From a virus: a stretch of DNA of 52,771 nucleotides. The stretch is taken from positions 1 through 52,771 of IMG/VR virus record IMGVR_UViG_3300006810_000062; one strand, given 5' to 3'. A model generated the notes under the pieces. It worked only from the letters and a program-made list of their open reading frames with translations, had not been told where the DNA came from and ran no database searches. Below are positions 1 through 52,771 of this stretch, in pieces. Numbering within the stretch: the stretch's first letter is position 1; each line of letters begins with the position of its first letter. A program made the position numbers and the translations under genes.

Positions 1-1
1 A

Positions 2-598
2 CCTAAACTTAAATCTAATGACTACACAGGTAGATTTATAGATAAGAAGGGAGATGTTGCATACGATAGTGCTTCTGATTTCTTAGCTCATATGTTTGGT
101 ACTCCTAAGAAAAGAGCAATGCCTAAAAAATCTGCAAGAATATTCGGTGGTACAGGTGACAAACTAAAAAGAAAAGATGCAGATACTAAAGGTGCAGGTA
201 AGGGTGTAAAGTTTAAGGCATTTAAGTCAGGCACTAAGGATAAGACAATAGGTAAACCTATTTCATATAAAAAAGCTTTGGAGGATAAATATAAAAATAA
301 GTCAAAGATTTATGGAATGATATATACACCTACTGGTCAAAAATCTAAAAGAAAAAGAACTATGGTTGAAAAGATTTTTGGTGGAGGTCCTAATGAAAAC
401 TATAACAGAAAAATAAATGAAGCTAAAAAAGTAGGAAAAAAATTAGCAGGATATGAAATGTTTAAAGAGCATCCTGAATTAATGAAAAGAGCTAGAAAAG
501 AAGATACAACTAAAAAATCAGGTGGTAGTTTATCTTCTGATAAGTATGTAGCTAAACAAATTAGAGGTTGGGGTAAAGCTAGAAAACCTAAAGGATAA
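2..598 (+). CDS. C-terminal part of a basic phage protein (cut by the window edge)
   Basis: The frame is open from base 2, with no start at the left edge; the ATG at 92 is probably internal because coding-like sequence (ending ...DSASDFLAHMFG) precedes it. The visible 198 residues are very Lys/Gly-rich and end in a Gly-Gly-Ser segment followed by DKYVAKQIRGWGKAR, a tail type I associate with small marine phage proteins. Function unknown; a DNA-associated or minor virion role is a guess from charge and context. It very likely continues the frame open at 52223-52771 across the contig junction, giving about 381 residues in all. Confidence 0.8.
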   Translation, partial: PKLKSNDYTGRFIDKKGDVAYDSASDFLAHMFGTPKKRAMPKKSARIFGGTGDKLKRKDADTKGAGKGVKFKAFKSGTKDKTIGKPISYKKALEDKYKNKSKIYGMIYTPTGQKSKRKRTMVEKIFGGGPNENYNRKINEAKKVGKKLAGYEMFKEHPELMKRARKEDTTKKSGGSLSSDKYVAKQIRGWGKARKPKG

Positions 599-600
599 AA

Positions 601-705
601 ATGACTAAAGAAAAAAAATGTGATACTTGTGAGTGCTACGAATGTGATTGTGAAGAATGTAATTGTGATTGTCATGAAGAGGAGGTACAAGGAGTACCTA
701 TATAA
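601..705 (+). CDS. Cysteine-rich mini-protein (34 aa, 8 Cys)
   Basis: ATG at 601 starts two bases after the previous stop, and the TAA is followed directly by the next ATG (706). The 34-residue product has eight cysteines in residues 7-24 in the pattern C-x2-C-x-C-x2-C-x-C-x2-C-x-C-x-C, mixed with Asp/Glu, then a His. The spacing suggests metal binding like a metallothionein or a tiny zinc protein. No family is recognised. Tight packing between two genes supports translation; function is inference only. Confidence 0.6.
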   Translation: MTKEKKCDTCECYECDCEECNCDCHEEEVQGVPI

Positions 706-888
706 ATGATTGAGTTTGTGCTTGTGTTTATGATGGGATTAAGAGTAGTAGACCAGACACAAACTTTTCAAGATATTAATAGATGTTTATATTTTTCAGA
801 GAGATTACACAATCAACCTTCTATACCTCAAAAGGAAGGACCTAACCTACAGATAACTGCATACTGCAAACCTATAAGGAAAAAGTAA
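706..888 (+). CDS. small protein with hydrophobic N-terminus
   Basis: 60 residues. Residues 3-12 are hydrophobic (signal-like or a short membrane anchor), followed by a polar body with two widely spaced cysteines (NRCLYFSERL ... AYCKPI) and a basic end. It is arranged like the 72-aa protein at 42789-43007 (hydrophobic start, Cys-Tyr mid-segment, Tyr/Ala-Cys near the end), so the two may be distant paralogues. The stop overlaps the next start (TAATG). Function unknown; export or periplasmic action is possible. Confidence 0.7.
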   Translation: MIEFVLVFMMGLRVVDQTQTFQDINRCLYFSERLHNQPSIPQKEGPNLQITAYCKPIRKK

Positions 889-1421
889 TGGACCCAGTAA
901 CTATATCACTTGCAGTTGGAGTAGCATCTAAAGCATTTAGTGCAATTAAACAAGGTTTTGCTGTAGGCAGAGACTTAGAGCAGATGTCAGGAGACATTAG
1001 CAGATGGATGGGAGCAGTTTCAGATGTTGATAATGCAGAGAAACAAGCAAAAAATCCGGGAGTGTTTGGCAAAGTCTTTGGTAGTGGAAGTATTGAAACT
1101 ACTGCACTACAGGCTTATGCAGCCAAGAAGAAACTTGAGGAACAAAGATACGAACTCAAGATGTTTTTAAATATGACTCATGGACCACAAGCCTATGATG
1201 AACTTTTAGAAATGGAAGGTAAGATACGTAAACAAAGACAAGCTACTATTTATAAGCAACAGCAGATACGAAAGCAAATAGGTGAAGGTATAGGATGGTT
1301 ATTTCTTGTACTTGTAATAGGTGGATTTTTATTATTATTAACAAGTATATTTGTAAGTAAGGCAGAAGCATTTGCAGACACCCAACCTAAAACTTTTATT
1401 TTCAGAGAAGAACTAGAATGA
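888..1421 (+). CDS. hypothetical phage protein with one membrane segment
   Basis: 177 residues. It has an N-terminal helical region with small residues, a charged coiled-coil-like middle (about 80-130), then one strong transmembrane helix (about 137-157, LFLVLVIGGFLLLLTSIF) and a short tail. Similar proteins occur in marine podo- and myovirus genomes without assigned function. It starts on the A of the upstream stop and its own stop overlaps the next ATG (1418). A virion or ejection-related membrane role is possible but not shown. Confidence 0.85.
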   Translation: MDPVTISLAVGVASKAFSAIKQGFAVGRDLEQMSGDISRWMGAVSDVDNAEKQAKNPGVFGKVFGSGSIETTALQAYAAKKKLEEQRYELKMFLNMTHGPQAYDELLEMEGKIRKQRQATIYKQQQIRKQIGEGIGWLFLVLVIGGFLLLLTSIFVSKAEAFADTQPKTFIFREELE

Positions 1422-1525
1422 CACCATGTAGAGGTATATGTAAATTAGTAAATGATGTATGTGTAGGGTGTTATAGAACTATAGAACAAATAAAAGAAGC
1501 TTATAAAGTATTACCTAAAAATTAA
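1418..1525 (+). CDS. DUF1289-like mini-protein (35 aa)
   Basis: ATG at 1418 overlaps the preceding TGA (ATGA). The product has the DUF1289 signature in miniature: PCRGICKL, a short turn, then CVGCYRTIEQI, i.e. four cysteines C-x3-C ... C-x2-C followed by Arg-Thr. DUF1289 proteins are short bacterial cysteine proteins presumed to bind metal; the role is unknown. At 35 residues it is about the minimal motif. Confidence is moderate because the ORF is short, but the motif is specific. Confidence 0.7.
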   Translation: MTPCRGICKLVNDVCVGCYRTIEQIKEAYKVLPKN

Positions 1526-1570
1526 AATGATTTGTAAGTAATTACTATGTTTGGTATAATAGGAACTAAT

Positions 1571-1909
1571 ATGACATTATATAAAAGAATACCATCTGGA
1601 GGAATTGAATATCGTGGCAAGAAATTTGCAGGATTTAATAAACCTAAAAAATCTGATAGACCCGGTAAAAAAGGTATGGTCTTGGCTAAAGAAGGAGATA
1701 AGGTTAAGCTTATTCATTTTGGAGATTCGTCTATGGGTCATAACTACTCTCCTACAGCTAGAGCAAGTTTTAAAGCTCGTCATGGAAAAAATATTGCTAA
1801 AGGAAAAATGTCTGCAGCTTATTGGGCAAATAAAAAATTATGGACTGCAGGAGGTAGCAAAAAGTCTCCTCCAAAAAATCAAAAACATAAAAAATTGGGT
1901 AGTGCATAA
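1571..1909 (+). CDS. small basic phage protein (Gly/Lys-rich)
   Basis: 112 residues from the ATG at 1571, preceded by AGGA six bases upstream; an earlier ATG at 1547 would add eight residues but lacks a ribosome site. The protein is basic, with a conserved-looking core (KKGMVLAKEGDKVKLIHFGD ... YSPTARASFKARHG ... AYWANKKLW) that I associate with widespread phage proteins of unknown function. It contains a Pro-Gly encoded CCC-GGT. Probably a minor virion or DNA-associated protein; unproven. Confidence 0.85.
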   Translation: MTLYKRIPSGGIEYRGKKFAGFNKPKKSDRPGKKGMVLAKEGDKVKLIHFGDSSMGHNYSPTARASFKARHGKNIAKGKMSAAYWANKKLWTAGGSKKSPPKNQKHKKLGSA

Positions 1910-2058
1910 TGTCTATTACAAGAGCAAGCATAAGATTTCAAGTTACCAAACCAAACAAAAAAATAAAAAAAATCAACTTGAACTCTTTGAAGAAAAAAAA
2001 GCAACTGAAAATTGGTATAGGTGGCTCTATAAAAACAAATAAAAGAGGTAGAGCATAA
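1909..2058 (+). CDS. small basic protein (49 aa)
   Basis: ATG at 1909 sits on the A of the previous TAA, and its own TAA overlaps the ATG at 2058, so it fills the gap between two genes exactly. The 49-residue product is about one third Lys/Arg and ends with GIGGSIKTNKRGRA, a Gly-Gly-Ser/basic tail like those of the proteins at 2-598 and 52004-52213. Function unknown. Confidence 0.6.
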   Translation: MSITRASIRFQVTKPNKKIKKINLNSLKKKKQLKIGIGGSIKTNKRGRA

Positions 2059-2732
2059 TGAGTACATCAGGTACATATACATTTTCTATGGACATAGATG
2101 AAGTAATTCAAGAAGCTTCTGAAATGATTGGTGGAGAACAGACATTAGGACATGAGCCTAAATCAGCAAGACGTTCCATAAATTTATTATTACAAGATTG
2201 GCAGAATAGAGGAGTCATGCTTTGGACAGCAGAAACTTCTGTATTTGATGTATCAGTTAGTACAACAGCATATGACTTAGCTAGTTCTAGTATAGATATT
2301 TTAGAAGCAGTTGTCAATAGAGATGATACAGATATACAACTAGAACGTATATCAATGCAAGAATATTTAAAAATACCTTCTAAAGGACAGACAGGTAGAC
2401 CAACTCAATTTGCTGTTAGAAATGGTAGGGATAATCCTACTGTATATCTATGGCCCATTCCTGAAAACTCTACAGATAAAGTTAAAGTTGAATTAATTAG
2501 ATACATACAAGATGTAAATAAATCAGCAGTACAAACAGCAGACATATCTAGAAAATTTTTACCTTGTCTTACAGCAGGTCTAGCTTATCATATGGGATTA
2601 AAAAGACCGGGAGTAGACTTAGCACGTATTAATTTAATTAAAGCAGAGTATGAAGAAAGATTAAGCAGAGCTTTAGATGAAGATAGAGAAAGAGTTAGTT
2701 TATATTTAAGACCTAAGTTAAATATTTATTAA
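2058..2732 (+). CDS. head-tail adaptor / tail tubular protein A-like
   Basis: 224 residues. Helical N-terminus (DIDEVIQEASEMIGGEQTLG), a segment for interface packing (RRSINLLLQDWQNRG), a beta-rich middle with TGRPTQFAVRNG and VYLWPIPE, then a C-terminal helix. This arrangement is that of podoviral connector proteins (T7 gp11, P22 gp4 type) that join portal to tail. A second protein with the same layout is encoded at 51349-52002, so this phage seems to use two stacked adaptors. It heads the tail gene run. Confidence 0.8.
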   Translation: MSTSGTYTFSMDIDEVIQEASEMIGGEQTLGHEPKSARRSINLLLQDWQNRGVMLWTAETSVFDVSVSTTAYDLASSSIDILEAVVNRDDTDIQLERISMQEYLKIPSKGQTGRPTQFAVRNGRDNPTVYLWPIPENSTDKVKVELIRYIQDVNKSAVQTADISRKFLPCLTAGLAYHMGLKRPGVDLARINLIKAEYEERLSRALDEDRERVSLYLRPKLNIY

Positions 2733-2977
2733 TGGTAAACAGAAATAAAATTTATGGTATATGTGACGTTTGTGGTTTTAGATATAATTTAAGTGAGCTA
2801 GTTAAAAATAGTTTTGGATTAATGGTATGTCCAACTGATAACGATGGAAGATACGATTTAAAAAATCATCCTCAAAATAAAACTAAAGGTGGGGTTGATA
2901 GTGAAAATGTTAAGTTTCATAGACGATCACCAATGCCACCAACAAATGTGACTGTTACAGATTGGTTACCTAATTAA
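2732..2977 (+). CDS. small zinc-ribbon-like protein, copy 1
   Basis: 81 residues. Contains CDVCGFRYNLSEL then MVCPTDNDGRYDLKNHPQN: a C-x2-C pair plus a later Cys, a knuckle likely to bind zinc with a fourth non-Cys ligand. It is a paralogue of the next gene, sharing the CDVCGF, VCP-[DE] and DLKNHPQN blocks. Starts on the previous TAA and ends on the next ATG. Similar proteins lie beside tail genes in marine phages; role unknown. Confidence 0.8.
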   Translation: MVNRNKIYGICDVCGFRYNLSELVKNSFGLMVCPTDNDGRYDLKNHPQNKTKGGVDSENVKFHRRSPMPPTNVTVTDWLPN

Positions 2978-3255
2978 TGGCAAGAGCAAAAAATTTAATA
3001 GTTGAATGTGACGTTTGTGGGTTTGAATATAAACGACCTTCTATGAAATTAAATAGCTATGGAATGTTAGTTTGCCCTGAAGACTATGAAGGACAGTATG
3101 ATTTAAAAAATCATCCTCAAAATAGATCACCTGTTTTACGTGAAACAAATTTTATTAGAGATGTAAGACCTGAAAATAATAATGACAGAAATGTATTATG
3201 GGAAAATGCTTCTACTAATTGGGAAGACACTAATAATTATTGGAATACAATATGA
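2977..3255 (+). CDS. small zinc-ribbon-like protein, copy 2
   Basis: 92 residues, tandem paralogue of 2732-2977: CDVCGFEYKRPSMKLNSYG, LVCPEDYEG and DLKNHPQNRS are shared, while the C-terminal 40 residues (Asn/Trp-rich) differ. The stop TGA overlaps the ATG of the fibre gene at 3252 (ATGA), so it is translationally coupled to it. Probably a tail- or fibre-associated structural protein; metal binding is inferred from the C-x2-C pair. Confidence 0.8.
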   Translation: MARAKNLIVECDVCGFEYKRPSMKLNSYGMLVCPEDYEGQYDLKNHPQNRSPVLRETNFIRDVRPENNNDRNVLWENASTNWEDTNNYWNTI

Positions 3256-4922
3256 CAACTTTTACTGGTAAGACCATTGCTAATACCTATAAAGATTTAT
3301 TACAAATAAGTAATAATAATGCAGGTATAGATACGACTCTAAGAAATATTTCTGATGGGGAAGGAACTTCTTCACCTTTACAATTATCAAATGATACCAT
3401 TAATTTAACAGGTACAATAAAACTTCAAGGTACAACTCTTACAGCTAATGTATCAGCTTTAAATAATATGGCTGACATTACAGGAGCTACAGGTTTAATA
3501 GCTGTTAATAGTGGAACAGCTTATGGTAGAACAATAGTTGTTACAGAACCTTTAAGTATAGGTAATGCTAATGGAACAGCAGGTAATCCTACAATAGGTT
3601 TAGCTACAACTGGAATAACATCAGCTACTTATGGACCTTTAGGTAAGTTTAATATAGATGGATATGGCAGAGTTATAAGTGTTAGTGTAGCTACTACAGT
3701 ATCAGCTAACTCTTTTATTGGTGGTGTATTTGATGGTTCTTCTTTAACAATAGAAAATAATACTACAATAGGTAATGATTTAATTGTAAAAGGTTCTACT
3801 AACATGAAAGCTGTTAGTGCTACTGATATTACTTTTAATAATGGAACAGCTACAACAAAAATAACATCACCTATTGTTACTGCTACTACAATTAATACAA
3901 CTAATTTAAATGTTGCAGTGGCTAGTATAACTGATTTAACTGCTGCTAATTTAACATTTACTGCTGCATCTATAGCTGAATTAAATGCAACTAACTTTTT
4001 TGCTGTAAGTGCTAATGCAACTAGATTATTTAAAAATGGAGCAGACGTAGCTACAAGTGCTACTGTTGCTGCTTTATCAACCACTATGGCTACTAGCATA
4101 GGAAACAGAACATCAGCTATTACAGCTTTATCAGCTACTATGGCTACAAGTATTGCTAATAGAACAACTGCTATAGCAACTAACGTAGCTGCCATAACAT
4201 CTATTAATACAGTTGTAACAAATTTATCAGCTACTATGGCTACAAGCATAGCTAATCGTACAGCAGCTATAACTTCTATAAATGCTATCATAGGTGATGG
4301 AGGTAACTATGCTACATCAGCAGAGCTTCATGCAGTATCTGTATTAACTAAAACAAATTTAAATGCCATAACATCTATAAATACAGTAGTGGGTAATCTA
4401 TCAGCTACTATGGCAACTTCAATAGCTAATAGAACAACTGCTATAGCAACAAATACTGCAGCTATAACATCTATTAATACAGTAGTAGCAGGAGTATCTG
4501 TATTAACAAAAACAAATCTAGATGCTATTACAAGTATTAATACAGTAGTAGCAGGAGTATCAGCATTAACTAAAACTAACTTAGATGCTGTAACAAGTAT
4601 TAATACAGTTGTTACTAATCTTTCAGCTACTATGGCAACTAGTATATCTAACAGAACAGCAGCTATAACATCTATAAATACAGTTGTTACAAACTTATCA
4701 GCTACTATGGCTACAAGTATTAACAATCGAACTACAGCTATAGCAACTAACACAGCAGCCATAACAAGTATTAACACAGTTGTTGCAGCAGTTTCTGTAT
4801 TAACAAAAACTAACTTAGATGCTGTAACAAGTATTAATACAGTTGTAGGTAATTTATCTGCAACAATGGCAACATCTATTGCTAATAACTCACCTATACC
4901 ATTTGCTATTGCATTAGGTTAA
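3252..4922 (+). CDS. repeat-rich tail fibre
   Basis: 556 residues from the ATG at 3252 (MTTFTGKTIANTYKDLLQ), preferred over 3240 because it overlaps the upstream stop. Residues 1-270 are a Ser/Thr/Ala-rich beta-type fibre. From about 275 to the end there are degenerate tandem repeats built on LSATMATSI[AS]NRT and KTNL[DN]A[IV]TSINTVV, typical of trimeric coiled shafts. The end is abrupt, with only a short PIPFAIALG tip. Probably the shaft of a tail or side fibre. Codon use is as in neighbours. Confidence 0.85.
   Translation: MTTFTGKTIANTYKDLLQISNNNAGIDTTLRNISDGEGTSSPLQLSNDTINLTGTIKLQGTTLTANVSALNNMADITGATGLIAVNSGTAYGRTIVVTEPLSIGNANGTAGNPTIGLATTGITSATYGPLGKFNIDGYGRVISVSVATTVSANSFIGGVFDGSSLTIENNTTIGNDLIVKGSTNMKAVSATDITFNNGTATTKITSPIVTATTINTTNLNVAVASITDLTAANLTFTAASIAELNATNFFAVSANATRLFKNGADVATSATVAALSTTMATSIGNRTSAITALSATMATSIANRTTAIATNVAAITSINTVVTNLSATMATSIANRTAAITSINAIIGDGGNYATSAELHAVSVLTKTNLNAITSINTVVGNLSATMATSIANRTTAIATNTAAITSINTVVAGVSVLTKTNLDAITSINTVVAGVSALTKTNLDAVTSINTVVTNLSATMATSISNRTAAITSINTVVTNLSATMATSINNRTTAIATNTAAITSINTVVAAVSVLTKTNLDAVTSINTVVGNLSATMATSIANNSPIPFAIALG
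4075..4895 (+). repeat. degenerate tandem repeats inside the fibre gene
   Basis: The DNA encodes eight LS[AT]TMATSI units and several KTNLxA[IV]TSINTVV units in varying order and spacing. Repeats are similar but not identical at DNA level (ACA/ACT, GCT/GCA swaps), so they have diverged synonymously while the protein pattern is kept. Such arrays can change length by recombination. Confidence 0.8.
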
Positions 4923-4937
4923 GTTATACAGTATAAT
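4909..4937 (+). promoter_or_regulatory. putative sigma70-type promoter (TTGCAT-17-TATAAT)
   Basis: TTGCAT at 4909-4914, a 17-base spacer, and a perfect TATAAT at 4932-4937, ending 23 bases before the ATG at 4961. The same hexamer pair with the same spacing occurs at 50985-51013. Likely drives the fibre genes downstream. The -35 box lies inside the end of the upstream coding sequence. Confidence 0.5.
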
Positions 4938-4960
4938 ATATTAAGAAATAAGGGAATATT

Positions 4961-5296
4961 ATGGCAAATAATTTTAAGGTATCAGTAGTAGCAGGAGTAG
5001 GTACATCACCTGTGCAAGCTTATCTTTGTCCTGCAAGTCGAGAAACTACAATAATAGGTTTAAGTTTAGCAAATATATCAACATCACAAATAACTGTTGA
5101 TGCAGTATTAAGTATAGGTGATGCAGGAAATGGTGTAGCAAGATTAATTAAAGCTGCTCCTATACCTGTTGGTTCAAGTTTAATTGTAGTTGGAGGAGAT
5201 CAAAAATTAGTTTTAAATGATGCAGATCATGTAATGATTACATCAAGTTTAGCTAGTTCAGTAGATGTGGTTACGAGTTATTTGGAGATTTCTTAA
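4961..5296 (+). CDS. small structural protein of the tail/fibre cluster
   Basis: 111 residues with a clear AGGGA ribosome site. The sequence is beta-rich (VSVVAGVGTSPVQAYLCPASRET ... LSLANISTSQITVDAVLS ... GDQKLVLNDADHVMITSS) and of a type often found among marine phage structural genes. No enzyme motif. It precedes a large fibre gene with a one-base TAATG overlap, suggesting a fibre base or attachment component; the exact role is unknown. Confidence 0.8.
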   Translation: MANNFKVSVVAGVGTSPVQAYLCPASRETTIIGLSLANISTSQITVDAVLSIGDAGNGVARLIKAAPIPVGSSLIVVGGDQKLVLNDADHVMITSSLASSVDVVTSYLEIS

Positions 5297-6513
5297 TGGC
5301 TTTTTTAGGTAATCAACCTGCAGCTCAATTTACAACTATACCTACTGTTCAAAGATTTAATGGCACTGGATCAGCTACTGAATTTACATTAGATAGAACT
5401 GTAGCTAGTGTTCAATCTATAATGGTTTCAGTAGATGGTGTTATTCAAGATACATCTTCTTATACTATTCCTGATGGAGTTACTCTTACTTTTAGTTCTG
5501 CTCCTAGTTCAGGAACAGGAAATATATTTATAAATTATTTAGGTTTAGTTTTAGGTACAGTTACTCATCCTTCAACAAGTTCTTTAAGTGCAACAAGTGG
5601 TACGTTTAGTACAACTCTTGCTGTAACAGGAGAAACCACACTAGCCACTCATCTTAACATGGGTGATAGTGACATTATAAAACTTGGTGATGGTGCTGAC
5701 TTACAGATTTTCCACGATGGTAGTAATAGTTATATAAAAGATGTAGGAACTGGAAACTTAATTCTTGCTTGTCAAGATTTTTCACTCACGAATCCAGCTG
5801 TTGGTGAGAATATGATAACTGCTGTTGTAGATGGTGCAGTAACACTTTATTACGACAATAGTGCTAAGATTGCCACGACTTCAACTGGTGTTACATCAAC
5901 AGGAACTTATGTTGGAACATCAGCAGGATCAGCTTCTGCACCAAACTTTGCAATAACATCTGGTGCTTTAGGTGCTAATGGAATGTTTGTACCTTCTGCA
6001 AATACACTTGGTTTTGGCTCTGGTGGTACAGAACGTATGAGAATACACTCTAACGGAGTTGTATCTGCTTCAGCAGGGGTTGCTCTAGGTGTAGGCACAG
6101 CAAATACTTCATCAAATGTTCTTAACGATTATGAGCAAGGAACTTGGACTGCAACTTTAACAGGAAGTACATCAAACCCATCTACAGCAGTTACAGTAGT
6201 AGGAACATATACAAAAATAGGCAATATGTGTTATGCACAATTTCAATTAAGTAATGTAAATAGCACAGGTGCTGCAGGAGGAGCAAGAATTACTGGATTA
6301 CCTTTTACAGCTAGTGGTTCTCAAGCAACTGGAAACGTAATGACTTATGTACGTTTTACATTGGGTACTGGTTCTACAAATATATCTCCATATGTTTCAG
6401 GAACACAAATAGCTTTTTATCAATCAACTTCTAATGGTGGTTGGAGTGAGATAACACATAATGCTGGAACTGGTGCTTATCTATCAGCATCTGTATTTTA
6501 CAAAACTACTTAG
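5296..6513 (+). CDS. tail fibre protein
   Basis: 405 residues. N-terminal attachment-like domain (about 1-100, ending in a Gly/Thr-rich beta segment), then a shaft containing GETTLATHLNMGDSDIIKLG and ADLQIFHDGSNSYI at about 112-150, which recurs in the fibre at 10374. A C-terminal module begins around NDYEQGTWTATLTG (about 275), seen in many phage fibre tips, and ends in a beta-rich adhesin-like domain. Probable receptor-binding fibre. Confidence 0.85.
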   Translation: MAFLGNQPAAQFTTIPTVQRFNGTGSATEFTLDRTVASVQSIMVSVDGVIQDTSSYTIPDGVTLTFSSAPSSGTGNIFINYLGLVLGTVTHPSTSSLSATSGTFSTTLAVTGETTLATHLNMGDSDIIKLGDGADLQIFHDGSNSYIKDVGTGNLILACQDFSLTNPAVGENMITAVVDGAVTLYYDNSAKIATTSTGVTSTGTYVGTSAGSASAPNFAITSGALGANGMFVPSANTLGFGSGGTERMRIHSNGVVSASAGVALGVGTANTSSNVLNDYEQGTWTATLTGSTSNPSTAVTVVGTYTKIGNMCYAQFQLSNVNSTGAAGGARITGLPFTASGSQATGNVMTYVRFTLGTGSTNISPYVSGTQIAFYQSTSNGGWSEITHNAGTGAYLSASVFYKTT

Positions 6514-6522
6514 GAGTTAAAA

Positions 6523-6816
6523 ATGGCAATAACAAAAACAACAGAAATAGCAAAAGTAGAAGTAGTCCAAAATTGGGTTATACAAGTAGCAATAGACACA
6601 GTTATTTTAGAAGATGATGTGGAAATATCAAGGTCAAGACATAGAACTAGTATAGTTCCTTTTTCTTCTTTAGTTGATGCAGATGGAGTATGGACACATA
6701 CAGCTACAGATATAAGTAATGAAGAAGCAAGTGTACAAGCAGTAGCAAATGCTATATGGACTGATGCAGTTAAAAATAATTATAAAGTATGGGCAGAAGC
6801 TCAAGGGATTATATAG
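6523..6816 (+). CDS. small fibre-associated protein
   Basis: 97 residues with a strong ribosome site (AGGAG upstream). The sequence has beta strands (VVQNWVIQVAIDTVILEDDVEISRS is the core) and a helical C-terminus with Trp. It lies between two fibre genes; proteins of this size here are often fibre assembly chaperones or joints. No specific family recognised. Confidence 0.75.
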   Translation: MAITKTTEIAKVEVVQNWVIQVAIDTVILEDDVEISRSRHRTSIVPFSSLVDADGVWTHTATDISNEEASVQAVANAIWTDAVKNNYKVWAEAQGII

Positions 6817-7428
6817 ATGGCACTTACTAAAGTAGGTAAAGAAGGTATTATAGGTATCTCAAATTCTTCTGATACTAGTGCTAATAGAATGGTTATAACT
6901 GATTCTGGTTACATATTAATTGGAAATATTACAGCACTACCAAGTTCTTCTGTGTCAGGTTTTAGTTTTTCACCAAGTATAACAAGTGTTAATGCTCATC
7001 TATCTTCAGCAGGAAGTTCAACTTCTTCTGTTGCACACATTAATTTTTTAAATGGTAATGGACCAGTTGGGAATATTGTTACTAGTGGAGGTGGCACTTC
7101 TTTTGGTACATCTTCTGATTACAGATTAAAAGAAAATGTTAATTATAATTTTGATGCAACTACAAGATTAAAACAACTTAAACCTTCAAGATTTAACTTT
7201 AAAGCAGATGCAGATACTACAGTAGATGGTTTTTTAGCACATGAAGTTTCAAACATTGTACCAGAAGCTATTATTGGTGAAAAAGATGCCGTAGATGATG
7301 ACGGAAATGCAGTTATGCAGAGTATAGATCAATCTAAACTAGTACCTCTACTAGTAAAAACCATACAAGAACAGCAAGCTACAATAGAATCATTAACAGC
7401 TAGAATTACAGCATTGGAAAATAACTAA
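6817..7428 (+). CDS. short fibre tip with S74 intramolecular chaperone
   Basis: 203 residues. About residues 100-203 form a Peptidase_S74 (intramolecular chaperone auto-processing) domain: SDYRLKENV with the catalytic Ser100 and Lys105 dyad, then RLKQLKPSRFNF, FLAHEV, and a C-terminal coiled coil (LLVKTIQEQQATIESLTARI). Such domains trimerise fibres and then cut themselves off. Only 99 residues precede it, so the mature product would be very short. Starts right after the preceding TAG. Confidence 0.9.
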   Translation: MALTKVGKEGIIGISNSSDTSANRMVITDSGYILIGNITALPSSSVSGFSFSPSITSVNAHLSSAGSSTSSVAHINFLNGNGPVGNIVTSGGGTSFGTSSDYRLKENVNYNFDATTRLKQLKPSRFNFKADADTTVDGFLAHEVSNIVPEAIIGEKDAVDDDGNAVMQSIDQSKLVPLLVKTIQEQQATIESLTARITALENN

Positions 7429-8579
7429 TGGCATATATAGGTACATCACCTAGCAATGGAGTACGTAGAGTTCTTACGTATACTGCTACAGCTAACCAAA
7501 CAACTTTTACTGGTACTAGTAGTGAAGGTATTACTCTTACTTATTCTGATGGTAACTATGTAGACGTATATCAGAATGGAGTATTATTAGGAACTGCTGA
7601 CTATACTGCAACAAGTGGTACATCTATCGTTTTAGGAACGGGTGCATCAGTAAATGATATTATTGTTATTATTGTATATGATGTATTTAGTGTAGCAGAT
7701 ACAGTTAGTCAATCAGCAGGTGGTACGTTTGAAGGTAATGTTACTATGGCTGGTACTCTTGGAGTCACAGGTGCTATTACAGGTACACTTGCAACAGCAT
7801 CACAACCTAATATAACAAGTGTAGGTACACTAACAAGTTTTAGGTCAACAGGAATTGATGATAATGCTAATGCTTTAGCTATGACAATAGATGCTAATGG
7901 TAACATACTTGCATCTACTGGAACTATTACTGCTAATAGAGCAGGAGCAGACCAAAACATTTTAGGAGAGGCAACTACAGCAGGTTATGCTTCAAGACTA
8001 CAATTAAAAGCTGCTAACTATAGTGGTGGTAGTTATAATGGAATACAATCTTTTCAAGGAGATGCTACACCTGCTTGGGAAATTAGTGGTGCTAGAGCTA
8101 ATGCTACTAATCAGTTTAAGTTATTTACTGGTGGTACTTTAGTCCAACAATTTGAAAGCAATAGAATGACTGTGCCTCTTCAACCAATAGCAGTCGTTGA
8201 AAAAACAACAGCCACATCTGTTGGTAGTGGACAAGCACCAGTAGTTGTATTTAATGAAGTACGTAGAAATCAAGGGTCTATGTATAACACAAGTAATGGT
8301 AGGTTTACAGCACCAGTTGCAGGAAATTATATCATATCAGCAGAATTACAAGCTAATGGTCAATATAATCAATTTCATGTTGGTATATATCTTAATGGGG
8401 GAGCAATAACACCATTAGATGTTTGGATTAATTTTGGAGATAATTTGAGAGGTGCAACAAGAACATTATCTTTAAATTTATCAGCAGGAGATTATCTTAC
8501 TGTTAATTCTCATTTTGGAAGTAATTCAGCAACACTTGAGGCTCAAAGATGTCGTGCAACTTTTTACATGCTAGGATAA
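7428..8579 (+). CDS. tail fibre with C1q-like tip
   Basis: 383 residues. N-terminal domain (GTSPSNGVRRVLTYTATANQ ... VDVYQNGVLLG ... IIVIIVYDVFSV) of a common marine phage fibre type, a Gly/Thr shaft at 100-250, then a C1q/TNF-like jelly roll at about 255-383 (FNEVRRNQGSMYN, GRFTAPVAGNYIISAEL, VGIYLNGG, LSAGDYLTVNSHFG). C1q-like tips bind surface ligands as trimers. Overlaps the upstream stop by one base. Confidence 0.85.
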   Translation: MAYIGTSPSNGVRRVLTYTATANQTTFTGTSSEGITLTYSDGNYVDVYQNGVLLGTADYTATSGTSIVLGTGASVNDIIVIIVYDVFSVADTVSQSAGGTFEGNVTMAGTLGVTGAITGTLATASQPNITSVGTLTSFRSTGIDDNANALAMTIDANGNILASTGTITANRAGADQNILGEATTAGYASRLQLKAANYSGGSYNGIQSFQGDATPAWEISGARANATNQFKLFTGGTLVQQFESNRMTVPLQPIAVVEKTTATSVGSGQAPVVVFNEVRRNQGSMYNTSNGRFTAPVAGNYIISAELQANGQYNQFHVGIYLNGGAITPLDVWINFGDNLRGATRTLSLNLSAGDYLTVNSHFGSNSATLEAQRCRATFYMLG

Positions 8580-8591
8580 TAGGAGAATAAA

Positions 8592-8867
8592 ATGGCAAAT
8601 TATACAATAACACTTACAGACACAGAAGACAAAGCCTTGTCTCATATAGCTTATGGACAACAAGACTGGATTGATAATGCAGTTAAAGAAAGATGTCGTG
8701 TAGCTATTGAAGATATTATAGCTAGAAATATGGCTCATTGTAATGCAAATGGAATAACAATAGCTACTGGACAAGATGCTCAAGTAGCACAAGCATTTAC
8801 TTTAGAAGTTGTTAAAACAAATAAAGCATTAACAGATGAACGTAATGAAGCAATGGGTATTTCATAA
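8592..8867 (+). CDS. small helical protein of the fibre cluster
   Basis: 91 residues, largely helical and polar (DWIDNAVKERCRVAIEDIIARN), with a short beta N-terminus (ANYTITLTDTEDKAL). A GGAG ribosome site precedes it. Small proteins like this follow fibre genes in marine phages; a fibre assembly chaperone is a reasonable guess, not shown by any motif. Confidence 0.75.
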   Translation: MANYTITLTDTEDKALSHIAYGQQDWIDNAVKERCRVAIEDIIARNMAHCNANGITIATGQDAQVAQAFTLEVVKTNKALTDERNEAMGIS

Positions 8868-9977
8868 ATGACTAAAGCAGCAGAGTTAGCAAAGATGGGT
8901 GAAGTCCTAACCAATAGTCAGATTGGTGGCAGACGGAATATGATCTACAATGGAAATTTTCAATGCTGGCAAAGAAGCACAAATGTAACTGGTTTAGGTA
9001 CAGCTAGTGGATACTTTACTGCTGATAGATGGAGAATTAATTTAGGTGATACTTCGGCAGGAAGATTTACTATGACAAGAACAGCAGGTGATCCTGATGG
9101 TTTTAATTATGGTTTAGTAATTAACTGTACTACAGCAGATACTTCTATTGCAGCAGGTGAGCAACTTCGTATAAATCAAAGATTTGAAGGACAAGATTTA
9201 CAACAGTTGAAAAAAGGTACGTCAAGTGCTGAACCTACAACAATATCTTTTTATGCAAAGATTGTAGGAAGTGCCACAGACTTTGTAGTAGAACTACAAG
9301 ATAATGACAATACAAGAAGCATATCTAAAATATTTACTTTTACAACAGATTGGGTTCGTTATTACTGGACAATTCCCGGAGACACAACTGGAGCATTAGA
9401 TCAAGATATATCTATGTCTATGACACTAAACTTTTGGTTGCATGCAGGAAGCACTCATACAAGTGGCACATTAAACACAAATTGGAACTCAAGAACAAAT
9501 GCTAATGTAGCAGCAGGGATTGATTCTATATTTGCTAGTACAAGCAATGAGTTTTATCTTGCAGGAGTGCAATGGGAATTAGGATCACAAGCTACAAACT
9601 TTGAGCATAGATCATTTGGGGAAGAGAGACAGCTTTGTTATCGTTATTTTTATACTATGAAAGCAGCAACAGCTTTTATGAAGGTAGGTCATGGCAGAGC
9701 ATATAGTACTTCTAATACAACTGCTACATATCCAGTACCAGTTCCCATGAGAGCTAATCCAACAGGAAGTGTTTCAGCAAACGATGACTTTGGAGTTGCA
9801 GGACTTAGTGCAGGAGGTACTACAGGTACTAGTGCAGCAGCAGAAACAATGGATGACTTTAGTAGATTTGCAATTAATATAACAAGAAGTGGTGCAGATA
9901 TGTCAGCAGGAACAATATATCAAGTTGAAGCAGATAATAATACTGACATGAGAATTAATTTAGATTCAGAGTTATAG
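8868..9977 (+). CDS. tail fibre / carbohydrate-binding tail protein
   Basis: 369 residues. After a short helical N-terminus, GGRRNMIYNGNFQCWQRST and FTADRWRI mark a beta-sandwich domain found at phage fibre ends and related to carbohydrate-binding modules. A further beta domain follows (EFYLAGVQWELGSQATNFEHRSFGEE), then a C-terminal domain with a conserved-looking CYRYFY motif. Probably contacts host surface glycans. Starts just after the previous TAA. Confidence 0.85.
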   Translation: MTKAAELAKMGEVLTNSQIGGRRNMIYNGNFQCWQRSTNVTGLGTASGYFTADRWRINLGDTSAGRFTMTRTAGDPDGFNYGLVINCTTADTSIAAGEQLRINQRFEGQDLQQLKKGTSSAEPTTISFYAKIVGSATDFVVELQDNDNTRSISKIFTFTTDWVRYYWTIPGDTTGALDQDISMSMTLNFWLHAGSTHTSGTLNTNWNSRTNANVAAGIDSIFASTSNEFYLAGVQWELGSQATNFEHRSFGEERQLCYRYFYTMKAATAFMKVGHGRAYSTSNTTATYPVPVPMRANPTGSVSANDDFGVAGLSAGGTTGTSAAAETMDDFSRFAINITRSGADMSAGTIYQVEADNNTDMRINLDSEL

Positions 9978-9985
9978 AGGCTAGT

Positions 9986-10165
9986 ATGAAAGTAACAAAT
10001 GCTAAATATTGGAAATATCCTTTAACTGGGAAAGTAACACATATTTATTGTAATATAGAGGGTAGAGCAGAACAACAACAAGTGCCAATAGATAATGGAA
10101 ATACAGACTACCAAGCAATTCTTGAATGGGTAGATGAAGGCAACACAATAGAGGATGCTGATTAA
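9986..10165 (+). CDS. small conserved tail-cluster protein (59 aa)
   Basis: ATG at 9986 with GAGG upstream; its TAA overlaps the next ATG (10165). The 59-residue product reads KVTNAKYWKYP near its start and ends with VPIDNGNTDYQAILEWVDEG, a segment I associate with small marine phage proteins beside fibre genes. Acidic C-terminus. Function unknown. Confidence 0.7.
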   Translation: MKVTNAKYWKYPLTGKVTHIYCNIEGRAEQQQVPIDNGNTDYQAILEWVDEGNTIEDAD

Positions 10166-10359
10166 TGAAAATGGGAATACAGCCTGAATTAAAAGTACAA
10201 ATGGAATTAGAAGCACATGAAAAAGAATGTGCTATTAGATATGAAATGGTTAATGATAAATTAAGTGGATTAGATAAAAGATTGTGGAGAATGGAAGCTA
10301 TGTCTATGATTGGTACGTTAGGTATAATAGCTTTAGTTGTAACACTAGTTGTAAAATAA
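10165..10359 (+). CDS. small membrane protein, coiled coil plus C-terminal TM
   Basis: 64 residues. An amphipathic, charged helix (about 8-40, EAHEKECAIRYEMVNDKLSG) leads to a C-terminal transmembrane helix (about 46-63, MIGTLGIIALVVTLVV). This layout is like XhlA-type lysis accessory proteins or a small tail-anchored protein. It lies inside the fibre cluster rather than beside the lysozyme, so a lysis role is uncertain. Confidence 0.75.
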   Translation: MKMGIQPELKVQMELEAHEKECAIRYEMVNDKLSGLDKRLWRMEAMSMIGTLGIIALVVTLVVK

Positions 10360-10373
10360 AATAGGAAAAGAAA

Positions 10374-11579
10374 ATGGCATCAACATATACATCAAGAATT
10401 AGATTAGAAAAACAAGCAGATGGTGAAAATCCTAACTCATGGGGTTTAATACTAAATCAAAATGTTATTGATTTAATAGATGAATCAATAGCAGGATATG
10501 AAACTGTATCTGTTTCTAGTGTTGCAGTAAGTTTAACTAATAATAGTGGAGCTACAGACCAATCAAGAAACTTTGGTTTGAAAGTTATGGGAACATTAAC
10601 TGCTAACGTAACTATAGGCATACCTGCTCAAGAGAAAATTTACTTTATACATAATGGAACTTCAGGTGACTATGATGTATTTATTAAACCTACTGGAGGT
10701 ACTGCTGTTACTGCAGCTCAACAAGGATTTAGTTCTGTTGTAGCCACTAATGGAACTCTAGTAAATAGATTAGATACAGGATCAGCAAATTCTTTAACAG
10801 TAACTGCCAATACTTCTATAGGTGGTACACTTACTGTTGATGGAGAGACTACTCTTAAAACTCATCTTAATATGGCTGATAATGATAAAATTAAATTAGG
10901 TGATTCAGGAGATTTAGAAATATATCATGATGCTTCTAACTCATATATAGTTGATACTGGTACTGGTGGACTTAATATTCAAGCAAGTTCTTTTAATTTA
11001 AGAAATGCTGCTGGTAACGAAACTGCTTTACAATTTATTGAAGATGGTGGAGTAGACTTATATCATAATAATAGTAAAAAACTTGAAACAACTAATGGAG
11101 GAGTTGCAGTAACTGGAATTGTATCAGCAACTTCATTTGCAGGTAATGGTTCAACACTAAGTAATGTAGGTAAGACTTTACAAGTAGTTCAGGCAGGTTA
11201 TGGTACTTCTTATGCTTTAACATCATCTTATGCAACAACAAATTTAGCATTAGCAATTAGTACTGCTGCTGCTTCTAATAAAGTATTAGTACAAGTTAAT
11301 GTATATACTGATACAAGGTCACAAGTTACAGATGGTAAAGCAGTATTTAAATTATATAGAGGAGGTACTGATTTAGGTTATATTGGTTCATATGCTTCTG
11401 AAGGAGCTAGAACTCAAGCTATGGTTGCTATGCAATTTTTAGATTCTCCCGGATCAGCAGCTTCACATACATATACTTTATATGCAAAAAAAGAAAATGG
11501 TTCAGTTGATTTACATGATAGTGATATGATTGCTGAAGCATCTCAAAGTCGTATAACCTGTACAGAGTTAGCATATTAA
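10374..11579 (+). CDS. tail fibre protein
   Basis: 401 residues. N-terminal module (TYTSRIRLEKQADGENPNSW ... LNQNVIDLIDESIAGY) used by many marine phage fibres to attach to the tail; a beta domain; a shaft with GETTLKTHLNMADNDKIKLG and GDLEIYHDASNSYIVDTG, shared with the fibre at 5296; and a C-terminal jelly-roll-like domain from about 270. The stop overlaps the next start (TAATG), coupling it to the tail nozzle gene. Confidence 0.9.
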   Translation: MASTYTSRIRLEKQADGENPNSWGLILNQNVIDLIDESIAGYETVSVSSVAVSLTNNSGATDQSRNFGLKVMGTLTANVTIGIPAQEKIYFIHNGTSGDYDVFIKPTGGTAVTAAQQGFSSVVATNGTLVNRLDTGSANSLTVTANTSIGGTLTVDGETTLKTHLNMADNDKIKLGDSGDLEIYHDASNSYIVDTGTGGLNIQASSFNLRNAAGNETALQFIEDGGVDLYHNNSKKLETTNGGVAVTGIVSATSFAGNGSTLSNVGKTLQVVQAGYGTSYALTSSYATTNLALAISTAAASNKVLVQVNVYTDTRSQVTDGKAVFKLYRGGTDLGYIGSYASEGARTQAMVAMQFLDSPGSAASHTYTLYAKKENGSVDLHDSDMIAEASQSRITCTELAY

Positions 11580-13450
11580 TGTCATCAACAGATTCAAAAC
11601 TTCAATCATTAAAATTTTTACCCGGATTTCATAGAGAGTCAACTCAATATGCTGAAGAAGGTAAATGGTTTGATGGTAATAGAGTTAGGTTTAGAGAAGG
11701 TAAACCTGAAAACATACGAGGTTATTCAAAACATAATTCAACAGTTTTATCAGGTCAAATTAGAGATGTGTTAACATGGTCAGATAATAATACTAAAAAA
11801 ATGATAATAGCTGGTTCAAACAAACAAGCTTATGTTGAATTAGGAGATGTTATTTATGATGTAACTCCTATTACTTCTATCGTATCTGTTCAAAATATTT
11901 TTACAACAGCTAATGGTTCTATAGAAATTGTTACAAGCATAACTAATCATGGAAGATCAGAAGGTGATAGAATTATTGTTGAAGGTGCTGCAGATGTAGG
12001 TGGAGTAACTTTACCTAGACTATTACCTTATACTATTACAAGTGTTACTAATATAAATAAATTTACATTTAATGGTCCTACTACAGCAACAGGAACAGCT
12101 ACAGGTGGAGGTACTGCTGTATCAGTAGCATATTTATTAGATAATGAATTATCTGATAGTATACAAGGTTTAGGTTATGGTGCTGCTATTTTTAATGCAG
12201 GTGCTTCTGTAACAGGAGAAAGAGCATGGAATGTTGCAGCTTCATCTTCAGGAATTACCTTTCAAGGTAGCCAATGGAAGTTTGATAATTGGGGTCAAGA
12301 TGTATTAGGACTACGTAGAGGTGGTAATATATTTTATTTTGATACTGCTGCTTCTATAACACCTTCAAGAATGTTGCCTATTACTAGTTCAACTAATGCT
12401 ACTCATGTTACAGCTACGTCTGCTCCTTCAAAGTCTAATTTTTTAGTTGTTTCTCCTAATGATAGACATGCTATTTGTTTTGGTACTAATGAATTTTCAG
12501 GAGCAGCTTTTAATCCTCTGTTAGTTAGATGGTCAGACCAAGAAGACTTTACTAATTGGACTCCTTCTATAACAACAACATCAGGTGAGACTGTGTTAAC
12601 TGATGGTACAGAAATTATAGGAGCAACTCGTTCTAGAAATAATATAGCTATATGGACTGACAATGCTATGTATACAATGCAATATGTAGGTCCTCCTTTT
12701 ATATTTAGTTTTACTCAAGTAGGTACTAACTGTGGTTTAATAAGTCCTCATGGAGCTATTGATTACGATGGTATTTCTTATTGGATGAGTGACAATAACT
12801 TCTATGCTTTTGATGGAAGAATAAATAATTTACCTTGTACTATACGTAGACATTTGTTTGGTAATTTTAATAATACAAATAAAGATAAAGTTTATGCAGG
12901 AATTAATTCTGAGTTTAAAGAAATTATTTGGTTGTATCCTAAAGCAGGATCAACTGAACCTAATGCTTATGTTATATATAATGTAGAAGAAAAGACATGG
13001 GTATATGGAGATTCTTTTTATAGTACGTTTAATGATCGAACAGTATTTAGTAATACAATTACAACAGGAAATACATCTGATACTGCTACTCCTTATCTTT
13101 ATGATAACGAACCTACAGGTGTTTATACTGGAGATGGAGTAGCTTTATCTTCCTTTCTTGAATCTTCTAAGTTTGATCTAGACGAAGGAGATGATATAAT
13201 GTACATGGATAAGATTATTCCTGACTATGCTATTGATTCAGGAAATCAAATAGAAATATTTATTCAAACAAATGCTTATCCTAATGGACCATTAACAACT
13301 AAAGGACCTTTTATTATTCAACCTTCTACAGAAAAAATAAATTTTAGGGCTAGAGGTAGACAGGTTTCAGTTATTGTTTCAGGAACTAATGATGGTTCTT
13401 GGAGATGGGGTGAGGTTAGACTATCTACTCAAAAAGATGGTAGAAGATAA
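11579..13450 (+). CDS. tail nozzle / tail tubular protein B-like
   Basis: 623 residues. Begins with LKFLPGFHRESTQYAEEGKW and DGNRVRFREGKPENIRGY, a beginning typical of podoviral nozzle proteins of the P22 gp10 / T7 gp12 class. Repeated beta-propeller-like segments follow (VRWSDQEDFTNWTPS, IIGATRSRNNIAIWTDNAMY, GISYWMSDNNFYAFDG). It should form the end of the short tail through which DNA leaves. The position after the fibres and before the internal proteins fits. Confidence 0.85.
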   Translation: MSSTDSKLQSLKFLPGFHRESTQYAEEGKWFDGNRVRFREGKPENIRGYSKHNSTVLSGQIRDVLTWSDNNTKKMIIAGSNKQAYVELGDVIYDVTPITSIVSVQNIFTTANGSIEIVTSITNHGRSEGDRIIVEGAADVGGVTLPRLLPYTITSVTNINKFTFNGPTTATGTATGGGTAVSVAYLLDNELSDSIQGLGYGAAIFNAGASVTGERAWNVAASSSGITFQGSQWKFDNWGQDVLGLRRGGNIFYFDTAASITPSRMLPITSSTNATHVTATSAPSKSNFLVVSPNDRHAICFGTNEFSGAAFNPLLVRWSDQEDFTNWTPSITTTSGETVLTDGTEIIGATRSRNNIAIWTDNAMYTMQYVGPPFIFSFTQVGTNCGLISPHGAIDYDGISYWMSDNNFYAFDGRINNLPCTIRRHLFGNFNNTNKDKVYAGINSEFKEIIWLYPKAGSTEPNAYVIYNVEEKTWVYGDSFYSTFNDRTVFSNTITTGNTSDTATPYLYDNEPTGVYTGDGVALSSFLESSKFDLDEGDDIMYMDKIIPDYAIDSGNQIEIFIQTNAYPNGPLTTKGPFIIQPSTEKINFRARGRQVSVIVSGTNDGSWRWGEVRLSTQKDGRR

Positions 13451-13722
13451 TGGCTAACTATCCACAAGTACCTAGCTTTACTTCTTTTTCTACTTCTGAA
13501 TTAAATAAAATGTACACTTTAATAAGAGAATGGAGTAATCAATTAAGTTTTGAATTAGAAACAAGAGATGCTTTAGTTGATTTTAAACCAGCAACAAATG
13601 TATATGCAGTAGTTACTGTTACAGAAATAGGAAGACCTAGTTCAGGTGATATAGCTTATTCTAAAGATGAAGGTAAATTTAAAGGTTATGTAGATGGAAC
13701 AGGATGGGTAAATTTTAACTAA
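13450..13722 (+). CDS. small tail-associated protein
   Basis: 90 residues. The first half is helical (TSELNKMYTLIREWSNQLSFEL); the second is a small beta unit (SSGDIAYSKDEGKFKGYVDG-TGW) resembling single fibre repeats. Packed between nozzle and following gene with TAATG overlaps on both sides. Probably a minor tail component. Confidence 0.75.
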   Translation: MANYPQVPSFTSFSTSELNKMYTLIREWSNQLSFELETRDALVDFKPATNVYAVVTVTEIGRPSSGDIAYSKDEGKFKGYVDGTGWVNFN

Positions 13723-13976
13723 TGAATAAACAAGAATATTTTAATTTAATAAATAATAGTACTTATATTGAAAATATTAATACAGGAACTGTAAAAACAA
13801 ATGATTATTTTGGTACAAAAACTGTACAAGGTATGGCATTAAACATTGGTTCGTTGTATAATAAGAGTAATGATATGCAAAGTAATATAAGTAATTTTCA
13901 ATCTAATATGACAAAGGCACAGTCTAATTATACTATGCCAAATAAGGTGAAAAATAATAATGGCATACTTAGTTAA
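13722..13976 (+). CDS. hypothetical Asn-rich small protein
   Basis: 84 residues, rich in Asn, Ser and Lys, with an amphipathic low-complexity stretch (MQSNISNFQSNMTKAQSNYT) repeating a QSN[IFYM] pattern. It overlaps the next gene by 17 bases. Unrecognised; its place suggests a minor virion protein. Confidence 0.7.
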   Translation: MNKQEYFNLINNSTYIENINTGTVKTNDYFGTKTVQGMALNIGSLYNKSNDMQSNISNFQSNMTKAQSNYTMPNKVKNNNGILS

Positions 13977-14676
13977 TAGAGAAGCTCCTATGAGTGGGTT
14001 ATCAAATCTTCTTGCTTTAAAAGGTAGGCAAGGTGATACTGAATTAATTCATATGTCTAAACCTGAAGTAAACGTGTTAGAACGTATGGGTAAATTATCA
14101 GTTAATCCTCGTACAGGTTTACCTGAAGCTTTTCGTTTAAATGAAAAGATACAAAGTATAGGTGATATGTCTTTAGAAGAAAACTCTGAATCAGCTATGC
14201 AACAATTAATTAATTATGGTAGAAATAAATTAGAAAAACTTAATGTAATATCTACACCTAATGAAGGACTACAACAGATAATGCCTAAACCTCCTTTAGA
14301 AATGAAACAACCTATGCCACCACAACCTATGCCACCACAACCTATGCCTAATCAAGGTGGTTTATCTGCTATGTTAGCTGAAGGTGGTCAAGGTAAAAGT
14401 GGTTACTTTGAAGGAATGGTTGAAGGAGAAGGTGATGGAATGGATGATACAGTTGACTTTAAAGTTGAAGGTGATCCAATTATTAAACGTGCTAAACTAA
14501 GTAATGAAGAGTATGTAATGCCAGCAGATAGTGTTGCTATATTAGGTAATGGTTCTTCTGATGCAGGTGCAGAAAAATTAGATGACTTTATAAAATATAT
14601 AATAAGTAAAGCTTTTGGTACAACAGAACAACAGAATGAAATAAATGCTAGTAAAGAATTGAAGGGATTAGTATAA
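13960..14676 (+). CDS. virion-associated protein with Pro-Met-rich linker
   Basis: 238 residues. N-terminal helical part, then PMPPQPMPPQPMPNQ (about 123-137), followed by GGLSAMLAEGGQ and an acidic domain (EGMVEGEGDGMDD-TVDF, then AKLSNEEYVMPADSVAILGNG). The last segment is of a type found next to internal virion genes in pelagiphage-like genomes. The GGLSAML block recurs in the next gene with a 21-base identical stretch. Probably an internal or ejected virion component. Confidence 0.8.
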   Translation: MAYLVNREAPMSGLSNLLALKGRQGDTELIHMSKPEVNVLERMGKLSVNPRTGLPEAFRLNEKIQSIGDMSLEENSESAMQQLINYGRNKLEKLNVISTPNEGLQQIMPKPPLEMKQPMPPQPMPPQPMPNQGGLSAMLAEGGQGKSGYFEGMVEGEGDGMDDTVDFKVEGDPIIKRAKLSNEEYVMPADSVAILGNGSSDAGAEKLDDFIKYIISKAFGTTEQQNEINASKELKGLV

Positions 14677-16334
14677 TGGCAGTAGATATAACAGGTAGGT
14701 ATAGTGTTCCTGATGATTATAAATCAGGGTTAGCTGATGTATTAAAGGAAGCTAAAAATATATATGAAACTAAAAAAGAGTTAGGTTATCCAACTTATAC
14801 TGGTGATAGATATTCCGGGTTTAATCCTGAAGAACTAGCAGGTATGTCAGGTATTTCTAGTTTAGTAGGTAAAGGTCAAACATATTTTGATCCTGCTGAA
14901 AGTTTTTATAAAGGTCAGTCTGATAAATTTAGTGATAACATGGCTTCATATATGAATCCTTATCAACAAGCAGTTATTGATGTAGAAAAAAGAGAAGCAG
15001 GTAGAGACTTTGACAAAGGCTTACAGACTATAGGAATGGGTGCAGTAGGTGCAGGAAGTTTTGGAGGTTCTAGACAAGGTGTAGTTGAGTCTGAAGCATT
15101 AAGAAATTACCAATCAAAGTTAGGTGACATACAGACTAAGGGAAGTAAGGCAGCTTTTGAAAATGCACAAAAAGCTTTTGAATCTCAAAAGGCTAGAGAA
15201 AAATCTGCTGCTGCAGGTCTATCATCTTTAGGACAATTAGCTCCTCAACAAGCTTTAAAAGAATATACAGGTATGACAAGTGTAGGTGAAGCTCAAAGAG
15301 ATATGACTGATAAAGGACTAAATCAAAACTATGCTGACTATCAATCTCAATTAAATTTTCCAAATACCTTATTAGATAGGTATCAATCAACCTTATATGG
15401 TTATCCTTATCAATCTACTGAGGTAGCTGATGTATATAGAAAACCTTCAGGCATGAGTAATTTTATGAACCTTGTAGGAACAGGAGCTAAACTATATGGT
15501 ATGTCTCAAGGTATGCCTTTTAAAACAGGTGGTCAAGTAGCTTTTGATTCTGATGGTGGTTTATCTGCTATGTTACAAGCAGGTTCTCAAGCTAACAGTG
15601 TTAATAATCCTACTTCTATATTTGATAATCAAAAAAGTAATAAGAATCAACTTACTAATAAAGAACAACTTATGCAAATGTTATTAGGTTCATATGGAGA
15701 TTTATCTAATACAATAACTGAAAGTCAGAAACTTCAAGAAGAAATGGCTAATAAACAATTAGCTAGATTAGATAATACTTCTGGAAACATGGCTAATTTT
15801 ATTGGTGATGCTTTAATTAATGCAGCTCAAGTTGATCCAAGAGCAGGAACATTTAGTGCATTAGCTCAAGGTGCTGCTGAAGCTACAGAAAATTTACCTA
15901 ATGTTGAAGAAGAGAAATATAAAATACAACAAGCTTTATTACAAGGTAAGATATCTGCAGCTGAAGCTAAAGCAAAGCTTGCAGGATTAAATATAAAAGG
16001 TTATACTGATCTAGCAGCTTTAGGTCAAGGAAAATTAGATGCTCCAATTTTATCAGCTTTATCAAAACAAATAGCTGCAAAAAATAATGTGATGTTTAGT
16101 GATGAAAATGGTTTTACACTTATTAATGGACAAGCTGTAGATCCAGCAACTAAAGATTTAATGCAGAAACAATTAAAAGAAGTTTTAAATTTTTATAATC
16201 AATCTGGAAATTTAAACGATACTATGAATTATCTTTTTGATTTAAGTACAGTAAAAAAAGACAAAACACCTCCGAATAACATAGAAGGTGATCCTAATAT
16301 TATTAGTCAACTTCTAAAAAACAAAACAACTTAG
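14676..16334 (+). CDS. internal virion (ejection) protein
   Basis: 552 residues, mostly helical. Contains SYMNPYQQAVIDVEKREAGR and GMGAVGAGSFGGSRQGVVES (about 90-135), typical of podoviral internal proteins, a central FKTGGQVAFDSDGGLSAML segment (about 285-300) shared with the preceding gene, and long amphipathic, Gln/Lys-rich helices with Ala-rich regions after it. Likely ejected with DNA to build a conduit across the envelope. TAATG overlap with the preceding gene. Confidence 0.8.
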   Translation: MAVDITGRYSVPDDYKSGLADVLKEAKNIYETKKELGYPTYTGDRYSGFNPEELAGMSGISSLVGKGQTYFDPAESFYKGQSDKFSDNMASYMNPYQQAVIDVEKREAGRDFDKGLQTIGMGAVGAGSFGGSRQGVVESEALRNYQSKLGDIQTKGSKAAFENAQKAFESQKAREKSAAAGLSSLGQLAPQQALKEYTGMTSVGEAQRDMTDKGLNQNYADYQSQLNFPNTLLDRYQSTLYGYPYQSTEVADVYRKPSGMSNFMNLVGTGAKLYGMSQGMPFKTGGQVAFDSDGGLSAMLQAGSQANSVNNPTSIFDNQKSNKNQLTNKEQLMQMLLGSYGDLSNTITESQKLQEEMANKQLARLDNTSGNMANFIGDALINAAQVDPRAGTFSALAQGAAEATENLPNVEEEKYKIQQALLQGKISAAEAKAKLAGLNIKGYTDLAALGQGKLDAPILSALSKQIAAKNNVMFSDENGFTLINGQAVDPATKDLMQKQLKEVLNFYNQSGNLNDTMNYLFDLSTVKKDKTPPNNIEGDPNIISQLLKNKTT

Positions 16335-16343
16335 GATAATTAA

Positions 16344-19300
16344 ATGGCTATAGCTTTTGGTACTCAAGAGTATGAAGATATTTCTAATGAAGTAGCTTTA
16401 CTAGCAAAAAATAATCAAATAAAAAATAACCAAGATTTAAATAATTATTTAACTTCTAAAGATGTTTCTATTCTTGATTTTAAAAGAGCAGTTGATGAAG
16501 AAGCTACACAAAAAGCTCGTGTAAAAAGTGGTGAAGCTTATGGAACTGTTGCTGATGGTATTGAACTATTTGGTGTAGGTGTTCCTATGCCTTCTAAAAT
16601 AATAGGTCGTGCTTTAGGAAATATAACTGATGATGTTACAAGTGCTATAGGATCAGGTATAGAACTTACTGCAGGTAAAAAAGCTAGAAAAAATGTAAGT
16701 AATTTTTTTGGGGAAGCAGGAAACATTATTAAAAATGTTATAGGTCAAGAAAACACTGATTCATTAAAAAGAACTTTTGATCCTAAAACTAATACAGCAG
16801 AACAAGTAGCTAGTACTTTTGCTGAGTTTGCTTTACCTTTTGGAGTTGCTACTAAAACTTTAGGAACATTAGGAAAGGTTGCTAAGATTCCTAAAGCTAC
16901 TACTAAAGCTCAAAAAAGAATTAGAGATTATTCTAAGTATGGTACAGCAGGTGTAGTAGCAGATGTTTTTACAAGAGATGAAGATGAACAACTTACTATG
17001 AATTTAGTACAGATGATTCCCGGTATGGAAGATTCTTTATCTTCTTTAGCTATAGACCCTGATGATTCTTTTGCAGAAAAAAAACTTAAGCAGTCTGTTG
17101 ATTCTTTAATAGGTCAAATTGCTTTTGGTGGTCTTATAATTGGTGGTATTAGTGTAACAAAAAGTGGCATTAATGTAGGTGGAAAAATAATTTCAAAAAC
17201 TGATCTTGTTAATAAACTTAAAAAAGGTTCATCTTCTTTAACTAATAAAGTTAGTGCAATAAAAAATAGTAAGATTATGACTCCTATTAATAATAGTGCT
17301 AATACTATAACATCTAATGTAAAAGCAACTAAAAATTCTTTAGGTCAGTATATGCAAACAGGTACTGCTAAAAATGTATTAGGAAAAATAGGAAATATAA
17401 ATAGTTTTTTAGGTAAAGCTTTTACTTCTAAAGCAGGAATGAGTGATCCTTTATTTAAAGCTAATATTCTTAGAAGAGAATATGCAGAAGCTAGAGATAT
17501 TCTTGCTAAAAAAGAAGCTAAAGAATTAGAACGACTTATAAAAAAATATAACTCTGATAGAGACTTAGTTAACAAAGTTTTACAAGGTGCTTATGTTTCT
17601 AATCCAAATAATAATCCTAAGATAGCTAAAGAAGTTATTGACCAAGCTCAAAAAATGAATAAGATGATACAAGATAATACTCCTATAATTAAAAGCTTAT
17701 TAAAATTAAAGGATGATGATGTATTATCTTTACAATTAGATGCTAATAATGGTACGTATTTAACAAGAACATATCAATTTAGTAGCAATCCTCAATGGAC
17801 AAAACAAATAGGTAAAGTATTAGATGGTAAATTAAAACCTAACTCTCAAAATAATCAAGACTTAATTAATATAGTTGAAAATGCTAGATCATATATTTTA
17901 AAACAACATCCTTCATTAAATAGGGATCAAGCAGATAACATATTAAATGAAATGTTATTAAAAGGCAAAGCAGGAGAACAAGTTAATTTATTTGAAACAT
18001 TATTATATGAAGGTGTAGGTGGTGTTGGTAAAAAAGTAGGAGTAAGAGTAGGTAAAAAAAGAAAAAATATTGATAAACCTATCTTAGAATTTTTAGGAGA
18101 AATAAAAGACCCTACTAAAAATTTTGTAACAACTATTCAAAATCAAAATAGATTAATAGCTAAAGCAAAATATTTAAATGATATTAAAAGTATTGCTGAA
18201 AATTCTTTAGGAAGACAAGTTAAGTTAGAAGGTTTATTTCCTTCTCTTCCTACAGAAGTAAGTACTTTTGTTAAAGCAAACATTGCTCCTAATAAATTTA
18301 TTAATAAAAAATTAAGTGACTTAGAAGCAGTAAAAGAGTTAGAAGGTTTAGGTGTATCTTCTAAACGATTAGGTCTAGATGATATATATACAACACCTGA
18401 GATGGGTACAGTTTTTGATAGAGGTTTAGATGTTTTTGGTTTTGAAGGGTCAAAAAATTTTTATTTAAATGGGTTTGCTAAACTTGCAGGTATAGGACAA
18501 GCTAATCAAACAGTTCTTGATAATGCTACTCATGTATTAAATGTTTATGGTGCTGCTCAACAAGTAGCTATGAATGGACATTTTTTTAATAAACAAGTTT
18601 ATAATAATTCAGTAAGTTCTTTAAAAACTGTATTAGAAAAAGCTAAATTACAAGACCCTAAAGCTTTAGAAGAATTAGCTTATTTAAAACAATCAGGATT
18701 AATTGATTCTAGTGTTGATGCAGAAATAGTTTTAAAAAATTTAAATTTAAGAGGAACTTCAGATGATATAGTTGGAGAAAAATCATTAGCTAAAAAAATA
18801 TATGATGTACCTTTTAAAGGAATTAAAAAAACACTTAAAATAGCTTCAGGAGTTTATGGTGGTGTTGATGATGTATCTAAGTTAATAGCTTTAAAAGCAG
18901 AAGTAGCTCAATATAGAAAAGCATTTCCTAATTTAAGTGAAAAAGAAATCTTAGATAAATCAATAGAGATAGTACGTAATACAATGCCTTCTTACTCTAC
19001 TGCAGCTCCTGCAGTTAGACTTTTATCTCGTGTACCTTTAGGAACATATGCTACTTTTCCTGCTGAAATGGTTAGGACTACAAAAAATATAGTAAGCCAA
19101 GGAATAAGAGATGTATTAGAAGGAAGAAGAACAAATAATTCTGCATTAAAAAACATAGGATATAAAAGATTAACATCAGCAGCAGGTGTAACTACAGGTT
19201 TAGGAGTAGGTATAACAACATACAATCAATTAAATGATGTGACTCCTGTAAATGAAAGAGCAGTTAAATTATTAAGTGCTGATTATTCTAAAAATAGTCC

Positions 19301-20252
19301 TAAACTATTTCTAGAAAATTTTACAGAAGATAGAAATGGAAATATTGTAGCCAAAGTTATAGACTCAGGATCAATAGATGCAGCTCAATATGTTAAAGGA
19401 CCTATAAGAGCAATCATAGCTAGACTAACAGCAGGAGAAGAAGTAACTCAAAGAGAATTAGATGATGTATTTAAAGAGATAGGAACTGAAGTTTTAAGTC
19501 CTTATTTTTCTCCAAAGTTTTTAACAAAAGATTTAGTATCATTAATATCAGGTTTTGATAAAAAAGGAAATGAAGTTTCTAAAGCAGAAGCTGTTAAAAA
19601 TTTAGCAACAACTCTTATTTATCCGGGATTTGCAGAAAATATTCAAGCTTATAGACAAGCTAAAGAATCAGAAAAGTTAATGGGAAAAGGAGAAGCAGTT
19701 AATGAGTATGGTTTTCCTACTAGTTCTGAAGATCAAAGCACTTTTAATAAGTTTGGAATAAGAAAACAAACTATTAATTTAAATAAACAATTAGGTTATA
19801 GTATCTTCCAAGATTTAAAAGAAATAAGAGAAACTAAAAAGTCTTTATCAAATTTATTAAATAGAGAAACTCCTATAAAGGTATTGGATTTAGATGAAAA
19901 AAAAGATATAATAAATAAATATCTTAAATTACAATTAGATAAAAAAGAAAGTCAAGCTAGATTATATGATAAGATTAAAGTGTTTGGTGATATAACTTAT
20001 ACTGATAAAGAAAATAATAAACAAACATTAACAGCTTCAGGTATTATAAAATTATTATCAAACCAAGGACTTAGCAAAGCAGATAAAACTACTATGTCTA
20101 GTGCAATTAAAAATGGTAGGTTTGTACCTGATACTTTATCAGTTAAAGAAATGCAAAGACTAATACAGACTAAAAAGTTTCCTACTGATGTATTAAGATC
20201 AATAGTAGAATACTCAAAACAATTAGAAGGTATCAAATTAAGGGATTATTAA
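16344..20252 (+). CDS. giant internal virion protein (1302 aa)
   Basis: The largest protein of the window. Residues 50-330 alternate amphipathic and Gly/Ala-rich membrane-active-looking stretches (GTVADGIELFGVGVPMPSKI, VASTFAEFALPFGVATKT, LIGQIAFGGLIIGGISV); the remainder is long Lys/Leu helices with no transglycosylase or peptidase signature that I can see. Size, location and composition match podoviral core/ejection proteins (T7 gp16-like role). Function by position and size, not by motif. Confidence 0.8.
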   Translation: MAIAFGTQEYEDISNEVALLAKNNQIKNNQDLNNYLTSKDVSILDFKRAVDEEATQKARVKSGEAYGTVADGIELFGVGVPMPSKIIGRALGNITDDVTSAIGSGIELTAGKKARKNVSNFFGEAGNIIKNVIGQENTDSLKRTFDPKTNTAEQVASTFAEFALPFGVATKTLGTLGKVAKIPKATTKAQKRIRDYSKYGTAGVVADVFTRDEDEQLTMNLVQMIPGMEDSLSSLAIDPDDSFAEKKLKQSVDSLIGQIAFGGLIIGGISVTKSGINVGGKIISKTDLVNKLKKGSSSLTNKVSAIKNSKIMTPINNSANTITSNVKATKNSLGQYMQTGTAKNVLGKIGNINSFLGKAFTSKAGMSDPLFKANILRREYAEARDILAKKEAKELERLIKKYNSDRDLVNKVLQGAYVSNPNNNPKIAKEVIDQAQKMNKMIQDNTPIIKSLLKLKDDDVLSLQLDANNGTYLTRTYQFSSNPQWTKQIGKVLDGKLKPNSQNNQDLINIVENARSYILKQHPSLNRDQADNILNEMLLKGKAGEQVNLFETLLYEGVGGVGKKVGVRVGKKRKNIDKPILEFLGEIKDPTKNFVTTIQNQNRLIAKAKYLNDIKSIAENSLGRQVKLEGLFPSLPTEVSTFVKANIAPNKFINKKLSDLEAVKELEGLGVSSKRLGLDDIYTTPEMGTVFDRGLDVFGFEGSKNFYLNGFAKLAGIGQANQTVLDNATHVLNVYGAAQQVAMNGHFFNKQVYNNSVSSLKTVLEKAKLQDPKALEELAYLKQSGLIDSSVDAEIVLKNLNLRGTSDDIVGEKSLAKKIYDVPFKGIKKTLKIASGVYGGVDDVSKLIALKAEVAQYRKAFPNLSEKEILDKSIEIVRNTMPSYSTAAPAVRLLSRVPLGTYATFPAEMVRTTKNIVSQGIRDVLEGRRTNNSALKNIGYKRLTSAAGVTTGLGVGITTYNQLNDVTPVNERAVKLLSADYSKNSPKLFLENFTEDRNGNIVAKVIDSGSIDAAQYVKGPIRAIIARLTAGEEVTQRELDDVFKEIGTEVLSPYFSPKFLTKDLVSLISGFDKKGNEVSKAEAVKNLATTLIYPGFAENIQAYRQAKESEKLMGKGEAVNEYGFPTSSEDQSTFNKFGIRKQTINLNKQLGYSIFQDLKEIRETKKSLSNLLNRETPIKVLDLDEKKDIINKYLKLQLDKKESQARLYDKIKVFGDITYTDKENNKQTLTASGIIKLLSNQGLSKADKTTMSSAIKNGRFVPDTLSVKEMQRLIQTKKFPTDVLRSIVEYSKQLEGIKLRDY

Positions 20253-20253
20253 A

Positions 20254-21000
20254 ATGGCAAAGAAGAAAAAGAATTTAGCAGACATGGTAAAAGCTCCACG
20301 TAAGATTGACATCAATGGTCAACTACATATGCTTGCATGGATTACAGCAGACGAGGGTAAAGCTTTAAAGTTATTAGGTGGTGCAGGTAAAAAAGGTCCT
20401 ATGGGTATACCAAGTTTTTATGGTCCGGGTGGTCCGGGTGATGATGGAACAGACCCTTCAGGTACTGATGAAGGTCCGGGAGAGGGTCCGGGAGCAAGTC
20501 AAGGTCCTTCTGAAGGTGACGATCCTACAGGAAATACTGATGGTTCAACCGGAGGAGTAGGTGGTAATAGTACTAGTATGGGTATAGATAGCAGTCAAAG
20601 TGATATGGAATCGATACAAGCAGGATTAGAAGCCGGAGGTCCGGCTGACATAGGTGGTAATGAAAATGATGAGCTTGAGTTTAAAAAAGCTGTGCAAGCT
20701 GTGGCTGAGAAGATACCTGATGAATCTCCATTAACAGATGCTATGAAAGCATACTATGGCAAAGGAATAGGAACATCAACAATAGATATGTCTACTGCTG
20801 CAGGTAGAGCAACTAGTCTAGCTAATATGACTAGTCCTTCTACAAGTGCTATAGGTGGTAAGTTCGATCCTGCTACAGGAAGATATATATTTCCCGATGG
20901 TAGGATTTTTGATACTGCTACAGGAAAATTCTTACCTATGTCTCAATCTAATAAGATAGAAGGATTAGATTTATTTAGACCTATTGAAGGAGTTAAGTAA
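20254..21000 (+). CDS. Gly/Pro-rich virion-associated protein
   Basis: 248 residues. A basic N-terminus (MAKKKKNLADMVKAPRK) and a short domain (GQLHMLAWITADEGKALKLL) lead to a Gly-Pro-rich linker (about 44-110, with several GPG units), then a helical segment and a small C-terminal motif (GGKFDPATGRYIFPDGRIF). The linker uses CCG-GGT and CCG-GGA for every Pro-Gly. Probably a minor virion protein tied to the preceding ejection proteins. Confidence 0.75.
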   Translation: MAKKKKNLADMVKAPRKIDINGQLHMLAWITADEGKALKLLGGAGKKGPMGIPSFYGPGGPGDDGTDPSGTDEGPGEGPGASQGPSEGDDPTGNTDGSTGGVGGNSTSMGIDSSQSDMESIQAGLEAGGPADIGGNENDELEFKKAVQAVAEKIPDESPLTDAMKAYYGKGIGTSTIDMSTAAGRATSLANMTSPSTSAIGGKFDPATGRYIFPDGRIFDTATGKFLPMSQSNKIEGLDLFRPIEGVK

Positions 21001-21482
21001 TGAAATATAAAATGAAAATTTTATTAGATCAGTTAGTTGACTTTGAAGGATTAGTTCTTAAAGTTTACCAAGACCATCTTGGAATAGATACAATAGGTAT
21101 AGGTAGAAATTTAATTGACAGAGGTATCTCTGATAAAGAACTAGAATTAATGGGTAAAACAATAGAAGAAGTTTATGCTGAAGGTATAACTAAAGAAGAT
21201 GCATATATGTTAGCTGCTAATGATATTAAAATAGTTGAAGCAGAGTTATGTTATCATCAACCATGTATAGAAGATTTAGGTGAATCTCGTCAAAGAGTAT
21301 TAATAGATATGGCTTTTAATATGGGTGTTCCTCGTCTTTTAAAATTTAAAAAGATGTGGTCTGCTATACATAAAGGTTCTTATAATACTGCATCGAAAGA
21401 GATGTTGGATTCTAAGTGGGCATTACAAGTAAAAAAGAGAGCTATAAAATTATCCTCATGTATGCAATCAGGTGATTGGTAA
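21000..21482 (+). CDS. endolysin, T4-type lysozyme (glycoside hydrolase 24)
   Basis: 160 residues. Cuts the glycan of peptidoglycan at lysis. The catalytic triad is visible with the T4 spacing: Glu16 (FEG), Asp25 (VYQDHLG) and Thr31 (IDTIGIGRNL), equal to E11/D20/T26 of T4 lysozyme. DMAFNMG (about 104-109) is the second family motif. No signal peptide, so it needs a holin; holin-like genes follow at once. ATG overlaps the preceding TAA. Confidence 0.95.
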   Translation: MKYKMKILLDQLVDFEGLVLKVYQDHLGIDTIGIGRNLIDRGISDKELELMGKTIEEVYAEGITKEDAYMLAANDIKIVEAELCYHQPCIEDLGESRQRVLIDMAFNMGVPRLLKFKKMWSAIHKGSYNTASKEMLDSKWALQVKKRAIKLSSCMQSGDW

Positions 21483-21693
21483 CGTGGTGTCAGTCGAGCA
21501 ATTTTTAAAATGGAAAGTACTACCAAGATTTATGATGCTTGCTAGTACAGTTATGTCTTGGAGATGTGCCGAATGGTTTATGGATTTAGATTCACCTACT
21601 GCAGCACAGTCAGCATTTGTATCTGTGGTTATGGGTGTGATGACAGGTGTATTTGCAATATGGATGGGTCACGAACATAAAGGAGATAAGTAA
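21472..21693 (+). CDS. holin-like small membrane protein
   Basis: 73 residues from a GTG at 21472 overlapping the lysozyme end by 11 bases (other GTG codons at 21484 and 21487 are possible starts). Two hydrophobic helices (about 17-32, LPRFMMLASTVMSWRC, and 43-63, AAQSAFVSVVMGVMTGVFAI) joined by a short loop and a charged C-terminus (GHEHKGDK) fit a small holin. Position right after the lysozyme supports lysis. Confidence 0.8.
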   Translation: MIGNVVSVEQFLKWKVLPRFMMLASTVMSWRCAEWFMDLDSPTAAQSAFVSVVMGVMTGVFAIWMGHEHKGDK

Positions 21694-22088
21694 TGTTAAC
21701 TGCATTAATAGGACCAGTATCAAATCTTCTTGGTAAATTTATAGAAGATAAAGATATGAAGAATAAGTTGGCACATCAAGTGGCAACGATGGCTGAGAAT
21801 CATGCACAGGAATTAGCCAAAGGTCAGCTAGATATAAACAAAGCAGAAGCTAAACACAAATCAATATTCGTAGCTGGGTGGAGACCCTTTATTGGCTGGA
21901 CCTGTGGTATTGCTTTGTGTTGGCATTTTGTACTAGCACCTGTTACTATGTTTATATGTGCTTATTTAAATGTTGTTATATTAGAACTACCAACTTTTGA
22001 CATGGGTTCACTTATGACTGTGCTGATGGGAATGTTAGGACTTGGAACACTCAGGACATATGAAAAGCAAAAAGGATTAACTAAATAA
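21693..22088 (+). CDS. holin of the 3TM family (Holin_3TMS-like)
   Basis: 131 residues. An amphipathic helix (about 20-57, DKDMKNKLAHQVATMAENHA) precedes AGWRPFIGWTCGIALCWHFV, a hydrophobic loop region and PTFDMGSLMTVLMGMLGLG with a terminal RTYEKQKG. This is the recognisable pattern of the 3TM holin family known from gene transfer agents and phages. Together with the preceding membrane protein it makes two holin candidates; one may act as antiholin. Confidence 0.85.
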   Translation: MLTALIGPVSNLLGKFIEDKDMKNKLAHQVATMAENHAQELAKGQLDINKAEAKHKSIFVAGWRPFIGWTCGIALCWHFVLAPVTMFICAYLNVVILELPTFDMGSLMTVLMGMLGLGTLRTYEKQKGLTK

Positions 22089-22105
22089 AAATAAAAGGTT
22101 TAAAT

Positions 22106-22258
22106 ATGATAACTTTAACTAAAGCACAAGATAAAAAAATGAAAGAACATTCTAAGCATCATACAAAAAACCATATGATGATGATGGCAAAACTTATGGC
22201 AAAAGGAAGCAGTTTTAATCAGGCTCATAATCAAGCAATGAAAAAGATAGGAAAATAA
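22106..22258 (+). CDS. small His/Met/Lys-rich protein (50 aa)
   Basis: ATG at 22106 follows an AAAGG ribosome site. The 50-residue basic, helical product contains KKMKEHSKHHTKNHMMMMAK, very rich in His and Met, which could bind metal (Cu/Zn-like) or simply be a basic helix. Its stop is two bases before the next ATG. Unrecognised; part of a run of three small basic genes at the end of the rightward transcript. Confidence 0.65.
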   Translation: MITLTKAQDKKMKEHSKHHTKNHMMMMAKLMAKGSSFNQAHNQAMKKIGK

Positions 22259-22259
22259 A

Positions 22260-22427
22260 ATGGCAATCCTAAAAAAGAAAAAATCTAAATCTCCTAAACC
22301 TGCTAACCCTTCTTTGTATGCAAGAGTAAAAGCAAAAACCAAAAAGAAATTTTCAGTTTATCCCAGTGCATATGCAAATGCATATTTAGTTAGAGAATAT
22401 AAAAAGGCTGGTGGGAAGTACGTCTAA
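22260..22427 (+). CDS. small basic phage protein (55 aa)
   Basis: ATG at 22260. The N-terminal half is Lys/Pro-rich; the C-terminal part KKFSVYPSAYANAYLVREYK is a motif I associate with small phage proteins that often sit beside or within DUF5872-type proteins. TAATG overlap with the following gene, which carries the DUF5872-like motif, supports a joint unit. Possibly a small DNA-binding virion protein. Confidence 0.75.
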   Translation: MAILKKKKSKSPKPANPSLYARVKAKTKKKFSVYPSAYANAYLVREYKKAGGKYV

Positions 22428-22669
22428 TGGCTAAACCTAAAAACAGTGGCTTAACTAAATGGTTCAAAGAAGAATGGACAGACGTTAAGACAGGTAAGAA
22501 ATGTGGTAGGTCTGGTAAGGATAAAAAGAAAAGACCTTATCCTGCTTGCAGACCTAAGAAGATAGCTAGTAAAATTACTAAGACTGAAGCTAGAAAAAAG
22601 ACAGGACCTAAGATGGTTAAGTGGTCTGTTACTGCTTCAGGTAAAAAAAGAAAATCAAGGAGTGTTTAA
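22427..22669 (+). CDS. DUF5872-like basic protein
   Basis: 80 residues, strongly basic. LTKWFKEEWTDVKTGKKCGR, then KKRPYPACRP, matches the pattern of the DUF5872 family, common in marine phages and of unknown function; the paired cysteines (in KKCGRS and PACRP) may bind a metal. It ends the rightward transcript: its TAA (22667-22669) abuts the converging stop at 22670 with no bases between. Confidence 0.85.
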   Translation: MAKPKNSGLTKWFKEEWTDVKTGKKCGRSGKDKKKRPYPACRPKKIASKITKTEARKKTGPKMVKWSVTASGKKRKSRSV

Positions 22670-23143
22670 TTATGTGGTGTGTTCTTCCTGAGATATATTT
22701 TCCTCAACAGTTTCATCGTCATCTTCCTCAGAAAAGTAATCAGGAAAAGATGTTTGAAGCAGTGAATAAATTTTATCAAATCCTAAAGTTTGCATAACAA
22801 GAACTATATCTGCTTCTAAAGATTCAGTTGTAAACTCTTGTGAATCATCGTTGTTACCACGAACTTTTGATAATAACTCCAAAGCTTTTAAAGCAGAGTT
22901 AGAGTGTCCTGAATTTTTAGCTATATCATATTGCTTTTCTAATTCATTAATAACATCTATGTCTGTAGTAATATCAGAAGATAATTCTGCTATACGTTCT
23001 ATGCAATCTTGTTCTCTTAATAATCTAGAGCCTTGATTGTGAGCAGATGTCTCACTATATCCTGCTTCCTTTGCAGCTCTTGTAGCATTACGATGTAGGA
23101 CATAGTTCTGACAAAACTTTTCTTTACGTTCATTAAGCTGCAA
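22670..23143 (-). CDS. terS: terminase small subunit
   Basis: 157 residues. Starts at a TTG; the only upstream in-frame codons before a stop hold no other start. LNERKEKFCQNYVLHRNATR, then AAKEAGYSETSAHNQGSRLL (about 3-42), is the helix-turn-helix DNA-recognition domain of the Terminase_2 (XtmA-like) family; a helical oligomerisation segment and an acidic C-terminus (EEDDDETVEEN) follow. It should bind the packaging site and engage TerL. Oddly it is last on the leftward transcript, about 20 kb from terL and on the other strand; it overlaps the upstream gene by 11 bases. Confidence 0.85.
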   Translation of the reverse strand: MQLNERKEKFCQNYVLHRNATRAAKEAGYSETSAHNQGSRLLREQDCIERIAELSSDITTDIDVINELEKQYDIAKNSGHSNSALKALELLSKVRGNNDDSQEFTTESLEADIVLVMQTLGFDKIYSLLQTSFPDYFSEEDDDETVEENISQEEHTT

Positions 23144-25424
23144 GAGGATTTATAATATCAAGGTATGATATCTCCTTACCTCTTAATGATTTCTTATATA
23201 CTTCTGAAACTAAAGTACCTTCACCATGTACAGTGACTGAGAGATCAAGGTCTGAATTGTCAAAAAGCTTTTCACAATCTTGAGCATTAGCTAACAGTTC
23301 TCCAGTAGTCCAAAAATGTTTATCACTAGTTTCAACTCTAAAATATTTAGGCTTATCACTAATCTTTTCTTTTTTCATTTGAGGAGTTAGTTCTTTAACT
23401 GAACAATCAAAACCAAACAACTCAAAGTTTCTAAAGCCTAAGATGTGAGCTAGTGATATAGTTCTCATAGCAGCACAAGTACCACCAGCAACTAATGTTG
23501 TTCCTGTTTTAATACCTGCATTTTTATCAATAGTAATTTTATCTTTTGTACTAGCATCTCTCAATGCATCAGAGTAAGCTTGCCATCCTTTTATCTTTGC
23601 ATTTTTAGATTGTAAGTATCTAGTAACAGAAGGATCAGTCATAGAAGCTATAAGAAATAAAGTCTTATCATCTATAGTTTTAAATAAATCTTTTCGTACA
23701 ACTCCATGAGTACTCACTCCTTCAATAGGTCTTGGGTCTAATATTACACAAGCAAAGGGTTGTATTCCATGAGCTAATAATTTAGGATAACTATGTTTAA
23801 CACAGAATACTTTACCACCACTCTTTAATTTTTCTTTTAAGAGTTTAAAGTTAGTACTACTTCCACCTGATACAACAAAAGCAGTTTCTTTATTTATTTT
23901 ACCATGCTTTAACCAATCAAAATCTTTTATTAATTTTTGATTAGTGTGTATATTATCTATTATTTCTTGTTTAGGTCTAGAGTCTTTTGGATTAACAACT
24001 ATAGGCATCCTAGTTAAATCTTTAGGTAATGCAGGTGTTCCTTTTTTATTAGCAACAAAACATATGTGTGTTATACCACCACCAAATACTCGATCAGTAC
24101 TAGGAAGAACAACCTTGCCATAGGCTTTCATTTCTTTTATAAGTTTATTAACACCCATGTTACTTTCTTTAGGAAGATTTCCTTCTTGATCTTTAGAAAA
24201 GTAATCATCAAAAACTAATAAAGAAATCTTTTTTAAATTTTTGTAGTCTTCCTTAACAGTTTCATATGAATGTCCACCATCTATAAAAGCAAAGTCTGCT
24301 TTGTTAACTTCTTTACATTTAGGAATAGTTAGTTTACTATCTCCTTTATGTAGTTGAAATGTAAATGTCTTGCCTTTATTAAACACTTCTGTAGCATAAT
24401 CAGTTAACCTTTTCTTAACTGCTTCAATACTATTATGAGGTTTTGTATTCATTTCATAGTCATCACTTGCTTCAGTAGCATCTTCAAATAAATCAAAGCC
24501 TATATAGTTTACTGAATCATGGTTTTTAAAAGCAGCATCAGCCATGTCAATAGCTCTTCCACCATTCCACGTACCTACTTCTACTATATTTTTAACTTTG
24601 TAATGCTCTACAATATTACATAACTTTCTATATCTTTCTAGTTTAACATCAGGAGATACATTAGTATTACTTATATTATCTTTTAAGTTTCCTTTATAAT
24701 GAATAAAATATTCAGACAAAGGTGATTGCATAAATGCTGTCAGTCCTTTGACGTTCTCTGTCATATTATTGACAGCCATACCATGAGCTTTATAGATGTT
24801 TAAAAGTCTTTCAAAGATGAAACCATCATGCCATTCTCTATAAGCAATCGTTTCACCTATTGTATAACAACCTCTGAAGTCAGCTAATAAAGAACAAGCA
24901 TCATGATATTGTAAGTTAAATCCCATGAAGCTAGTTTCACTATAGTCTATATCAGTACGACCAAGATGTACAACACTTGCTTGAGAAGGTAACCACTTAT
25001 CAACTGCACTAACATCTAATCGTTTACTAGCTATAGTATCAGCATCAATCCATATCAACCAATTAGGTTCTTCTTTATCATAGTTCTCATCTTCCATCAT
25101 TTCAAAAGCTAAGTCTGTTAACGAGTAAACTTTATGACACCATTTAATAGCATCTAGTCTCCAGTTGTAAGACATCTTACCACCTTCAGTACCATCGTGC
25201 TTCTTCATACGTTCCCGATACTCAAGCATATCTTTTACGTCATTAAGATTCCTATAACTAACAACATCACTAGTAGGAGGTTTAAGTTTTGGTAAGTCGA
25301 AATCATGGTAGTAAGCAATGAGTTTGAAATGTTTTGGATTCCACTTCTCAACGATACTTTCAAGCATTTTTTTTGCATATGTTTCATATCCATTCTCACT
25401 AAATGAGGTTACAAAGGTGTACAT
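23133..25424 (-). CDS. three-domain glycosyltransferase-like / SAM methyltransferase / DUF115 protein
   Basis: 763 residues. Domain 1 (about 1-255) is a glycosyltransferase-A-like fold with a DxD metal site (D127-A-D129 in WIDADT). Domain 2 (about 260-460) is a class I SAM methyltransferase (IVEVGTWNGGRAID at 280-293; FAFIDGGHSYETVKEDY at about 379-395). Domain 3 (about 510-740) resembles DUF115/MptE-like proteins (AFVVSGGSSTNFKLLKEKL; VILDPRP), a family tied to flagellin and surface glycosylation. Probably adds and methylates sugars on an unknown target. It follows a separate glycosyltransferase with a GGAG site at the junction. Confidence 0.85.
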   Translation of the reverse strand: MYTFVTSFSENGYETYAKKMLESIVEKWNPKHFKLIAYYHDFDLPKLKPPTSDVVSYRNLNDVKDMLEYRERMKKHDGTEGGKMSYNWRLDAIKWCHKVYSLTDLAFEMMEDENYDKEEPNWLIWIDADTIASKRLDVSAVDKWLPSQASVVHLGRTDIDYSETSFMGFNLQYHDACSLLADFRGCYTIGETIAYREWHDGFIFERLLNIYKAHGMAVNNMTENVKGLTAFMQSPLSEYFIHYKGNLKDNISNTNVSPDVKLERYRKLCNIVEHYKVKNIVEVGTWNGGRAIDMADAAFKNHDSVNYIGFDLFEDATEASDDYEMNTKPHNSIEAVKKRLTDYATEVFNKGKTFTFQLHKGDSKLTIPKCKEVNKADFAFIDGGHSYETVKEDYKNLKKISLLVFDDYFSKDQEGNLPKESNMGVNKLIKEMKAYGKVVLPSTDRVFGGGITHICFVANKKGTPALPKDLTRMPIVVNPKDSRPKQEIIDNIHTNQKLIKDFDWLKHGKINKETAFVVSGGSSTNFKLLKEKLKSGGKVFCVKHSYPKLLAHGIQPFACVILDPRPIEGVSTHGVVRKDLFKTIDDKTLFLIASMTDPSVTRYLQSKNAKIKGWQAYSDALRDASTKDKITIDKNAGIKTGTTLVAGGTCAAMRTISLAHILGFRNFELFGFDCSVKELTPQMKKEKISDKPKYFRVETSDKHFWTTGELLANAQDCEKLFDNSDLDLSVTVHGEGTLVSEVYKKSLRGKEISYLDIINPLAA

Positions 25425-25425
25425 T

Positions 25426-26184
25426 TTATTCTCCAGTTAATAATCCATATGACATATCATCATGTATGGCTTTCCATTCTTCAGCATATTTAACATCATC
25501 TTCTCTCTTTCCTATCCATTTAGGAAACCATGGTCCACCTGTAGTAAAGTGAACAAGGTAAGGACTAATGTCTTGATCAGTATGTCCATCTAACCAGTTC
25601 CATTCTTCAGACATAGAACCAATCTCTTGATCCTCTAACCATTTAAAGTTATGAAGCCACCTTCCTGATTTAGTATTAACATCATCAACTGTAAGATTCT
25701 TATTAGAAGGATGAGAACAATTCCAAAGAACTACACTAGACCAATTTTTTCTACTATAGCTTTGTTGTAACTGACCATCCATCTTCATTGTTTCAGTAGG
25801 CATGTAATGATGTTTGATGCAATACAGAGCATACTTAGGATCATTGTATGTATCAAACAATTTTTTTATGTTAGTACGTAAGTATGTATCACTATCCATA
25901 AAAAGTGACCAGCCACTGTATAAGCTAATGTGAGGAACAAGAAATCTAGTAAATGTAAAATCAGTACTAAAGGGGAGGTTATCGAATGTATCAATTTTCT
26001 GACCATGTTTATTTACCTCAAAGTTTCTACGATACAAACCAAGCCTACGTAATGTGGGCTGGTGGAGAGGTATGATATCATAGTCTGTGTTAAATCTTTC
26101 GATAGAATATTTAAGTACATTGTATGCTATCTCCTCTCTCTTATCATAACCTATATAGATAACAGGTCGTTTGTTATAGTTCAT
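25426..26184 (-). CDS. glycosyltransferase family 8-like
   Basis: 252 residues. VIYIGYDKREEIAYNVLKYS at the start (nucleotide-sugar fold), SLFMDSDTYL with DxD at D97/D99 for metal and sugar-nucleotide binding, and HFTTGGPWFPKW near the end (about 212-224), as in family 8 and LPS-type transferases. No signal or TM, so it is cytoplasmic. It is coupled to the small upstream ORF by ATGA and lies one base from the next gene. Likely modifies host envelope glycan or a virion protein. Confidence 0.85.
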   Translation of the reverse strand: MNYNKRPVIYIGYDKREEIAYNVLKYSIERFNTDYDIIPLHQPTLRRLGLYRRNFEVNKHGQKIDTFDNLPFSTDFTFTRFLVPHISLYSGWSLFMDSDTYLRTNIKKLFDTYNDPKYALYCIKHHYMPTETMKMDGQLQQSYSRKNWSSVVLWNCSHPSNKNLTVDDVNTKSGRWLHNFKWLEDQEIGSMSEEWNWLDGHTDQDISPYLVHFTTGGPWFPKWIGKREDDVKYAEEWKAIHDDMSYGLLTGE

Positions 26185-26294
26185 AGTCTTCCTTCTTGTC
26201 TATTACGAATACGTTTAACATGTTTCCTATAAAAATAATTACCTATCTTAGTAAATATTTTAGATATGTATAATAGTAACCAAGTTAATTTCAT
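26181..26294 (-). CDS. mini membrane-anchored basic protein (37 aa)
   Basis: ATG at 26294; the stop TGA overlaps the start of the glycosyltransferase (ATGA), indicating coupling. The product has a short hydrophobic N-terminus (LTWLLLYISKIF) and an Arg/Lys-rich tail (YRKHVKRIRNRQ). It may tether to the inner face of the membrane. No family; the ORF is short. Confidence 0.5.
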   Translation of the reverse strand: MKLTWLLLYISKIFTKIGNYFYRKHVKRIRNRQEGRL

Positions 26295-26332
26295 TTATCT
26301 TTTCCTTATTTTACTAAAAATATTACGTTATG

Positions 26333-26488
26333 TCAAGAAGAATTTTTTTTCTTAGGTTTTAAATGTAAAATTTCTTTTATGTGTAACTTTCTACCTTTAA
26401 AGAATACGATTGTGTTTATACAAGTATTAATGGTGATGGCAATAACTAACCACCACTGCCACCATTGCATTTCTGTACCATCAATCAT
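26333..26488 (-). CDS. small single-TM protein (51 aa)
   Basis: ATG at 26488 overlaps the TAA of the ribonucleotide reductase (TAATG), so it would be translated by coupling. Trp-rich start (MQWWQWW) leads into one transmembrane helix (LVIAITINTCINTIVFF, about 14-30) and a basic tail (HLKPKKKNSS). Function unknown; the membrane topology is clear. Confidence 0.55.
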   Translation of the reverse strand: MIDGTEMQWWQWWLVIAITINTCINTIVFFKGRKLHIKEILHLKPKKKNSS

Positions 26489-28419
26489 TAGCTAGAAGTG
26501 ATGTCAACTATTTCACATGCATCTGCTGTACAAGCTAACTCCCTTCCACCACTAGTTGTATCTTCTTTCTCGTAGTTAGCAAGCTTAGACCAATCAATAG
26601 ACTCAGGCATTTCATTTAATAGAGCATAATATTTTGCTTCTACTATGTCTTGATAAGGTGCTTGTTGATAAGTGTGTTCACTAAAAGGTAGAAAAGATAT
26701 GCCCGATACCTCATCAAAGTTTTCATAGACCCATGATCCTACTTCCATCCACTCTTCTTCTTTAACAGAGATAGTAACAGAAGGTTTATGTTCACACCAA
26801 TGTCTTTGATATAATAACCAAAACTTTAATTGCTGTATAGCAGTCATTTCAGTTCTAGTTATAGCTCCTGAAGGTGCTTTCATAGGGAAACTAAACACAG
26901 TAGTACTTTCAGGTTTCATTGCACAAGGTTCACTAGGTATTCCACTGTCTTGCATAAACTGTGTGAGTGGGTCTTTGTTATCACCACGTACAGTTCTTAC
27001 ATAATAAGGATTGTGTCTAGCATGTATGCCTGAAGCACTATCAACTAACTGACTAACTGTACCACTAGGTTTGACACAAGTGATTGCAGTTGACTGAGGA
27101 ATACCTAACTCTTTAGCAATCTTTTTATTAGTCTCTACTGCCACTGCTTTTAGTTCTTCTAAAGTATCTCCTAATTCGTAGTGATTATTATTAAGTTCTG
27201 GACAATCTAAGATACCTGTTAGGGAAACTCCTAACAATCTTTCTTCTTCTGTATTATCTTTCCATATCTTACGTAGATATTTAAAGTCAGTAAGAGTAGA
27301 TTGAAATGTACCTAAGATGGTAGCCATCCTAACTTTTTCTTTTAAAGATTCTATATTATCTGTAGACCTACAAACAACCTCTGTAAGATTACAGAATTGA
27401 TATGGTCTAAGTATGATTTCACTGCAAGGATTACATCCAAAGTAATGATTTGAATCTCTTCTTCCATTCTCTTCTGCCTTAGTCTTAGCAGCTTGTCTAT
27501 TAAAAATTCCTCGTTCACCTGACTTAGACTCGTATAAAGAAAGCCATTCTCTCATGAATGTACCCATCTCAGGCTTACCTTTAAATGCTACAGAGTTATT
27601 AGCTAATGCTCTCTGTCCTTCGTTCTCCCACCATTGACCTGACTTAGCATGTCTCATTTGGTCATCACCTAAGTTAGACAATGATATAAGAGCAGACCTA
27701 CGAACACCACCAACAACTACCACTTCACCAATCTTACACATGATATCGTGACACTCAATAGGAAACAATCGTCTGCCTTTAGCTCCTTTAAACTTATCAA
27801 TACAGAATTGAAACAACTCAACTAGTGGTGCAGGTCCTGATGCTCTACCACCAAAAGTTTTAAGTCTTGCACCTGCTTGCCTAACTAATGACACATCCCA
27901 TGTAGGAACTTGACCTACATACAACATAGCAATAAGTTCTCTCAATGCCTTTGCCCAACCCGGTCTACTATCACCAACTTTAATTACTGTTGTGCTGTCT
28001 TCAAAGTGTTCATTAACTATAGGTAACTTGTCTACATTCTCACGTTCAACAGAGAAGCCAACACCTGTGCCACACATAAGTATATACATGCACTCATCAA
28101 ATGAACGAGGACTATCTACAGGTATGTAGCTACAGTTGTAACCACCTACGTGACACCTATCTAAAGCAGGTCCTGAAGTCATTAAGGCTCTCATGCTAGG
28201 CATCACACCTAGATTCATAACTTGATCTCTAACCATAGTCGTTAAGGCTCTAGTCATAGTATACTTATAATTCTTTTTTAAATGAAGAGTCATGTAGTCT
28301 ATGTATCTGTCTACAGTTTCTCCCCAATTTTCTCTACGTTGATCTTCTTCTTTCCATCTTGCATATCTTGACAGAGCTATAAAATTTTGATAGTCTGTAG
28401 GTAAATAATTACTTATCAT
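26488..28419 (-). CDS. nrdJ: class II (adenosylcobalamin-dependent) ribonucleotide reductase, monomeric type
   Basis: 643 residues. Reduces ribonucleotides to deoxyribonucleotides using B12 coenzyme. The active-site set matches Lactobacillus RTPR: Cys96 (GYNCSYIP), Cys332 and Glu334 in CNPCSEI, Cys343 in FCNLTEV (same 11-residue spacing), and the C-terminal shuttle pair Cys630-x4-Cys635 (ACTADACEIV). It is about 100 residues shorter than RTPR, mostly between the first Cys and the thiyl-radical Cys. Requires a host (or environmental) cobalamin supply. Preceded by its own promoter-like sequence and AGGGGA. Confidence 0.93.
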   Translation of the reverse strand: MISNYLPTDYQNFIALSRYARWKEEDQRRENWGETVDRYIDYMTLHLKKNYKYTMTRALTTMVRDQVMNLGVMPSMRALMTSGPALDRCHVGGYNCSYIPVDSPRSFDECMYILMCGTGVGFSVERENVDKLPIVNEHFEDSTTVIKVGDSRPGWAKALRELIAMLYVGQVPTWDVSLVRQAGARLKTFGGRASGPAPLVELFQFCIDKFKGAKGRRLFPIECHDIMCKIGEVVVVGGVRRSALISLSNLGDDQMRHAKSGQWWENEGQRALANNSVAFKGKPEMGTFMREWLSLYESKSGERGIFNRQAAKTKAEENGRRDSNHYFGCNPCSEIILRPYQFCNLTEVVCRSTDNIESLKEKVRMATILGTFQSTLTDFKYLRKIWKDNTEEERLLGVSLTGILDCPELNNNHYELGDTLEELKAVAVETNKKIAKELGIPQSTAITCVKPSGTVSQLVDSASGIHARHNPYYVRTVRGDNKDPLTQFMQDSGIPSEPCAMKPESTTVFSFPMKAPSGAITRTEMTAIQQLKFWLLYQRHWCEHKPSVTISVKEEEWMEVGSWVYENFDEVSGISFLPFSEHTYQQAPYQDIVEAKYYALLNEMPESIDWSKLANYEKEDTTSGGRELACTADACEIVDITSS

Positions 28420-28450
28420 ATCTTTCCCCTTAAATTAAAAACGAAAGCAA

Positions 28451-28479
28451 ATCATATCACATAATTAAATGAAATACAA
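28451..28479 (-). promoter_or_regulatory. putative promoter for the ribonucleotide reductase
   Basis: On the minus strand TTGTAT (28474-28479), a 17-base spacer, then TATGAT (28451-28456) with an extended -10 TG one base before it. It lies in the 64-base gap between the 110-aa gene and nrdJ, about 32 bases before the start codon. Confidence 0.45.
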
Positions 28480-28483
28480 TATA

Positions 28484-28816
28484 CTAATGACTTAATACTG
28501 CATTAATTCTTTTTCTTACGTACTCGATCTCTCCTGACTTAAGAACTTTAAATGCAAACTCTTTCATGTATTTTGAATTGACTCCAGCATAATCACAAAT
28601 TATATCAAAGTCTTCAGCAGTTACTCCTATTGAAGCAAAGAACCATGCAGTAGCTCTGTCTCTTTCTAATATAGAATTATCAGGCTCACCTTTATAAGAA
28701 GGTTTAGTTGCATCTAGTAAAGCTTGTAATAAAACAGACAGATATAAAGTTTGTTCAGGTGAGCTTCTATTTTGTAGTACTTGTTTCTCAAGCTGAACAA
28801 ACTCTTTATCTAACAT
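28484..28816 (-). CDS. hypothetical protein of the nucleotide-metabolism block
   Basis: 110 residues, mostly helical: an N-terminal helix (EFVQLEKQVLQNRSSPEQTL), then RDRATAWFFASIG and DFDIICDYAGVN, and a C-terminal basic helix. Similar proteins lie between nuclease and reductase genes of T7-like marine phages; I cannot name a function. It overlaps the endonuclease gene by 7 bases. Confidence 0.8.
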   Translation of the reverse strand: MLDKEFVQLEKQVLQNRSSPEQTLYLSVLLQALLDATKPSYKGEPDNSILERDRATAWFFASIGVTAEDFDIICDYAGVNSKYMKEFAFKVLKSGEIEYVRKRINAVLSH

Positions 28817-29229
28817 TTATCAAACCATTTGTTAGGTACTGATCCTTGCTTACAGAATATAAATGAATGTTTATCACACCAATCTCCATACGTCATCTTT
28901 CCACCTTTGTATAATTTTCTATTAGGATTATCAAATACAAAACGAATGTCTACTTTAGGATGTTGGCTTCTAATAAACAAATGTTTCTTTCTGTCTTCTA
29001 ACATAAACCTTCCTTTAACTTCCAATATGATTCCATTAGGAAGTATAAAGTCAGGAATATATTTTTTATCTTCTTTCCACTCATAAGAAATTTTAAAAGT
29101 TTCATACTCATAAGCTATGTTATTCTCTTCTAGAACACATGCCATATTGTATTCTGAATTAGACCTATACTTATGAGGTATGTCTCTTTTCTTTTTCTTA
29201 AATCTAGGCATAAGAAATTTCTTCGACAT
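28810..29229 (-). CDS. endonuclease I (T7 gp3-like Holliday junction resolvase)
   Basis: 139 residues. The PD-(D/E)xK active site is intact: Glu26 (SNSEYNMA), Asp60 (YIPDFILP), Glu70 and Lys72 (ILEVKGRF). HLFIRSQHPKVDIRFVF and KLYKGGKMTYGDWCDKHSF follow as in T7 gp3. It resolves branched DNA and helps degrade host DNA. Start may be the ATG at 29229 or the second Met at 29211. It overlaps the exonuclease gene end. Confidence 0.93.
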   Translation of the reverse strand: MSKKFLMPRFKKKKRDIPHKYRSNSEYNMACVLEENNIAYEYETFKISYEWKEDKKYIPDFILPNGIILEVKGRFMLEDRKKHLFIRSQHPKVDIRFVFDNPNRKLYKGGKMTYGDWCDKHSFIFCKQGSVPNKWFDKC

Positions 29230-30091
29230 CAGGTGTCTTATATACCTGAGTTAAATACCTATTTCCATTAGCATATTTAAATACTCTTAGACCCTTTCCA
29301 TTGTTAGCATCTGACCAACAATCTTTTTTGTATGGACAATAGGCACAACCAATGGATAACTTTTTATTACCAGACTTGCCATCAGCTTCATCAGGATAGC
29401 ATCGTTCAGGTTTTATATCAGATGCTATGACATTTTTCAAATGCCTAATACGATCAGGAGCATTTATCATATGGATAGAATCTACATTACACAATGCTAA
29501 CTCACCACTAGATTTATCTACAGCAAAGAAAGCTGCTTCAGTATCCTTACCTTCTTCAGCATAGCCACTAATCTGAGCTATGTAACCAAAAGGATCATCA
29601 GTATGTAAGGTATTATCTTTAAACTTTTTAAATGCATAAGGTGAAGCAGACTTTATATCTACTAACATTCCATCTATTCTGCAATCTTTATGTCCTTTAA
29701 CACCTTCAACAGTTACTTCTTTTTGATTCTCAGTTATCTTATGACCTGCTAACTGTGTCAACAACATAAGTAAGGACTCTAACATGTGTCCATAGATAAA
29801 TTTTATTTTAGTACTCCCATTAATATCTGTAGGTTTTATATCAGATTTAATATCATACCATAACATTCTATCTTTCTTACCTATTTGAGACATACGTAAT
29901 GAAGCTTGTGACTTCTCTCTCTGTCCTTCTTTAATAGCTTGAGAAACAGAATCTCTTATGCTATCTGAAAACTGACACATCAAAGACCAATTATCTCTCT
30001 GCTCTGTATTGATTCCTTCTTCCAACATAGTATAGATATCTTTTATTAAGGTATCTATCTTTGGGTCTTTAAGTACATTTATATCCTGCAT
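29204..30091 (-). CDS. PD-(D/E)XK exonuclease with Cys cluster (RecB/Cas4-like)
   Basis: 295 residues. Nuclease core: GHMLE (about 101-105), KDCRIDGML with Asp140, and LVDIKSAS with Asp145/Lys147. The C-terminal region holds Cys231, Cys249, Cys252 and Cys258 (IGCAYCPYKKDCW), the layout of the iron-sulphur staple of Cas4/AddB-type nucleases. Together with endonuclease I it would degrade host DNA for nucleotide recycling or act in recombination, occupying the place of T7 gp6. GGAG ribosome site. Confidence 0.85.
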   Translation of the reverse strand: MQDINVLKDPKIDTLIKDIYTMLEEGINTEQRDNWSLMCQFSDSIRDSVSQAIKEGQREKSQASLRMSQIGKKDRMLWYDIKSDIKPTDINGSTKIKFIYGHMLESLLMLLTQLAGHKITENQKEVTVEGVKGHKDCRIDGMLVDIKSASPYAFKKFKDNTLHTDDPFGYIAQISGYAEEGKDTEAAFFAVDKSSGELALCNVDSIHMINAPDRIRHLKNVIASDIKPERCYPDEADGKSGNKKLSIGCAYCPYKKDCWSDANNGKGLRVFKYANGNRYLTQVYKTPDVEEISYA

Positions 30092-30092
30092 A

Positions 30093-30392
30093 TTATTCTC
30101 CTTTAGTTTCTGTAATTGATATAAGTTTTTTAAGATACCACTCAGCTTTCTTTAAGTCTTGAACACCATTCTTATATCTATATCTCCAAAGGTATTTAAT
30201 TATATTTCCTTGTAGATAATATTCCATACCATCCCCTGTAGCTGCACTGATTGCATCAATACATTCTATACCTGATTGATTGTAATGGATTGGATGATCT
30301 ACTTCTGAATTTACATTCATTTGCAGTTGTATGCCTTGTTCTTCTTCTAGTTCAAGGGTTTTACGTTTGATATATTCATTGTGTCTCTCCAT
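30093..30392 (-). CDS. DUF3310 protein (T7 gp1.7-like)
   Basis: 99 residues. SEVDHPIHYNQSGIECIDAI, then YYLQGNIIKYLWRYRYKNG, then KKAEWYLKKLI is the DUF3310 core shared with T7 gp1.7, reported as a nucleotide kinase; most members are uncharacterised. ATG at 30392 has AAGGAAG upstream and overlaps the preceding gene by 46 bases, so the 24-residue N-terminal leader may be genuine or the start may be at 30320. Confidence 0.85.
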   Translation of the reverse strand: MERHNEYIKRKTLELEEEQGIQLQMNVNSEVDHPIHYNQSGIECIDAISAATGDGMEYYLQGNIIKYLWRYRYKNGVQDLKKAEWYLKKLISITETKGE

Positions 30393-30565
30393 TTTTTATC
30401 TTCCTTTTTAATAAACACTAAGTCTTCTACAGAAGTATAACCAATTTCTTGAACAAAATATACCAACAATTCTCTTAGTTCTTCTAAGTTATCAGCAGTA
30501 CCTCTTAAGGTAGCTGATGCTTCTGTATCCAGATTATGTTTTGTTAGTTCAAATTTTGTAGTCAT
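30347..30565 (-). CDS. hypothetical small acidic protein
   Basis: 72 residues, with AAGGAG before the ATG. Mixed charged helix (ADNLEELRELLVYFVQEIGY), then SVEDLVFIKKEDKK. Unrecognised. The frame is open upstream back to the SSB stop (30665) without a further start codon, so an extended product is possible only by readthrough. Overlaps the DUF3310 gene. Confidence 0.7.
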   Translation of the reverse strand: MTTKFELTKHNLDTEASATLRGTADNLEELRELLVYFVQEIGYTSVEDLVFIKKEDKKWRDTMNISNVKPLN

Positions 30566-30664
30566 TAGTTTCTCCTTAAAATAATAGACAACCCACCCAA
30601 CTTCCTGTCTATCGTACTGCCTACGTTTTACAAATGTAAGAGCAGTTCCCTTGATAATGGTTAC

Positions 30665-31138
30665 TTAATTTGAAGCACTAACTAAGGGGATATCGTCATC
30701 ATCAAATGCATTAGATGCAATGTACCCATCATCAATAACATCAAAGTCTTCTCCAGCTTCATACTCGATTAGATTAATAACTTGCATAGCTTGAAGGTCA
30801 GCACCTATACCTTTCTTACCTGCATACTCCCAATCAAATGATTTGAATAAAACTCTAACGTCAGAACCATTACCAACATTTACTTCACTTAGTACGTGGT
30901 TCTTAGAATCTTTAAGAATAGGTGATTTATTCTTGCTACCATCCTTACGATATACTTTACGTTTGATTCTAACAAAGCTACCTCTGTCATCATCCTTGTT
31001 CATAATAGTAAGACCCATCTCTTTAGCCTTCTCTAACTCTGCTCCTTCAACTGCTAAGTCAACCTGCCACACTGGCTCGAATGTTGAGTTAGGTGAAGAG
31101 ATACTTGCCCAATGGGCTTTTCCTGATAATACTGCCAT
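30665..31138 (-). CDS. single-stranded DNA-binding protein (gp2.5-like)
   Basis: 157 residues. Beta-rich OB-fold-like body (GKAHWASISSPNSTFEPVWQ, FVRIKRKVYRKDG, DVRVLFKSFDWEYAGKKG) and an acidic C-terminal tail (SNAFDDDDIPLV), as in phage SSBs, where the tail contacts polymerase and helicase. It lies just downstream of a promoter and directly after the polymerase. GGAG site before the ATG. Identification by context plus tail; overall fold is inferred. Confidence 0.75.
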   Translation of the reverse strand: MAVLSGKAHWASISSPNSTFEPVWQVDLAVEGAELEKAKEMGLTIMNKDDDRGSFVRIKRKVYRKDGSKNKSPILKDSKNHVLSEVNVGNGSDVRVLFKSFDWEYAGKKGIGADLQAMQVINLIEYEAGEDFDVIDDGYIASNAFDDDDIPLVSASN

Positions 31139-31192
31139 TTATTTTCTCCATTTAAATTATGTAGTTTAAATACTACTTTCTTGATTGTTATA

Positions 31193-31220
31193 ATTATATA
31201 CTATATATATAGTATGTCAA
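31193..31220 (-). promoter_or_regulatory. strong sigma70-type promoter with palindromic spacer, upstream of SSB
   Basis: On the minus strand TTGACA (31215-31220), a 16-base spacer and TATAAT (31193-31198): both hexamers are perfect. The spacer is an AT palindrome (ATACTATATATATAGTAT) that could bind a dimeric regulator. The ATG of the SSB lies about 54 bases downstream. It sits in the only clear gap within the replication genes. Confidence 0.65.
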
Positions 31221-31224
31221 CTTA

Positions 31225-31980
31225 TTAATGAGTCTCTGCCCAATTATTTCCAATTTTATATTCACTATCCAAAGGACATAGAACATTCAGTTCTTTTTGT
31301 ACAAGCTTCATAGCTTCTTGAGTTAATCTTCCAAAGCTTTCTGCTTGATCTGTACGAACTTCAAACTGATACTCATCATGTATTGATGCAACAAGCTTAT
31401 AGTCATAAGACTGTTGTACCTTCTTAGTTATTTGACGTAACCATTCTTTACAAATGATTGCACCTGCACCTTGTAATAATTGATTCATACTAGAGTGCAT
31501 CTGTCTTATCTTTAGAAGTCTACCATCTAATGCTTTGATGTATCCACTTCTAGCTGCCTTGTCTACTTTATCTCTTAAAGATTTTAAGGCAGGCATGTTG
31601 GTCATAAACTTATTAGTAATTCGTTGACCTTCTTTTCTTCCTCCACCTACAATAGAACCTATCTTGTCTGCTCCTGCACCATATATCAAAGCATATATAA
31701 AAGTCTTAGCTTGGTCTCTTGTCTCTAGACCTGCAGCTTTTTGGTTAGCAGTATGTATGTCACCATCTACAACCTCATTAATAAACTTTTTATCTCCCAT
31801 ATAATGAGCAAGACATCTTAGTTCTAAAGATGAAGCATCACATCCTAATAATTTATAGGATGAATTACTTGGTATCCAAACTGACCTACACTCTTTACCA
31901 TAAGGTGAATAGACTGCAGGTATTTGAGCCATGTTTGGTGAGTTGTGTGCCATTCTTCCTGAGATAGCTCTCAATGTCAT
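31225..31980 (-). CDS. DNA polymerase I-like, polymerase part (second fragment)
   Basis: 251 residues from the first in-frame ATG. Motif A (CDASSLELR, Asp48/Glu53), motif B (RDQAKTFIYALIYGAG, Lys92/Tyr100) and motif C (IHDEYQ, 201-204) of family A DNA polymerases are intact. The open frame continues upstream to 32163 in the frame of the exonuclease fragment, interrupted only by one TAA. Starting here would remove 61 conserved residues (GWKPTNLTPTGHA ... KRVSQINSWI), and no ATG, GTG or TTG lies between. So this is either one broken gene, a readthrough product or a sequence error. Confidence 0.85.
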   Translation of the reverse strand: MTLRAISGRMAHNSPNMAQIPAVYSPYGKECRSVWIPSNSSYKLLGCDASSLELRCLAHYMGDKKFINEVVDGDIHTANQKAAGLETRDQAKTFIYALIYGAGADKIGSIVGGGRKEGQRITNKFMTNMPALKSLRDKVDKAARSGYIKALDGRLLKIRQMHSSMNQLLQGAGAIICKEWLRQITKKVQQSYDYKLVASIHDEYQFEVRTDQAESFGRLTQEAMKLVQKELNVLCPLDSEYKIGNNWAETH

Positions 31981-32163
31981 AACTCTACCATGAACTTTAC
32001 CATCTTCTTGTACAACATCTATCCAAGAATTAATCTGTGAAACTCTTTTCTTTAGTAATAGATATTGACAAATCTTTTGGGCTTCAGGTATATCAACTTT
32101 CTTTAATGTACCTTCATCAACAATAGCATGACCTGTTGGTGTTAAGTTAGTAGGCTTCCAACC

Positions 32164-32874
32164 TTATTCCATGAGACGTTTAGCTATCTGTTGTCGTGAT
32201 CCGGGATTAAAGACTTCTACTTTATCTTGTAATCTTTTACCAGTAGCTTCAGAAAATCTTTCATATGTAATAGGTGGAAAAATTTCTTGCATCTCTGTTT
32301 CGATAGATGAAGCTTCTTCTTCTAACTTAGCTGACAAACAAGAAGCTTGACTTACATTTAAAGTAAAACCATTCTTCTCTTGTCTATCTACTATAGCTCT
32401 TACTTGATGTTCTAAACTTATACACTTAGATGAAAAACTTTTAAGTTTAGTCTGTAAGTATTTGTATAGCTTAGTAGTTAACTTAACATCATTGACACAA
32501 TAGTTAAGCATGCCTTGAGTATATACAGAGAAGTCATTACATTCTTGCTTTGGAAAACCTAATCTCTTTCCCCAAGCATCTAAAGAATGACCACCATCTA
32601 TACTTGCATCAGCTAACTGTGATAATATTAAGGTGTCTCTTATTTTCTTCAAAGGTATTTGACTACCTAACAGTTCATTAAGAACAGGTGCATCAAAGGA
32701 TACTCCATTATGCATCACAAATATATCTACACTTTTAGACCAATTAGCAAAAGAATCTAATGTATCTTTGTGCCATACAACTATCTCACCTGTATCTATA
32801 TTTTGTGCTACAATGCAGTGTATTACTTTAGCTTTGATGGCATCTGTCTCTATGTCTAATGTAAATCTTCTCAT
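32164..32874 (-). CDS. DNA polymerase I-like, 3'-5' exonuclease part (first fragment)
   Basis: 236 residues. Proofreading motifs: FTLDIET (Asp7/Glu9), MHNGVSFDAPVL (Asn55 to Asp61) and YCVNDVKLT (Tyr125/Asp129). It ends ...QQIAKRLME then TAA exactly where the family continues into G-W-K-P-T; the next codons after the TAA read GWKPTNLTPTG in the same frame. The start ATG overlaps the upstream stop (ATGA). The undivided protein would be about 549 residues, compact for the family (T7 has 704). Confidence 0.88.
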   Translation of the reverse strand: MRRFTLDIETDAIKAKVIHCIVAQNIDTGEIVVWHKDTLDSFANWSKSVDIFVMHNGVSFDAPVLNELLGSQIPLKKIRDTLILSQLADASIDGGHSLDAWGKRLGFPKQECNDFSVYTQGMLNYCVNDVKLTTKLYKYLQTKLKSFSSKCISLEHQVRAIVDRQEKNGFTLNVSQASCLSAKLEEEASSIETEMQEIFPPITYERFSEATGKRLQDKVEVFNPGSRQQIAKRLME

Positions 32875-33347
32875 GTCTCTACCAATTCTGCCTTCTCATA
32901 AGGTATATGAAAGAATACTTCTCCTTTAGTAATGTATCTTCCATAAGCTTCTTTGACCTCAGATTCAGCTACTATATTATCTTTAATTCTCCAAGCTTTC
33001 TTTAGGTCTTGTCTTAGTACATAGAAGTTAAAGAATATATTATCACCTTCCATGTCTTGTATTTTATTTATAAGTCTTCTCTTTCTGTATGGTATTCTGA
33101 TCTCTTTCCAACTAGGATTCCAATCACCTTTCCATCCACTTTTGATTTCAACTTCTGAGTAATATATATTATCGTTCTTTTTACTCTCTATGTCAAACCA
33201 ATAATTTTCTTTCATGTTAATTATTTCGTGACCATTTTTAATTAGATAGTCTGATATAGTTTTCTTAGCTATACCATCTGCTAAATTATATGTAGTTAAA
33301 TTAAACTTAGCCTTGACTGCTCCTTTAATAGGTTGCAGTTTTTCCAT
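32871..33347 (-). CDS. hypothetical, possible PD-(D/E)XK nuclease
   Basis: 158 residues from the ATG at 33347 (GGGAG upstream; an upstream TTG at 33353 is less likely). Alternating beta strands and charged residues with NYWFDIESKKND and YSEVEIKSGWKGDW, where D ... E-x-K could form a nuclease site. It sits between primase-helicase and polymerase, coupled to both by overlaps. The nuclease idea is weak; otherwise unrecognised. Confidence 0.75.
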   Translation of the reverse strand: MEKLQPIKGAVKAKFNLTTYNLADGIAKKTISDYLIKNGHEIINMKENYWFDIESKKNDNIYYSEVEIKSGWKGDWNPSWKEIRIPYRKRRLINKIQDMEGDNIFFNFYVLRQDLKKAWRIKDNIVAESEVKEAYGRYITKGEVFFHIPYEKAELVET

Positions 33348-35011
33348 TACCAATCTCCCATAACATCTACTTGTTCATTGTCTTTAGTTTCAAAAGGATT
33401 GTCTATCTCTGACAACCTACCTGTATCAGTATCGTATAGTAAGTAACCTGCTACACCTGTTTCACCTGCATATCTATTCTTTAAGACTCTTACTGTGGTG
33501 GTGTTAGCTTGTACTTTGTCTTCTGCTTGCTGATCTCTTTCTAATCCTATAACTGCATCTGATATTTGAGCAATAGAATGAGAACCTCTCAACATAGATA
33601 AAGATATTTCTTTACCTTGCTCTTGTCCTTTATCTCCACTAGCTCTTCGTAAGTGAGATACAAGTAACATAGCACACCTAGTTTCTTCTACTAAAGAACG
33701 TAGCTTTGTCATTAGCTGATCTATATTACGTCTTTCATCTTCACCTTCTAAACCTGATACCAATATAGACAAGTGATCTATAAGTATAAACTTACAGTCC
33801 AAAGCCTTAACCATATACCTAACTCTGTTGAGTATCTCGTCAGTAGTTATAGAACCAAAATGATCGAAAGCAAAAAACCTACGACTACCTATTGTCTGTC
33901 TTTCAAACTCTCTCAACTGTTGCTCTGTATATTTTTTCCTAACTTCATTGATATATATTCTATCACTAGCTGCCACAGACATAAGATGAAAGGCAGTCTG
34001 CTTTATGTTTTCTTCTAATGAGAATACACCTACATTATGTTTGGTATTCTTTAGTAAATGAAACATAAGTTCTCTCATCAAACTAGACTTACCTGCACCT
34101 GTACCTGCAGTAAAGGTAATTAACTCTCCTGTTCTTATACCAAACAGTTTCTTATTTAAACCTTCATAAGGATACAAACAAGTTTCTACTTCTTCTTCTT
34201 TGTAAAGTCTATCACTTATGTCAGCTAAGTTGTAGATACCTGCAGGTGTGTAAGGTTTAGCTTCCCACCATAGTCTAGTAAACTCTTCTCGTTTATTCTG
34301 ACACAGATATTCATTGGCATCTTTTAGTTTTAAGTCTACTATCTTACATCTATTAGGCTCAAAGATTTGTGCTACTTGGTTGGCAGCTTTCTTTCCATGC
34401 TCGTCACTATCAAAACATATAACAATATTCTCAAATGAATTTAAGTATTCATAGCTAGACTTGATATCTTTTAATGCTGATTGACAACCACTCTTAATAG
34501 AAACTACTGACCACTTAGAACCTAACAGTTCATAAGCTGACATAGCATCTAACTCACCTTCACATATAGTAATATACTTTCCTCTTTGATTAAACTTATT
34601 CTGTCCAAACAAAGAACCTTTAGGAAAGTTTCCTTCTGTCATAAAAGATTTGTTCTCTATGTTACGTATCTTGTTTGCTACATGAGAACCAGTATTATCA
34701 TAGTAAGGATAGATATGTTTGATAGACTTACCTTGACTATCTCTTACCAACTGTACGTTAAAGAAGTCACACGTTTCTTTCTTGATCTTACGATCCAACA
34801 AAGGTTCTATGTTTCCTTTTGTAAAGTGATTGTGAACCACACCTTGAATAGGTGCTTGTCTTGGTGCTTGATCCATGTTTTTATTCCCTTTAAAATTATT
34901 ACATACAAAGCAATAGGTATTACCATCCTCATATAATACATTGCCATCTGAGGATTTGCAGTTATCACAGTATCCCCTACTGACTGCCTTCGACTTTTGT
35001 CCTTTTTCCAT
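33347..35011 (-). CDS. primase-helicase (T7 gp4-like)
   Basis: 554 residues from the ATG at 35011 (GAGG upstream); an ATG at 35050 lacks such a site. Zinc-binding primase domain: Cys15, Cys18, Cys34 and Cys37. TOPRIM: CEGELDAMS (Glu151) and CFDSDEHGKK (Asp201/Asp203). Helicase: Walker A TAGTGAGKSSL (301-311), Walker B KFILIDHLS (407-415), then SHLRRASGDKGQ. It unwinds DNA and makes primers for lagging-strand synthesis. Size equals T7 gp4 (566). Overlaps the following ORF by a few bases. Confidence 0.95.
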   Translation of the reverse strand: MEKGQKSKAVSRGYCDNCKSSDGNVLYEDGNTYCFVCNNFKGNKNMDQAPRQAPIQGVVHNHFTKGNIEPLLDRKIKKETCDFFNVQLVRDSQGKSIKHIYPYYDNTGSHVANKIRNIENKSFMTEGNFPKGSLFGQNKFNQRGKYITICEGELDAMSAYELLGSKWSVVSIKSGCQSALKDIKSSYEYLNSFENIVICFDSDEHGKKAANQVAQIFEPNRCKIVDLKLKDANEYLCQNKREEFTRLWWEAKPYTPAGIYNLADISDRLYKEEEVETCLYPYEGLNKKLFGIRTGELITFTAGTGAGKSSLMRELMFHLLKNTKHNVGVFSLEENIKQTAFHLMSVAASDRIYINEVRKKYTEQQLREFERQTIGSRRFFAFDHFGSITTDEILNRVRYMVKALDCKFILIDHLSILVSGLEGEDERRNIDQLMTKLRSLVEETRCAMLLVSHLRRASGDKGQEQGKEISLSMLRGSHSIAQISDAVIGLERDQQAEDKVQANTTTVRVLKNRYAGETGVAGYLLYDTDTGRLSEIDNPFETKDNEQVDVMGDW

Positions 35012-35201
35012 AATAGTATCCTCGTAAAGTTCCATCTCTTTCGTAAACATTTAATTTGTTATGTTCATTACTTGTCTTAAAACCTATAGCATTTATTAAA
35101 CCTTCTCTCCATATTAACCAATTAGGTTGTTCAATATTCTTTTCGATCTTATGTTCAGTATTATTAACAACATCTATATAATGTAAATTATATTCTATCA
35201 T
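34977..35201 (-). CDS. hypothetical small protein
   Basis: 74 residues, GGAG ribosome site, starting on the stop of the MazG-like gene (ATGA). It contains EYNLHYIDVVNNTEHKIEK, QPNWLIWREGLINAI and a basic end. Overlaps the primase start by 35 bases. Unrecognised; probably an early host-interaction or regulatory protein. Confidence 0.7.
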   Translation of the reverse strand: MIEYNLHYIDVVNNTEHKIEKNIEQPNWLIWREGLINAIGFKTSNEHNKLNVYERDGTLRGYYYGKRTKVEGSQ

Positions 35202-35527
35202 CTATGATCTCCTTCTCCAGACAAAGTATTTCTTTTCTGTCTACCTTCTAACTTAGCTATATTAACAGAACAAATAGTTTCAAGATTAGTACCAATTTCT
35301 TTGGCTAACATAGAACAATACCACATAACATCTCCAATTTCAAATGCTATATCTAATTTAGTTTTTTCTAATCCTTCTTTATCTGCTCCATCTCTTATTA
35401 ACTTCTTTACTTTACCTGCAACTTCTCCAGCTTCTGAAGTCATACCTAATGCTAAATACTCCATAGCTTTTTCATTAGGAAATATTGCAGTCTTGCTTGC
35501 TCTTTCTTGATAAGTTTTTAAGTCCAT
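35198..35527 (-). CDS. MazG-like nucleotide pyrophosphohydrolase
   Basis: 109 residues from the ATG at 35527 with GGAG inside the preceding gene's end (a start at 35575 would add 16 residues without a site). Motifs: MTSEAGEVAGKVKKLIRDG (E-x2-E-type metal ligands) and EIGDVMWYCSMLAKEIG, the MazG/dUTPase-like all-alpha NTP-PPase pattern. Hydrolyses NTPs or dNTPs to monophosphates; in phages thought to tune the nucleotide pool or ppGpp. Fits beside the reductase and nucleases. Confidence 0.85.
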   Translation of the reverse strand: MDLKTYQERASKTAIFPNEKAMEYLALGMTSEAGEVAGKVKKLIRDGADKEGLEKTKLDIAFEIGDVMWYCSMLAKEIGTNLETICSVNIAKLEGRQKRNTLSGEGDHR

Positions 35528-35532
35528 ATCTA

Positions 35533-35751
35533 TTACTCCATTCCTATTGTAGTTGGGTTGATTCCTTTGATCCAATCTTCTGCATATGATTCTGCTATCA
35601 TCTCATGATTAAAAAACATTGTATCTTTTATTTTACCTTTAACACATTTAAGCAACTCATATTTATCTTTATCAATAAAAGATAGAGTAGCACTACGATC
35701 TGCCCAAGGTCCTTGTCCAAAAAATTCTGATAGTAATTCCTTGTTAGACAT
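35533..35751 (-). CDS. hypothetical small early protein
   Basis: 72 residues from the ATG at 35751 (AGGAG seven bases upstream; an ATG at 35766 would put that sequence inside the coding region). It contains SEFFGQGPWADRSATLSFID, then a helical part and DWIKGINPTTIGME. Overlaps its upstream neighbour by 8 bases. Unknown function. Confidence 0.7.
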   Translation of the reverse strand: MSNKELLSEFFGQGPWADRSATLSFIDKDKYELLKCVKGKIKDTMFFNHEMIAESYAEDWIKGINPTTIGME

Positions 35752-35926
35752 CTCTGTACTCCTCATTTATTATGTTCATAGCAAACGATTCACTCTCACC
35801 TGTTCTATCGTCTGCTTCTTCTTTTGCTATTTGCTTTGCTTCTCTTGATGTATAACCCTCCTCTATGTATTGGTTGTATAGTTCCTTAAAAATTTTCTTT
35901 CTGTCTTTCTCCCATAGGTTCTGCAT
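35744..35926 (-). CDS. hypothetical small charged protein (60 aa)
   Basis: 60 residues from the ATG at 35926 with GGAG upstream; the longer frame to 35983 has no ribosome site. Highly charged, helical (KDRKKIFKELYNQYIEEGY, then SREAKQIAKEEADDRTGES). Unrecognised; likely an early protein-protein interaction factor. Confidence 0.7.
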   Translation of the reverse strand: MQNLWEKDRKKIFKELYNQYIEEGYTSREAKQIAKEEADDRTGESESFAMNIINEEYRDV

Positions 35927-36131
35927 AATTACTCTCCTTTTCTGTTTGATGCAGATAGATATTATATGAATATAAAAATTCATTTATATCTTCTATTGAT
36001 ACATTATATATTGGTTGTTTAGATACTGATTCTATAAAACCTTTATCAAAAGATTTTATTTCTTTATGATTATTATATTTATATATCATAATAATACACC
36101 ATGAAAAAAGAAAAATATAATAATAATACAA
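35886..36131 (-). CDS. small protein with N-terminal hydrophobic segment
   Basis: 81 residues if started at 36131; a second ATG at 36089 gives 67. No clear ribosome site for either. The N-terminus is aromatic and hydrophobic (MYYYYIFLFSWCIIMIYKY), which would be a membrane anchor if used; the rest is polar. Overlaps the next gene by 41 bases. Start uncertain, gene plausible. Confidence 0.5.
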   Translation of the reverse strand: MYYYYIFLFSWCIIMIYKYNNHKEIKSFDKGFIESVSKQPIYNVSIEDINEFLYSYNIYLHQTEKESNYAEPMGERQKENF

Positions 36132-36152
36132 GCTATGTAAGTTTCTATTCTA

Positions 36153-36341
36153 TCAGACAAGTTTAATCTCCCTAGCTTTCTCAGTATATTTTTCTATTGA
36201 TTTATTTATATGAGGACTTTCAATCTCATCTATCTTATCAATAGCTTCGTAGTGGTCAGTAGCTGATACTAAAAACGTCTGCTCAAACACTTCATATCCT
36301 ATAACTTCATATAGTTTTTTCTTTCTTTTTTTGTAAGCCAT
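36153..36341 (-). CDS. hypothetical small basic protein
   Basis: 62 residues, AAGGA upstream. Basic N-terminus (AYKKRKKKLYEVIGYEVFE), then a compact part ATDHYEAIDKIDEIES, resembling the small beta-alpha domains of phage accessory proteins. Preceded by a short promoter-like gap. Unknown function. Confidence 0.7.
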   Translation of the reverse strand: MAYKKRKKKLYEVIGYEVFEQTFLVSATDHYEAIDKIDEIESPHINKSIEKYTEKAREIKLV

Positions 36342-36364
36342 CTGTCATTCCTTTTAAAATTTAA

Positions 36365-36393
36365 ATTATATACTATATGTTATCATAAGTACA
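36365..36393 (-). promoter_or_regulatory. possible early promoter
   Basis: On the minus strand a perfect TATAAT (36365-36370) lies 24 bases before the ATG at 36341, in a short gap between genes. It shares the block ATAGTATATAAT with the promoter in front of the SSB, but no good -35 hexamer is present. Confidence 0.3.
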
Positions 36394-36630
36394 GTTCAAA
36401 TGACATGATGCTAGGTTAAAATCATTTTTATCTTTTAATTGATGGTCTATATTATCTTGTAGTTCATCTGCCACCTTCTTAATAATTGAAGGTGTAGCTT
36501 CTACTCTAGGTGGTATGTAATCTTCAGGAAAGAATAAACTAAAAGCTACCTTATGTTTGTAAGCTAACTGTCTAAACTGATATTCAATATCTACTATAGA
36601 TTTTTCCCATTCAGATTTATTATAACTCAT
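36373..36630 (-). CDS. hypothetical small protein
   Basis: 85 residues. NKSEWEKSIVDIEYQFRQLA, then VAFSLFFPEDYIPPRVEATP, and a C-terminal part with two cysteines (LASCHLNCTYDN). ATG overlaps the stop of the following-upstream ORF (ATGA). Unrecognised early gene. Confidence 0.7.
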   Translation of the reverse strand: MSYNKSEWEKSIVDIEYQFRQLAYKHKVAFSLFFPEDYIPPRVEATPSIIKKVADELQDNIDHQLKDKNDFNLASCHLNCTYDNI

Positions 36631-36791
36631 TTAAATACTCCTCCTAATTCTTTTATTAAACTTGATATCCTAGTCTCTAACATACTTATTGTAGTATGTA
36701 TGTGACCTGTATCCTCATCTTGTAGCATAGTTTTTAATATCTCTACCTCATCTATCAATGCTATTAGATGTATTGCTTTTGTATTTCTCAT
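36627..36791 (-). CDS. hypothetical small helical protein (54 aa)
   Basis: ATG at 36791 and TGA at 36627 overlap both neighbours by the ATGA rule, so the unit is tightly packed. The product is one or two amphipathic helices (HLIALIDEVEILKTMLQDED, then HTTISMLETRISSLIKELGG), likely a coiled coil. Unknown function. Confidence 0.6.
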   Translation of the reverse strand: MRNTKAIHLIALIDEVEILKTMLQDEDTGHIHTTISMLETRISSLIKELGGVFK

Positions 36792-36919
36792 GTTGTTTCC
36801 TTTCTAATAATTGTTTTATCCTTCTGTCTTTTCTTTGAGTTGTCTGTTTTCTTTAGAGATTTTTCCCAAGACCTAGAGGTACTATGTATCTTACCTCTAC
36901 CCTTTATTCCTTTAGACAT
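36788..36919 (-). CDS. small Lys/Arg-rich protein (43 aa)
   Basis: ATG at 36919 overlaps the upstream stop (TAATG); the TGA overlaps the next ATG (ATGA). 43 residues, about 40 percent Lys/Arg (GIKGRGKIHSTSRSWEKSLK, then KKTDNSKKRQKDK), suggesting nucleic acid binding. Unrecognised. Confidence 0.6.
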   Translation of the reverse strand: MSKGIKGRGKIHSTSRSWEKSLKKTDNSKKRQKDKTIIRKETT

Positions 36920-37110
36920 TATACATTCTCCATTTCACTTAAAAATAATACACCACCATAGTTACCCTCTCCATCTGCACTAACTTCCACAAGTACGTCT
37001 GCATACTTAGGCTTGGTTAGTTTGAATTGTGGAAAGCCATCTTCATTCTCTCCTAAGTAACTCTTTATCTTGAATCCCTCAAGTTGTTTATAGTAATTGT
37101 CCATATCCAT
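36919..37110 (-). CDS. hypothetical small protein
   Basis: 63 residues. YYKQLEGFKIKSYLGENEDG, then FPQFKLTKPKYADVLVEVSA, then a Gly-rich beta end (NYGGVLFLSEMENV). Looks like a small beta domain. Coupled to both neighbours by one-base overlaps. Unknown function. Confidence 0.7.
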   Translation of the reverse strand: MDMDNYYKQLEGFKIKSYLGENEDGFPQFKLTKPKYADVLVEVSADGEGNYGGVLFLSEMENV

Positions 37111-37370
37111 TATACTAACTCCTTTTTATATACTAAGTTCCAAGTTTCTTCCATCTCATCATCAAGATTTTCATCCTCAATAAATCCTAGTTGGTCTTGT
37201 ACGTATTGAGTACGACATTTTTCAAGTGTCCAAGCATCTGTAGTTTCTTCATCAAAGAATAATTGAGGTTGAAGTTCTTTCTTACTCTGACCTAATGCTT
37301 GGTAATAGAAAATATTAACCAATGCTTTTTTATATCGTGTCTCGTTGCTTACGTTCAATGCTATTGTCAT
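37110..37370 (-). CDS. hypothetical small acidic protein
   Basis: 86 residues, ending in an acidic stretch (LGFIEDENLDDEMEET). The N-terminal half is helical (YKKALVNIFYYQALGQSKKE). It overlaps the stop of the methyltransferase gene by one base, so the two are co-translated; a link to methylation is possible but unproven. Confidence 0.7.
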   Translation of the reverse strand: MTIALNVSNETRYKKALVNIFYYQALGQSKKELQPQLFFDEETTDAWTLEKCRTQYVQDQLGFIEDENLDDEMEETWNLVYKKELV

Positions 37371-38581
37371 TACACTCTCTCCTTTGTTTGATACATTTCA
37401 TGCCACGTTTCATCTAACTGTATGCCTTTGAGTATATGTGCAATCACATCAACTGTCCAACCATTACCAATCATCTTGTATCTTTGTGTCTTTGATACAT
37501 GGTTGGTATAATTTTCTGGCATAGTTTGTAATCGTTCACACTCTAAAGGTGTCAGCTTTCTCCAACCATAATCATTTTGATTAACTACTACGTCATCTTT
37601 TTGTACAGTCGTAAGACAATTAGATATATTATCTTGTCTTGCTTCTAACTTAGTAGTGAAAGGTAAGTCTAGTTGGTTATCTTTTCGTATACCATTCTCA
37701 TCTAGTCTACGATTAACTACTCTAGCTATGGCAACCTTTGGTTCTCTATGTCCACCTTGCATGGTAGTTAGAGTAGGTGCTTTACCTTCAGCAGAGTAAA
37801 CTCTTTTGATGCTATCATGCCCTCTTATATCAGCACTACCCACCCTAATTAAACCTTCCTTAGATACAGTTGGATTAGGTTTCTTTACAAAGGTAGGTAT
37901 CTGTCCTTTCCACATAGTAGCAGTAAGACAATTAGCTTTATCATCTTCAACTGATTTAACTCTATCTCCTCTTGGTTTACCTCCCCAATTATTAACTAAG
38001 TAATTAGGTACATCTCCAAAAGGTAAGTCATCTAATATATCTTTAAGCATGATACCTTTATCTTTAGGTTGTGATATATTCATAGGAACATATTCATCAT
38101 TAACTAATTGAGCAAACCAATACAATCTATTTCTAGATTGAGCAGATAGTAAAGATGAATTAATAAGTATAGGTTCTACTCCCATATATTTTGATATGAT
38201 ATCTTGAGATTCCTTTTTCATTCTTACATTCTCAAGTAATACATACTTAGGTTTAACTACATCTCTTAACCTAATAAAATCAAAGAATAGTTTTGATCTA
38301 GGATCATCAAAGTTTAATTGCTTACCACTAAAGCTGAAGCCTTGACATGGACTACCACCTATCATTAAGTCTATATCCCAATATTTAATTTCATACTCAT
38401 CAAGTTCAGTAATATCTCCTAACTGTCTTGTATTAGGAAAGTTTGCTTGAGTTACTTGGATAGCATACTTATCTATCTCACTTGCATAATAAGTATTTTC
38501 TTTACCATTAAAAGTAATACCTAATTTTTGTAATGCTAATTGACCACAACTAGCACCATCGAAACAACTTAGTACATTCAT
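37370..38581 (-). CDS. DNA (cytosine-5) methyltransferase
   Basis: 403 residues. The ordered C5-MTase motifs are present: I (NVLSCFDGASCG, 2-13), IV with the catalytic Cys79 (GGSPCQGFSFSG), VI (LLENVR, 115-120), VIII (QSRNRLYWF, 148-156), a target-recognition region at about 170-350, IX (RKLTPLECERLQTMPENY) and X (MIGNGWTVDVIAHIL). No restriction endonuclease partner is visible. It may protect phage DNA against host restriction; its target sequence cannot be read from the protein. Confidence 0.93.
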   Translation of the reverse strand: MNVLSCFDGASCGQLALQKLGITFNGKENTYYASEIDKYAIQVTQANFPNTRQLGDITELDEYEIKYWDIDLMIGGSPCQGFSFSGKQLNFDDPRSKLFFDFIRLRDVVKPKYVLLENVRMKKESQDIISKYMGVEPILINSSLLSAQSRNRLYWFAQLVNDEYVPMNISQPKDKGIMLKDILDDLPFGDVPNYLVNNWGGKPRGDRVKSVEDDKANCLTATMWKGQIPTFVKKPNPTVSKEGLIRVGSADIRGHDSIKRVYSAEGKAPTLTTMQGGHREPKVAIARVVNRRLDENGIRKDNQLDLPFTTKLEARQDNISNCLTTVQKDDVVVNQNDYGWRKLTPLECERLQTMPENYTNHVSKTQRYKMIGNGWTVDVIAHILKGIQLDETWHEMYQTKERV

Positions 38582-38603
38582 TATGTTATCTCCTCTCAGT
38601 TAA

Positions 38604-38627
38604 TATATGGGTTGCTAAGGTATACAT
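38604..38627 (-). repeat. 24-bp junction element, copy A
   Basis: Shares the core ATGTATACCTTAGCAACC (minus strand) with copies B, C and D. It overlaps the stop codon of the 213-aa gene and ends 22 bases before the methyltransferase ATG. Read as codons it opens a mini-ORF MYTLATHILTERR that ends within the next gene's ribosome site. Confidence 0.8.
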
Positions 38628-39268
38628 TACTTAGTATCTATATATACTCTTAAGCATTTAGATTTATCAATAGGTTGTCCTCTATCATATTTTCTCCAAC
38701 CTTCTGACTGTTTAGTTTCTTCATCAAGATACTGACCTCTTACTCTCATCTTGTAGCTATCTTTATTTAAGTAAGCTTTCATATTGTCAACTAATGATTT
38801 ACCAAAAGAATTATTAGGTATTTCACTAAACATTTTTTTATCTCCTTTAATTCCTAGAAGATCATTAGCTATTCTATATTGAGTTTTCCAATACTCTGCA
38901 TTGTCTACTTCCTTTTGATGTTTTTCTTGCAACTTAAATATGTGTTTATCTTTTACATCACAGTTGTCAAACATGATTGCATACACCTCACGTAAGTTGT
39001 CATACTTCTGTTGAAGTTTTTCTCTCTCATCTAAATCATCTACAGAAGATACAAAGTTATCCTCTGCAAGTTTCTTATAATATTTAACCTTGTCCATCAT
39101 TTTAATAAATGCTCTTATCAAATGTTGAAAGTCCATATGTGATATAGGTATATCTTTACCATCTGCTTCTGAATAATATGTCTTATAGTTTAAGTCATAC
39201 ATATCACTTGCTAGTTTGCCACTAGTTGTAGTTGCTCCTAGCATTTGTACTATTCTATGTATCTTCAT
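38627..39268 (-). CDS. hypothetical protein, coiled-coil middle
   Basis: 213 residues. N-terminal part GATTTSGKLASDMYDLNYKT, then a long charged helical segment (about 55-135, including EREKLQQKYDNLREVYAIMF) likely to form a coiled coil, and a C-terminal domain. AAGGAG before the ATG. Unrecognised; among the larger early genes, placed before the junction element and the methyltransferase. Confidence 0.75.
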   Translation of the reverse strand: MKIHRIVQMLGATTTSGKLASDMYDLNYKTYYSEADGKDIPISHMDFQHLIRAFIKMMDKVKYYKKLAEDNFVSSVDDLDEREKLQQKYDNLREVYAIMFDNCDVKDKHIFKLQEKHQKEVDNAEYWKTQYRIANDLLGIKGDKKMFSEIPNNSFGKSLVDNMKAYLNKDSYKMRVRGQYLDEETKQSEGWRKYDRGQPIDKSKCLRVYIDTK

Positions 39269-39270
39269 AT

Positions 39271-39528
39271 CTATACTCCTTCATTTAGATTAGCTTCTTT
39301 AAGAATGTAATCTCTAGCAAATGGTTTATATCCTTCTCCAAATTGGATACCTATTTCATTTACTATATCATTCATTCCCCAACCTCTAACTTTAGGATTA
39401 CTTTTTCCCAAAGCTTGTAGCCTTTGTATCTCCTTCATCATATCGACTACGTTATCTTGATAGTCGATAGGTAAAGGTGCTATTGGTTTTACTGTTACAT
39501 CATACAACCATTTTTGTTTCTCATCCAT
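39271..39528 (-). CDS. hypothetical small protein
   Basis: 85 residues, AAAGG upstream. It contains YDVTVKPIAPLPIDYQDNVV, then MKEIQRLQALGKSNPKVRGW and GEGYKPFARDYILKEAN. Unrecognised; two bases from the following gene start. Confidence 0.7.
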   Translation of the reverse strand: MDEKQKWLYDVTVKPIAPLPIDYQDNVVDMMKEIQRLQALGKSNPKVRGWGMNDIVNEIGIQFGEGYKPFARDYILKEANLNEGV

Positions 39529-39698
39529 TAATGTTTTCCTTTCACAATAAATATTGTTAGTGTTGCACCTACTCCAAGTGATAGGTAATTTACAAGTAAT
39601 GCAATTAAATCTATATCATATGATATCAATTCAAATGTTCTATAGAACATAAAAGAACATGCCAATAATAAAAATATTAAAGATGTTTTAGTTATCAT
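39528..39698 (-). CDS. small two-TM membrane protein (56 aa)
   Basis: Start set at the ATG at 39698, which has GGAG upstream (an ATG at 39725 lacks it). Two transmembrane helices (about 4-22, KTSLIFLLLACSFMFYRTF, and 31-51, LIALLVNYLSLGVGATLTIF) and a basic end. Probable inner-membrane early protein; holin-like topology but in the early region, so superinfection exclusion is a possible role. Confidence 0.65.
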   Translation of the reverse strand: MITKTSLIFLLLACSFMFYRTFELISYDIDLIALLVNYLSLGVGATLTIFIVKGKH

Positions 39699-39975
39699 AA
39701 TTAAATCTCCATTCATCAGTTGCATCTATTAGTTTTGGTTTTACTTCCATAATATCTTTTATGTAAGCATCTCCATATTCCCAACTATCATATGTCATAG
39801 GTGATTTACAAGCAGTATACCATCTTGCATATGGATTTTTCTTTTCATTATCTTTAGTTTGATATGTCTTTAATATCTTCCATTCAAAATACATACCATT
39901 GTTAGGGTTATCAATTCTATAGGTAGCATAACTGCTACCTATTTCTTTAGTCTTTCCAAAAGAATTTTTAGCCAT
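39688..39975 (-). CDS. hypothetical small protein
   Basis: 95 residues, GGGAG upstream. Beta-rich with many aromatics: SSYATYRIDNPNNGMYFEWK, then YARWYTACKSPMTYDSWEYG, then DATDEWRFNYDN. Unrecognised. Overlaps the membrane protein gene by 11 bases. Confidence 0.7.
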   Translation of the reverse strand: MAKNSFGKTKEIGSSYATYRIDNPNNGMYFEWKILKTYQTKDNEKKNPYARWYTACKSPMTYDSWEYGDAYIKDIMEVKPKLIDATDEWRFNYDN

Positions 39976-39976
39976 A

Positions 39977-40207
39977 TTATTTTACTCCCTTTCTAGTAAA
40001 TCTTCCACTTGATCTATCTCTATTAACTAAAAGATATCTAAAGTTATGTGATACTGATCCAATAGGTTTACCATATCTTTTAGTAGTTCTGTGAAAATAT
40101 AATCCTTGAGTAGGAACAGTTGGTATTGTATTTAATTTCTGCATATCATTCTCCATTGGTGTAGCAGTTGAGTTGTCATTGTTATTATTTGTATGTATAT
40201 AATTCAT
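39977..40207 (-). CDS. hypothetical small basic protein
   Basis: 76 residues, AAGGA upstream. Asn/Thr-rich N-terminus (HTNNNNDNSTATPMENDMQK) and a basic C-terminal part (GLYFHRTTKRYGKPIGSV, then RYLLVNRDRSSGRFTRKG) suggesting nucleic acid contact. Follows copy B of the junction element. Unknown function. Confidence 0.7.
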   Translation of the reverse strand: MNYIHTNNNNDNSTATPMENDMQKLNTIPTVPTQGLYFHRTTKRYGKPIGSVSHNFRYLLVNRDRSSGRFTRKGVK

Positions 40208-40242
40208 AATCGTTTTCCTTTTTAAGTTTAGTTTATATAATA

Positions 40243-40266
40243 TATATGGGTTGCTAAGGTATACAT
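40243..40266 (-). repeat. 24-bp junction element, copy B
   Basis: Identical to copy A over the whole 24 bases. It abuts the stop codon of the 58-aa gene (40267) and lies 36 bases before the ATG at 40207. As codons: MYTLATHIYYIN then stop. Confidence 0.8.
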
Positions 40267-40443
40267 CTAATAAAGATGTTGTTTAGTATCTTCATAATCT
40301 ACATAATTTCCTTTCTCCTTTTGCCATTGTTGAAATACTTTATTTAAATCATCAGTTGAATTAACTGTTATGTAAGTTAGTTCATCTGATGAAACTAAAT
40401 TATTATCATCATCGTATACGTCTAAATATAATGGGTTAGTCAT
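40267..40443 (-). CDS. small acidic protein (58 aa)
   Basis: ATG at 40443 with AAGGAG upstream, TAG at 40267. The product is acidic (LYLDVYDDDNNLVSSDELTY, then STDDLNKVFQQWQKEKG) and looks like a small beta-alpha domain. It fills the gap between the 192-aa gene and copy B. Unknown function; a DNA-mimic or inhibitor role is only a thought from its charge. Confidence 0.65.
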   Translation of the reverse strand: MTNPLYLDVYDDDNNLVSSDELTYITVNSTDDLNKVFQQWQKEKGNYVDYEDTKQHLY

Positions 40444-40455
40444 TTTATTTTCTCC

Positions 40456-41034
40456 TTAATTTAAGTATGTTAGATGTCTTAAGCTTACGTCATTAGCTGA
40501 ATGGTATTTCTTAGGATAAATTGTAGCTAAATATTCACACCAATTATTCCATAGGTATTCACAACCTCCAAGCTTATTACAAGTTGTAATATATAATTCA
40601 GCTTTATATCTTGCAGTTTCTATTAAGTTTCCATAGGTTTTAAAAGTTGAAGCTTTTAATCCAAACCTTTTAAGATTGTGTACATCTAAACATCCTATTT
40701 TACCAATACATAACTGCAATACAAAGCCACCTTTAACTAAATCTATACCATGTATTGATCTAATTAATAAAAGCTTATCTACTAAGCTTATTTCGTCATT
40801 AAATATGGTATCATATAATTCCTTTTTCATTTTGATTATTTGTTTATATGCTAGTCTTTTACTTCCATAAAGATATTTACTATCAATACCTTCAGCTTTT
40901 ACATCAAGCATATGTTCACCAATTTGTGACCAATCCTTTTGTATTGAAAGTAAAACCATTAAGAAAACTTTGACCATATTATTAGGATTTTTTCTTGCAA
41001 AGTTTTCTATTAATTTTTGATGTGTACTAAACAT
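40456..41034 (-). CDS. hypothetical protein with HhH-like segment
   Basis: 192 residues, AAAGGAG site. The region HGIDLVKGGFVLQLCIGKIG, then CLDVHNLKRFGL (about 94-127) resembles the helix-hairpin-helix of DNA glycosylases (V-K-x2-F-x-L-Q-L ... D-x-H), so a DNA-binding or base-excision-like fold is possible. The C-terminal part has Cys and Trp pairs (GGCEYLWNNWCEYL). The glycosylase catalytic Asp is not convincing; function open. Confidence 0.75.
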   Translation of the reverse strand: MFSTHQKLIENFARKNPNNMVKVFLMVLLSIQKDWSQIGEHMLDVKAEGIDSKYLYGSKRLAYKQIIKMKKELYDTIFNDEISLVDKLLLIRSIHGIDLVKGGFVLQLCIGKIGCLDVHNLKRFGLKASTFKTYGNLIETARYKAELYITTCNKLGGCEYLWNNWCEYLATIYPKKYHSANDVSLRHLTYLN

Positions 41035-41094
41035 TATTTCTCCTTTGTAAAATGTTAAGTTGGGTAAAGAACATTAGATGGTACATGGGTTCTT

Positions 41095-41301
41095 TTAATT
41101 CTTTAATGGTAAACCTAAACCATATTTATCCCATTCTAAATTATATTCTATTATTTCTTCATTAGTCATATTGTTATATTCATCATCAACAAAATTATAA
41201 TCTTCATCAACAGTACCTTCATCTTTATGTTCTAATCTTAATTCATGTAGATAATCTTGTTTACATTGTTCTTGGTATTCATCATTCTTTTTAATTAGCA
41301 T
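41095..41301 (-). CDS. hypothetical small acidic protein
   Basis: 68 residues, strongly acidic (EHKDEGTVDEDYNFVDDEYN) with a helical N-terminus. GGAAGG upstream. Overlaps the preceding gene by 11 bases. A 7-bp inverted repeat (AAAGAAC/GTTCTTT, 41066-41095) follows its end. Unknown function. Confidence 0.65.
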   Translation of the reverse strand: MLIKKNDEYQEQCKQDYLHELRLEHKDEGTVDEDYNFVDDEYNNMTNEEIIEYNLEWDKYGLGLPLKN

Positions 41302-41524
41302 TTGTTACCTTCCCTTCATCTAGGATTGCTGTTTTAGTTTCTATTGCCTTTAAAAATATGTCTTCATTAAATCTTGGATTTTTAGAATAGCAATAAGCTT
41401 TTACTAATTCTATTTCTTGGAAAGAATAATTATTATTAACAATAATATTTACTATTTCCTCAAAATGTTTTCTTGTAGGATTACTTGCAATCTTGTATTT
41501 AAATACGTTATCTCTTATCCACAT
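41291..41524 (-). CDS. hypothetical small protein
   Basis: 77 residues, GAGG upstream. NVFKYKIASNPTRKHFEEIV, then NNYSFQEIELVKAYCYSKNP; mixed helical. Unrecognised early gene. Confidence 0.65.
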   Translation of the reverse strand: MWIRDNVFKYKIASNPTRKHFEEIVNIIVNNNYSFQEIELVKAYCYSKNPRFNEDIFLKAIETKTAILDEGKVTNAN

Positions 41525-41526
41525 TT

Positions 41527-41757
41527 TTATTTCTCCTCATATGTTTTAAATTGTCTTGCCATTCTTTTAATCTTAACAAGTTTTAAGTTTAATTTATATA
41601 GTTCGTTTAAATAACTATCATTAATATTAATTCCTTCTCTTATTGTTAATTCTAATTTTTGTATATTATTTAAAACAATATCGTTTAATGTATCGATATC
41701 GTTAAAAGATAAATCTAAGTCTTGTAATTTTTCTAATGTATTTAAATCTATTGTCAT
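41527..41757 (-). CDS. hypothetical small helical protein
   Basis: 76 residues with a Leu-rich, coiled-coil-like pattern (LEKLQDLDLSFNDIDTLNDI, then NDSYLNELYKLNLKLVKIKR). Its start overlaps the stop of the upstream gene (ATGA). Unknown function. Confidence 0.65.
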   Translation of the reverse strand: MTIDLNTLEKLQDLDLSFNDIDTLNDIVLNNIQKLELTIREGININDSYLNELYKLNLKLVKIKRMARQFKTYEEK

Positions 41758-42011
41758 TTTGTTATATCCTTTAAATAATTATATCTAGAATTAAAATCAT
41801 AATCTAAATCTTCTTCATCATGTATTTTGCTCATAGATACAAACTGATTAAAATTATATATTGTATTACCATCTTCTAAAGCATACATATTGGTTTCATC
41901 AAAGTATATTTTTAATTCATTGTAAGCATCTTCTAAAGATGAAAAATATATCTTCTTGTCTTGATCATCTAACATATATTCATCTTGATATGTGTATAAT
42001 AAATATTTCAT
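41754..42011 (-). CDS. hypothetical small acidic protein
   Basis: 85 residues, acidic and aromatic (YLLYTYQDEYMLDDQDKKIY, then EDAYNELKIYFDETNMYALE). GAGAGG ribosome site lies in the tail of junction element copy C. Unknown function. Confidence 0.7.
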   Translation of the reverse strand: MKYLLYTYQDEYMLDDQDKKIYFSSLEDAYNELKIYFDETNMYALEDGNTIYNFNQFVSMSKIHDEEDLDYDFNSRYNYLKDITK

Positions 42012-42033
42012 TTTAATCTATCCTCTCAATAAG

Positions 42034-42057
42034 TATATAGGTTGTTAAGGTATACAA
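42034..42057 (-). repeat. 24-bp junction element, copy C
   Basis: Differs from copies A and B at four bases: TTGTATACC start, GCA to ACA, CCC to CCT and the final T to A. It abuts the stop codon at 42058. As codons: (TTG)YTLTTYILIERID then stop, one base before the ATG of the next gene. Confidence 0.75.
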
Positions 42058-42267
42058 TTATATAATTTCTAATAGTTTAGATTGTAATATAATTGTTTTA
42101 ATTAAAGCTTTGTTAATTTCCATTTGTTGTTTAATTGTGTATTTATGTTTTCTTCGACTATGATTATTTAATTCAGTTAATAAATCAAAATATAAATAAT
42201 CTATTTGTTTATCTATTATATTATCTAATTGTTTATTATCTTGTATATCTTTAATGTGTATAGTCAT
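42058..42267 (-). CDS. hypothetical small helical protein (first leftward gene)
   Basis: 69 residues, AAAGGG site. Charged helices (KDIQDNKQLDNIIDKQIDYL, then RRKHKYTIKQQMEINKALIK). The first gene of the leftward transcript, so probably an immediate-early regulator or host takeover factor; nothing recognisable. Confidence 0.7.
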   Translation of the reverse strand: MTIHIKDIQDNKQLDNIIDKQIDYLYFDLLTELNNHSRRKHKYTIKQQMEINKALIKTIILQSKLLEII

Positions 42268-42347
42268 AAGCTAACCCTTTTTAATTAATAAGTTAATGTT
42301 TAAGTTTAAATAGATTAATCATTTTATCTTTTAAACTTTTCATAATC

Positions 42348-42371
42348 TATATGGGTTGTTAAGGTATACAT
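42348..42371 (-). repeat. 24-bp junction element, copy D
   Basis: Carries the core ATGTATACCTTAACAACC. Unlike the other copies it has no gene ending directly before it and lies about 80 bases upstream of the first leftward gene. As codons: MYTLTTHIDYEKFKR then stop. Confidence 0.8.
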
Positions 42372-42627
42372 CATTAAAAAAGCTAGTAATATCAATGGGT
42401 TAGTATGGTTAGGTTAAGGAGCATAAATAGGTTTAAAATAGGCATAATTAAGACAAGATAGGTTAATTATTCTAAAAATTTTAATCATGGAGATTTTTTA
42501 GTATAGTAAGGAATGCATATGACACACCCCTACCCACAGATTCTACACATACATATATATATAATATAGGGGTGAAACATATTTTCAAAAAAACTAGGGT
42601 CTTTAACCATTACTAGATTGGGGATAA

Positions 42628-42658
42628 TTAGAATACAAAATCCCTTCTTGTATTCTAA
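42628..42658. repeat. 11-bp perfect inverted repeat in the control region
   Basis: TTAGAATACAA (42628-42638) and TTGTATTCTAA (42648-42658) flank a 9-base loop. No T-run follows on either side, so an operator for a dimeric regulator is more likely than a terminator. Confidence 0.6.
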
Positions 42659-42759
42659 GAATATAAGTTAGTTTGTTGTATAATTTATTGGGGATGGGTA
42701 GCTATTTACCCTCTGGAGTAATAAATATAAAATAACACATTTCTTATGTTTTGGCAATA

Positions 42760-42768
42760 TGCTATAAT
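42760..42768 (+). promoter_or_regulatory. putative extended -10 promoter of the rightward late genes
   Basis: TGCTATAAT: an extended -10 (TG, one base, then perfect TATAAT at 42763-42768), 20 bases before the ATG at 42789. No good -35 hexamer, which extended -10 promoters can lack. It is correctly placed to begin the terminase-portal-capsid transcript. Confidence 0.45.
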
Positions 42769-42788
42769 AAAAAAAATAGGAGAATAAA

Positions 42789-43007
42789 ATGTTTGAAGCT
42801 TTTGTATTATTATGTTCTATATATAATCCCTATAATTGTGTTACTATGCAAGATACAACAGGACCTCATAAAAATTATAATAGTTGCTATAATAGAATTA
42901 CAGAAATGACAGAATTAGCTAACAATAATATAGAATACTTCTTTCCTAAAAAGTATGCATGTGCTAAAATAAACTCATCAGATAAAAAAAATAAATTAAA
43001 AATATAA
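42789..43007 (+). CDS. small possibly exported protein before terL
   Basis: 72 residues, TAGGAG ribosome site. Hydrophobic N-terminus (FEAFVLLCSIY), then several cysteines (in YNCVTMQ, NSCYNRITEM and YACAKIN) and a basic end. The arrangement resembles the protein at 706-888. The stop overlaps terL (TAATG). Function unknown; a disulphide-bonded exported protein is possible. Confidence 0.7.
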   Translation: MFEAFVLLCSIYNPYNCVTMQDTTGPHKNYNSCYNRITEMTELANNNIEYFFPKKYACAKINSSDKKNKLKI

Positions 43008-44560
43008 TGCTAAATACTATAGAAGAAATAGATTCATCTATAACACCTTATATATTATTAAAAGATAACCTAGAGAAGTATTCTAATTTAGAAGCTTCCA
43101 CAGATTTCTTAACTTTTGTAAAGATATTTGCACCCACTCTTGTATCCGACTTTAAGATGGGTAAGCATATAGAATTACTATGTCAAAAGTTACAAGGTGT
43201 AGTAGAAGGAAATGTAAAACGATTAATGGTATTTTTACCACCTAGATCGTCTAAGTCTCTTATATGTAGTAAGCTATTCCCGGCTTGGTATATAGGTAAC
43301 TTTTCTAATCACGAAATAATGTCAGTATCTCATAGTGACCAATTAGCAAGTGATTTTGGTAGAACAGTTAGAGACATAGTAAATACAACTAGATTTCAAA
43401 GAATATTTAAAGGAGTATCTTTAAGAAATGATGTAAAGGCTGCAGGTAAATGGAAGACCAATAAACATGGGTCTTACTATGCTGCTGGTGTAAGAAGTCA
43501 AGTAGCAGGTCGAGGTGCTAACGTAGCATTGCTAGATGATGTCATGTCTGAGGAAGATTCTTTTAGTGAAGCAGGAAGAAGATATATAAAAGAATGGTAT
43601 CCAGCAGGACTACGTACTCGTCTAATGCCCAATGGATCAATCATAATTATTAACACAAGATACCACTATGATGATCTATGTGGTTGGCTATTAAAACAGG
43701 AACAAAATGCAGAAGCATACACATACCCTTGGGAAGTCATTAGCATACCGGCATGGCTTGACGAAACAGCAGCAGAACTCTTACAGCTACCTGAAGGAAC
43801 TTCATACTTTCCAGAATGGAAAACAGACGAAATACTCAAGATTGATGAACAAGAAATACGAGCAAGTAATGGAGCTAGATATTGGAACTCCCTCTACATG
43901 CAAGACCCTTCCCCTGACGATGGAGGTATCATTAAAAAGAACTGGTTTCAATGGTGGGATTATGGTGATCCTCCTCCATGTGAGTTCATTATACAAACGT
44001 ATGATACAGCCTTTAGTACTAGGAAGACAGCAGATTATAGTGTCATACAAACGTGGGGTATCTTTTCTGACTACATGGAAACGTCAGAGGGAGGAGAAGT
44101 ATTGGTCAGCAATCTCATTCTCTTGGCTAGTTCCCGTGGAAGATTTGAATATCCTGAACTACGAAGAATTGCACAGGATTTATACAAGCAGTACAGACCT
44201 GACGTCTGCATCATTGAAAAAAAAGCATCAGGACAATCACTCATTCAAGACATGAGAAGAGCTGGGCTGCCAGTGCTAGACTACTTACCTGATAGAGATA
44301 AAGTATCTAGGGTGTATGCATCAACACCATTGATGGAATCTAAAAGAGTATGGATACCTAAAGATAAAGTATGGGCAGATGATTTATTTGCAGAGTGTAT
44401 GTCCTTTCCCAATGGATCACACGATGACCAAGTAGACTGCATGACTATGGCAATACATTATATGAAAGACAGTTGGAACTTAATTCACCCTGAAGACCCT
44501 AATTGGGAAGATGATAATAATCATAGAAAACAAAAACGTATTGCATATTGGAGAACATAA
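43007..44560 (+). CDS. terL: terminase large subunit
   Basis: 517 residues. The packaging motor and nuclease: Walker A LPPRSSKS (77-84), Walker B VALLDD (173-178) followed by acidic residues, motif III-like SIIIINTRYH, and a RNase-H-type nuclease with Asp333 (QTYDTAF), IIEKKASGQS (402-411) and HDDQVD (472-477). The middle (about 43,600-44,450) looks somewhat richer in G+C and NNC codons than neighbouring genes. The small subunit is not adjacent. Confidence 0.95.
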   Translation: MLNTIEEIDSSITPYILLKDNLEKYSNLEASTDFLTFVKIFAPTLVSDFKMGKHIELLCQKLQGVVEGNVKRLMVFLPPRSSKSLICSKLFPAWYIGNFSNHEIMSVSHSDQLASDFGRTVRDIVNTTRFQRIFKGVSLRNDVKAAGKWKTNKHGSYYAAGVRSQVAGRGANVALLDDVMSEEDSFSEAGRRYIKEWYPAGLRTRLMPNGSIIIINTRYHYDDLCGWLLKQEQNAEAYTYPWEVISIPAWLDETAAELLQLPEGTSYFPEWKTDEILKIDEQEIRASNGARYWNSLYMQDPSPDDGGIIKKNWFQWWDYGDPPPCEFIIQTYDTAFSTRKTADYSVIQTWGIFSDYMETSEGGEVLVSNLILLASSRGRFEYPELRRIAQDLYKQYRPDVCIIEKKASGQSLIQDMRRAGLPVLDYLPDRDKVSRVYASTPLMESKRVWIPKDKVWADDLFAECMSFPNGSHDDQVDCMTMAIHYMKDSWNLIHPEDPNWEDDNNHRKQKRIAYWRT

Positions 44561-44567
44561 TAGTATA

Positions 44568-44666
44568 ATGAAAAAACTAGGTAAAAAAATATATATAAAG
44601 ATATTACAGTCAAGAAAAAAAGAAGCTTTAAGACAAATGAAATCTTTTTGTTGGAGGATAAAATAA
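44568..44666 (+). CDS. possible basic mini-protein (32 aa) upstream of portal
   Basis: ATG at 44568 and TAA at 44664-44666, directly followed by the GTG of the portal gene. The product is basic and helical (KKIYIKILQSRKKEALRQMK). Its end contains the GGAGG used by the portal start, so it could serve in coupling. Evidence is only position and an open frame. Confidence 0.4.
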   Translation: MKKLGKKIYIKILQSRKKEALRQMKSFCWRIK

Positions 44667-47147
44667 GTGGCTATAGAAAAAAATCCTAATGATAGTATTC
44701 CTAAAGTAGACAATGTTATTAAATTAAATATGGAACAACCAACTGAAGGTGTTAATTTTGAATTAGACCCTAGCACAGGTGAAATGGATGTTGAGTTTAA
44801 TTATGATAATGAAGTTGAAGAAGCAGTAGATGAAGAAACAAATTTCTATGATAACTTAGCTGAATCAATAGATGAAGAAAATTTAGATGATATAGCTAAT
44901 CAAGTTATAGAAAAATTTCAAGCAGATAAAGAATCTCGTAGTGAATGGGAGTCTATGTTTGAAAGAGGATTTGATTTATTAGGATTAAAGTTAGAAGATA
45001 CTTCAGAACCTTTTGAAGGTGCTTGTACAGCAGTTCATCCTTTATTAATTGAATCAGCAGTAAAGTTTCAAAGTAAAGCAAGTCAAGAATTATTTCCTTC
45101 TAAAGGACCAGTCAAAGTACAGGTGTTAGGAGAGATTACAGAATCAACTCAAAGACAAGCTAATAGAGTTGAAAGTTTTATGAACTATCAAGTAACAGAA
45201 CAAATGCCTGAGTTCTTTGATGAGTTTGAAAGAATGTTATTTCATTTACCACTCATAGGTTCAGCATTTAAAAAGATTTATTATGATGCATCGTTAGAAA
45301 GACCTGTAAGTGAATTTGTACCTATAGATCAATTTTATGTATCTTATTATGCTAAAGACTTACGTACAGCAGATAGATACACTCATGTATTATATAGAAG
45401 TCCTTTAGATTTAAGTAGACAAATAGAAGCAGGAATGTATTTAGATATAGACCTTCCTTCTCCTACAAATCCTAATCAAACTTCTATGGCAGAAAAGATG
45501 GACAATGTAACAGGTCTGTCTCCAACATCTGACTCTGACCCACAGTATGTATTACTTGAGCAGCATTGTTATTTAGAATTAGAAGATTACCCTACAGCAT
45601 GTCCTTATATTGTAACAATAGAAGAAGCTTCAGGTAAAGTTCTTTCTATTCGTAGAAACTGGGATGAAAAAGATAAGACAAAACAAAAGAAAATGTTCTT
45701 TACCCATTATAAGTTTGTACCGGGATTTGGTTTTTATGGTCTAGGACTAATACATTTCTTAGGTAATTTAACTATGTCAGCAACTGCAGCTATGAGAAGT
45801 CTTATTGATGCAGGTCAGTTTGCTAATTTACCGGGAGGATTTAAAGCTAAAGGTGTAAGAGTTGTAGGAGATAACGATCCTATAGCACCGGGAGAGTTTA
45901 AAGAAGTTGAAGCTACAGGTATGGACTTAAGTAAGTCAATTATACCTTTACCTTATAAAGAACCATCTCAAACATTAATGGCTATGTTAAGTTTTGTAGC
46001 AGGAGCTGGACAAAAGTTTGCTGATACGACTGAACAAGTTATAAGTGAAGGTTCTAATTCAGGACCTGTTGGAACAACTATGGCATTACTAGAAGCATCT
46101 AGTAAATTCTTTAGTGCTATACATAAAAGATTACATAAGTCACAAAGAGATGAATTTAAAATTCTTGCTCGTATAGATTCAGAAAGCTTACCTTCTAAAT
46201 ATCCTTATGATATGCCGGGATTATCAGAAAATATATTTAGATTAGATTTTGATAAACGTATTGATGTAATACCTGTTAGTGATCCTAACATTCCTTCATC
46301 AGCACATAGACTTATGATGACACAAATGGCTATGCAGTTAGCTCAAACAGCACCTCCGGGTATGTTTAACATGGAAGAACTAAATAGAACTCTTTTATCT
46401 GCAGCTAATATACCAAACTTAGATAGAATACTACCATCTAAGCCAGAGTCTATGCCACTTGATCCTGTTACAGATATTGAAGCAGCAACCAAAGGTCTAC
46501 CAATAAAAGCATTTGTAGGACAAAACCATGATGCACATATTCAAATTAAGACTATGTTCTTACAAGACCCTATGAATGGTGGTAATCCTATCATGCAAAG
46601 AGTATCTCCTATATTACAAGCTAATATACAAGAGCATACAGTTATGAAATATCAAGAACAAGTTAATGGTGTTACAAAACAAATGATGTCTCAAGCTCCT
46701 CAAGGTGATCCTAATACTAATAATCCTGCAGTTATTGAACAAATTATGGTTCAAGCAGCTTCTCAAGTTATGCAAGCTAATCAAGCGGCAGCACAACAAG
46801 GAGGTTCTCCTGAAGAGCAAATGGTTAAGCTTGAAGCACAAAGACTTGACCTTGAAAAGCAAAAGATACAAGCACAAATTGCTAAAGAAGCAGCAGAGGG
46901 TGCATTAAAACAACGTGACCTAGATATCAAAGAAGAAAAGATAGCATTAGATGCATACAAAGCAGGTGCATCTAGTTTAATGGAAGCAGATGAAAAAGAA
47001 AGAGATAGGAATAGTAAGACTGCTATTGCTTCTGTGAAAGTTCTTGCTGATCTTATTAAACAAGAAGAAGGTCAAAAAGGTACTGAAAGCATTAAGGCTG
47101 CTGATATGATTACTAAATTATTATCAGATGCTAAAAAAGGAAAATAA
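44667..47147 (+). CDS. portal protein (P22-like)
   Basis: 826 residues, GTG start after GGAGG. It forms the dodecameric ring at one capsid vertex. Features: acidic N-terminus (to about 85), WESMFERGFDLLGLKLED, PVKVQVLGEITESTQRQANR, FHLPLIGSAFKKIYYD, FVPGFGFYGLGLIHFLGNLT and a long helical, Gln/Ala-rich C-terminal barrel (about 620-826) as in P22-type portals. It holds the only GCG trinucleotide I found (46785-46787). Confidence 0.9.
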   Translation: MAIEKNPNDSIPKVDNVIKLNMEQPTEGVNFELDPSTGEMDVEFNYDNEVEEAVDEETNFYDNLAESIDEENLDDIANQVIEKFQADKESRSEWESMFERGFDLLGLKLEDTSEPFEGACTAVHPLLIESAVKFQSKASQELFPSKGPVKVQVLGEITESTQRQANRVESFMNYQVTEQMPEFFDEFERMLFHLPLIGSAFKKIYYDASLERPVSEFVPIDQFYVSYYAKDLRTADRYTHVLYRSPLDLSRQIEAGMYLDIDLPSPTNPNQTSMAEKMDNVTGLSPTSDSDPQYVLLEQHCYLELEDYPTACPYIVTIEEASGKVLSIRRNWDEKDKTKQKKMFFTHYKFVPGFGFYGLGLIHFLGNLTMSATAAMRSLIDAGQFANLPGGFKAKGVRVVGDNDPIAPGEFKEVEATGMDLSKSIIPLPYKEPSQTLMAMLSFVAGAGQKFADTTEQVISEGSNSGPVGTTMALLEASSKFFSAIHKRLHKSQRDEFKILARIDSESLPSKYPYDMPGLSENIFRLDFDKRIDVIPVSDPNIPSSAHRLMMTQMAMQLAQTAPPGMFNMEELNRTLLSAANIPNLDRILPSKPESMPLDPVTDIEAATKGLPIKAFVGQNHDAHIQIKTMFLQDPMNGGNPIMQRVSPILQANIQEHTVMKYQEQVNGVTKQMMSQAPQGDPNTNNPAVIEQIMVQAASQVMQANQAAAQQGGSPEEQMVKLEAQRLDLEKQKIQAQIAKEAAEGALKQRDLDIKEEKIALDAYKAGASSLMEADEKERDRNSKTAIASVKVLADLIKQEEGQKGTESIKAADMITKLLSDAKKGK

Positions 47148-47339
47148 ATGTTACAAAATGAAATACAATCAATTCTTAAAAAAGAAATGGAAGGATTAAA
47201 AATTTCCCTTGCATCTGGAGCTTGTTCAGATTATCCTATGTATATGAATACTGTTGGTCGTATTGCAGGTTTGGAATGGGCATCAGTAGAAATTAAAAGA
47301 ATAGTTAATACAATTATACATGAAGAGGATGATGATTAA
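47148..47339 (+). CDS. hypothetical small protein between portal and co-chaperonin
   Basis: 63 residues, helical (NEIQSILKKEMEGLKISLAS, then NTVGRIAGLEWASVEIKRIV), with an acidic end. AAGGAAAA upstream, and its stop overlaps the next ATG. Common among marine podovirus head operons as a small unknown; probably a head assembly factor. Confidence 0.75.
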   Translation: MLQNEIQSILKKEMEGLKISLASGACSDYPMYMNTVGRIAGLEWASVEIKRIVNTIIHEEDDD

Positions 47340-47755
47340 TGCAAGTAGTTACTATGGGAAATGGTTTAAAAAACGATGAGTGGATATCAGAAGAAGGAGT
47401 AGCTGATCCTGAAATATTACCTGAAATACCGGGATATCATATATTGGTTAGACCGGTATCAGTAAAAGAAAAAACTAAAGGTGGTATCTTTATACCTGAC
47501 TCAACTAAAAACGATATAGCTTATCTTACAACAGTAGGAAAAGTTTTAAAGGTAGGTGATAGTGCTTATCTTGACCAAGCTAAGTTTCCAAAAGGAGCTT
47601 GGTGTAAAGAAGGAGATTATGTTTGTTATGGTAAACATACTGGACAAAAGTTTTCTTATAAAGGTTACAAATTAATTTTATTGTTTGATGACCAAATATC
47701 TATGATAGTAGGTGACCCTAAAGAGTTAGACCCTACATTTAATTTATCAAATTAA
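47339..47755 (+). CDS. GroES-like co-chaperonin
   Basis: 138 residues. Cpn10 pattern: GYHILVRPVSVKEKTKGGIF, PDSTKNDIAYLTTVGKVLKV, a mobile-loop region near KEKTKGGIF, then KEGDYVCYGKHTGQKFSYKG and LILLFDDQISMIV. The N-terminal 25 residues are an acidic extension. It probably pairs with host GroEL to fold the capsid or another head protein, as T4 gp31 does. It lies between portal and scaffold, fitting that role. Confidence 0.85.
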   Translation: MQVVTMGNGLKNDEWISEEGVADPEILPEIPGYHILVRPVSVKEKTKGGIFIPDSTKNDIAYLTTVGKVLKVGDSAYLDQAKFPKGAWCKEGDYVCYGKHTGQKFSYKGYKLILLFDDQISMIVGDPKELDPTFNLSN

Positions 47756-47767
47756 TTATATACTTAC

Positions 47768-47799
47768 TATTGTAACTTAATGTTATTTATATTACAATA
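47768..47799 (+). promoter_or_regulatory. inverted repeat overlapping a putative promoter before scaffold
   Basis: TATTGTAA (47768-47775) and TTACAATA (47792-47799) form an 8-bp inverted repeat with a 16-base loop. TTGTAA and TACAAT within the arms are spaced by 17 bases, like a -35/-10 pair. A separate palindrome ATTACGTAAT (47805-47814) and a strong GGAAGGAG lie downstream. Confidence 0.4.
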
Positions 47800-47850
47800 T
47801 AATTATTACGTAATTCGTTTGTTTCGTAAACTACGGGAAGGAGACATTTA

Positions 47851-48795
47851 ATGTCTGAAGAAAAAACTGAGTGGACTTCAATAGACTCTTCTGCTAATAA
47901 AGAAGTTGAAGAAAAAATTGAAATCGAAATTGAAGGACAAGAAAAAGAAGTAGATGCTGCTGCTCCTATTAAAAGAGAAGAAGGCATAGCTTCAGAACTA
48001 CCTGAGAAAAAAGAAAGTATTTCAGGTGCTGAAAAACGTATAAGACAATTAGTTCGTCAAAAAAAAGAACGTGATGAACAGATTGATTCTTTAGTAGCTA
48101 AACAAGTAGAACTAGAAGAAAAATTAAAAACAAAGCAAAAAGAAGCTGAGACTAGTTTTTCTAAAAGTTTTGAAGATACTGAACAACAATTAAAGAGTCG
48201 TATTGAAATGGCTCAGATGGTTTATAAACAGGCTCTTGAGTCTGGAGAAACTGATTTAATTGTTAAGGCACAAGAAAACTTATCTAATGCTCAAGGTGAT
48301 GCTACAGCTTTAAAAGTAAATAAACAACAGTTTCAGTTGAATACTTCTAGAGTTGAAGAAGAACCTAAAGCAGTTAATAAGCCTACTACAAAACCATCGT
48401 TTGATAAACAAGCTGTGGAATGGGCAGGCAAAAATCCTTGGTTTGGTCAAGATCAGGTAATGACAACATTAGCTCTTGAACTTGATAACCAATTAAAAGG
48501 AGAAGGTTTTGATCCTTCAGAACCCGAATTTTATGAGGAGATAGATAGCAGATTAAGGAATCAATATCCTCAAAGATTTACTAATGAACGTCAGCAGGAT
48601 ACGTCAATCCCTGCTCAAGTAGTCGGAGGAACGTCACGTAATCCTTCATCCACATCTAAGAATAAAGTCAGACTATCTAAAGAAGATATAAGACTAGCTG
48701 AGAAATGGGGAATACCACTTGAACAATATGCTGCAGAAAAACTAAAAGTGGAACGATCCGATGGTGAGTACACTTCAGTCTATAATGCTAATTAA
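47851..48795 (+). CDS. scaffolding protein
   Basis: 314 residues, strongly charged and helical: an acidic N-terminus (about 1-60), a long coiled coil (about 60-160, including RIRQLVRQKKERDEQIDSLV and KQVELEEKLKTKQKEAETSF), then a C-terminal domain with EWAGKNPWFGQDQVMTTLAL and a final RLAEKWGIPLEQYA. Position just before the head proteins and this layout are typical of capsid scaffolds. GGAAGGAG ribosome site suggests high expression. Confidence 0.85.
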   Translation: MSEEKTEWTSIDSSANKEVEEKIEIEIEGQEKEVDAAAPIKREEGIASELPEKKESISGAEKRIRQLVRQKKERDEQIDSLVAKQVELEEKLKTKQKEAETSFSKSFEDTEQQLKSRIEMAQMVYKQALESGETDLIVKAQENLSNAQGDATALKVNKQQFQLNTSRVEEEPKAVNKPTTKPSFDKQAVEWAGKNPWFGQDQVMTTLALELDNQLKGEGFDPSEPEFYEEIDSRLRNQYPQRFTNERQQDTSIPAQVVGGTSRNPSSTSKNKVRLSKEDIRLAEKWGIPLEQYAAEKLKVERSDGEYTSVYNAN

Positions 48796-48812
48796 CGTGG
48801 AGGAAAATTAAA

Positions 48813-49310
48813 ATGGCACGTATAAATATAAAAGAATCACGTAATGTTGAAGCTCGTGAACTCAATACTAGGGAACAAGATATGGAATATAGAGAACCTA
48901 ATTTACTAGATATTCCTGAAAATGTTAAAGATCGTTTTGCTAATGAGGGCATGGCTCTTCGTTGGATACGTATAAATCTTCGTGGCAAAGATGATTATCA
49001 AAATGTTGGCAGAAGACTACAAGAAGGCTGGCAGTTTGTAGAACTAGCTGAAGTTCCTGAAATGCAACATACATCTTTCGTGAGAGATGAAGGTCGATAT
49101 AGTGGGTCAGTCTGTCGTGGAGACTTAGCACTAGCAAAAATGCCTATACAAAAGGCACAGAGTCGACAAAAGTATTATGAAGGTCAAAGTTCAGAAATGG
49201 TTGATGCAGTTAATCAACAGTTAATGAGCCAAAGTGACAGTCGTATGCCTATAAGAAATAATAGTAAAACTCAAGTTACTAAAGGAAGAACACCTTCATT
49301 TCAAAGTTAG
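48813..49310 (+). CDS. head-module protein
   Basis: 165 residues, GGAGG site. It contains MEYREPNLLDIPENVKDRFA, MALRWIRINLRGKDDYQNVG, GWQFVELAEVPEM, SVCRGDLALAKMP and QSRQKYYEGQSSEMVDAVN. Similar small proteins lie between scaffold and capsid in marine podoviruses. The role is not established; head decoration or assembly is likely. Confidence 0.8.
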   Translation: MARINIKESRNVEARELNTREQDMEYREPNLLDIPENVKDRFANEGMALRWIRINLRGKDDYQNVGRRLQEGWQFVELAEVPEMQHTSFVRDEGRYSGSVCRGDLALAKMPIQKAQSRQKYYEGQSSEMVDAVNQQLMSQSDSRMPIRNNSKTQVTKGRTPSFQS

Positions 49311-49368
49311 GTTTGAATAGGGTCGGAACTTTTGGTAAGTGCAATTTTTTAATTAAGGAGAATGAATA

Positions 49369-49983
49369 ATGACTACAACTAAAGCATTGTTTGGCTTCCG
49401 ACCTTCTCGTAAAAAAGGCAATAACCCTAATAACGAGGGAGTCAGTGAATACCCTATAGCTTCAGGCTATGCAGCAAATATTTTTACTGGTGATCTAGTA
49501 AGAATAAATGCAGGATATTTACAAGCCATTACAACTGTAACTGAAATTGCTCAAGGCATATTTCAAGGAGTTAGATACACTGAAAATGGTGAACAGAAGT
49601 TCGGTAGATACTGGCCCTCTGGTACATCAGCCACTGATATCTATGCAATGGTAAATGACGATCCTTCTACAGTATTTGAAGTTCAAGCCGATGCTTCTGT
49701 TACTGCAGGAGATTTATATGGCTCTCAAAACTTTGGAGTTACATTAGGAGCTGGAAGTACTTTTACAGGTAACTCAGGTCATGGTATTGAAGCTGCTTTA
49801 AGAAGCAGTAGAATTTCTATGGTAAGAGCATTAGACCCTGTAATGGAACCGGGTAACGATGTTAACTCTGCAACTGAACGTGCATTTTTAAAATTAAATG
49901 TTCGTATAATTCAACATACAGATATGTTCATGGACTGTGCAGTTACTGCACCTGCCACTGTAACTGATCTTGTATTCACTTAA
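49369..49983 (+). CDS. capsid-associated (head decoration-like) protein
   Basis: 204 residues. AAGGAG before the ATG. Beta-rich: KALFGFRPSRKKGNNPNNEG, EYPIASGYAANIFTGDLVRI, a central Gly/Thr region and KLNVRIIQHTDMFMDCAVTA at the end. Located directly before the major capsid gene and probably a decoration or minor head protein. Its mRNA start region is bracketed by complementary 8-mers (49321-49328 and 49396-49403). Confidence 0.8.
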   Translation: MTTTKALFGFRPSRKKGNNPNNEGVSEYPIASGYAANIFTGDLVRINAGYLQAITTVTEIAQGIFQGVRYTENGEQKFGRYWPSGTSATDIYAMVNDDPSTVFEVQADASVTAGDLYGSQNFGVTLGAGSTFTGNSGHGIEAALRSSRISMVRALDPVMEPGNDVNSATERAFLKLNVRIIQHTDMFMDCAVTAPATVTDLVFT

Positions 49984-50000
49984 GATAGGGAGAATAAAAT

Positions 50001-50942
50001 ATGGCTATAAATAGAGGAAGTATTGCTAAAGAACTTCTCCCGGGTCTTAATGCTGTTTTCGGCATGGAGTATGGGGAAGTTGCTAATGAGCATGCACCTT
50101 TGTTCGACACTGAAAATTCAGATCGAGCATTTGAAGAAGAAGTATTATTTACAGGTTTCGGTACTGCACCAACTAAAAGTGAGGGTGCTGCTGTAACTTA
50201 TGATAATGCTCAAGAAAGTTATGTAGCAAGATATACACATGAGACTGTGGCTCTTGCATTTGCTGTAACTGAAGAAGCAATGGAAGATAATCTATATGAT
50301 ACTTTTGCTAAATTAAGAGCAAGAGGATTAGCTAGAGCAATGGCTAATACAAAGCAAGTAAAAGCTGCTGATGTATTTAACCAAGGATTTTCTGCTACTG
50401 CCACAGGTGGTGATGGTCAACCTTTCTTTTCAGCTTCTCATCCAACTGTAGGTGATGGAACTCAATCAAATACTTTAGGAGCTACTGATTTATCTGAAGC
50501 TGCTTTAGAATCTGCATTGATTACTGTTTCAAAAGCTAAAGATGATAGAGGTATTTTAATTGGTTTACAAACTAAATCACTTCATATACCTTCTGATTTA
50601 GCCTTCACAGCAGATCAAATACTAAATAGTACATTATCAACTGCAATAGGAGTTAACCCTACTACTGCTGCTAATGGTGCTACTAATGTTAATAATATTA
50701 ACTCAATCATGAACCAAGGTTTAGTACCGGGAGGTTTCTATGTAAATAGAAGATTTACCGATACTAATGGTTGGTACTTAAAAACTGATTGTCCTAATGG
50801 TACTAAAATGTTTGTACGTTCACCACTACAAACTAAAATGGAACCAGACTTTGATACTGGAAACTTAAGATTCAAATCCCGTGAAAGATATAGCTTTGGC
50901 TTTTCTGATTGGAGAGGTTTCTATGGTTCTTCAGGTTCATAA
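50001..50942 (+). CDS. major capsid protein (Mu gpT-like)
   Basis: 313 residues, GGGAG site. It begins NRGSIAKELLPGLNAVFGME and contains YTHETVALAFAVTEEAMEDN, RARGLARAMANTKQVKAADV and QPFFSASHPT, then TKSLHIPSDLAFTADQILN and RFKSRERYSFGFSDWRGFYG. This is the pattern of the Mu gpT-type HK97-fold capsid family. A terminator follows within 35 bases, as expected for the most expressed gene. Confidence 0.88.
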   Translation: MAINRGSIAKELLPGLNAVFGMEYGEVANEHAPLFDTENSDRAFEEEVLFTGFGTAPTKSEGAAVTYDNAQESYVARYTHETVALAFAVTEEAMEDNLYDTFAKLRARGLARAMANTKQVKAADVFNQGFSATATGGDGQPFFSASHPTVGDGTQSNTLGATDLSEAALESALITVSKAKDDRGILIGLQTKSLHIPSDLAFTADQILNSTLSTAIGVNPTTAANGATNVNNINSIMNQGLVPGGFYVNRRFTDTNGWYLKTDCPNGTKMFVRSPLQTKMEPDFDTGNLRFKSRERYSFGFSDWRGFYGSSGS

Positions 50943-50973
50943 TAATTTAGGTTTAAATTAATTAACTAATAAT

Positions 50974-51006
50974 GGGAAGGGTCATTGCATCCTTCCTATT
51001 TTTTTT
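50974..51006 (+). terminator. Rho-independent terminator after the capsid gene
   Basis: GGAAGG (50975-50980), a 10-base loop and CCTTCC (50991-50996), then TATTTTTTTTT. It follows the capsid stop by about 30 bases. The loop holds the -35 hexamer of the promoter at 50985-51013. Confidence 0.8.
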
Positions 51007-51013
51007 GTATAAT
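50985..51013 (+). promoter_or_regulatory. putative promoter TTGCAT-17-TATAAT inside the terminator
   Basis: TTGCAT (50985-50990), a 17-base spacer and TATAAT (51008-51013), 37 bases before the ATG at 51051. Same hexamers and spacing as at 4909-4937. It would restart transcription for the adaptor genes after capsid termination. Confidence 0.5.
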
Positions 51014-51050
51014 AAGGTATACAAATTTATTTTTATAAAGGAAAAATAAT

Positions 51051-51356
51051 ATGTCAACTACAATGAGAACAGGATTTGTTACAGGAAGTGGAGCAGTTTT
51101 AGATGTTACCTCTGATGCAGCAATATCTGATACAAGAATTAGAGCTATAAATTATTCAGGTGTTGGTACATTTTTAATTACAGGTACGTCTACTGATGCA
51201 GAAGGAAATACTAATGGAAGTAATATTAAATTTGTAGGTACTACTGCTACCGACACAGGTTCAATTTATTTGCCTGACTTAGGTATAAGGATGCCCGGTT
51301 CAGTAAAGGTTTCAGCACCTACTTCAGCTAGTACTGTGACAATTTTTTATGGCTAA
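51051..51356 (+). CDS. small head-tail joining or decoration protein
   Basis: 101 residues, AAAGG site. Beta-rich (MRTGFVTGSGAVLDVTSDAA, then TGSIYLPDLGIRMPGSVKVS) and without helices of note; related in character to the protein at 4961. The C-terminus overlaps the adaptor gene by 8 bases. Probably a head decoration or head-tail seal protein. Confidence 0.75.
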   Translation: MSTTMRTGFVTGSGAVLDVTSDAAISDTRIRAINYSGVGTFLITGTSTDAEGNTNGSNIKFVGTTATDTGSIYLPDLGIRMPGSVKVSAPTSASTVTIFYG

Positions 51357-52002
51357 TTATACTTATCTTGTAAATGATATTCTTGAAGCTGCTGAAAACG
51401 ACAGCACAGAATTTTTAAACTATATTCCTAAGATGATTTATAGAACAGAAGAAAGATTAACACGTGATCTAGACGATTATGGTTTAGTTTCTTATACGTC
51501 TGTAGCTGTGTCTAGTGGTAATAATCAATTAACTTTACCATCAGGAACAAGAATACTTAAGAATATAAATATTGTAGCTAATACTACAAAGATAAATTTA
51601 TTACAAAGAACTGATGAATATATAAATGACTATTGGAATGTAAGTGCAAGTACAGGTACACCACAATATTATGCAAGACGTAATAATGTAACAGTGTTAA
51701 TAGCACCAACACCTGTATCAACTTTTAATGGGGAGGTGGTCCACATATCTAGACCTACTACATTGACATCTGCAACAAATACAAATTATTTTACTGATTA
51801 TTGTTATGATGCTTTATTTAATGGTAGCATGGTTGAAGCTATGATCTTTAATAAAAACTATACTGCTGTTCCTTTGTTTGAAGGAAGGTATGTAGAAGCA
51901 ATACAAAGTTTACGTAATCAATCAAGAAGAACAAGAAGAGATGACATGCAGAATCCTACAAGTCCTGCAGGTGCAGACAATCCAATTATAGGGGGAAATT
52001 AA
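51349..52002 (+). CDS. head-tail adaptor (P22 gp4 / tail tubular A-like)
   Basis: 217 residues. Helical N-terminus (YLVNDILEAAENDSTEFLNY, then MIYRTEERLTRDLDDYGLVS), a beta middle (NNQLTLPSGTRILKNINIVA, then PQYYARRNNVTVLIAPTPVS), and a C-terminal helix (FNGSMVEAMIFNKNYTAVPL). Same layout as the adaptor at 2058. Likely the first ring under the portal. Confidence 0.85.
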   Translation: MANYTYLVNDILEAAENDSTEFLNYIPKMIYRTEERLTRDLDDYGLVSYTSVAVSSGNNQLTLPSGTRILKNINIVANTTKINLLQRTDEYINDYWNVSASTGTPQYYARRNNVTVLIAPTPVSTFNGEVVHISRPTTLTSATNTNYFTDYCYDALFNGSMVEAMIFNKNYTAVPLFEGRYVEAIQSLRNQSRRTRRDDMQNPTSPAGADNPIIGGN

Positions 52003-52003
52003 T

Positions 52004-52213
52004 ATGCCCGGAAAAAAGAAAAGATTTGGTAAAACTAAAAAAGTTTTAAATACTCTTAAAAATTTTGGAGTAGGAATGTTAGGAACTGCTCCACTTGATT
52101 TAATGGAGTTAGGATCAGCAGGAGGAATGGGATTAAAAGCTGCTCTTGGTTTAAAGAGTGGTGGAAAAGTTTCTTCAAAAATTAAAAAACCAAGTCACAA
52201 TAGATTATATTAG
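52004..52213 (+). CDS. small basic protein with Gly-Gly-Lys tail
   Basis: 69 residues, GGGGA site. Basic N-terminus (MPGKKKRFGKTKKVLNTLKN), a Gly/Ala/Leu-rich middle (GVGMLGTAPLDLMELGSAGG, then MGLKAALG), and the tail GGKVSSKIKKPSHNRLY. The Gly-Gly-Ser/Lys-like tail resembles those at 1909 and 2-598. Function unknown; possibly membrane-active or virion-internal. Confidence 0.75.
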   Translation: MPGKKKRFGKTKKVLNTLKNFGVGMLGTAPLDLMELGSAGGMGLKAALGLKSGGKVSSKIKKPSHNRLY

Positions 52214-52222
52214 GAGATTAGT

Positions 52223-52771
52223 ATGAGTGGTGGTATAACATCTATTCCAAAAGTTATAAGTGTAGGTAAAGATATTTTAGGTTTATTTACATCAGTAGGT
52301 AAGGGTGTTAAAAATAAAACAAAACAAACTAAAAATATAAATCGTAGAAACTCTATTCAGAATAAAACTACTGGTCAAATAAAAACTAATCAAGGCACAG
52401 GTACTAAGGTAGGTGTTACTCAAGCTCAAGATAAAGTAACAGGTCAAATAAAAACTATTAAAAAATCTAGACAAAATGTTATAGATAAAAAAGTTCAAAA
52501 TGCTAAAGCATTAGCAGGTGGTAAAAATATAATTAAGACTGGTGCAGTAGCATCAGCAGTTATTGCTACAAATAAAGCAGTTGATAATAAAGCTATAGCT
52601 AAACCTATTCCTAAACGTAGACCTAAAGATTTAAAAACAAATACACAAAAGAAAAAGAAAGTTGTTATAGATAAAAAACAATTTATGTTTGAAGGTAGTG
52701 GTTTACCTTACAGTGATAAGAAACCTAAAAAATTATCTAGTGTGGAATTTAAATCAGAAGTTATTAAAAAA
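52223..52771 (+). CDS. N-terminal part of a basic phage protein (runs off the window)
   Basis: 183 codons from the ATG at 52223 (GGAG upstream), still open at the last base. Lys/Thr/Gln-rich with an internal repeat-like pattern (two TGQIKT segments) and a basic, low-complexity body ending QFMFEGSGLPYSDKKPKKLS. Joining the window ends with one shared A continues the frame into 2-598, so this is probably the front of that gene. Confidence 0.75.
   Translation, partial: MSGGITSIPKVISVGKDILGLFTSVGKGVKNKTKQTKNINRRNSIQNKTTGQIKTNQGTGTKVGVTQAQDKVTGQIKTIKKSRQNVIDKKVQNAKALAGGKNIIKTGAVASAVIATNKAVDNKAIAKPIPKRRPKDLKTNTQKKKKVVIDKKQFMFEGSGLPYSDKKPKKLSSVEFKSEVIKK

Follow-up and report, generated by a model that had tools for sequence, protein, structure and literature searches.

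The polymerase frame and its internal stop

The DNA polymerase gene in the virus record IMGVR_UViG_3300006810_000062, from a marine phage, is interrupted by an in-frame TAA, which raises the question whether the stop is read through, whether the polymerase is made as two proteins, or whether an ordinary gene has been damaged. The DNA analyzed, termed the window, is the whole stretch of 52,771 nucleotides (positions 1 to 52,771 of the record). On its minus strand a single T7-like family A polymerase frame runs from the ATG at 32874 to the TAA at 31225. The frame has 550 codons, corresponding to 549 residues when the interrupted codon is counted, and contains one TAA in addition to the terminal one. 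This internal TAA is codon 237 (32166-32164), and GWKPT comes directly after it. The features of the locus are as follows.

31225..32874, minus strand: T7-like family A DNA polymerase gene (frame reading, Pfam and PHROG matches, T7 alignment)
32164..32166, minus strand: internal TAA, codon 237 (AAA in same-strain contig L080; Lys in 80/80 same-clade relatives)
32167..32874, minus strand: N-terminal piece, with the 3'-5' exonuclease domain and the start of the thumb region
31228..32163, minus strand: C-terminal piece, with the rest of the polymerase domain; motifs A, B and C intact
31978..31980, minus strand: first in-frame ATG past the stop, codon 299, within the conserved polymerase sequence VMTLRAISGRM

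The initial annotation described exonuclease and polymerase domains in one frame with a single TAA at codon 237. Coordinates and frame were found to be as claimed, and reading of the minus strand confirmed that the TAA stands just before GWKPT. It was also claimed that no ATG, GTG or TTG follows for 61 codons and that the ATG at 31980 is inside the conserved region. This agrees with the mechanically listed ORFs, which are 32164-32874 (236 aa) and 31225-31980 (251 aa, from the earliest of these start codons past the stop).

Within a single phage family, the upstream piece (236 residues) corresponds to the exonuclease portion and the downstream piece (312 residues) to the polymerase portion. Since both match phrog_17 at consecutive profile positions (670-911 and 914-1233), they represent one gene with one interruption. 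The 3'-5' exonuclease domain (PHROG 17, E 1.5e-42) is in the same frame as the polymerase domain; the stop cuts the chain here, while relatives carry both domains in the same chain. The downstream piece matches Pfam DNA_pol_A (PF00476, E 5e-50), and its catalytic motifs A (DASSLELR), B (RDQAKTFIYALIYG) and C (HDE) are intact. The Pfam match and the T7 alignment place the gene among the T7-like family A polymerases, which are defined by this domain with motifs A-C.

T7 gp5 has the same exonuclease-polymerase order, its FNP-SR...GW-PT segment and motifs A-C align with the window, and both halves of the window gene are conserved and collinear with it. In contrast to the window gene, gp5 is uninterrupted (704 residues) and carries an alanine at the position aligned with the stop, which replaces the residue before G-W-x-P-T (T7 Ala349, counted along the alignment). 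We take this position to belong to the thumb region of the T7 polymerase. That motifs and halves are otherwise conserved fits a fresh lesion.

Codon 237 in relatives and in a same-strain contig

The nearest isolates by polymerase were the HTVC103P-type pelagiphages HTVC103P, HTVC104P and HTVC115P, which are collinear over the full length with 47-48% amino acid identity. Their polymerase gene adjoins a primase/helicase gene, as in the window. HTVC103P-type polymerases are single open frames, and those of the set carry Leu, Phe or Arg at residue 237, compared to Lys in the clade of the window. We carried out the alignment with sister polymerases that had been proposed as a check, and it returned a sense codon throughout. 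All 80 same-clade relatives from IMG/VR (L001-L080; 68-100% amino acid identity over the polymerase) had AAA or AAG (Lys) at codon 237. All 82 polymerases of the HTVC115P-query set, among them that of HTVC115P and one from a MAG contig, had Leu, Phe or Arg and never a stop. Leaving L080 aside, the position was read as sense in 161 of 161 relatives checked. When 2.9 million viral contigs were scanned with a degenerate pattern for a stop at the site, six matched, none of them in a polymerase. With the lysine-codon version of the pattern, 59 added loci among the matches listed by both scans encode polymerase, all with Lys. In the bacterial and archaeal genome collection the sole relative was L199, from the Sneathiella sp. 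MAG PAKP01000072.1, with a polymerase 52% identical to that of the window; it is probably a contig of phage origin that ended up in the MAG bin. As no relative has a stop at the site, comparison of the sequences indicates that the change is derived, comprises a single base and is confined to this record.

The contig IMGVR_UViG_3300008012_003165 (L080; 4,443 bases) was assembled separately and aligns without gaps to window positions 27909-32351. The two differ by one mismatch in 4,443 bases, located at 32166, which is the first base of the TAA; the codon in L080 is AAA (Lys). L080 was the only contig found when viral contigs were scanned for the exact sequence with any base allowed at the changed position, a scan that may leave out the window's own record. 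It is the one same-strain contig besides the window record that covers the site. Because the flanks of the codon are identical on both sides in L080, nothing around the stop is adapted to it, be it a start site, a leaky context or a recoding element.

Programmed or suppressor-tRNA readthrough, yielding a short exonuclease together with the full polymerase, would account for a frame that is open and conserved on either side of the TAA. Conserved readthrough stops were looked for, and a stop at codon 237 was found in 0/80 same-clade relatives, 0/82 members of the HTVC115P set and no polymerase of the degenerate scan. A leaky context, a downstream element or a suppressor tRNA was also not found: the context is the same as in L080 with its sense codon, RNA folding around the stop was ordinary (z -0.6 and -0.7), and the window has no tRNA genes. 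TAA is moreover the usual stop of the window and closes 53 of 72 annotated ORFs. A genome-wide reassignment of TAA to sense was rejected on this basis, in support of the earlier statement that there is no code change. Readthrough is consequently considered extremely improbable.

An evolved two-gene polymerase was judged equally improbable. In its favor, breaks in the thumb region are on record elsewhere: in Roseobacter phage CRP-5 (L201, 1501-3397) the polymerase is annotated as two overlapping ORFs, gp12 and gp13, broken in this region like that of the window. The CRP-5 ORFs differ by a change of frame and the second has its own overlapping start codon, whereas the window has an in-frame stop; CRP-5 was set aside as a parallel for these reasons. 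CRP-5 itself may have a real split gene or a frameshift. A split polymerase should have a separate, conserved start for its C-terminal part. In the window 61 codons past the stop lack a start and the earliest ATG is within conserved sequence, and the close relatives all have single-gene polymerases, apart from isolated stops elsewhere in two. Literature searches for split phage polymerases and for premature stops in viral contigs turned up no case that applies directly. Of the four options left by the initial annotation, recent mutation and assembly error are favored by the sense codon in L080 and by the lack of a stop in any relative. Readthrough and split polymerase, which are very unlikely, lost ground through the unchanged flanks, the lack of a tRNA in the window and the ordinary folding.

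Origin of the stop

Altogether, it is almost certain that the TAA is a private and very recent nonsense change, either an artefact or a dead end, in what is an ordinary, uninterrupted polymerase in the population. The phage population would thus carry an intact T7-like DNA polymerase gene, from which the window record differs by a single A-to-T change on the coding strand at 32166 that turns Lys237 (AAA) into TAA. Translated as written, the gene would give a 236-residue exonuclease fragment and possibly a fragment from the codon-299 ATG without exonuclease and thumb; presumably neither fragment could replicate the phage.

One nonsense change is not in itself surprising. Other same-strain contigs cover much of the remaining window at 99.9-100% identity, and among the approximately 50 differences between these contigs and the window there was no further stop. 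In the compared stretch, 5.7% of the single-base changes that could occur would make a stop in some ORF, so one nonsense change among about 50 differences is within expectation. The two halves of the polymerase clearly belong together, yet the single nonsense change is not statistically odd. Isolated stops were also found in 2 of 88 other same-clade polymerase matches (L010 and L079), which indicates that such lesions occur in roughly 1-2% of polymerase records; none were found in the 46,012 codons of the HTVC115P set. L010 has a TAA at 3592 (codon 97), inside the conserved GGHSL segment, and L079 a TAG at 2647 (codon 176). Both are likely private lesions of the same kind.

We regard as the probable origin of the stop either a wrong consensus base, owing to thin coverage or to a sequencing or amplification error, or reads supplied at this site by a rare defective genome. 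Second in line, and distinctly less probable, would be a real but unfixed null mutation. The two were ranked in this order because a lytic phage population would not be expected to carry a lethal allele as its majority base. The quality of the rest of the record points somewhat the other way. Genes compared with relatives showed no further stops, broken frames or truncations found in the window alone, and poor overall record quality was ruled out on account of this and of the 99.9-100% same-strain agreement. The assembly is otherwise good, which somewhat favors a real base over a careless error.

About a third of the weight given to a null mutation falls on its persistence by complementation, with polymerase supplied by co-infecting intact phages. 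The clean record, in agreement with the same-strain contigs, would allow for a real base, and L080 is an intact sibling from the same strain. The lesion is a single base with nothing else decayed, there is no sign of long persistence, and no second record carries it. Persistence by complementation is therefore unlikely. Any functional role of the stop is highly improbable, and marginally more so is an ochre allele that is real and common locally, in a polymerase-defective "cheater" replicating through host readthrough or intact siblings. Such an allele, if real and common, would represent a phage naturally defective in its polymerase and dependent on its siblings.

Rather than a new type of gene, the stop most likely marks an isolated error or a dead-end mutation in an ordinary polymerase. 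Before a single in-frame stop in a metagenome-assembled phage gene is attributed to readthrough, recoding or gene splitting, same-strain contigs should be checked; in the present case a single contig, L080, settled the question.

The phage and other parts of the window

The window has a GC content of about 29-36%, and family matches identified a T7-like primase/helicase, a class II ribonucleotide reductase, a terminase, a portal and a major head protein. A group IV of uncultured genomes, with unknown hosts and a more distant relationship to the HTVC103P-type phages, has been described (PMC8528129), and the phage of the window may belong to this group.

A small minus-strand gene directly upstream of the polymerase (32871-33353) differs from L001/L002 by 1 of 483 bases, compared to 99 of 1647 for the polymerase and 69 of 1704 for the primase. 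This sharp mosaic boundary is probably due to recent recombination; the encoded protein had no family match. Another small minus-strand gene (28810-29229) is open in the window, while the alignment crosses a stop codon in 15 of 53 relatives; this gene may be variable or frequently truncated. The minus-strand gene at 23133-25424 encodes a 763-residue protein with Methyltransf_24 and MptE-like domains and was present in only three of the fetched loci. On the plus strand, 5296-6513 encodes a 405-residue protein that is nearly identical among same-strain contigs, whereas its identity drops to about 54% in contigs with flanking stretches 95-97% identical in DNA. This candidate for a rapidly evolving module may be a tail or receptor-binding protein.
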